A stretch of DNA of 24,168 nt from a virus. Below are positions 1 through 24,168 of the stretch, piece after piece. The stretch lies in IMG/VR virus record IMGVR_UViG_3300032093_000823, positions 1 to 24,168 of that record; one strand, given 5' to 3'. Both the position numbers and the translations under genes were made by a program. Below the pieces are notes generated by a model. It did no database searches. It had not been told where the DNA came from and saw only the letters and a list, made by a program, of their open reading frames with translations. How positions within the stretch are numbered: position 1 is the first letter of the stretch; each line of letters opens with the position of its first letter.

Positions 1-1750
1 CCAGTTGCTCCTTCTAATCCAGTTGCTCCTTGGAAACCTTGTTCACCAGTTGAACCATCAATCCCAGTTCCACCTTGGAAACCAGTTGATCCATCAAGAC
101 CAGTTCCACCTTGGAAACCAGTTGCTCCTTCTAATCCTGTTGCTCCTTGGAAGCCTTGTTCACCAGTTGCACCTTCTAATCCAGTTCCACCTTGGAAACC
201 AGTACTTCCTTCTAATCCAGTTCCTCCTTGGAAACCAGTTGAACCATCTAAACCTGTTCCACCTTGGAAACCGGTTGATCCTTCTAATCCAGTAGTTCCT
301 TGGAATCCTTGTTCTCCAGTTGCACCATCAAGTCCTGTAGCTCCTTGGAATCCTTGTTCACCAGTAGCTCCTTCTAAACCAGTCCCACCCTGGAAACCAG
401 TTGAACCATCTAAACCAGTAGCTCCTTGGAAACCTGTACTTCCTTCTAATCCAGTAGCTCCTTGGAATCCTTGTTCACCAGTAGCTCCATCAGGTCCAGT
501 TCCACCTTGGAAACCAGTTGAACCGTCAAGGCCTGTAGTGCCTTGGTCTCCAGTTGCACCAGTTCCACCTTGGAAACCTGTACTTCCTTCTAATCCAGTA
601 GCTCCCTGGAATCCTTGTTCACCGGTTGATCCTTCTAAACCGGTTCCACCTTGGAAACCTGTACTTCCTTCTAAACCAGTTCCACCTTGGAAACCAGTAC
701 TTCCTTCTAATCCAGTAGCTCCCTGGAATCCTTGTTCACCGGTTGATCCTTCTAATCCGGTTCCACCTTGGAAACCAGTAGAACCATCAAGACCAGTTCC
801 ACCTTGAAAACCTTGTTCGCCTGTAGCCCCATCAGGTCCAGTTCCACCTTGGAAACCAGTTGATCCTTCTAAACCAGTTGCACCAGTTAAACCAGGTGAT
901 CCTTGTGATCCTTGGTCCCCAGTTGCACCAGTTCCACCTTGGAAACCTGTACTTCCTTCTAAACCAGTTCCACCTTGGAAACCGGTTGATCCTTCTAAAC
1001 CAGTTGCACCAGTTAAACCCTGTGATCCTTGTGGTCCTTGGTCTCCAGTTGCACCAGTTCCACCTTGGAAACCAGTTGATCCTTGGTCTCCAGTTGTACC
1101 AGTTAAACCCTGTGATCCTTGTGATCCTTGTGATCCTTGTGATCCTTGTGATCCTTGTGATCCTTGTTCTCCAGTTGCACCAGTTCCACCTTGGAAACCA
1201 GTTGCTCCACCAAGACCAGTTGTACCAGTTAAACCCTGTGATCCTTGATCTCCAGTTGCACCTTGATCTCCGGATGCTCCGCTTGCACCAGTTGATCCTT
1301 TAAATCCTTGATCTCCTGTAGGGCCAGTAGTTCCTTGAAATCCTACAAAGCCTTGAAGACCAACAGAACCAGTTGCACCAGTTGCACCGCTTGCACCAGT
1401 CGAACCCTGTTGACCGTTTGATCCAATTATTCCAGTTCCACCTTGAAAACCTTGTTCACCGGTTGATCCTTCTAAACCGGTTCCACCTTGGAAACCTGTA
1501 CTTCCTTCTAATCCCGTTGAACCCTGAACGCCTTGATCACCAGTTGCACCAGTAGATCCTTGAGATCCACTAGATCCTTGAAAACCTATATTTCCTTGGG
1601 CACCGGTTGCGCCGGTTGCGCCGGTTGCGCCAGTTCTTCCAGTAGGTCCTTGTGAACCAGACGCTCCCTGTGGACCAGATGCGCCTTGCGCCCCAGTAGC
1701 CCCAGTAGAACCAACAGGTCCACTTGCTCCACTCGCCCCACTTAATCCTA
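1..1750 (-). repeat. Collagen-coding repeat tract, about 36-base period
   Basis: The tract that encodes Gly-X-Y triplets is built from near-identical 9-base codon triplets assembled into 36-base (12-residue) units such as GLEGSTGFQGGT and GEQGFQGATGLE. On the plus strand this shows as dozens of copies of ccaccttggaaacc, separated by variable spacers. Repeat units differ mainly at third positions or by swapping whole triplets, which suggests growth by recombination between copies. Length variation between isolates, and assembly errors, would be expected here. Confidence 0.9.
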
Positions 1751-2366
1751 ATTGACCAATATATCTAAAACCTCTTACATAAAAATCTAGTCCTGCCGGA
1801 TAAAGTGCAGGATTATTTTGAATGTAAGATACAAAATCATTGGCTAAGAAAAGTAAACCTTGGTCGTAATTCCATACCCAGCCTACTTCACCACCACTTT
1901 GACCTAAAGACGTTGATAATTGTACGCCTCCACTACCAGGATTTCCACTATAGAGAGCGATTTGATAATATGTAGTAGGTAAACCGGTAGTTAAATTTGG
2001 AACACTTGTAGGATTAATCCAGAGATCCTTTCTACCCGAACCAGGATTGTTATATGTATCATATGCAATCCACGTGTTATTATTTCCTGAGGTTAAAATA
2101 GTTAACCTAGTACTAGTACCGGTATACTCATCACCGACTATATTATCCAAAGGTTGCCCGGATTGTGTGAAAGTCACCAATTGAGCAAAACTTGCAGGAA
2201 CGTTTGTAGTAACAGTATCATACTGCATCATGATCCTGCTAGCCTTGATAGCAGGCATGTTTTCAAGTTTAGACTGATACCAATAATTACCTGAATCGGC
2301 ATCTATTACATTGGCAGCCTGTACTTTAAATGTTAGTTTTGCAACTTCTGATGAACTAAAGCCCAT
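1..2366 (-). CDS. Giant collagen-like fibre protein, C-terminus beyond window
   Basis: The frame is open from an ATG at 2364-2366 to the left edge, giving 788 complete codons with no stop, so the gene is partial at its 3' end. Residues 1 to about 206 form a non-repetitive domain (begins MGFSSSEVAKLTF) rich in Tyr, Asn, Gly and Thr, probably the part attached to the virion. From about residue 207 (near base 1750) the protein is pure Gly-X-Y: roughly 580 visible residues, about 194 triplets, dominated by GST, GFQ, GGT, GLE, GAT and GSQ. Proline is rare; Thr, Ser and Gln fill the Y position, as in phage and bacterial collagen-like fibres. Such stretches form trimeric triple-helical rods; a fibre or surface-adhesion role is inferred. 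TATAAATA abuts the start codon at 2367-2374, and the gap to the 68-aa gene upstream is 18 bases. The collagen assignment is firm; the exact virion location is unknown. Confidence 0.9.
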   Translation of the reverse strand, partial: MGFSSSEVAKLTFKVQAANVIDADSGNYWYQSKLENMPAIKASRIMMQYDTVTTNVPASFAQLVTFTQSGQPLDNIVGDEYTGTSTRLTILTSGNNNTWIAYDTYNNPGSGRKDLWINPTSVPNLTTGLPTTYYQIALYSGNPGSGGVQLSTSLGQSGGEVGWVWNYDQGLLFLANDFVSYIQNNPALYPAGLDFYVRGFRYIGQLGLSGASGASGPVGSTGATGAQGASGPQGASGSQGPTGRTGATGATGATGAQGNIGFQGSSGSQGSTGATGDQGVQGSTGLEGSTGFQGGTGLEGSTGEQGFQGGTGIIGSNGQQGSTGASGATGATGSVGLQGFVGFQGTTGPTGDQGFKGSTGASGASGDQGATGDQGSQGLTGTTGLGGATGFQGGTGATGEQGSQGSQGSQGSQGSQGSQGLTGTTGDQGSTGFQGGTGATGDQGPQGSQGLTGATGLEGSTGFQGGTGLEGSTGFQGGTGATGDQGSQGSPGLTGATGLEGSTGFQGGTGPDGATGEQGFQGGTGLDGSTGFQGGTGLEGSTGEQGFQGATGLEGSTGFQGGTGLEGSTGFQGGTGLEGSTGEQGFQGATGLEGSTGFQGGTGATGDQGTTGLDGSTGFQGGTGPDGATGEQGFQGATGLEGSTGFQGATGLDGSTGFQGGTGLEGATGEQGFQGATGLDGATGEQGFQGTTGLEGSTGFQGGTGLDGSTGFQGGTGLEGSTGFQGGTGLEGATGEQGFQGATGLEGATGFQGGTGLDGSTGFQGGTGIDGSTGEQGFQGATGLEGAT
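1111..1164 (-). repeat. Perfect 9-base tandem repeat, six copies (GSQ)
   Basis: Six uninterrupted copies of tgtgatcct on the plus strand encode consecutive Gly-Ser-Gln triplets within the collagen-like domain. This is the most homogeneous part of the tract. Because the unit is 9 bases, slippage keeps both the reading frame and the Gly register, so copy number can change without breaking the protein. Confidence 0.9.
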
Positions 2367-2384
2367 TATTTATATCTTATTTAC

Positions 2385-2591
2385 TTAATCTTTCGTTTCA
2401 GTTTTTGGTGATATATCAATATCTCCATCATGCCTCATTCCTTCTTTAAATTGGGATAATAAACTAGACATGTCACCTAAAGAAATTTTGAATACTTCAA
2501 CTTTGTATTCAGAACTTCTCACTGATAAGTGACATACATTATTTTTCTTATCTACTTTAAGACGAATCGTATCTTTAAATGTGTTATCCAT
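2385..2591 (-). CDS. Small hypothetical protein, 68 aa
   Basis: Family not recognised. The protein is short, soluble and charged (begins MDNTFKDTIRLKVDKK, ends in an acidic and Lys tail KTETKD). It alternates hydrophobic and charged residues in a way that fits a small beta-rich fold, and has one Cys and no membrane segment. It sits between two fibre-type genes, 18 bases before the collagen-like gene and 40 bases after the 722-aa gene, so a small structural or chaperone-like partner of a fibre is possible but unproven. A TATAAATA box lies 10 bases upstream of its ATG. Confidence 0.6.
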   Translation of the reverse strand: MDNTFKDTIRLKVDKKNNVCHLSVRSSEYKVEVFKISLGDMSSLLSQFKEGMRHDGDIDISPKTETKD

Positions 2592-2601
2592 TTTCCCAAT
2601 T

Positions 2602-2609
2602 TATTTATA
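2602..2609 (-). promoter_or_regulatory. T4-late-like TATAAATA box
   Basis: The minus strand reads CTATAAATAA in the 40-base gap before the 68-aa gene. TATAAATA is the T4 late promoter consensus. The box is only 10 bases from the ATG, so a transcript starting from it would be almost leaderless. It may be a chance match in AT-rich DNA. Confidence 0.25.
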
Positions 2610-2631
2610 GTATTTATCAATCTACATCAGG

Positions 2632-4800
2632 TTATACTGGATTGGATTCAGTAGTACCGTTTGTAAATTGAAGAGTAACATTAATAAAGTCCAATTTAAT
2701 GTCTGGGTCAATAATTTGAATTTCAACCCAGAAACCATTAAGAGCGCCAAAGTTGTCAAATGTTCCAGTTACAGTATTACCTGAACCAGCTGTTCTAATT
2801 AAGGATCCTACAGTATCAACACCACTTGCACCGTCATTAAACGGATTGACAGGTGATCCTGAATTATATAGAGCCCCATGTAAAGCAAGAGGATTTGCAC
2901 CATGACCAAAACTTCCGCCAGGCTGTGAATTTTCTCTTCTTACATATATCTTTAATTGACTATTTGCTAATGCCGTTGCTGCATTACCGCTAGAACCCCA
3001 AGAACCGCCAAATGACATATCAAAGTTAGCGATAGGAAGAGCACTTGCAGTATAGAATCTTCTATGATATGTTGCTCTTTGTGTATAAGTACTATAATTA
3101 GGATTAGGACCTAATGTGTTAGGCTTATAACTCGTTAAGTTAGGAATTAATGTTGATAATTGTGGACTATTACCATTATCAGCAAAAAACTTATCTGCTC
3201 TTACTAAATAACTTCCAACTACACAACCATCGCTAAATGGACCAGTTCCAGTTTGATTACTTAAACTCGTTCCTAAAGTAGCAGCAGAGTTAAATGAAGA
3301 ATATGAAGCGGCACCTCTTGTTAATCTTTGTGATTCATCTTCAAAATCCTCACCTAGATTTGTTGCAATGGTTCCATAAGTATCAATAAGAATTGATTGG
3401 TTTGGGCTATTTATAGTATTGCCTGTATTCCAAGGATCATATACTGTTGATGTCCCATTAGCTGTTGAATTTCTAAATCTATAATTAGATGCGGTAATAG
3501 GCCATGCGGTCCATTCAAAATTTGCATTTAATAAATTATAAAGATTTGTCCATGTTCCATTCCACGTACCGTTTGTTAATGACCATGCATTAAGTTGTTG
3601 AGTAGGAAGCCCATATTCAGAACCCGTTAGTAAAAGATTCCATTGAGCAGCGCCAGCTCTACCTTGCGTGTTTGCATTAAGATTATCAATATCAGTAACA
3701 TCAACCTCAAATGTTGAGTTAAGAATGTAATACTCAACTCCACTTAAATGTTTTACTTGTGGGGTTGTTTCTGCAATTGTCATTGATCCATTAATCACCG
3801 GCGTACTAGGATTCGTATCAAAGAATACAGATGCCTGGTTATATGTATATGTGCCACCGCCATCAGTAACACTATCAGTATTCATTACTGCTCTTACTTG
3901 GTATCTTCCACCAAATCTTCCTGCGTTTGCTAGAATATCTCCAGCCACCACAGTTATAAACGCCGCAGCTTTCCATTTTGAAGAATCCGCAGCATATGCC
4001 GAAATAATTACCGTGATATCACCACTAGGAGAAATGTGAGTACCGTTTTGATAAAGAGTTGGTGTTGTAAATGTTTCAAGCGGAGTTGTGCCATCAGCAT
4101 CAAATAGAGTAACTGTTATTGTTGCATTACCACCTGCACTTCCGCTAAATCCAGTAACTTGACCACCAGTAACAAAGTTAACAGATCCGTTTGCTGAAGT
4201 ATATGCAGGTTGATTAGTTCCTGCCCACCCATTAGTCTTAAATGGACTTCCTTCTACTGTAGGAGAACTTATTCTTACAATAGATCTCGTAATGCCAGCT
4301 TCACTTACAAGACCAGGTGTTGTACCATCCATAGTATTAAAGTGAGATGCAAATTGCGGAGTAGGAACATAAACATTTACTTGCCCAGGAGTTCCACTAT
4401 CTTGAGCTAAAACATCGGTGCCTATAAAATTAATTGTCTTATAGGTACCAACATTAATACCTTCATCCTTAACATGTACCCCGGCAAATGTTAATTCGTT
4501 TGTACCATTTACTATTAAGTTTGTTTGAGAATTATCAACTTTTAGCGATACTTGTCTATTATTACCAACCGCCTGAACATTAATTGCAGTACCACCTGTT
4601 ACATTAGCAATACCACCGCCATCGGATGAAATTGTAATAGTAGCCCCAGATGGACTTTCTACTTTAGTAATTGTGACATTGGCACCAGCAACCAAGGTAG
4701 GGTTATATGTGGCCTCAATGAGGTCATTCATTGTTACTTGAGTGATTAAATCTCCGGCCTCAAATAATTGCTTTAACTGATACTTAGGTAATACTGGCAT
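2632..4800 (-). CDS. Fibre- or baseplate-type structural protein, 722 aa
   Basis: Probable virion protein; no family can be named. The N-terminus (MPVLPKYQLKQLFEAGD) is followed by LITQVTMNDLIEATYNPTL, a short helix-like attachment segment of the kind that opens many T4-like fibres. About residues 38-150 hold repeated beta-strand stretches (for example ANVTITKVESPSGATITIS) typical of trimeric fibre shafts. The remainder is rich in Thr, Asn, Gly, Ser and Tyr and poor in Cys, with low charge, as in receptor-binding or adhesin-like domains. The ATG is 10 bases after the stop of the DUF3008-like gene, and AAGG lies 5 bases before it, one of the few SD-like sites here. Next to the collagen-like fibre gene, a host-recognition role is likely. 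The structural call is fairly safe; the precise role is not. Confidence 0.7.
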   Translation of the reverse strand: MPVLPKYQLKQLFEAGDLITQVTMNDLIEATYNPTLVAGANVTITKVESPSGATITISSDGGGIANVTGGTAINVQAVGNNRQVSLKVDNSQTNLIVNGTNELTFAGVHVKDEGINVGTYKTINFIGTDVLAQDSGTPGQVNVYVPTPQFASHFNTMDGTTPGLVSEAGITRSIVRISSPTVEGSPFKTNGWAGTNQPAYTSANGSVNFVTGGQVTGFSGSAGGNATITVTLFDADGTTPLETFTTPTLYQNGTHISPSGDITVIISAYAADSSKWKAAAFITVVAGDILANAGRFGGRYQVRAVMNTDSVTDGGGTYTYNQASVFFDTNPSTPVINGSMTIAETTPQVKHLSGVEYYILNSTFEVDVTDIDNLNANTQGRAGAAQWNLLLTGSEYGLPTQQLNAWSLTNGTWNGTWTNLYNLLNANFEWTAWPITASNYRFRNSTANGTSTVYDPWNTGNTINSPNQSILIDTYGTIATNLGEDFEDESQRLTRGAASYSSFNSAATLGTSLSNQTGTGPFSDGCVVGSYLVRADKFFADNGNSPQLSTLIPNLTSYKPNTLGPNPNYSTYTQRATYHRRFYTASALPIANFDMSFGGSWGSSGNAATALANSQLKIYVRRENSQPGGSFGHGANPLALHGALYNSGSPVNPFNDGASGVDTVGSLIRTAGSGNTVTGTFDNFGALNGFWVEIQIIDPDIKLDFINVTLQFTNGTTESNPV

Positions 4801-4810
4801 TGTACCTTAT

Positions 4811-5182
4811 TTATTTTATCTTCATAAGATCTAAAAATTGATCAAATGATAAGAGTCTTATTTTTTTCTTTTTCTTTCCACCAGGAATGTCTCCACTTCC
4901 GGTTGGCTGAGCGGCAAACGAATCAGCAGAGCCAGGATTTCCTGGAAACTCTACAGGACCCATTCCCTGTACATTCATATTAGGATTAAGAGTTACAGTT
5001 TCTTCGGCTACTTTATCAGGTAAACCTTCTTCTTTAGTTTCAGCGTAATCTCTTAAGTCTTTTTCTGGTAATTTAGACAATTCTTTTACCTCATCTGATG
5101 CTTCAGATGCAGAAAGCTCTCCTCTCTTATATAAAAGAGCGAGAGCAAAAAGTCTACGTTGTGCTTTACTCTGTGCGGGCAT
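4811..5182 (-). CDS. DUF3008-like small protein, 123 aa
   Basis: The N-terminal half matches, from memory, the DUF3008 pattern of short phage and bacterial proteins: MPAQSKAQRRLFALAL, then a helix with KRGEL, then LPEKDLRDYAETKEEGLPDKV at about residues 37-60. No biochemical role is known to me. The middle is Pro/Gly rich and disordered. The C-terminus has a run of five Lys followed by IRLLSFDQFLDLMKIK, which resembles the motif found at the N-termini of several neighbours (see findings), here at the opposite end. The start shares one base with the stop of the 448-aa gene (TAATG), indicating translational coupling with the nucleotidyltransferase. Confidence 0.65.
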   Translation of the reverse strand: MPAQSKAQRRLFALALLYKRGELSASEASDEVKELSKLPEKDLRDYAETKEEGLPDKVAEETVTLNPNMNVQGMGPVEFPGNPGSADSFAAQPTGSGDIPGGKKKKKIRLLSFDQFLDLMKIK

Positions 5183-5631
5183 TATTTAATATTATCTTTA
5201 AACCAACGATCTATCCAACCCTTAAGTTCTTTTTGTGCAGGTTTAATATCTCTAGGCTCAGTAGCAGGACCATTTTTCCATTGCTGCCAAATTTGTTCGA
5301 GTTCTCCTAATGCATTAGCCATACGGATAGAATCCATAACCTCAATATAGTCTTCATTAACAGACTCTTTCTTTTCATCATCTTTAGATAGTAATTCATA
5401 AACCTCGTTATCACCTGGTAATGAAATAAGACCTACTACATCCTTTCCCATTGCCTTCTGTTTGGCACCAATGGCATCAAACGTTGACAGAATAGCGTTA
5501 TAAGTTTCACCATTAACATCCATCTCTTTAAAGGTACCTTCTGATGTATCAACTTTAGGAGTTATTGGTTCTGTCATTTCCTCATCTTTTTCTCTTACAA
5601 GAAATTCATTAATTGATTTTAAGTTTTTCAT
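5182..5631 (-). other. Possible nested in-frame gene or fused module, 149 aa
   Basis: Met300 of the 448-aa protein lies in AACAAATG, the same context as several annotated starts (20712, 12052 and 10804 all have CAAATG). The following residues, MKNLKSINEFLVRE, nearly repeat the parent N-terminus MKNLKNIDTFLVE. Initiation here would yield a 149-aa protein with its own targeting motif and an acidic, helical body without recognised domains. Alternatively, two formerly separate genes have fused. The sequence alone does not decide between an internal start, proteolysis of a fusion and a relic. Confidence 0.4.
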
Positions 5632-6528
5632 TTGTTTACTTTCTTTTATTGGGTTTAATGTATCCTGTAGAGTTTTATAGAAATTATGAATACTCTTAGG
5701 TGTCATTTTCTTAAACGTGTTTTCATCATCTATTGTTAAAGCATTGCGAACTTTAGATGCTGAAATGTCATCATCGGTTCTACCTATTTCAAATCCAGTA
5801 AATTCAGGATCAACTCCAAGTTGCTCCCTGTAGTCTGGCTTATCAATCATTGCATCATATGCACGTTTTCTATCAGTACCATACCCCCACATAACAGGCT
5901 CATATGCAGGTCTTGCAGTTGCAAAGAGAGTATCGATTGCACCGTTAGGAACTACAAAAGCCGCCTCTAGGAACGGATATTGCTTAGTCATATCAGCAAA
6001 CATAGCCTGCTGTAATTCTTCACTAAATGGATTTTTTTCAGGATCAGGTTTACCACCTCTTACCAAGAATACCACAACAGGGTGGCCATTCTTTTTATAC
6101 ATTTGTTCAAATACTTTTACATGGCCTAACGTAAAAGGCTGAAAGCGACCAACAAAAATATTAACCTTCTTTTTACCTTGATCTTTATGAGGAACATTTA
6201 ATGCCTCAGTAATAGAAGTAACTTTAGTAGCCTTTCTAATTCTATTGCCAAATGGGGAAAGCGAGTATCTTTTAATCCCTTCCTGATCTTCACTAATATT
6301 GAATAAGTCAAGGTTTCTTTTTAGCCATCTTTTATTGGCATTAATCTCTGATAAGATTTTAACTAATTCTTCCTCTGTTAAATGACCATCCCCAATTGAA
6401 TCCAAAAGAACATTTCTTATCTTAGCTGAAGTAGAAACAAACTTAGCAGGATGATTCTCGGTGTATCTCCTTTTAACAGCAACTTTCTTTTCAACTAAAA
6501 AAGTATCAATATTTTTAAGATTTTTCAT
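5182..6528 (-). CDS. Nucleotidyltransferase with capsid-targeting-like N-terminus, 448 aa
   Basis: Residues 121-262 form a cytidylyltransferase/NMNAT-like Rossmann domain. GRFQPFTLGH at 127-136 is the (H/T)xGH nucleotide-binding signature, and ISASKVR at 255-261 is the ISxxxxR motif that contacts the triphosphate. The family moves a nucleotide onto a phosphorylated substrate (as in NAD, FAD or CDP-alcohol synthesis); the substrate here cannot be read from sequence. Residues 1-13 (MKNLKNIDTFLVE) resemble T4 capsid-targeting sequences. Residues 25-100 may form a small helical or winged-helix module. From Met300 to the end is a separate 149-residue region that opens with a second copy of the N-terminal motif (MKNLKSINEFLVRE). 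The gap to the 943-aa gene is 18 bases, and the stop overlaps the next start by one base. Confidence 0.8.
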   Translation of the reverse strand: MKNLKNIDTFLVEKKVAVKRRYTENHPAKFVSTSAKIRNVLLDSIGDGHLTEEELVKILSEINANKRWLKRNLDLFNISEDQEGIKRYSLSPFGNRIRKATKVTSITEALNVPHKDQGKKKVNIFVGRFQPFTLGHVKVFEQMYKKNGHPVVVFLVRGGKPDPEKNPFSEELQQAMFADMTKQYPFLEAAFVVPNGAIDTLFATARPAYEPVMWGYGTDRKRAYDAMIDKPDYREQLGVDPEFTGFEIGRTDDDISASKVRNALTIDDENTFKKMTPKSIHNFYKTLQDTLNPIKESKQMKNLKSINEFLVREKDEEMTEPITPKVDTSEGTFKEMDVNGETYNAILSTFDAIGAKQKAMGKDVVGLISLPGDNEVYELLSKDDEKKESVNEDYIEVMDSIRMANALGELEQIWQQWKNGPATEPRDIKPAQKELKGWIDRWFKDNIK

Positions 6529-6546
6529 CTAAGTGTCTTTTTTTAT

Positions 6547-9378
6547 TTATTTAAGAATTCTAATACCTATATTCGCATTAAAAGGATTAGGAATACTACC
6601 TTTTCTTTCAAACTTAAATTCTGCTGTTTTGAAAGGAACTGTCTTAAATCTAAATAGTCCACCTTTTACTAAAACATCCAGATAAAGCTGCTTAACGTCG
6701 GTTACCAATTGACCGTATTTAGTTAATTGCTTTTGAAACTTATTATTCAGCATTATTTCAATCTCAACCATAAGAGGGTAAAATATAAAGCCTATTCTAT
6801 TTTTATCAGATGCAGCCTTTTGCTTTACATATAAATCATATACCTTTTGTGCAGGGAGCTTAGATTGATCAACACCGGTCTTTGAATAAAATTCTGACAT
6901 TACTGTTTTGAATTCCTGTTCATCATTAGACAGATCATCCATATAAGTAATCAACATATCTTTGTATGCCGAATTTGGTTGTAAATTTGCTTTAGACAAA
7001 ATATACCAATACCCAGAATTACTGGTTGAACTTGGAATGTTAACACTGCATAAATTCATAACGTTATTGTAAATCATGCTATTATCAAGTTTTGGCGGGT
7101 TTACCCATTGCTTAACTACATTATTTAGAAAATCGATTTCAGGTTGAGTATCAAAATGAAGATGCCCAGAATTATACATAGAATACATCTTTTGTATTAT
7201 TGTATCACCACTTGGGGTACCACCGCTTCCTGCTTTAGAAGAAATGCTATAATCGTCAAAGAAAAAGTCTACTAACTTTTCATTAGATGCAGTAGGATAT
7301 CTTAATCCAGCCCCAGCATCCCTCAGTAGATTAAATAGCATAAAGCCACCTAAAATTTCACCATAGTCATTTTGGAAGTTATTAATTGAAATTGAATCTA
7401 TGCCATCAAAAAGAGAATCAGTTATATCATAGAATAAATACCCAGCTGATGCATTTGCATATGTTTCAAAATCAGAAAAAGAATTTGCATTTTTAGAATT
7501 TGTAATTAATTCTCTAGTTGATTCAATAATAAAATTCTTATAATTATCTGGGTATGATAATCTATTTACATAACTTTCTACTTTTGAAAATAAACTTTGT
7601 GCATCTTTATATTCGCTTGTAGGTAATCCCATTGCATCGGGTGTAAGATCTTTTTTACCAATCACTGCAGCTGTACCTGTGCTCTTTTCAATCTTTACCC
7701 GATTTGTTATGTAAAAGATATCCCCGTTTTTATAATTATCACCAAGATTATCTTTTATTGGATTAACGATTGTTATCGCATATGAATCATAGTCACTTGA
7801 AATTTTCCCACCTGCATTAGGAACATATGTACCAACCTTTATCTGTTCAATTGAATAGTCTGTTCTCTTTATTCCTAGTCCTTGTAATAAAAAGTTTTCA
7901 ATATTTTTTTCAGCGGTACCATCATTCATTCCAAAATCTGCTCTAAGTACTTCTCCACGTATTTTAGATTTAGGCTTAATCCAATTCGTGGACCCAGTAA
8001 ACCTTTCATATTTTTTAATCCATTCCTGCTGTCTTTTAGTTAAACCTGCAGCTTCTTCTAACTTATTTGAATATGGAATTTCAATTTTACCTAAATTAAT
8101 AAAGCCATTGTAATTCAATGTCTTTTCTTCAATAATTATATCCTCGGCAGTTTCATAAGACTCATTGGTCTTTTTAAGATTAAGATAATCACTAAATGTC
8201 TTAAACTTATCATCAACTGATTTGTTAATTGCATCTTCAATTTTTGTAACCAGTTCGTTAAAGTCTTCTACCACAGACGGTGTTAAAATATTACCTACCT
8301 TTTCAGGGTTTCTCTTTTTACGAAGAGATCCTAGCATAATCTTAAACAGGTCTTGCATAGTATCATTACCTTTAAGAATACTCTGCGTTGCTTGGCTAGG
8401 AATAAGATCAACATTTAATTTGAATTCATCACCTTTTGCAAATTCAGCTTTTTCTATTCCTAAGTCTTTAAGACCTTTGCCTCTCCTAGTTACATATTCA
8501 TTAAATATTGATGATATTAATTCTAGGTATCTTTCATCTGGTGTAGTACTCAATAGCTCACCACTCTTTAAACCTCTCTCCTCAATAAATGCAAGTATAT
8601 CAAGAAGAAGAATTTCATTAATATCGGCAGGCACCTTTTTAGGATCAATAGGTTCTTTATGCTTTAAGAGATTTGCCGTGTAAGGATCAATTAGCTTTGC
8701 AGAAATGGATTGTGTAGTACCTGGCTTATAAAACTTAAATATGATTGATTCAATTGGTTTAGTTAAATCATCCTGTAAGATTGTAGAACTTAGCTTTGGA
8801 TTAAGAATCTTAATTAGATATTCTGCAAATGAAGATGTTTTGAAAATTTCTAATTGGTCTTCAATTGGAGTACTAATAAAGTTTTTAATACTATCTTTTT
8901 GCTCGTCTGTTAAGTAACCTTTAAAGATAGGAAGTAAAGGAGTTACACCTAATGCATTTGACCAATCCTGAATAACTCTAGGATCTTCAATAATCTTAAT
9001 AAACTTGCCATTTTGATTCTTTACCTGAATATGGGTTAAGACCAGATTATTTTTAGGTAACTTATCATATTTAATTACACCAGGTTCATTATGAACAAAA
9101 TACTGAAAACAAAATCTCCAGTTCGCAGGTATAGAATCAATAAATGATAATGTAGTCTGCTTTATGTAGTTAATAGGATTTTCATAATAAACCATTAATG
9201 TTCTATCAACAAGGTTAATTGGCTTATCATTAGACTTAAAGAATTTTAGTGATGAACTAGACTTTTCAAACGAAAAAGCAGATCCTGATAACTTTTCAGT
9301 TACTACAAGATAGTCTTTAGCGAGATCATTAATAAAATCTTGGCCTAACTCTTTATAAATTCTAGCTAATTCTTTCAT
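6547..9378 (-). CDS. Large protein with N-terminal ligase-like nucleotidyltransferase domain, 943 aa
   Basis: The N-terminal 230 residues carry spaced motifs of the covalent nucleotidyltransferase (RNA/DNA ligase, capping enzyme) fold. EKLSG at 28-32 would be motif I with Lys29 as nucleotide acceptor, though Ser replaces the usual Asp/Asn of KxDG. LKFFKSND at 44-51 follows; FQYFVHNEPGVIKYD at 91-105 resembles motif IIIa; IESIIFKF at 209-216 is motif IV-like; AKLIDP at 227-232 is motif V-like with Lys228. Residues 250-943 are not recognised: helical and Lys/Glu-rich to about 460, then mixed alpha/beta, with no membrane segment. The start context is A-rich without SD. A TATATAAA box lies 22 bases upstream of the ATG, and the gene heads a unit after a terminator-like hairpin. 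The ligase-like call is moderate because motif I is non-canonical; activity could be lost. Confidence 0.6.
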   Translation of the reverse strand: MKELARIYKELGQDFINDLAKDYLVVTEKLSGSAFSFEKSSSSLKFFKSNDKPINLVDRTLMVYYENPINYIKQTTLSFIDSIPANWRFCFQYFVHNEPGVIKYDKLPKNNLVLTHIQVKNQNGKFIKIIEDPRVIQDWSNALGVTPLLPIFKGYLTDEQKDSIKNFISTPIEDQLEIFKTSSFAEYLIKILNPKLSSTILQDDLTKPIESIIFKFYKPGTTQSISAKLIDPYTANLLKHKEPIDPKKVPADINEILLLDILAFIEERGLKSGELLSTTPDERYLELISSIFNEYVTRRGKGLKDLGIEKAEFAKGDEFKLNVDLIPSQATQSILKGNDTMQDLFKIMLGSLRKKRNPEKVGNILTPSVVEDFNELVTKIEDAINKSVDDKFKTFSDYLNLKKTNESYETAEDIIIEEKTLNYNGFINLGKIEIPYSNKLEEAAGLTKRQQEWIKKYERFTGSTNWIKPKSKIRGEVLRADFGMNDGTAEKNIENFLLQGLGIKRTDYSIEQIKVGTYVPNAGGKISSDYDSYAITIVNPIKDNLGDNYKNGDIFYITNRVKIEKSTGTAAVIGKKDLTPDAMGLPTSEYKDAQSLFSKVESYVNRLSYPDNYKNFIIESTRELITNSKNANSFSDFETYANASAGYLFYDITDSLFDGIDSISINNFQNDYGEILGGFMLFNLLRDAGAGLRYPTASNEKLVDFFFDDYSISSKAGSGGTPSGDTIIQKMYSMYNSGHLHFDTQPEIDFLNNVVKQWVNPPKLDNSMIYNNVMNLCSVNIPSSTSNSGYWYILSKANLQPNSAYKDMLITYMDDLSNDEQEFKTVMSEFYSKTGVDQSKLPAQKVYDLYVKQKAASDKNRIGFIFYPLMVEIEIMLNNKFQKQLTKYGQLVTDVKQLYLDVLVKGGLFRFKTVPFKTAEFKFERKGSIPNPFNANIGIRILK

Positions 9379-9400
9379 TTAATTTATTTTTGTATTACCT

Positions 9401-9408
9401 TTTATATA
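9401..9408 (-). promoter_or_regulatory. TATATAAA promoter-like box before the 943-aa gene
   Basis: The minus strand reads GAATATATAAAAGG, 22 bases upstream of the ATG at 9378, inside the 154-base gap that also holds two hairpins. Related boxes occur before the 412-aa gene and the gp32-like gene. There is no convincing -35 element, as in T4 late promoters. Confidence 0.4.
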
Positions 9409-9435
9409 TTCGGTAGAAATTACTACAAACAACAA

Positions 9436-9464
9436 GAGTGAGACGATAGCTCACCCATTATCGT
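9436..9464 (-). other. Two mutually exclusive RNA hairpins in intergenic gap
   Basis: On the minus strand, ACGATA (9459-9464) can pair with TATCGT (9443-9448), while GGGTGAG (9450-9456) can pair with CTCACTC (9436-9442, one G-U). The arms interleave with no base between the third and fourth arms, so both stems cannot form together. The second hairpin is followed by TTGTTGTTTG and could act as a weak terminator. A switch or attenuator is possible but only inferred. Confidence 0.35.
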
Positions 9465-9483
9465 TATTGAATTTATTGAAAAC

Positions 9484-9511
9484 AGTTACCTATTAACTAA
9501 AATAGATAACT
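9484..9511 (-). terminator. Terminator-like hairpin after the 423-aa gene
   Basis: On the minus strand AGTTATCTATT (9501-9511), a 6-base loop TTAGTT, and AATAGGTAACT (9484-9494) form an 11-pair stem with one G-U pair. The stem begins 21 bases past the TAA of the 423-aa gene and is followed by GTTTTCAATAAA. The stem is AT-rich and the U run short (four), so termination may be partial. It is the longest perfect-type inverted repeat I found in a gene gap. Confidence 0.6.
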
Positions 9512-9532
9512 CACTGGATGTAAGATCTGGTA

Positions 9533-10804
9533 TTATCTACCGTACTTAATTATTCCAAGTAATTGGTTAAGTGCAGCAAAGGTTCCGGTTAACTTGTAAA
9601 GTTTTCCGTTATATCTGAAAACAATTCCTTCCGTTGGAAAAATTGAATTTATTCCTCCAATTCTGTCAAGTCTAGCCAACTCATCTTCAACCTTTCTGAT
9701 TTGATCAGCCCCACCAGTTTTTCTAATCTTATCGGCCTCGGCTTGCAAATATGCGCGAAGTCTGGCAGTTTCGCCGGTTGGATCTGCTGCTAAGAAATTG
9801 CTGGCATTACTTAATATAACCGAACCTAGCTCAAGGAATAGATCTTCAAACGGTCTAATATTTTCTTTGTACTTTTTCTTTACGTCTTCCTTATCAAATT
9901 TCTTAATCTTGGCAGATTCATCAGGACTTAAAACCTTATCAAGAGATCTCATATTTAATGTATTCTTATCATCATACGCCCATCTTCTTAAAAGACCTTC
10001 CTTAACGTCTTGTGGAGCATTTGGAAATTCCTTATCAATAAGTTCTCTCCACCACATTTCATGATATCTTGATACCTCATCACCGTCATTAAGACCGTAT
10101 CTCTTTTGAAGTTCAATTACTTTATTAATAAACTTTTGCTTGTTTTGGCTAAAGTCCATATCCTGTTGTAATTGAATTATTCTAGGTGGAATAATCTTAA
10201 AGGTCTTTCCTAAATCTGCTTGTACTTTAGATAGGATTGCAGGAATTTCTTTAGCAGGGCGAGCATCAGTACCTATTACATTACCATTACCATCTGTTTT
10301 AGTTATATTATGAAATTGGATAACATCAGTATCATAATTAATAACATTAGGATTTCTTGAATAGATAAGTTCCATATTCATAAAGTTCTTACCGTTATCA
10401 AATGTATCTTGTTGAACTTTAGGAGGTAATTTAATTAAAAGATCTGCAAGGTCTTGTGCGGCATACTGAAAAGTATCTCTAACTGTTGCGCTTGGATGAT
10501 CCTGGAACTTTTGCTTAAAATCAGAAAGAGACATTGGAGAAATGCTTTCTCCTTTATTTCTTGCAAATTTTACCTGACCGTCCTGAATAGTAGCCCATAC
10601 GTTTTGGCCATCGGTCTTTTCAGTAGGATCTTCTTCAAAGTTTAATTCTCCGCGAAGACCAGCATCAATAATACTTTTAAAGTCACCAAAGGTTAATCCT
10701 TTATCGTCAAAAGGATGATTCATGTGGCCAGCAGCGCCACCTTCTAAAAGTAATGGCTGGCTTTTATCGGCCAGCCATTGTTCAAATAGTTTAATATATT
10801 TCAT
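9533..10804 (-). CDS. Polynucleotide ligase/capping-type nucleotidyltransferase, 423 aa
   Basis: All diagnostic motifs of the covalent nucleotidyltransferase superfamily appear in order. KTDG at 63-66 is motif I (Lys63 as AMP/GMP acceptor), FARNKGE at 80-86 follows, MNMELIYSRNP at 142-152 is motif IIIa-like with Glu145, EGIVFR at 392-397 is motif IV, and YKLTG at 403-407 is motif V with Lys404. About 180 residues (210-385), largely helical, separate motifs III and IV, an unusually long insertion. The likely reaction is ATP-dependent nucleic-acid ligation; RNA versus DNA cannot be told. The N-terminus MKYIKLFEQWLAD followed by LLLE-GGAAGH (cut after Glu21) matches the T4 prohead protease pattern (I/L)xE before a small residue, and the conserved fold appears to begin right after it. 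The start lies 9 bases after the stop of the 412-aa gene. Confidence 0.75.
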   Translation of the reverse strand: MKYIKLFEQWLADKSQPLLLEGGAAGHMNHPFDDKGLTFGDFKSIIDAGLRGELNFEEDPTEKTDGQNVWATIQDGQVKFARNKGESISPMSLSDFKQKFQDHPSATVRDTFQYAAQDLADLLIKLPPKVQQDTFDNGKNFMNMELIYSRNPNVINYDTDVIQFHNITKTDGNGNVIGTDARPAKEIPAILSKVQADLGKTFKIIPPRIIQLQQDMDFSQNKQKFINKVIELQKRYGLNDGDEVSRYHEMWWRELIDKEFPNAPQDVKEGLLRRWAYDDKNTLNMRSLDKVLSPDESAKIKKFDKEDVKKKYKENIRPFEDLFLELGSVILSNASNFLAADPTGETARLRAYLQAEADKIRKTGGADQIRKVEDELARLDRIGGINSIFPTEGIVFRYNGKLYKLTGTFAALNQLLGIIKYGR

Positions 10805-10813
10805 TTGTAGAAA

Positions 10814-12052
10814 TTACTTTCCCATAGTAGCTTGTAAAGCTCCAACCATTGCGCCGTAGTCACCTTTATACTTAGAGGTTAAACCATCAATAACTTCTTT
10901 GGCTTTTGCTTCATCAAACTTATCACCATGAGCAGACTTTAATAATTCAGTTGCATATTCTGCAAACTCGGTGTCAGACTTAATTTCCTTTTCGGAAATC
11001 TTGCCTTCTTTTACAACAACAGTACCTTGTACAGCAGGTTCATCCTTTGCAGTAGCAGGTTCTTCAGTAACCTTTTGATCTTTAGTTACTAATTCTTCGC
11101 CTTCTTTTTCATCCTTTTCTTCAGGTTCTCCTAACTTTACAATTTCGTCAGAAACGGCTGCAGCTGTTTTAGGACCATCACCCTTTGCGATAGGAAGAGC
11201 AATTCCATTTTGATCAGGAGTTTCTTCCTTTAATTCTGGGCCGTTATCGGCTTCTTCAGAAAGATATGATTCAGAAACAAATTGAGAGAATGATCTAATA
11301 CTTGAAACGGTACGAGATACCTTTTCTTCAATCTCTTCTTTCTTTTCTTCTTCTTCTTCTTCATTAGCATAGGAATCAGCTACAGGAACTGCATTATCTT
11401 CGTCTTCTTCTTCGTCATCCTGATAACTAACATTCTTATTAACAGTAACCTCTTCTTCTTTTACGAAATCTTCAAAGGTCATTATTCTACGTTTAGCTAC
11501 TGGCTTCTCTTCGGCTTCTTCCTCTACCTCTTCACCAGACTCTTCATCATCACCTTCAGCAGGTACCTCAGCAGTAACCTCTTGATCTTTAGTTACAACT
11601 TCTTCGCCTTCTTTTTCTTCTTTTTCTTCAGGTTCTCCTAAATCAACGATACTATCTTCAATTTCTTTAGATACATCTTCAGTCTTTTCAGTTTCTTCCT
11701 TTTCTTCAGTCTCTTCTTCAGTCTCTTCAGCAACCTCAGTTGTTGTACTTCCTACTTCCTTATCTTCCTCTTTTTCACCGTCCTTATCTTCCAAGGATTT
11801 AGGCTCACCAAGATCTTTGATTTCATCTTCAATATCTTCGGCATCATCTTCACTAACATCCTGTTTAGGATTAAATTCTTTTAGTAAAGCTTCTAATTTA
11901 GAAAGAAGTGCTTTTTCTTTTTTGATTTCATCAATATTATTATAACCTAGCTTTTGAACTAATTCTGCTAAAGCTTCTGGGCTAAGGTTTGCTGACTCCA
12001 AAATAGATAAACTACCATTAGAGGCGGCCGAAAACTTTTTAATAGGCTTCAT
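10814..12052 (-). CDS. Highly acidic repeat protein, probable prohead core or internal protein, 412 aa
   Basis: Residues about 66-345 are dominated by Glu, Asp and Lys and are probably disordered. A module beginning LGEP recurs three times (about 80-100, 137-160 and 306-330), the last two reading LGEPEEKxEKEGEE plus VTKDQ. Motifs resembling capsid-targeting sequences occur at 190-200 (IMTFEDFVKEE) and 252-261 (IRSFSQFVSE), and SILE-SANL at 17-23 near the N-terminus fits a prohead-protease site. The C-terminal 60 residues (from about 352) form an ordinary helical domain. Length, acidity and repeated cleavage-like sites recall T4 core proteins such as gp67 and gp22, but no homology is claimed. 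It lies 9 bases before the ligase-like gene and has a TATATAAA box 25 bases upstream. The hypothetical status is certain; the core role is inferred. Confidence 0.6.
   Translation of the reverse strand: MKPIKKFSAASNGSLSILESANLSPEALAELVQKLGYNNIDEIKKEKALLSKLEALLKEFNPKQDVSEDDAEDIEDEIKDLGEPKSLEDKDGEKEEDKEVGSTTTEVAEETEEETEEKEETEKTEDVSKEIEDSIVDLGEPEEKEEKEGEEVVTKDQEVTAEVPAEGDDEESGEEVEEEAEEKPVAKRRIMTFEDFVKEEEVTVNKNVSYQDDEEEDEDNAVPVADSYANEEEEEEKKEEIEEKVSRTVSSIRSFSQFVSESYLSEEADNGPELKEETPDQNGIALPIAKGDGPKTAAAVSDEIVKLGEPEEKDEKEGEELVTKDQKVTEEPATAKDEPAVQGTVVVKEGKISEKEIKSDTEFAEYATELLKSAHGDKFDEAKAKEVIDGLTSKYKGDYGAMVGALQATMGK
11069..11134 (-). repeat. 66-base direct repeat, copy near 3' end of the acidic gene
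   Basis: This stretch and 11576-11641 are near-identical 66-base copies in the same frame of the 412-aa gene, encoding LGEPEEKxEKEGEE and the VTKDQ segment. The differences are scattered single bases, several of them silent, indicating an internal duplication kept under protein-level constraint. Confidence 0.8.
11576..11641 (-). repeat. 66-base direct repeat, copy near middle of the acidic gene
   Basis: This is the partner of the copy at 11069-11134, about 507 bases away. A third, more diverged protein-level copy (LGEPKSLEDKDGE) lies upstream at about residues 81-93. Confidence 0.8.
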
Positions 12053-12077
12053 TTGTATTTGATTTTTTTATTCTTTT

Positions 12078-12085
12078 TTTATATA
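12078..12085 (-). promoter_or_regulatory. TATATAAA promoter-like box before the acidic gene
   Basis: The minus strand reads GGATATATAAAAAAAG, 25 bases upstream of the ATG at 12052, in the 61-base gap after the UvsW-like gene. Position and core match the box before the 943-aa gene. Confidence 0.4.
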
Positions 12086-12113
12086 TCCATGACATTAGAG
12101 AAAGATATTACAT

Positions 12114-13616
12114 TTAGAATTTGATGGACTGTACATCAAACGGAAATTTCTCCTCTTTATATATTTTTCTCCGTTCCATACCATGTCGGTAGATATAGTT
12201 CATCCAATCATGATCCTCTGTTTTATAACGAATATCGTCAATAAAATCGTATATCTTAACAATATCCTTGGATGCGTGTAAACGAAGACCGCGGCCGATT
12301 GATTGGCGGATAATTACTTCTGACTTAAATGATTCGGTAAAAAATATGTTATGTATGTTTTTAATTGAGATACCGGTAGAAAAGGTGCCATAAGAGGCCA
12401 CGATAATTACATCATCGTTCTTTTCCATTCTTGCTTTAAAGTCTTCCCTAACATCTGCATTAACAGACCCATCAACATAGTAGATCTTTTTATCGGTTAT
12501 CTGTCTAAGCTTTTGGTAGATCTTTTCACCGTATGCAATTTTATGAAAAAGTACCAGAGAATTTGAGGTAGACTTTTTAATTACGTTACAAATAAAGTCT
12601 AACCGTTTTTCACTTTCGTTGATAAAGTTTTGTTCTAATGAAAACAGCTTTTGACGATCATAAGGATTCTTTGATAAACTAGAGAATGCTTCTCTTTGTG
12701 CTTCGGTTGCATATTCCATTAGGATCTGTAATACTTTACATTTTGCAATATGTCCTTCGTCTTGTAAGTAATTTGCTTTTACCTGAGTTACTAAAGGTCC
12801 CATAGCCGACATAAGACTTAAACGATCAACGGATCCTCTTTTAGGAATTGTTCCACTTAATCCGAAGCGATAATCGCAATGCCAACATTTATCCATAATT
12901 TGTTGAATTGATGTTGCCTTTGCCTTATGAGTCTCATCTACAAATACAGCATCAAATTGAGTAAAGTAATCCTCTTCATATTTGACAAGTGATTGGTATG
13001 TTCCAATAACAATGTTAGAACTTTTTCTAAGTTTTACACCTGCATAAATTTGTTGGATCCTAATAGGAACACGGCTTTTATTATATTGTTCAAAATCTCC
13101 AGTTGCCTGAACAACTAAACTTACATTAGGAACGATCATTAGGATTTTCTTTTTTCCTAATTGTTCCATCATATAAGCCACTACCATAAATGATATTAAA
13201 GTTTTACCGGCAGATGTTGCTAATTCAGCAAGGCACCTTCTATACTTTAATATTTTGAATGCTGCATCAATTTGATAATCTCTAGGCTTAATATCAGAAT
13301 CCTTAAAGAAATCATCTACCCATGTAGTAAAAGTTTCTATAGTTATAGATTGATCAAATATATTAGTAACCCCATTTAACGAAAGTGGAAGATTGTATTC
13401 TTTACATATATCAATAACTTCCTTCCATAAACCGCCGGGTATCTTATTCTTTTTAATAAATGATATGTTGCCATCCCACAACTTCTTTTTAACGAGCGGG
13501 TGAAAGCGCCAGCCATCAATCTTTTTTGTAAGACTACTTTTTAGCTGTTCATATTCCAATTCGGTACATGAATCAATTACTAAAAACTTTTTATTATCTG
13601 ATAGAGATAGTTCCAT
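12114..13616 (-). CDS. uvsW: UvsW-like superfamily 2 helicase, 500 aa
   Basis: A T4 UvsW-type ATP-dependent helicase, expected to unwind branched DNA and R-loops and drive replication-fork regression and the change from origin- to recombination-dependent replication. The N-terminal module (1-100) has GWRFHPLVKKKLWDGNISF, the typical UvsW substrate-binding start. Helicase motifs: RDYQIDA at 112-118, Walker A ATSAGKT at 133-139, DETH at 227-230 (motif II), SGTIPK at 254-259 (motif III), and in the C-terminal RecA lobe ASYGTFSTGI (motif V) and QSIGRGLR (motif VI). The length is close to T4 UvsW (about 500). Its ATG shares one base with the stop of the UvsY-like gene (TAATG), so the two are probably translationally coupled; uvsW and uvsY are also near neighbours in T4. 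Confidence 0.93.
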   Translation of the reverse strand: MELSLSDNKKFLVIDSCTELEYEQLKSSLTKKIDGWRFHPLVKKKLWDGNISFIKKNKIPGGLWKEVIDICKEYNLPLSLNGVTNIFDQSITIETFTTWVDDFFKDSDIKPRDYQIDAAFKILKYRRCLAELATSAGKTLISFMVVAYMMEQLGKKKILMIVPNVSLVVQATGDFEQYNKSRVPIRIQQIYAGVKLRKSSNIVIGTYQSLVKYEEDYFTQFDAVFVDETHKAKATSIQQIMDKCWHCDYRFGLSGTIPKRGSVDRLSLMSAMGPLVTQVKANYLQDEGHIAKCKVLQILMEYATEAQREAFSSLSKNPYDRQKLFSLEQNFINESEKRLDFICNVIKKSTSNSLVLFHKIAYGEKIYQKLRQITDKKIYYVDGSVNADVREDFKARMEKNDDVIIVASYGTFSTGISIKNIHNIFFTESFKSEVIIRQSIGRGLRLHASKDIVKIYDFIDDIRYKTEDHDWMNYIYRHGMERRKIYKEEKFPFDVQSIKF

Positions 13617-14062
13617 TATTGTTCATCATCGAGTCTTATGCGATTACGGATTGCAAAAGCTAGGTTATCCAAGGTTTTAATACATTCTTGGTAATAATCC
13701 ACATGCGATTGCAACATGTCTATTTGTGTTCTTAATGAACCTAAATCTGCTTTAATAAATTGATGTTTTTCGCCGCTCGTTAATTTAACATCATAGTTTA
13801 AAGTATATTCACGATACTGTGCACGATAGTATCTTTCCCAGGTTGCATTTCTCTTATATATCATTGTCTTAAAATCAGTAACCTTATCTAAAAGAATTTG
13901 TCTATATGAAAGCATACTTACCTGACAATCAGAAAGTTCATTCATATTTTTAATTTTAAGAACTAGATCATTTATCTTGGTTTTCCATTCTGTTCTGTCG
14001 CTCGTTAGTCTTAATTCGAGTTCCTCGTTTGCCTGCTTTATTTGTGTGTCATCAAATGCCAT
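13616..14062 (-). CDS. uvsY: UvsY-like recombination mediator, 148 aa
   Basis: The product is all-helical and coiled-coil prone, of similar size to T4 UvsY (137 aa). UvsY loads the UvsX recombinase onto ssDNA coated by gp32. The C-terminal segment VDYYQECIKTLDNLAFAIRN (121-140) resembles the C-terminal helix of T4 UvsY, which carries a similar aromatic start and AI-x-x-R pattern (compared from memory). The middle has RYYRAQYREYTLNY, rich in Arg and Tyr and plausible for ssDNA contact. Context is the strongest support: it lies directly before the UvsW-like gene and in one cassette with the gp32-like and primase genes. Both ends overlap neighbours as TAATG. Sequence similarity is weak, so confidence is moderate to good. 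Confidence 0.7.
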   Translation of the reverse strand: MAFDDTQIKQANEELELRLTSDRTEWKTKINDLVLKIKNMNELSDCQVSMLSYRQILLDKVTDFKTMIYKRNATWERYYRAQYREYTLNYDVKLTSGEKHQFIKADLGSLRTQIDMLQSHVDYYQECIKTLDNLAFAIRNRIRLDDEQ

Positions 14063-14283
14063 TAGAATATTCCTTTATCGTTATTTGTATGTTTAACAAC
14101 CTTTATTTTAGGTTGAAATTTTTTCTTAGGTTCATTAACCTTGATGTCCTTTCTTTCATGAGAAAGTTTACTTTTAGTAAACGAAGTAAATAGCTTAATT
14201 CGTTTTTGACTATCTTCATAGTCCTCATAAAAATCTTCTATCTGCTCGTTCACAAACGATTCATATTTTTTTATCTCAATCAT
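14062..14283 (-). CDS. 73-aa protein with capsid-targeting-like N-terminus
   Basis: The protein is not a recognised family. It begins MIEIKKYESFVNE, resembling the T4 internal-protein targeting sequence with a Glu at the expected cleavage point. After that come an acidic patch (EDFYEDYEDS) and a strongly basic remainder (Lys-rich, KSKLSHERKD and PKKKFQPKIKVVKH). Cleavage would leave about 60 residues, comparable in size and basicity to mature T4 IPI. It overlaps the primase stop by four bases (ATGA) and the UvsY-like start by one base. Its place inside a replication operon is odd for a virion protein; a DNA-binding accessory role in replication is the alternative. Confidence 0.6.
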   Translation of the reverse strand: MIEIKKYESFVNEQIEDFYEDYEDSQKRIKLFTSFTKSKLSHERKDIKVNEPKKKFQPKIKVVKHTNNDKGIF

Positions 14284-15350
14284 ATAAAAATAATATCTAA
14301 ATGATTGTTTGTAAAATATCTATCAATGCTCTTTAAGCACCCAGTTCGATGTTCATATTCATATTTTACCAAATCATTTAAGTCTTTTACTTTTTTAACC
14401 GGTATGGAATAATCCTTAAGAAATTTATCCCACATAAATACAGTTTGACCAGATTTAAGTTTTTCAATCATTCTAGTTTTTCCTTCAATATCATTATCAA
14501 AGAAATACCTTGCTGTTGGAATTTCATTAAATTCTAGGATCTGTTTTTTAACACCAGTTAGGCCAATTGAATTAGTCATAAACATTGCATCAATAGGCCC
14601 TTCAAAGATTGTAAAGTCTCTACTTAAATCAGCTGATAAAATTCCAAATAACATTGATATCTTATTAAGATTATCAAGATCTTCTTCTGATACTGTCAAC
14701 GGTTTCTTTAACCTATCATAAATCCGTTGAATATTCCACGTTTTATATTTAGGACCAGTGCCTTCTAAATCGCGAGTTTGAAACCCGACTACCTTACCAT
14801 TTGGTGTAAGATTAAAAACATAAAGTTCTTTTCTACGCGGGTCATAACCAAATTGATTCGTTTTATGTTGTAGCAATCTACTCTTAAGATAAGGGTATGC
14901 CCTGTATGTTAATGAATTAATTGGATAGACATTAAAGCCTACTGCCAATTCATCAAATGTTAACGCCAATTCCTTTATCTTATCAAATAAGTAAAAATCA
15001 AGCGATTCACCTAAAGAAAACGATTTCTTATTTTCTTTAATATAGTTAAGTACCTCAACACGGTCTTCACCTTCAAAGTTAGAATTAAAGTCTTTAAGAA
15101 AAATATCTAGAGAAACGTGAGCAGAACAATTATAACAGTGAACAAAGAGATCATTCCAATACAAGTTACCCCTCTTTTTATTAGGGCTTGTTGTTGAATC
15201 TCCACAATAAGGGCATGCAAAATTTAACCGATCCCGCCCTTCAAGTATTCTTCTTTTTTCAGGATGAGAATGGCTATTATGAAGAACTCGGACTATCTTA
15301 TCGATAATCCGAGTCTTCATGTCAGAAGATATCATAACTTCTGTAGCCAT
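14280..15350 (-). CDS. DNA primase, T4 gp61-like, 356 aa
   Basis: The enzyme would synthesise RNA primers on the lagging strand with the replicative helicase. The N-terminal zinc-binding domain has CPYCGDSTTS at 46-55 and HCYNC at 71-75, giving four Cys ligands (46, 49, 72, 75). The TOPRIM catalytic core is visible as FEGPIDAMF at 249-257 (acidic Glu250), FFDND at 283-287, and KDLNDLV at 322-328. The length is close to T4 gp61 (about 342). It starts 4 bases after the gp32-like stop and ends overlapping the 73-aa gene by four bases, so it is part of the replication cassette. Lack of a Walker ATPase shows the helicase is a separate gene, as in T4 and unlike T7. Confidence 0.9.
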   Translation of the reverse strand: MATEVMISSDMKTRIIDKIVRVLHNSHSHPEKRRILEGRDRLNFACPYCGDSTTSPNKKRGNLYWNDLFVHCYNCSAHVSLDIFLKDFNSNFEGEDRVEVLNYIKENKKSFSLGESLDFYLFDKIKELALTFDELAVGFNVYPINSLTYRAYPYLKSRLLQHKTNQFGYDPRRKELYVFNLTPNGKVVGFQTRDLEGTGPKYKTWNIQRIYDRLKKPLTVSEEDLDNLNKISMLFGILSADLSRDFTIFEGPIDAMFMTNSIGLTGVKKQILEFNEIPTARYFFDNDIEGKTRMIEKLKSGQTVFMWDKFLKDYSIPVKKVKDLNDLVKYEYEHRTGCLKSIDRYFTNNHLDIIFI

Positions 15351-15354
15351 AGGA

Positions 15355-16269
15355 TTAGAGATCTAATCCGTTAATGAAATCATCAAAGTCTTCACCGCCT
15401 TCAGATGTTGGTACTTCATCAGTATCAAAATTCTCTTGAGCAGTTTCTACCTTAGGGGCAGGTTTAGGTGCAGCTTTAGGTGCAGCCTTAGAACCTGAAG
15501 TAAGAGTATCAATCGAAGAACCTGGTGAAGAATACTGAGAAATTACATTCATTACTTTATTTCTCTGTTCATCGTTCCATGATTTATAATCAAAGTTAGC
15601 AAGATCAGGAGCATCTTTAAGATAATCCAAAATCATTTTGCGACCTTCATTAGTATCGGTTACATTTTCACCATTAATGGTCATAGCAGAACGAGAACCT
15701 TGGAATTTACATGAATCGTAATTAGGATAACCACCTTTCTTAGAAAGAACTAATTCAAAGTTTTTACCTTCAAACGGATCAAATACTTGAGTAGGTTCAT
15801 CAAATTGTGGATTTAGTTCTTCATCAATTTTAGCCTTAATCTTATATCCAAATTTGAATACTTTGATTTGACCTTCAAGATCACGATTTTGTGGATCTTT
15901 TACGATTTGAACAAGTGCATAGAATACCTCCCTGCGCTTTAAACTTTCGGACATCTTTTTATCTACAGCGGATTCACTGTTACGAAGCTTAAAGAACATA
16001 TCCTGTACTGGACATTTCTCGCCTACAGTAGATGGAGAATCTGCATAGAAACCATTTCCGTCTCGGTCTTCTAACCAATAAACGAATTTGCGAACGAAAG
16101 GTTTGCGGGGATTTTTAATATTAGGTAAGAACCTAAGTAGAGAACGGTATGTACCGTCTTGCCCTTGATCGGGCTTTGGGGAATAAAGATCGCTGCCTCC
16201 GCCTGAAGGGCGATCTCCTGTGTCGAGGTCGTTAACACTCACACTGAAAATGTCGAATTCATTTGCCAT
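15355..16269 (-). CDS. Single-stranded DNA-binding protein, T4 gp32-like, 304 aa
   Basis: Coats ssDNA during replication and recombination and organises the UvsX/UvsY machinery. Length matches T4 gp32 (301 aa). The core contains YRSLLRFLPN at 41-50, KFVYWLEDRDGNGFY at 61-75, CPVQDMFFKL at 86-95 and QIKVFKFGYKIKAKI at 134-148, a pattern typical of the gp32 OB fold. Then comes an Ala/Pro/Lys linker (PKAAPKPAPK) and an acidic C-terminal tail (EDFDDFINGLDL), the usual site for partner proteins. Unlike T4 gp32 there is no zinc site: only Cys86 and Cys187 and no His are present. A 172-base leader with repeated CTTAAAAA-type elements precedes it and may mediate autoregulation. The primase gene follows after 4 bases. 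Confidence 0.88.
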   Translation of the reverse strand: MANEFDIFSVSVNDLDTGDRPSGGGSDLYSPKPDQGQDGTYRSLLRFLPNIKNPRKPFVRKFVYWLEDRDGNGFYADSPSTVGEKCPVQDMFFKLRNSESAVDKKMSESLKRREVFYALVQIVKDPQNRDLEGQIKVFKFGYKIKAKIDEELNPQFDEPTQVFDPFEGKNFELVLSKKGGYPNYDSCKFQGSRSAMTINGENVTDTNEGRKMILDYLKDAPDLANFDYKSWNDEQRNKVMNVISQYSSPGSSIDTLTSGSKAAPKAAPKPAPKVETAQENFDTDEVPTSEGGEDFDDFINGLDL

Positions 16270-16441
16270 TTTAGTTGCCTTTTTTTAAGTTTTGTTTTTA
16301 AGTTAATTAAAAGCATAACTTAGCATTGCCTATTTACGTGCCCGGGATTGCCAATAAAAACTCTGCCTTGTTAATGCCAGTTACAAATTCCCTGATAAAT
16401 CAGTTCCTTTGTTATTTATATATTCACAACGGTACTTAGTT
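16270..16441 (-). promoter_or_regulatory. Leader of gp32-like gene, candidate autogenous operator
   Basis: This 172-base gap is the longest non-coding stretch in the window. Just before the ATG the minus strand carries two exact copies of AACTTAAAAA (16295-16304 and 16282-16291) 13 bases apart, then AAAGG, then 9 bases to ATG. AAGTTA and TAACTT arms around 16301-16322 can form a small hairpin, and CTGATTTATCAG around 16392-16403 a second. T4 gene 32 mRNA is repressed by its own product through a folded element plus unstructured repeats near the start site. The layout here is similar, but no pseudoknot could be established. Confidence 0.45.
16415..16422 (-). promoter_or_regulatory. TATATAAA/TATAAATA promoter-like box upstream of gp32-like gene
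   Basis: The minus strand reads GAATATATAAATAAC, containing both TATATAAA and an exact TATAAATA (16413-16420). It lies about 145 bases before the gp32-like ATG, so a transcript from here would carry most of the leader. The GAATATATAAA core equals that before the 943-aa gene. Confidence 0.45.
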
Positions 16442-16729
16442 TCAGAGAATGTTTAGATTTTTATCAATAAGTATTCCTACTACATCAATGTCTCTAATAC
16501 TAAATACTTTTTCATCATTAACTGTAAATTCAGTACCAGCCAGATCATGAAAAAGAATTCTGCAGCCAACCTGGATATCTTCATCGGTAACATCAGGTCC
16601 TACCGATATGACAGTTCCTGAATAAGGTGGAGCATGCTGCCCTTCCAATTTAGGTACATAAATTAGACCTATCTTTTCAGGATATTCATCTTTTTTAAGA
16701 AATATTCTATTTTTTATCGCGTTTATCAT
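16442..16729 (-). CDS. GroES-like co-chaperonin, 95 aa
   Basis: Cpn10-fold protein with the size of bacterial GroES (about 97 aa). Visible features are IKNRIFLKKDEYPEKIG at 5-21 (the first strand and the region before the mobile loop), GLIYVPKLEGQHAPPYSGTV at about 21-40 (mobile loop and the start of the barrel), ISVGPDVTDEDIQVGCRILF at 41-60, and GTEFTVNDEKVFSIRDIDVVG near the C-terminus, matching the family's V-x-x-G and (I)RE-DI(L/V) endings. In T4-like phages the analogue gp31 adapts host GroEL to fold the major capsid protein. It lies 172 bases before the gp32-like gene and 66 bases after the resolvase, with AT-rich flanks (minus TTTTATATATAGAG at about 16757-16770) that could hold its own promoter. 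Confidence 0.88.
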   Translation of the reverse strand: MINAIKNRIFLKKDEYPEKIGLIYVPKLEGQHAPPYSGTVISVGPDVTDEDIQVGCRILFHDLAGTEFTVNDEKVFSIRDIDVVGILIDKNLNIL

Positions 16730-16795
16730 ATGAATCTGAAACTAAGTTAAAAACTCTATATATAAAATTTATCTGATTAGTTGAAAGAATAGTAT

Positions 16796-17452
16796 TTATT
16801 TACTAGTGGTTTGAGAGTTAAGGATGAAGTATGCATCTACAAGGTCATCGAGTGGTTTTGGAATTTTTTGACTGTAATCTTTTCCTTGTACATATTTCCA
16901 TAATTTTGTATTTCTTAGATCTTTATCATTAAGGACATCATCCTGGAATGCTTTAATCATAAAATGTTTATTTGCATTTCCTTTACCTGCTAACTTCTTT
17001 ACATGCGAAGGCTGAAAAATTGATATCTTTTCAGATCCATAAGTATTTAGTAAAGCTGCTCTTAGGAATGAATTGTATTGTACAATGTCAATAAAAGAAT
17101 TCCCAGTTGAACCATAAGAGAATCCCTCTAGTGATACATGAGTATCATCAGTTCCAAAAAATGTTATAAGAGAATTTGAAATAAGGTCTGCGATAGATTT
17201 ACAGTCTTCAAGCTTTTCCCTTTCCCTGACGAGAAATGAATCTGCCATAACGTTACGAAAATAAGGAAATCCTAAAATTGTTCTATCATCAATTAGTTCT
17301 TTATGAACCTCAAATGCCTTTGGCATTTTTTTAGTATCATCCCAGATACGGTCTCCAAAATTAAAAAATGAAATGAAGACATATTTGCCTTCATGATTCT
17401 TTATACATACAGCTGGACTATTCAGCGAAAAATCAATACCTATTCTTAGCAC
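16796..17452 (-). CDS. RuvC-like Holliday-junction resolvase, 218 aa
   Basis: RNase H-fold nuclease of the RuvC type. The four acidic positions are in place: GIDFS with Asp7 at the end of the first strand, SLEGFSYG with Glu109, and DDLVDAYF with Asp203 and Asp206 on the last helix. FQPSHVKKLAGKGNANK at 146-162 matches the RuvC segment before the final helix. The role would be cutting branched DNA before packaging, the job of gp49 (endonuclease VII) in T4. The start is GTG: Asp7 needs this N-terminus and an in-frame stop lies a few codons upstream. Residues 30-90 are longer than in E. coli RuvC. It lies 11 bases after the 117-aa gene and 66 bases before the co-chaperonin gene. Confidence 0.8.
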   Translation of the reverse strand: MLRIGIDFSLNSPAVCIKNHEGKYVFISFFNFGDRIWDDTKKMPKAFEVHKELIDDRTILGFPYFRNVMADSFLVREREKLEDCKSIADLISNSLITFFGTDDTHVSLEGFSYGSTGNSFIDIVQYNSFLRAALLNTYGSEKISIFQPSHVKKLAGKGNANKHFMIKAFQDDVLNDKDLRNTKLWKYVQGKDYSQKIPKPLDDLVDAYFILNSQTTSK

Positions 17453-17463
17453 AAAAATTTAGA

Positions 17464-17817
17464 TTAGAGTCTCTTACCTAATACTGCACCTAATGCAGCA
17501 CCAACAAGTCGACTAGTTAATAGATCATAAAGAGCGCCTTTTTCAATTCCTAAGACTTTACAAATGGCTTCACCAATACTTTTACCTAACGCAAAACCAG
17601 TAAGACCCCCAAAGATTGATCCTAAGATCCCTTCGTTGACAATCTCTTCAACAATTTCGTCAAGATTTTGTCCATTGTTATGGGCGTCTACAATTCTTTG
17701 TACTGCTTCATCAATAGCTGCATTCTGTTCTTCTGATAATTCTGATTCATTTAAGACCTTTAATAGATCATCAGTATCAGCCTTGGATTCAATTATGTAG
17801 TCTTTAAAGGTTTTCAT
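17464..17817 (-). CDS. 117-aa protein with targeting-like N-terminus and glycine-zipper C-terminus
   Basis: The N-terminus MKTFKDYIIE is strikingly close to the T4 IPIII capsid-targeting sequence (MKTYQEFIAE, from memory), with IIE-S as a fitting prohead-protease site. Residues 15-62 are acidic and helical. Residues 64-117 are a glycine-zipper region (GSIFGGLTGFALGKSIG, then VGAALGAVLGKRL), hydrophobic enough to insert into or associate with membranes. There is no signal peptide. A capsid-internal protein that meets the cell membrane on DNA entry is an attractive inference; a membrane-associated lysis or superinfection protein is the alternative. It follows the tail-tube-like gene by 22 bases and precedes the resolvase by 11. 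Confidence 0.6.
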   Translation of the reverse strand: MKTFKDYIIESKADTDDLLKVLNESELSEEQNAAIDEAVQRIVDAHNNGQNLDEIVEEIVNEGILGSIFGGLTGFALGKSIGEAICKVLGIEKGALYDLLTSRLVGAALGAVLGKRL

Positions 17818-17832
17818 CTGTTCTTTATTTAA

Positions 17833-17840
17833 TTATATAT
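17833..17840 (-). promoter_or_regulatory. ATATATAA box before the 117-aa gene
   Basis: The minus strand reads TAATATATAATTAAATAAAG with the box 15 bases upstream of the ATG at 17817, touching the stop of the tail-tube-like gene. It is a weaker match to the TATATAAA boxes at 9401, 12078 and 16415, and could be chance in AT-rich DNA. Confidence 0.25.
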
Positions 17841-18394
17841 TAGACAAGATCTACCTTGAATTCAAGGAAGTTATGGTGGAATACCATGTCAAAGGTTTGG
17901 AACTCTACTGTGTTACTTGAAAAATTAAGATCCAGGTTACTAACGCTGATCCAAACCATCTGTCTTAGCTTAACAGTAACGAGTACATTTCCTTCACCAT
18001 CTAGCATCTGTATACCATTTCCTTCTGGTACATGGGATGTCTTACCACTTAGATTATAGTAATAATTAAAAGTATCAATAGCCATCCAATAATTAATCCA
18101 ACCATCAAACGCCTGCATCGTAACAGTAAACTCGCTTTCATAAAGTTCTTCCACCGGTAAACTTGATCTATAACCCCTAGTATAACCTGGGTAATTATTT
18201 TGTTCAGTTGGAGTATAAGACGGTCCTGGTAAATTTATAGATTGAATACCATAGTTAAAATAGTCAATTGGTTCTTTAATAAGTCCACCAGGCATCCTAT
18301 TAAAGTAAGGTCTATACTTATCCGCAATTACTGGAGGAATAAAGTTTCTAGGAAACGAAAATCTAAATTGGTTATTTCTTGCACTGAGTAGCAT
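17840..18394 (-). CDS. Tail-tube-like protein (gp19/gp54 type), 184 aa
   Basis: Size and strand pattern fit the tail-tube fold shared by phage tube and baseplate-tube proteins. Near the N-terminus YGIQSINLPGPSY (48-60) resembles the strand and loop before the tube insertion. The middle has VEELYESEFTVTMQAFDGWI (81-100), like the E-x-TVTF followed by a D-x-W helix of tube proteins. The C-terminal half has VTVKLRQMVWISVSNLDLNF then TVEFQTFDMVFHHNFLEFKV, the usual paired strands ending in a T-F-x-V-x-F segment. T4 gp19 is 163 aa. It follows two structural genes and precedes the DNA metabolism block. Whether it is the main tube or a baseplate tube protein cannot be decided; the fold assignment itself is moderate. 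Confidence 0.5.
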   Translation of the reverse strand: MLLSARNNQFRFSFPRNFIPPVIADKYRPYFNRMPGGLIKEPIDYFNYGIQSINLPGPSYTPTEQNNYPGYTRGYRSSLPVEELYESEFTVTMQAFDGWINYWMAIDTFNYYYNLSGKTSHVPEGNGIQMLDGEGNVLVTVKLRQMVWISVSNLDLNFSSNTVEFQTFDMVFHHNFLEFKVDLV

Positions 18395-18404
18395 ATCTTA
18401 ATCT

Positions 18405-19349
18405 TTATTGAATACTGTTTGCACCGCTTGTAAAACCGTTTGCACCGCTTGTAAAACCGTTTCCGCCCCCTGTAAAACCACCTAAGCCGCTTAATCCAGA
18501 TGTTACTTGATTAACACCGGGTATTGTCTTAATTAATTGTTTAGCTGCTTGTGTAAAAAATGCCTTTTGCTTAGCAGCAGTTGAAGCAGTTTCTTTTACT
18601 TTATTAATTGACTCAATCTGTTGTCTTTGATATTTTACAAGTTCCTCTGCCTGCTGAGCGGCAGTAGCCTGAGATAATAAAGCCTCGGCTGTAGCTGATC
18701 CTAATTTTTCACTCAATGTAGCAACTTCATTTGAAAGATTTTGATTACTTTCTTTAAGAGAGCCAATTACAACGGTTTGCTCATTTATTAATTGATCTTT
18801 TTGTTGTATGTCAGCTGTCAATTTTTCAACTTGACTTTGTAAGGATGCAATTTCTTTTGAATATTGTAACCTAGCTTCTTCTAATTGAGTACTCAAAGAA
18901 ACCTTAGGTTCTTCTGTAAATGACAAGAATGTTCCTGTGTATAAAACCGATTCATCAGATTCTCCACTAGGATCAACCATTTTAGTTGAGATATAAAAGT
19001 TTCTGTTATCTAAAGCAAGAATTTTTTTGGCATCATCACTGTCTATTCTAAAAAGAACTTGACCTGACGCCATATCAACATTTTGAACATTTGTATAATT
19101 AGGAATTCTAATTTCATCCTTCTCTCCAATGAATACCATATAAAGAGTACCTACATTACTAAGATCAATCGGAGTATTAACGCCATCAGTTTCATCAAAG
19201 ATTGTAAAAATAAAATAGTCGTCAAATGGCGATATCTTAATTGTACCTTCACCCTGTGATTTAGGTTCTTCGTTTACTGAAAGATTGACAAACCTCTTAT
19301 AAACCTGAGTCTCTTTCTCCGATAATGGTATTTCTGTATTAACTGCCAT
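18405..19349 (-). CDS. Beta-domain plus coiled-coil structural protein, 314 aa
   Basis: Not a named family that I can recognise. Residues 1-150 look like an all-beta domain (IKISPFDDYFIFTIFDE at 37-53, TLYMVFIGEKDEIRI at 68-82, FYISTKMVDPSGESDESVLY at 118-137), comparable in layout to the N-terminal domains of baseplate upper proteins (BppU type). Residues about 153-260 are a long coiled coil with heptad spacing (LEEARLQYSKEIASLQSQVE, then further Gln/Leu/Glu heptads). The C-terminus is Gly/Asn/Ser-rich with a tandem GFTSGAN repeat. A trimeric connector or tape-like stalk in the baseplate is plausible. It starts 1 base after the 453-aa stop and ends 10 bases before the tail-tube-like gene. 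Confidence 0.65.
   Translation of the reverse strand: MAVNTEIPLSEKETQVYKRFVNLSVNEEPKSQGEGTIKISPFDDYFIFTIFDETDGVNTPIDLSNVGTLYMVFIGEKDEIRIPNYTNVQNVDMASGQVLFRIDSDDAKKILALDNRNFYISTKMVDPSGESDESVLYTGTFLSFTEEPKVSLSTQLEEARLQYSKEIASLQSQVEKLTADIQQKDQLINEQTVVIGSLKESNQNLSNEVATLSEKLGSATAEALLSQATAAQQAEELVKYQRQQIESINKVKETASTAAKQKAFFTQAAKQLIKTIPGVNQVTSGLSGLGGFTGGGNGFTSGANGFTSGANSIQ
18418..18480 (-). repeat. 21-base tandem repeat, two exact copies and one diverged
   Basis: Exact copies at 18418-18438 and 18439-18459 (plus strand tttgcaccgcttgtaaaaccg), with a diverged third at 18460-18480, encode the GFTSGAN repeats at the C-terminus of the 314-aa protein. The exact identity implies a recent duplication. Confidence 0.85.
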
Positions 19350-19350
19350 C

Positions 19351-20712
19351 TTATTCAGTAATGTTTTGTATTTTTGCAGGTGATATTGCAGCTTTAATAT
19401 TTATCCTATCTCTAAAACTAGTAACATACTTAGTCTTTACCACCAATTTCTCTGTGATTTGTTCAGAGGTATTTGCACGGTTATTACCAGATCCTGTTGA
19501 TACAATAATGTTTCTTCCATCGTCTGGTGCAATCTGATTAACTACGTTTGCAACAGTAGGAACCGTTCCTAAATTAATCTTCATTAATCTTCTTCCGTAC
19601 TTCTTAACATCAAATGAAGTTAATCTAGCATTCTTAATGATTTGAGAATTATCGGCTCTATTATAAAGTCTCAGTACATAATTAATTGCAAATGATACCG
19701 CTATTCCACTATTAAGAACAATCGGTCTATACAGGATAGGATTATCAAAATCATTAGTTTGTGAAACTATTTGATTGTTTGTTTGAATATAAGTATTTCC
19801 TATCTGTTCACTTAATGTAATTTCATGAAATACCACATAGTTACCACCGGCCGAATTAAGTTCGGCAATAAGATTAGAAAGAGAAGAACCGTTTACTAAC
19901 CCGGTCAATTCAAAATAGTCTCCAACCGGCGATTCAATTACACTTGCATATAGATAATCATAAATATCTCTATTAAGAATCGTATATGCATTAATTTCTT
20001 TTACTTCATAAAAGCTATATGCATTAACAGTCTGTGTACTTAAAATGCCTAATGCTCTAATAGTTAAAGTAGGACTGGTAATAAATCCTAATCCTTCAGT
20101 TAACTTATATCCTAATCCATTTGATACATTAGGATTAAAATTCTGACTTATGTTATAAAGAGATGGTACTCTCCATTCAATATAAGTAGAATATAACTTA
20201 TCAGCAATAAGAAGTGGATCAGGATTAAAAACCGGAGTATCGGTCTTTAGAAAGTTTATTGAAGAAAGTACGATGTCATCACCATTTCTCTTTTGTGTAG
20301 TGACATCAAAAATAATACCATCATAATCTTCAAAGGAAAACCCTGCAACAAAATGTACTCTTACCTTATCATATTCAATATTTAGGTTAGGTGAAAATGT
20401 TTGTAATAACTGAGGTGTTGGCGTTAATTCAGGATCATAATCATTATAAGGTACACCTATACTAGTGTCAAGATAAACATATTGAGATTTAGCAGCATTA
20501 ATAGGTACAGCAGAGATATCTCTATAATTACCCATTGTAGCAGCAACAGTATCTGTATTAAAGAAATAAGAACCGTTTGTATAACCATCTCTCATTATCT
20601 CAATAGGATAGGTTCCGGTATTAAAAGTATTTGGACCAGGGTTGGCCTGGTCAATGTAAATATACTCGACGAGAATGCTATCCGATAGTTGTATAAATTT
20701 AGATGATTCCAT
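19351..20712 (-). CDS. Structural protein of unknown family, 453 aa
   Basis: Not recognised. The protein is beta-rich, high in Asn, Ile, Thr and Tyr and with no Cys noticed, as is common in baseplate and neck components. It opens MESSKFIQLSDSILVEYIYI. Segments such as LTEGLGFITSPTLTIRALGI and VSFAINYVLRLYNRADNSQI resemble domains with long paired strands. The C-terminal part (from about 400) is more basic (KLVVKTKYVTSFRDRINIKA). The start context is AGAACAAATG without SD. It is almost fused to the 314-aa gene (stop and start separated by 1 base), so the products probably act in the same complex. Confidence 0.6.
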   Translation of the reverse strand: MESSKFIQLSDSILVEYIYIDQANPGPNTFNTGTYPIEIMRDGYTNGSYFFNTDTVAATMGNYRDISAVPINAAKSQYVYLDTSIGVPYNDYDPELTPTPQLLQTFSPNLNIEYDKVRVHFVAGFSFEDYDGIIFDVTTQKRNGDDIVLSSINFLKTDTPVFNPDPLLIADKLYSTYIEWRVPSLYNISQNFNPNVSNGLGYKLTEGLGFITSPTLTIRALGILSTQTVNAYSFYEVKEINAYTILNRDIYDYLYASVIESPVGDYFELTGLVNGSSLSNLIAELNSAGGNYVVFHEITLSEQIGNTYIQTNNQIVSQTNDFDNPILYRPIVLNSGIAVSFAINYVLRLYNRADNSQIIKNARLTSFDVKKYGRRLMKINLGTVPTVANVVNQIAPDDGRNIIVSTGSGNNRANTSEQITEKLVVKTKYVTSFRDRINIKAAISPAKIQNITE

Positions 20713-20725
20713 TTGTTCTATTTAT

Positions 20726-21508
20726 TTACCATTGAAGGAATTTAGGAGTATAGTTAATTCCTAAACCAACGTACGGTGAAAAACCACCAGATCCGATCCC
20801 ATAACCAATATGAAGACCAATTCCTACCGTTTTTCTACTTTTATATTGGATGTCTAATATGCCTGGTGATTTAGGATCAATCATTATTCCCTTAGCATCA
20901 TTGAATGTAGTACCTGGATAATCCGTTGAAAGATTTACAAAAACTTCCTTCGTTTTTTTATCTCTTAAAACGGATGCAGTTAACCAGATGTTTTGCTTAA
21001 GATCAATTACCGCATTTCCAAATCTTATAGAGTCTTCCTTTATGTAATATGGTAGTCCTACATTAATTGATCTGGAACTCTTACTCCAAGCGTTAGAAGA
21101 AGCTATGGTTGCAATAGAATTGAAATCGCCTAACACAGTATCTTTAACAATAACAGGAACATTAACAATTCTTTCTTCTATCTTTGTCTTAAACTTAATA
21201 ACAGTTACAGGCGGTCTATTCTTTTCAAAGTCTAATTCTTTTTTAGCTTCATCTAAGGTTAACGTTAAAGCCCTGATATCAGCAGCAGAATTACCCCACT
21301 TATTTTTATAGTTTCGGATTGTGTCTTGCTGTGCTTTATAATTATTCTCAATTCTAGTAATTTCACCTTTTGCTTTATTAGTGGCTTCGCACTGTCTTAA
21401 TAGCAAAATTAATAAAATAACAAAGGCACCTAAGATAATCATCCTGGTGTTTTTTGGATTAGTTAAAAATGACCACATTCCTTTTAATATGCTAATTACA
21501 TTTATCAT
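20726..21508 (-). CDS. Membrane-anchored coiled-coil/beta protein, spanin-like layout, 260 aa
   Basis: A short cytoplasmic N-terminus precedes a single transmembrane helix at about 22-38 (RMIILGAFVILLILLL). Then comes a coiled coil (about 45-100, rich in Lys, Glu, Asn), then a beta-rich C-terminal half ending GIGLHIGYGIGSGGFSPY (231-248) and a final aromatic NYTPKFLQW. The layout, inner-membrane anchor, periplasmic stalk, and a C-terminal part reminiscent of outer-membrane strands, fits a spanin-type lysis protein of a Gram-negative host, or the anchored DUF6808-like proteins of Bacteroidota phages. The Cys at 40 (LLRQC) does not form a proper lipobox. The ATG overlaps the upstream stop by four bases (ATGA). 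The function is inferred. Confidence 0.6.
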   Translation of the reverse strand: MINVISILKGMWSFLTNPKNTRMIILGAFVILLILLLRQCEATNKAKGEITRIENNYKAQQDTIRNYKNKWGNSAADIRALTLTLDEAKKELDFEKNRPPVTVIKFKTKIEERIVNVPVIVKDTVLGDFNSIATIASSNAWSKSSRSINVGLPYYIKEDSIRFGNAVIDLKQNIWLTASVLRDKKTKEVFVNLSTDYPGTTFNDAKGIMIDPKSPGILDIQYKSRKTVGIGLHIGYGIGSGGFSPYVGLGINYTPKFLQW

Positions 21509-21747
21509 ATACCTTCTTCATATATTTGTAAAAGTTTATAAGGAGTAACTTCAGATGCTCCATATTTTTCAATTAAGCGATTCATAAAATCCCCTTCTTT
21601 TTTCTTTAAGGTATCAAGTTCATCAAATAGAGTATCTCTCTTTTTTGCTAAACTTTCAATACTCTTTTGCATTAAATCAATAGATGTTTCAATTTCTTTA
21701 TAACGATCTACAAATTCTTTAAGTTCAATTCTTTCTTCAGTATTCAT
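21505..21747 (-). CDS. Small coiled-coil protein, 80 aa
   Basis: The start is placed at 21747 (MNTEERIELKEF), giving 80 aa; a longer frame reaching 21819 would run far into the 779-aa gene and add an unlikely Arg/His/Leu-rich leader. The body is a continuous charged helix with heptad-like Leu/Ile spacing (about 8-58), rich in Glu and Lys, followed by a short C-terminal segment. No family is recognised. It starts 10 bases after the fibre-like gene and overlaps the spanin-like gene as ATGA. It could be a lysis accessory or a small structural chaperone. Confidence 0.6.
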   Translation of the reverse strand: MNTEERIELKEFVDRYKEIETSIDLMQKSIESLAKKRDTLFDELDTLKKKEGDFMNRLIEKYGASEVTPYKLLQIYEEGI

Positions 21748-21757
21748 GTTTTTTATT

Positions 21758-24097
21758 TTAATAAAGCTCAACCTGTGCCTCCATCTGTGCCTCAGTATTA
21801 GTTGCAGCAGTAGCACCAATAGTAGGACTAAGTAGATTTGTTATAACCCAACCGCGTTCAGTATTATAAGTAGTACTACCAACACTAGTCTGAAACACGG
21901 TTGTATAATTAGTACCCAGCCACATTAACTCAACAAAAAATTCTGCGGCTTTTTTCGGGGTAGCACCAATTGTTGAAGTTGTTATAGTTCCGATTTGTGC
22001 CGCCGCACCTTCTGCAAATTTATTTATGTAAATATTTATATTTCCAGTACTACCACTACTAGGCCAATCATATTGGGTACCACTCTCGTATATCCTAGTT
22101 GGACATGCTATAATGTGGAGTGCCAGTCTTTGACCATTATAAATACCATTAGGTATAAAAAGATCAAAGGCATCAGTTGAAACATCAATTGACGAATATG
22201 GGCCACCTTCCCATCCTATGTAAACGTCTACAAAGGAACTGTCCATTACAGATGCAGGTATGGTAAAACCGTAAAAAGCAGAATGACCAGCAGTAAGAGG
22301 ATTAACCTTTACTTGTTTTCTGGTGTATCTAAATCTATTACTAACCTCTGTCATATCTTCTCTGGCATGAAACTTAGTACCTGTGCTACCAGTTGTACTA
22401 TCTCTACCAACAACCTGTACCCCAAAATTAACCCCTTTACCGGACGAATCAGAATTAGTTACCTGGAATCCTATAAACCCGTTAACACCTGAAGTGTTGG
22501 TGATTTCAATAGAGGATGTCGTAACGTCAACTCTTTCTATCGCAGTACCTAATATATTCTTTCTAAATGTAGCCATTAAAGGCGCAACGACCGTGCCACC
22601 ATGCTGTCTACTTACAATAATTGGATATTGATTAGTTGCAATAGCATCCCCAGCGATGTGAATATGTCTATACGCTGTAGTAAAAGGAGAACCGTATGAC
22701 GTTGCACCCCACGCCAGGTTACCTTTAATTCTCACCGCACCATATAAACCAGATGAGGTAGAATTATCTACTCTTATTGAATTAGTAGAGGTTGAAGGTT
22801 CTAGGTATATATTACCTGAATTACTCGTATTAACCGTAATATCACCGCCTGGTGAAATTAAATTAATTGCAGTCCCTCCCATATTAAGAACAAGACCTGC
22901 ACTAATTGTAATATTTTGTAATGTTGTAGATATATCAATTGGTCCAATACCACTCTGCAATAAAATACCGCTAGAATCAACTCTAATTCTATTATTTGAG
23001 GTAGACGCCATCAAAACAGTATTACCCCAATGTGTAATGTTATTGGCTTCATTTAATATTGTACCGGTCTTAGTAGTAGTTGTGGTAGGTATTGTAATAT
23101 TACCACCAATTTCAAACAGCGCAGATGCACTGCCAAAAGAAGTTGATACCGAGAATTTTGCAGGTATAGAAGGATTAGAAGTTCCTACCACAAACGAGAT
23201 ATCAGATACCTCAGATCCTAATCCGCTTGGTGTAGGGTCAACACCTGATAAGAAATTGATTTGTTTACCAGAATAAAACTGTTGCCCTCTCTTAAGTGTA
23301 TTAAGATTAAATCCAATAAGATCAGATAAAGATAGCGGGGACGTAGCTGCCTTAGGAACGGTAATATTCAATGAATCATCTATACCTAAAGAAATATCAG
23401 AAAGATTTGCAACTGTGCTCTGTTCAAATTTATCACCAGGAATTGCACCACCGCCCATAAATTTAATAGCGGCTGCACTTGAATCCTTTTGATGTACTAA
23501 TACTGAAAGTATGCTTGAGTCTAACGACTTGGTCATTACATCAGGTATAAGAAATGCCGAGGTAAAGCTTATACCACTTGGCGGTATCGCTGTTGTTGCA
23601 ACTCCACCAAGAATCGCAACCGATATACCTTCGTTAGTTACTTGATTTGCACCAGATGAAGTACCGCCTGGCATAGGAACTATATAGGCAACGTTTTGAT
23701 TATTTATAGAAGCAGCACCAGGATAACCACCGGCATAATTAAAACCAAAACTAGAACCAGAAGGCCCGGTAGGTCCGGCTAAATTAGTATTTGTTAATGT
23801 CCAAAGAGTTCCATTATATTGCCAAACATCACCATTAGATTGCAAGTAATAATCATCCTCTTCAACAGTAGGTATGATTAATGTATTTGGATCTGTTCCT
23901 GGTGCAACGACAGGATCATCATACCAAGTAGCACCGCGTAGCCCTCTCCCACCAACCGGACCAGTAGGTCCAGCAATACCTTGGGGGCCAACAGGACCAC
24001 CACCATTTAACAATAATTGATCAAAATTAAAATTGATCTTGTTTACTGCCTGTGAAATGGTATCTGATGCTATTAATTCTTGTATCGTGATCGCCAT
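21758..24097 (-). CDS. Fibre-like structural protein with short collagen segments, 779 aa
   Basis: Residues 1-30 (MAITIQELIASDTISQAVNK, then INFNFDQLLLNG) form the kind of helical attachment segment that opens many T4-like fibre proteins. Collagen-like Gly-X-Y follows at about 33-54 (GPVGPQGIAGPTGPVGGRG) and briefly at about 109-115 (GPTGPSG). These segments are Pro-rich, unlike the Thr/Gln-type collagen of the giant fibre. The long middle is Ser/Thr/Gly/Asn-rich with repeated beta strands, as in trimeric shafts. The final part (from about 580) has more aromatic residues and may be the receptor-facing head. It starts 8 bases after the preceding gene and precedes the 80-aa gene by 10 bases. 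A tail or baseplate fibre role is likely; a match to a specific T4 gene is not claimed. Confidence 0.7.
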   Translation of the reverse strand: MAITIQELIASDTISQAVNKINFNFDQLLLNGGGPVGPQGIAGPTGPVGGRGLRGATWYDDPVVAPGTDPNTLIIPTVEEDDYYLQSNGDVWQYNGTLWTLTNTNLAGPTGPSGSSFGFNYAGGYPGAASINNQNVAYIVPMPGGTSSGANQVTNEGISVAILGGVATTAIPPSGISFTSAFLIPDVMTKSLDSSILSVLVHQKDSSAAAIKFMGGGAIPGDKFEQSTVANLSDISLGIDDSLNITVPKAATSPLSLSDLIGFNLNTLKRGQQFYSGKQINFLSGVDPTPSGLGSEVSDISFVVGTSNPSIPAKFSVSTSFGSASALFEIGGNITIPTTTTTKTGTILNEANNITHWGNTVLMASTSNNRIRVDSSGILLQSGIGPIDISTTLQNITISAGLVLNMGGTAINLISPGGDITVNTSNSGNIYLEPSTSTNSIRVDNSTSSGLYGAVRIKGNLAWGATSYGSPFTTAYRHIHIAGDAIATNQYPIIVSRQHGGTVVAPLMATFRKNILGTAIERVDVTTSSIEITNTSGVNGFIGFQVTNSDSSGKGVNFGVQVVGRDSTTGSTGTKFHAREDMTEVSNRFRYTRKQVKVNPLTAGHSAFYGFTIPASVMDSSFVDVYIGWEGGPYSSIDVSTDAFDLFIPNGIYNGQRLALHIIACPTRIYESGTQYDWPSSGSTGNINIYINKFAEGAAAQIGTITTSTIGATPKKAAEFFVELMWLGTNYTTVFQTSVGSTTYNTERGWVITNLLSPTIGATAATNTEAQMEAQVELY

Positions 24098-24105
24098 TAT
24101 TCTTT

Positions 24106-24168
24106 TTATTTTTTAACTATTGTAACACTGAACCCGAAAGACTCAGAGAAACCAGTCCTTTTGTTATA
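24106..24168 (-). CDS. C-terminal end of an upstream gene, partial
   Basis: A minus-strand frame is open from the right edge to a TAA at 24106-24108, giving 20 residues that end GFSVTIVKK. It stops 8 bases before the start of the 779-aa gene, the same spacing as other gene junctions here, and alternates beta-type residues. Too short to name. Confidence 0.5.
   Translation of the reverse strand, partial: YNKRTGFSESFGFSVTIVKK

Follow-up and report, generated by a model that had tools for sequence, protein, structure and literature searches.

A putative capsid-targeting tag on unrelated proteins of a T4-superfamily phage shares its core with the scaffold repeats of related phages

Why should several proteins of one phage, with nothing else in common, begin with the same short motif? 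The question is raised by a stretch of 24,168 bases (the window), which is an entire IMG/VR record and a fragment of a phage of the T4 superfamily. All of its genes, as given by a simple gene caller, lie on the minus strand, to which the feature coordinates below refer. They include a UvsW-type helicase, a UvsY-like protein, a primase, a gp32-like protein, a RuvC-like protein and tail genes. A long collagen-like Gly-x-y protein of tail-fibre type occupies positions 3-2366, and the long open frames on the opposite strand there are spurious. An earlier note had proposed, from the letters alone, that the motif is a tag comparable to the leader of T4 internal proteins and that it sends enzymes into the prohead. 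We consider it highly probable that the motif is indeed a capsid-targeting sequence of the T4 kind, used here on a large set of cargo proteins.

The motif opens four proteins of 448 aa (MKNLKNIDTFLVE, 6490..6528), 423 aa (MKYIKLFEQWLAD, 10766..10804), 73 aa (MIEIKKYESFVNE, 14245..14283) and 117 aa (MKTFKDYIIE, 17788..17817), as had been reported, except that the last residue of the 423-aa tag is Asp and not Glu. The capsid-targeting sequence of the T4 internal proteins IPI-III (and Alt) and the protease gp21 were described by Mullaney and Black 1996 (reviewed in PMC9026906); in this leader, residues 4 and 7 serve targeting and residues 8 and 10 processing (PMC9026906). The 117-aa tag has F4, Y7, I8 and E10 at these positions and compares well with T4 MKTYQEFIAE, and the other three tags have the same spacing. 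Shuffling of N-termini gave an expectation of 0.10 genes for the relaxed motif and 0.05 for the strict one, against four and three observed, and neither count was reached in any of 20,000 shuffles of the window's 21 minus-strand genes. Searched as a positive control, T4 gave matches to the core in IPII, IPIII and the small gp61.1; elsewhere in T4 the core matched FGSFLTE, the gp23 maturation site, whose last residue is 65. The start of gp61.1 (18966-19130, 54 aa), MKTFKEFIKE, itself closely resembles the T4 targeting sequence.

The tags are kept in homologues. For the 423-aa ligase-like protein, 80 IMG/VR loci and other fetched loci were reduced to 55 distinct sequences, 51 of which carry a recognisable tag within their first 24 residues; of the remaining four, three have a start that was placed too far upstream, so that the tag lies within the called protein, and one is a fusion. 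The letters of this tag vary widely (MKIYNNFEQFVTE, MKTKILNFNQFLTE, MKLLLSYSDFLVE, MKFLKSYEEFLNE), while its aromatic, hydrophobic and acidic positions stay and the linker between tag and enzyme changes in length. The tag is retained in 36/43 members of the 117-aa family and in 29/33 distinct homologues of the 73-aa protein. An alignment of 26 sequences of the 117-aa tag has K2, T3 and E10 invariant and F4 and Y7 nearly so, and these conserved positions agree with the T4 mutational data (PMC9026906). By the same criterion, neighbouring genes used as controls were never tagged (0/54 for a 943-aa protein, 0/44 for UvsY). The gene for the 943-aa protein (6547-9378) starts with a nucleotidyltransferase-like part (EKLSG), and its homologue in the phage LR756500 is fused to an NMNAT domain.

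Two of the tagged proteins had been taken for a nucleotidyltransferase and a ligase-like enzyme. The 448-aa protein (5182..6528) matches PF01467 in Pfam (E=3.8e-8) and a cytidyltransferase in PHROGs, and it has the cytidylyltransferase-type motif GxFxPxxxGH (GRFQPFTLGH) together with a C-terminal motif of the ISxxxxR type (ISASKVR). These are motifs of NadM-like NMN adenylyltransferases, and we regard the protein as a putative enzyme of this kind. A second tag, MKNLKSINEFLVREKDEE, lies inside it at residues 300-317 (5578..5631). Its position is conserved; homologues read NEFINE, NEFVLNE or DFSINE, but the window copy has its Glu displaced by one residue. MKNLKS(I/L)NEF follows the adenylyltransferase domain in almost every close homologue, and the C-terminal bodies beyond it differ among phages, with total lengths of 312-522 aa, so that the layout of the family looks like tag, enzyme, tag and second cargo.

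The 423-aa protein (9533..10804) received no name from sequence searches of Pfam, PHROGs or the PDB. Its alignment, however, contains the invariant motifs of a ligase, with motif I KxDG (EKTDG in the window) and later EGxV and KL, and a fold search listed RNA ligases first at modest scores, the best being T4 Rnl1 (E=1.9e-3, prob 0.93, low TM-score). In the model (pLDDT 74.7) the first 27 residues have low confidence and the tag and linker are unpacked. Throughout the window clade the tag of this enzyme ends in Asp and is followed by an invariant LxE-GG (LLLE-GG in the window, 10736..10753), the Glu of which lies eight residues downstream of the Asp-ended tag. A T4 leader with Asp at position 10 allows targeting while blocking cutting (PMC9026906), and LxE-GG may be the cut site in these proteins. 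The E-G-G is also kept in a fusion protein of the Microcystis phage Mel-JY01, so it may serve the enzyme instead. Since that fusion joins a nucleotidyltransferase-like domain (GRFQP motif) and the ligase-like protein in a single polypeptide, it supports a joint role for the two enzymes. A search for isolates close to the window's cargo returned only uncultured huge phages, Mel-JY01 and a Stenotrophomonas phage.

The motif had also been seen away from N-termini. The acidic 412-aa protein has two internal tags kept in homologues, MTFEDFVKEE (11453..11482; core FEDFVKE, residues 193-199) and IRSFSQFVSE (11270..11299; core FSQFVSE, residues 255-261). At the C-terminus of the 123-aa protein the aromatic and hydrophobic part of the motif is present, at a conserved position, and the Glu is not: a lysine run and the tag-like end LLSFDQFLDLM (4814..4876) follow a DUF3008 domain and a segment (4883..4996) that reproduces the arm found at the N-terminus of the mature major capsid protein, with 26/38 residues identical to the capsid protein of the relative G001 (L096:511-2439). 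From this order of parts we infer a head protein that borrows the capsid arm to sit against the shell. The arm copy and the lysine run behind it are shared by DUF3008 proteins of this group. In some relatives the tag retains its Met and further protein follows it; in some there are just arm, lysines and tag (73-80 aa). C-terminal tags as a general feature were rejected, there being no enrichment in relatives, and are retained for the 123-aa family only. The 117-aa protein (17464-17817) ends in an invariant, glycine-rich, hydrophobic and membrane-active-looking segment behind an invariant N-E-G, and the corresponding VNE-GILGSI (17614..17640; E62-G63 invariant) is a possible further cut site. 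The observation of a recurring motif is thus confirmed, although of three copies one has another residue in place of the Glu, one has it displaced and one lacks it.

The scan for further tagged genes that the earlier note had suggested was run on related genomes, namely nearly complete ones of 130-200 kb and the greater part of a huge phage of 462 kb, and found up to about 20 per genome. The strict motif stands at the N-termini of 17, 9, 6 and 5 genes in four relatives (G003, G004, G002 and G001), with 0.09-0.27 expected, and in LR756500 the tag core is on 20 genes against 1.9 expected. The proteins had been described as otherwise unrelated, and the 85 tagged proteins from nine genome sets indeed fall into 59 unrelated body families, 45 of which have a single member; bodies that could be named include ATP-grasp enzymes, a DUF2201 metallopeptidase with a VWA-like domain, a leucine-rich-repeat protein and DUF5824. 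At least 120 stretches in IMG/VR matched a degenerate DNA pattern written for the tag, and none matched the same residues in scrambled order. No excess of tags was found in HTVC008M, RM378, Mel-JY01 or part of a Lak phage. One of the matches in Syn9 is the start of MazG, and Syn9 was therefore not counted as a positive.

A tag of this kind calls for a gp21-like prohead protease, for which the earlier note had proposed to look. The 24,168-base window, a fragment, has no gene for a prohead protease or a scaffold, but a gp21-type protease (S77, PF03420) is present in 7/24 relatives searched, mostly the longest contigs, and in 15/19 contigs of at least 100 kb selected for the tag pattern alone; the other four are not decisive because the contigs are fragments. 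In one relative (G006) the portal and protease are flanked by tagged genes. On most of the protease-bearing contigs the protease and the scaffold form one open frame of about 525-750 codons (for example L095:18182-19903 and L146:11346-13265, and on L371 and L372), unlike in T4. A search for the protease-scaffold in plasmids gave nothing relevant. The end of the scaffold part resembles T4 gp22 by eye, and its middle consists of successive units, for example YSEYLAE and YTEHVAE. The core of these repeats, (Y/F)-x-x-(Y/F/H)-(L/I/V)-x-E, is the core of the cargo tag. Nineteen fused frames, three of them near-identical, have 5-14 copies against 0.05-0.14 by shuffling, spaced mostly by multiples of seven residues; there are 0-1 in two frames truncated at contig ends and three in LR756500, and a further frame was not recovered.

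The motif could also be read as a cleavage site and nothing else. It would then be recognised by the prohead protease only, entry into the head would depend on other parts of the proteins, and the tag would resemble the scaffold repeat through a shared cutting specificity. The tag, the scaffold repeats and the T4 gp23 site do all end in hydrophobic-x-E. However, no aromatic pair is present in HNLNE and HKLYE, the cut sites in the capsid proteins of these phages, so the pair is dispensable for cutting and better explained by docking; the two aromatic positions carry targeting in T4 (PMC9026906), and the window's ligase clade keeps them even though its tag ends in Asp. We thus think it unlikely that the motif is a protease site alone. 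Another explanation, that the tag is an amphipathic helix for turnover or for a destination unrelated to the head, such as the membrane or a replication compartment, would suit its short, amphipathic and N-terminal character. It is very improbable given that the tag matches the scaffold repeats, co-occurs with the S77 protease and finds internal proteins in the T4 control, that tagged genes lie in the head cluster and that the DUF3008 tag is joined to a copy of the capsid arm. Finally, tagged genes are often adjacent to one another, as would be expected if the shared start were a by-product at the DNA level (from a promoter, a recombination element or the recent duplication of genes), an origin that the codon and body-family tests rule out, leaving it scarcely any probability: where two tags have a residue in common, they use the same codon for it at about the rate expected from codon usage, the 30 bases upstream of tagged genes are close to background, the bodies belong to 59 families, and the tags diverge while keeping their core as the linker length changes. 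The level of codon sharing indicates that the tag is selected as protein, and is neither a DNA element nor a recent copy.

Returning to targeting, sequence and co-occurrence support the packaging interpretation of the earlier note, and the tagged window proteins are probably packaged in the phage head and passed on to the cell together with the DNA. We infer docking, cutting, packaging and injection as follows. The prohead would be built around a scaffold that has a chain of repeats in its middle and is made as one protein with a gp21-type protease. Cargo bearing one repeat unit, usually at its N-terminus, would join the core like a piece of scaffold and be enclosed once capsid protein covers the core. 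The protease would then cut scaffold and cargo alike after the Glu of (L/I/V)-x-E; the scaffold would be degraded, and the freed cargo would stay with the DNA and enter the next cell with it. Tags inside proteins would serve, between domains, as additional sites for docking or cutting.

What the two enzymes would do in the host can be suggested with little confidence. T4 Rnl1 repairs tRNA cut by a host nuclease. The rebuilding of NAD is a known phage counter-defence (PMC12774641). The likeliest use of the pair may be early counter-defence, with the NMNAT restoring NAD and the RNA ligase mending cut RNA, and one may speculate that delivery in the head would place both at the earliest moment of infection. 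The fullest version of this reading, on which we find the balance even, is that the tag is one unit of the scaffold's heptad repeat and a general loading code, placed at protein starts and between domains, by which the head would be stocked with up to about 20 unrelated proteins (NMNAT and RNA-ligase-like enzymes among them) for an initial attack on host defences. The T4 targeting leader binds the prohead core according to reviews, which give no account of how; a scaffold of visible repeats identical to the tag core opens such binding to a direct test. The tag can also serve annotation: from sequence alone it predicts that dozens of uncharacterised proteins of uncultured phages are packaged in virions, and many of these proteins may act on the host as soon as infection begins.

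A search for earlier descriptions of large tag sets in jumbo phages and cyanophages, with subscription papers outside its reach, returned only work on T4, P1 and SPN3US. Phages of the SPN3US/phiKZ type likewise eject many head-internal proteins, some with propeptides cut after Glu, but those propeptides are mostly far longer, the motif is AXE and no short common tag is reported (PMC5694885). In P1, an N-terminal leader of DarB sends a reporter into the capsid; that leader, however, has more than 9 and up to 30 residues, the Dar proteins lack a consensus and there is no separate scaffold (PMC9024508). The isolate PAU, a Sphingomonas phage, has T4-type head genes and a common N-terminal tag ending in LxE: an unbiased search for N-terminal patterns found MKT(L/I)xxL(Y/F)E on 18 genes, where column shuffles gave no more than 5. 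The 18 genes include the scaffolding gp152 and both annotated internal capsid proteins, gp142 and gp154. Its capsid protein is shortened from 585 to 520 residues according to N-terminal sequencing (PMC5646251), a loss that agrees to within one residue with a cut after LME-64. The PAU portal (L171:10796, residue 562) and protease (L171:13908, residue 235) have a tag-like SKxLYESIKxK end. PAU differs in that its tag is MKTLxxLYE and that protease and scaffold are separate genes. With T4 the likeness extends to the short N-terminal leader, K2, the aromatics three residues apart and the hydrophobic-x-E end, together with the S77 protease in the relatives. In T4, however, few genes are tagged, compared with up to about 20 per genome here, where the cargo includes predicted enzymes, tags also occur within proteins, and protease and scaffold are one protein. 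The tag is the scaffold repeat here, whereas a strict copy of the core is absent from T4 gp22, and copying of a scaffold repeat is thus not general. T4 is the precedent for this kind of tag; what is new is how large the tagged set is, that it includes predicted enzymes, that tags also lie inside proteins and that the tag matches the scaffold repeat.

What the first reader, a model, noticed from the sequence alone, without database searches (positions are those of the whole stretch)
5182..10804. Three consecutive nucleotidyl-transfer enzymes: ligase-like, second ligase-like, and GRFQPFTLGH type
The 423-aa protein has a full ligase/capping motif set (KTDG, EGIVFR, YKLTG). The 943-aa protein has a divergent set (EKLSG, IESIIFKF, AKLIDP). 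The 448-aa protein has NMNAT/cytidylyltransferase motifs. Two of the three carry packaging-like tags. They may form one pathway, for example repair or modification of nucleic-acid ends on entry, or an NAD-linked step. I know of no described system with this composition.
Basis: partly seen in the sequence, partly recalled or inferred. Interest (0 to 1): 0.72.

Follow-up and report, generated by a model that had tools for sequence, protein, structure and literature searches.

The report
Virion-tagged RNA-ligase and NMNAT-like gene cluster
A marine T4-like phage family carries, side by side and often fused into one protein, an RNA-ligase-like enzyme, a worn-down second ligase and an NAD-synthase-like enzyme that look packaged inside the virus particle and shot into the host with the DNA; the pairing recurs in many unrelated phages and appears undescribed.

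Summary
The three genes are real and exactly where described. AlphaFold models place the 423-aa protein and residues 1-243 of the 943-aa protein in the RNA-ligase fold (Z up to 9.4 and 9.2; for the latter, Foldseek E 3e-5 to T4 Rnl2). The 448-aa protein has an intact HIGH nucleotidyltransferase domain closest to archaeal-type NMNAT. The 423-aa family keeps EKxDG, R, E, EGxV and the first motif-V lysine in all 43 aligned sequences. The 943-aa ligase domain keeps the lysine in 47 of 48 but never a complete catalytic set: a probable pseudo-ligase. Association is very strong: in relatives pseudo-ligase and HIGH domain are one ORF directly after the ligase; in other lineages HIGH is fused to the ligase itself, sometimes with a P-loop kinase. 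Of 255 ligase ORFs, 196 have a HIGH motif in the same or a neighbouring ORF, 57 are truncated, 2 lack it. The ligase starts with a T4-like capsid-targeting tag; published proteomics found cyanophage homologues of the HIGH protein and of the next window gene in virions. Cyanophage DUF6267 looks like a counterpart of the ligase. Best reading: a head-packaged, ejected ligase plus NMNAT-like module. Chemistry and substrate are unproven.

The parts
9533..10804 (-). lig423: divergent KxDG nucleotidyltransferase of RNA-ligase fold, with a helical insertion between the motif-III and motif-IV regions
   Evidence: AlphaFold pLDDT 86; VIA Z 9.4 to Naegleria RNA ligase, all 50 listed entries ligases or capping enzymes; invariant catalytic motifs; no Pfam/PHROG/NCBIfam/PDB-sequence match
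10763..10804 (-). N-terminal capsid-targeting-like tag MKYIKLFEQWLADK of lig423
   Evidence: pattern [FYW]xx[FW][ILV]x[ED] in the first 40 aa of 75 of 83 distinct standalone lig N-termini; same spacing as T4 IPII/IPIII MKTYQEFIAE
10607..10621 (-). lig423 motif I EKTDG (K63)
   Evidence: K, D and G identical in 43 of 43
9584..9631 (-). lig423 motifs IV (EGIVF) and V (YKLTG; the usual second lysine is an invariant Thr)
8650..9378 (-). p943 residues 1-243: degenerate RNA-ligase-fold domain (pseudo-ligase)
   Evidence: Foldseek E 3.1e-5, prob 1.00 to T4 Rnl2; VIA Z 9.2; incomplete catalytic set in 48 of 48
6547..8076 (-). p943 residues 435-943: exchangeable C-terminal module of unknown function, plus stop codon
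   Evidence: replaced by an unrelated longer C-terminal module in many close relatives and absent from the fused ORFs
5182..6528 (-). cyt448: protein with HIGH-superfamily (NMNAT/cytidylyltransferase) domain at about residues 118-290
   Evidence: Pfam CTP_transf_like 3.8e-8; profile matches archaeal NMNAT MJ0541 6e-5 and NadM-type NMNAT/Nudix 9.4e-5
6121..6150 (-). GRFQPFTLGH catalytic motif of cyt448
   Evidence: GRFQPFTLGH and SA..VR columns invariant in the 9 aligned fused relatives
5590..5631 (-). second, internal tag-like copy MKNLKSINEFLVRE in cyt448
   Evidence: weaker variant of the tag pattern
4811..5182 (-). d123: DUF3008-type small protein with C-terminal tag-like SFDQFLDL
   Evidence: Pfam 9.9e-7; 41% over 58 aa to S-SCSM1 SSCSM1_93, annotated virion protein two genes after the NMNAT-like virion protein
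10814..12052 (-). ac412: acidic protein with two internal tag-like motifs, upstream neighbour of lig423; membership uncertain
   Evidence: two strict tag matches against 0.01 expected from shuffles; present upstream of lig in relatives

Best explanation
The cluster encodes a head-packaged, ejected ligase plus nucleotidyltransferase module. lig423 is a working KxDG ligase of RNA-ligase type: Lys63 is predicted to take AMP from ATP (or NAD+) and to seal 5'-phosphate/3'-OH ends, most likely in RNA such as tRNA cut by host nucleases. The first domain of p943 is a decayed form of that fold, kept as a scaffold that ties the HIGH domain to the ligase; in relatives it is literally fused to the HIGH domain. 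cyt448's HIGH domain is an active adenylyl- or cytidylyltransferase, most likely making NAD+ from NMN. The tags send the proteins into the prohead core so that they enter the host with the DNA. Shown by computation: folds, motif conservation, co-occurrence, fusion. Shown by others for homologues: virion location of the HIGH protein and of a DUF3008 protein. Inferred: ligase activity, substrate, NAD+ product, scaffold role, delivery in this phage.
For: Fold. Catalytic residues. HIGH domain. Association: p943N and HIGH in one ORF next to lig in 105 loci (the fourth scan selects for this, but the lig-only first scan alone gave 26 fused and 41 separate). HIGH motif in the same or a neighbouring ORF for 196 of 255 lig ORFs, 57 uninformative, 2 without; among 45 clusters at 80% identity 39 with, 5 uninformative, 1 without. 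Independent fusions in both orders. Kinase+HIGH+lig423 fused in marine contigs, against separate DUF6267, kinase and HIGH genes in HTVC008M (kinases 45% identical). Packaging: tag, rare as an N-terminal tag in a 181-kb relative (5 of 188 ORFs); NMNAT-like proteins in cyanophage virions (PMC9602691, PMC10665884); NAD/ADPr enzymes packaged in myoviruses (PMC9503650).
Against: No biochemical data exist for any member. Motif V has K-x-T where known ligases (own knowledge) have K-x-K. Foldseek E for lig423 alone is only 0.011. A nicotinamide phosphoribosyltransferase gene (NadV type) was found in only 3 of 10 relatives tested, so a complete NAD+ salvage route is not the rule. Several relatives carry another, canonical RNA ligase, so lig423 is not simply the genome's only repair ligase. 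Virion location of lig423 itself is untested. In S-SCSM1 the gene before the NMNAT-like gene is not DUF6267, so virion proteomics does not cover a ligase. Window upstream genes are replication/recombination genes, not clearly late genes.
Confidence: 0.45

Rival explanations
1. One coupled pathway: lig423 is NAD+-dependent and the HIGH domain turns the NMN it releases back into NAD+ (with a P-loop kinase making NMN from nicotinamide riboside in the polyprotein lineages), so that ligation runs on locally recycled NAD+.
For: The recurrent pairing and fusion in both orders suggest direct coupling rather than chance co-delivery. Kinase plus NMNAT resembles NadR (PMC9503650). The HIGH domain is closest to NMNAT.
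Against: No LigA-type NAD+-binding domain Ia was recognised on lig423; the conserved HxxHPF stretch falls in the part that aligns with ATP-dependent RNA ligases. The kinase is AAA_33/Zeta-like and could as well be a polynucleotide kinase.
Confidence: 0.15
2. Unrelated counter-defence functions co-delivered in a polyvalent manner: the ligase repairs host-cut tRNA, the HIGH enzyme refills NAD+ depleted by NADase defence, and the fusions reflect packaging economy only.
For: Polyvalent proteins combine disparate activities and are injected (PMC5512222). The long multidomain ORFs (1400-1900 aa) and the exchangeable p943 C-terminal module fit.
Against: The pairing is too constant across lineages for interchangeable cargo.
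Confidence: 0.25
3. DNA rather than RNA end repair: the ligase seals nicks or ends of the incoming genome, or works with recombination (uvsW, uvsY and gp32 lie just upstream).
For: Gene neighbours are recombination and replication genes. In other lineages the gene lies near terminase and portal genes.
Against: RNA ligases rank above DNA ligases in both fold comparisons; no OB or DNA-binding domain was recognised.
Confidence: 0.1
4. Both ligase-fold domains are non-catalytic in vivo and serve as nucleotide- or nucleic-acid-binding scaffold parts of the head core.
For: p943N is degenerate; lig423 has K-x-T in motif V; a ligase-fold subunit of the poxvirus polymerase holoenzyme appears among the p943N matches.
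Against: Strict invariance of K63, D65, G66, R82, E145, E392 and K404 across 43 sequences argues for catalysis in lig423.
Confidence: 0.05

Closest known systems
T4 RNA ligase 2 / Naegleria gruberi RNA ligase / T4 Rnl1 / fungal Trl1 ligase domain
   Same: Nucleotidyltransferase fold; KxDG, Arg, Glu, EGxV and motif-V lysine in order in lig423
   Different: About 12% identity, K-x-T instead of K-x-K in motif V, roughly 200 residues of mostly helical insertion before motif IV, no sequence-level match, HIGH-domain partner, capsid tag
Pfam DUF6267 (PF19782; T4-GC71) next to cytidyltransferase T4-GC190 in cyanophages and pelagiphage HTVC008M
   Same: HLEHxED start, KWDG, EGFV, VKLV motif order; sits directly before or a few genes from the HIGH NTase gene
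   Different: No significant full-length profile match (hhalign reaches only motifs IV-V, P 0.006); no pseudo-ligase gene recognised nearby
NMNAT-like virion proteins of cyanophages S-SCSM1 (ORF91) and S-CREM2 (ORF154)
   Same: HIGH domain homologous to cyt448's (S-SCSM1 25% over 214 aa, E 2e-8); N-terminal tag MKSFLQFLKE; DUF3008-type gene downstream; found in virions by mass spectrometry
   Different: The upstream S-SCSM1 virion protein is neither lig423 nor DUF6267 by profile
NadM / NadR NAD+ salvage enzymes of phages (PMC9503650)
   Same: HIGH-superfamily NMNAT domain fused to a second enzymatic domain; NadR has a P-loop kinase, as do the polyproteins
   Different: Fused to ligase-fold domains, not to Nudix or nicotinamide-riboside kinase of recognised type; NadV absent from most relatives tested
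Polyvalent proteins (PMC5512222)
   Same: Multidomain, apparently packaged and injected phage proteins with exchangeable modules
   Different: An RNA ligase plus HIGH NTase combination was not found in the passages read

Membership tests
KxDG RNA-ligase/nucleotidyltransferase superfamily (lig423) | nucleotidyltransferase fold | tested here: met
   all 50 best VIA entries are ligases or capping enzymes, Z 9.4 to 5.2
KxDG RNA-ligase/nucleotidyltransferase superfamily (lig423) | motifs I, Ia, III, IV with catalytic Lys, Asp-Gly, Arg, Glu, Glu | tested here: met
   invariant in 43 of 43
KxDG RNA-ligase/nucleotidyltransferase superfamily (lig423) | motif V with two lysines (KxK) | tested here: not met
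   K404-L/F-T406 in 43 of 43; so called ligase-fold and ligase-like, not assigned to Rnl1, Rnl2 or another named family
KxDG RNA-ligase/nucleotidyltransferase superfamily (lig423) | lysyl-AMP formation and end joining | not testable with these tools
   needs biochemistry
KxDG superfamily, active member (p943 residues 1-243) | nucleotidyltransferase fold | tested here: met
   Foldseek E 3.1e-5 to T4 Rnl2; VIA Z 9.2
KxDG superfamily, active member (p943 residues 1-243) | complete catalytic motif set | tested here: not met
   no sequence of 48 combines K, DG, motif-III Glu and motif-IV acid
HIGH-superfamily NMNAT (cyt448) | (H/T)xGH and ISxxxxR catalytic motifs | tested here: met
   TLGH 133-136 and ISASKVR 255-261; invariant in fused relatives
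HIGH-superfamily NMNAT (cyt448) | score above the NMNAT equivalog cut-offs | tested here: not met
   NCBIfam NMNAT models 33 bits or less against cut-offs of 112 to 449; substrate therefore open
DUF6267 | PF19782 match | tested here: not met
   no match of lig423; hhalign only over motifs IV-V
T4-type capsid-targeted (CTS) internal proteins | short N-terminal targeting sequence | tested here: met
   lig423; cyt448 only a weak variant
T4-type capsid-targeted (CTS) internal proteins | presence in the mature virion and ejection | not testable with these tools
   only homologues of the HIGH and DUF3008 proteins have virion MS support (PMC9602691, PMC10665884)
Polyvalent proteins | multidomain injected protein | tested here: inconclusive
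   long fusions in relatives; injection not tested
NAD+-dependent DNA ligase (LigA) | domain Ia / DNA_ligase_aden | tested here: not met
   no Pfam match; PF01653 found in 1 of 10 related genomes, at another place

The most novel reading that the evidence does not exclude
A previously undescribed, widespread phage module in which an RNA-ligase-fold enzyme and an NMNAT-type enzyme act on one substrate or cofactor chain, held together by a pseudo-ligase and carried into the cell inside the capsid; lig423 and cyanophage DUF6267 are two divergent or convergent versions of its ligase, with an optional P-loop kinase as third step.
Probability: 0.3. Interest if true: 0.85.

Novelty: new variant of a known kind. 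Interest (0 to 1): 0.64.

Why it matters
Hundreds of cultured cyanophages and many uncultured marine viruses carry a 'hypothetical protein' next to a 'cytidylyltransferase'. The ligase reading gives both genes, and Pfam DUF6267, a concrete testable activity. It links virion proteomics that found NMNAT-like proteins in cyanophage particles with RNA-ligase chemistry, and suggests that these phages deliver end-repair and NAD+ enzymes at the moment of entry, when host defence by tRNA cleavage or NAD+ depletion would act. A conserved pseudo-ligase fused to a HIGH enzyme is an unusual architecture.

Tried and rejected
Sequence searches of lig423 and p943 against Pfam, PHROGs, NCBIfam, PADLOC and PDB sequences gave nothing useful. 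A direct profile link between p943N and lig423 or DUF6267 was not found, so p943N is called a decayed form of the fold, not shown to be a paralogue of lig423. DUF6267 and the Yut3 protein gave no useful PDB sequence match. A viral-contig scan with the huge-phage fused protein returned only itself. NadV/NAD-salvage linkage was tested and is weak. The idea that the gene before the NMNAT-like gene in S-SCSM1 is the ligase was tested and rejected.
Full report
What is there. The window is a 24,168-base fragment of an uncultured virus record. Its minus strand carries genes typical of T4-like phages: gp32-like, UvsY-like, UvsW-like, primase-like, tail tube, RuvC-like and GroES-like proteins. The three reported genes follow one another at 10804-9533, 9378-6547 and 6528-5182, between an acidic protein (ac412) and a DUF3008-type protein (d123).

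The 423-aa protein. No sequence library recognises it. A scan of viral contigs with this protein alone gave 570 related stretches, of which 80 were kept. Alignment of 43 diverse relatives shows K63, D65, G66, R82, E145, E392, G393, K404 and T406 in all. A model built only from window and viral-contig sequences has mean pLDDT 86 and pTM 0.83. Foldseek's best matches are a fungal tRNA ligase, T4 Rnl1 and archaeal RNA ligases, at weak E-values from 0.011. The second-look aligner gives Z 9.4 (rmsd 3.9, 187 residues) to Naegleria RNA ligase, and all 50 listed entries are ligases or capping enzymes, RNA ligases first. So the fold call is firm although each single score is moderate. The departure from the textbook is motif V: K-x-T in all sequences instead of K-x-K.

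The 943-aa protein. Its model is less certain overall (pLDDT 77, pTM 0.40), but residues 1-243 match T4 Rnl2 at Foldseek E 3.1e-5, probability 1.00, and reach Z 9.2 to the Candida glabrata tRNA ligase domain and to Rnl2. The catalytic set is incomplete everywhere: K29 in 47 of 48, the aspartate of KxDG in 4, the glycine in 20, the motif-III position D, Q or E, the motif-IV position mostly D or E. One relative with DG has Asn instead of Lys; others with K-x-DG have lost the motif-IV acid. I read it as a pseudo-ligase; altered activity is not excluded. Residues 435-943 are a separate module shared by some relatives and replaced by unrelated longer modules (about 590-740 residues) in others, and missing where p943N is fused to the HIGH domain.

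The 448-aa protein. Residues 118-290 form a HIGH-superfamily domain (Pfam CTP_transf_like 3.8e-8). A profile of the fused relatives finds archaeal NMNAT MJ0541 (6e-5) and the NadM-type NMNAT/Nudix protein (9.4e-5) as best solved structures. NCBIfam NMNAT scores are far below the cut-offs for naming it NMNAT, so the substrate is open.

Association. In loci found with the ligase alone, the order ligase - p943 - HIGH holds in 41 loci as separate ORFs; in 26 loci p943N and HIGH form one ORF of about 615 aa right after the ligase; the others end before that point (the count includes a few loci from other searches). The same order with the fusion occurs in a 462-kb phage genome, LR756500.1, where the ligase is only about 32% identical. 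In a second lineage the HIGH domain is fused to the ligase itself: Microcystis phage Mel-JY01 WWT39297 (639 aa), LR756508.1 (915 aa, with a ParB-like part), and marine contigs of 1400-1640 aa that begin with a tag and add a P-loop kinase. Rumen and marine contigs filed under bacterial or archaeal assemblies show the same, including the reversed order. Counting all 255 ligase ORFs: HIGH motif in the same ORF 47, in a neighbouring ORF 149, truncated 57, absent 2; at 80% clustering 39 of 45 clusters have it, 5 are uninformative, 1 lacks it. Caveat: scans 2 and 4 used queries that contain the HIGH domain, so the scan-1 numbers are the unbiased ones.

Wider theme. In cyanophages the 'cytidylyltransferase' (T4-GC190) directly follows T4-GC71, Pfam DUF6267, a family of unknown function with KWDG, EGFV and VKLV in the right order; a DUF6267 query matches 470 phage records. 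In pelagiphage HTVC008M the DUF6267 protein, a kinase 45% identical to the kinase part of the marine polyproteins, and a HIGH protein are near neighbours. In Stenotrophomonas phage Yut3 a protein with KMDG and EGVI precedes a HIGH protein. Whether DUF6267 and lig423 are homologous is not settled: the profile comparison aligns only motifs IV-V, P 0.006. No paper in the library mentions DUF6267.

Packaging. The ligase starts MKYIKLFEQWLAD; T4 IPII and IPIII start MKTYQEFIAE, and the same spacing is found in 75 of 83 distinct standalone ligase N-termini (related sequences, so this is conservation, not 75 independent events). In a 181-kb relative only 5 of 188 ORFs have the pattern near the N-terminus, against 1.4 expected. 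T4's tag directs proteins into the scaffold core, and internal proteins are injected (PMC3012670, PMC10229621). NMNAT-like or cytidylyltransferase proteins were detected in virions of cyanophages S-SCSM1 (PMC9602691) and S-CREM2 (PMC10665884); in S-SCSM1 the NMNAT-like gene and, two genes on, a DUF3008 protein 41% identical to d123 over 58 aa are both marked virion proteins. The window has HIGH protein then d123 in the same order.

How it most likely works. The proteins are drawn into the prohead by their tags and ejected with DNA. In the cell the ligase joins ends cut by host defence, and the HIGH enzyme makes a dinucleotide, most likely NAD+, with the pseudo-ligase holding the two together. 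Packaging of NAD/ADPr enzymes and phage RNA repair are both established themes (PMC9503650, PMC7824862, PMC5512222); their union here is inference. Main uncertainties: RNA or DNA, ATP or NAD+, and whether the two activities form one pathway. Against an NAD+ salvage pathway of the NadV type, that gene was found in only 3 of 10 relatives.

Verdict. It is a new variant of known kinds (RNA-ligase superfamily, HIGH NTases, packaged phage effectors), not a categorically new one.

Noticed in passing
L268:3184-3526 (181,663-base relative G001, about 43184-43526): A tmRNA gene with tag peptide DNAELAMAA and an adjacent tRNA-Ala, plus three more tRNAs elsewhere, in a close relative of the window phage.
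   Followed up: no
window 6547-8076 and the p943 C-termini of L003, L007, L013, L038, L041, L047: The C-terminal half of p943 is swapped for unrelated, longer modules in close relatives; one point of exchange between two conserved domains.
   Followed up: partly
window 9379-9532: The 154-base gap between lig423 and p943 folds better than shuffles as RNA (z -2.95), with two hairpins; possibly a terminator or promoter region.
   Followed up: partly
L130:4347-9275, L094:660-5186, L083:6483-9230: A conserved domain starting DDGPPTF/DDGPASW lies between the HIGH and ligase domains of the polyproteins; function unknown.
   Followed up: no
window 10814-12052: The acidic protein upstream of lig423 carries two internal tag-like motifs (FEDFVKE, FSQFVSE); possible scaffold or packaged protein.
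   Followed up: partly
L166-L168 (635-735 kb phages): Very large phages carry a standalone p943N pseudo-ligase (440-457 aa) with no lig423 in the stretch fetched.
   Followed up: partly
window 14062-14283: A 73-aa protein between the uvsY-like and primase-like genes starts MIEIKKYESFVNEQI, matching the capsid-tag pattern.
   Followed up: no
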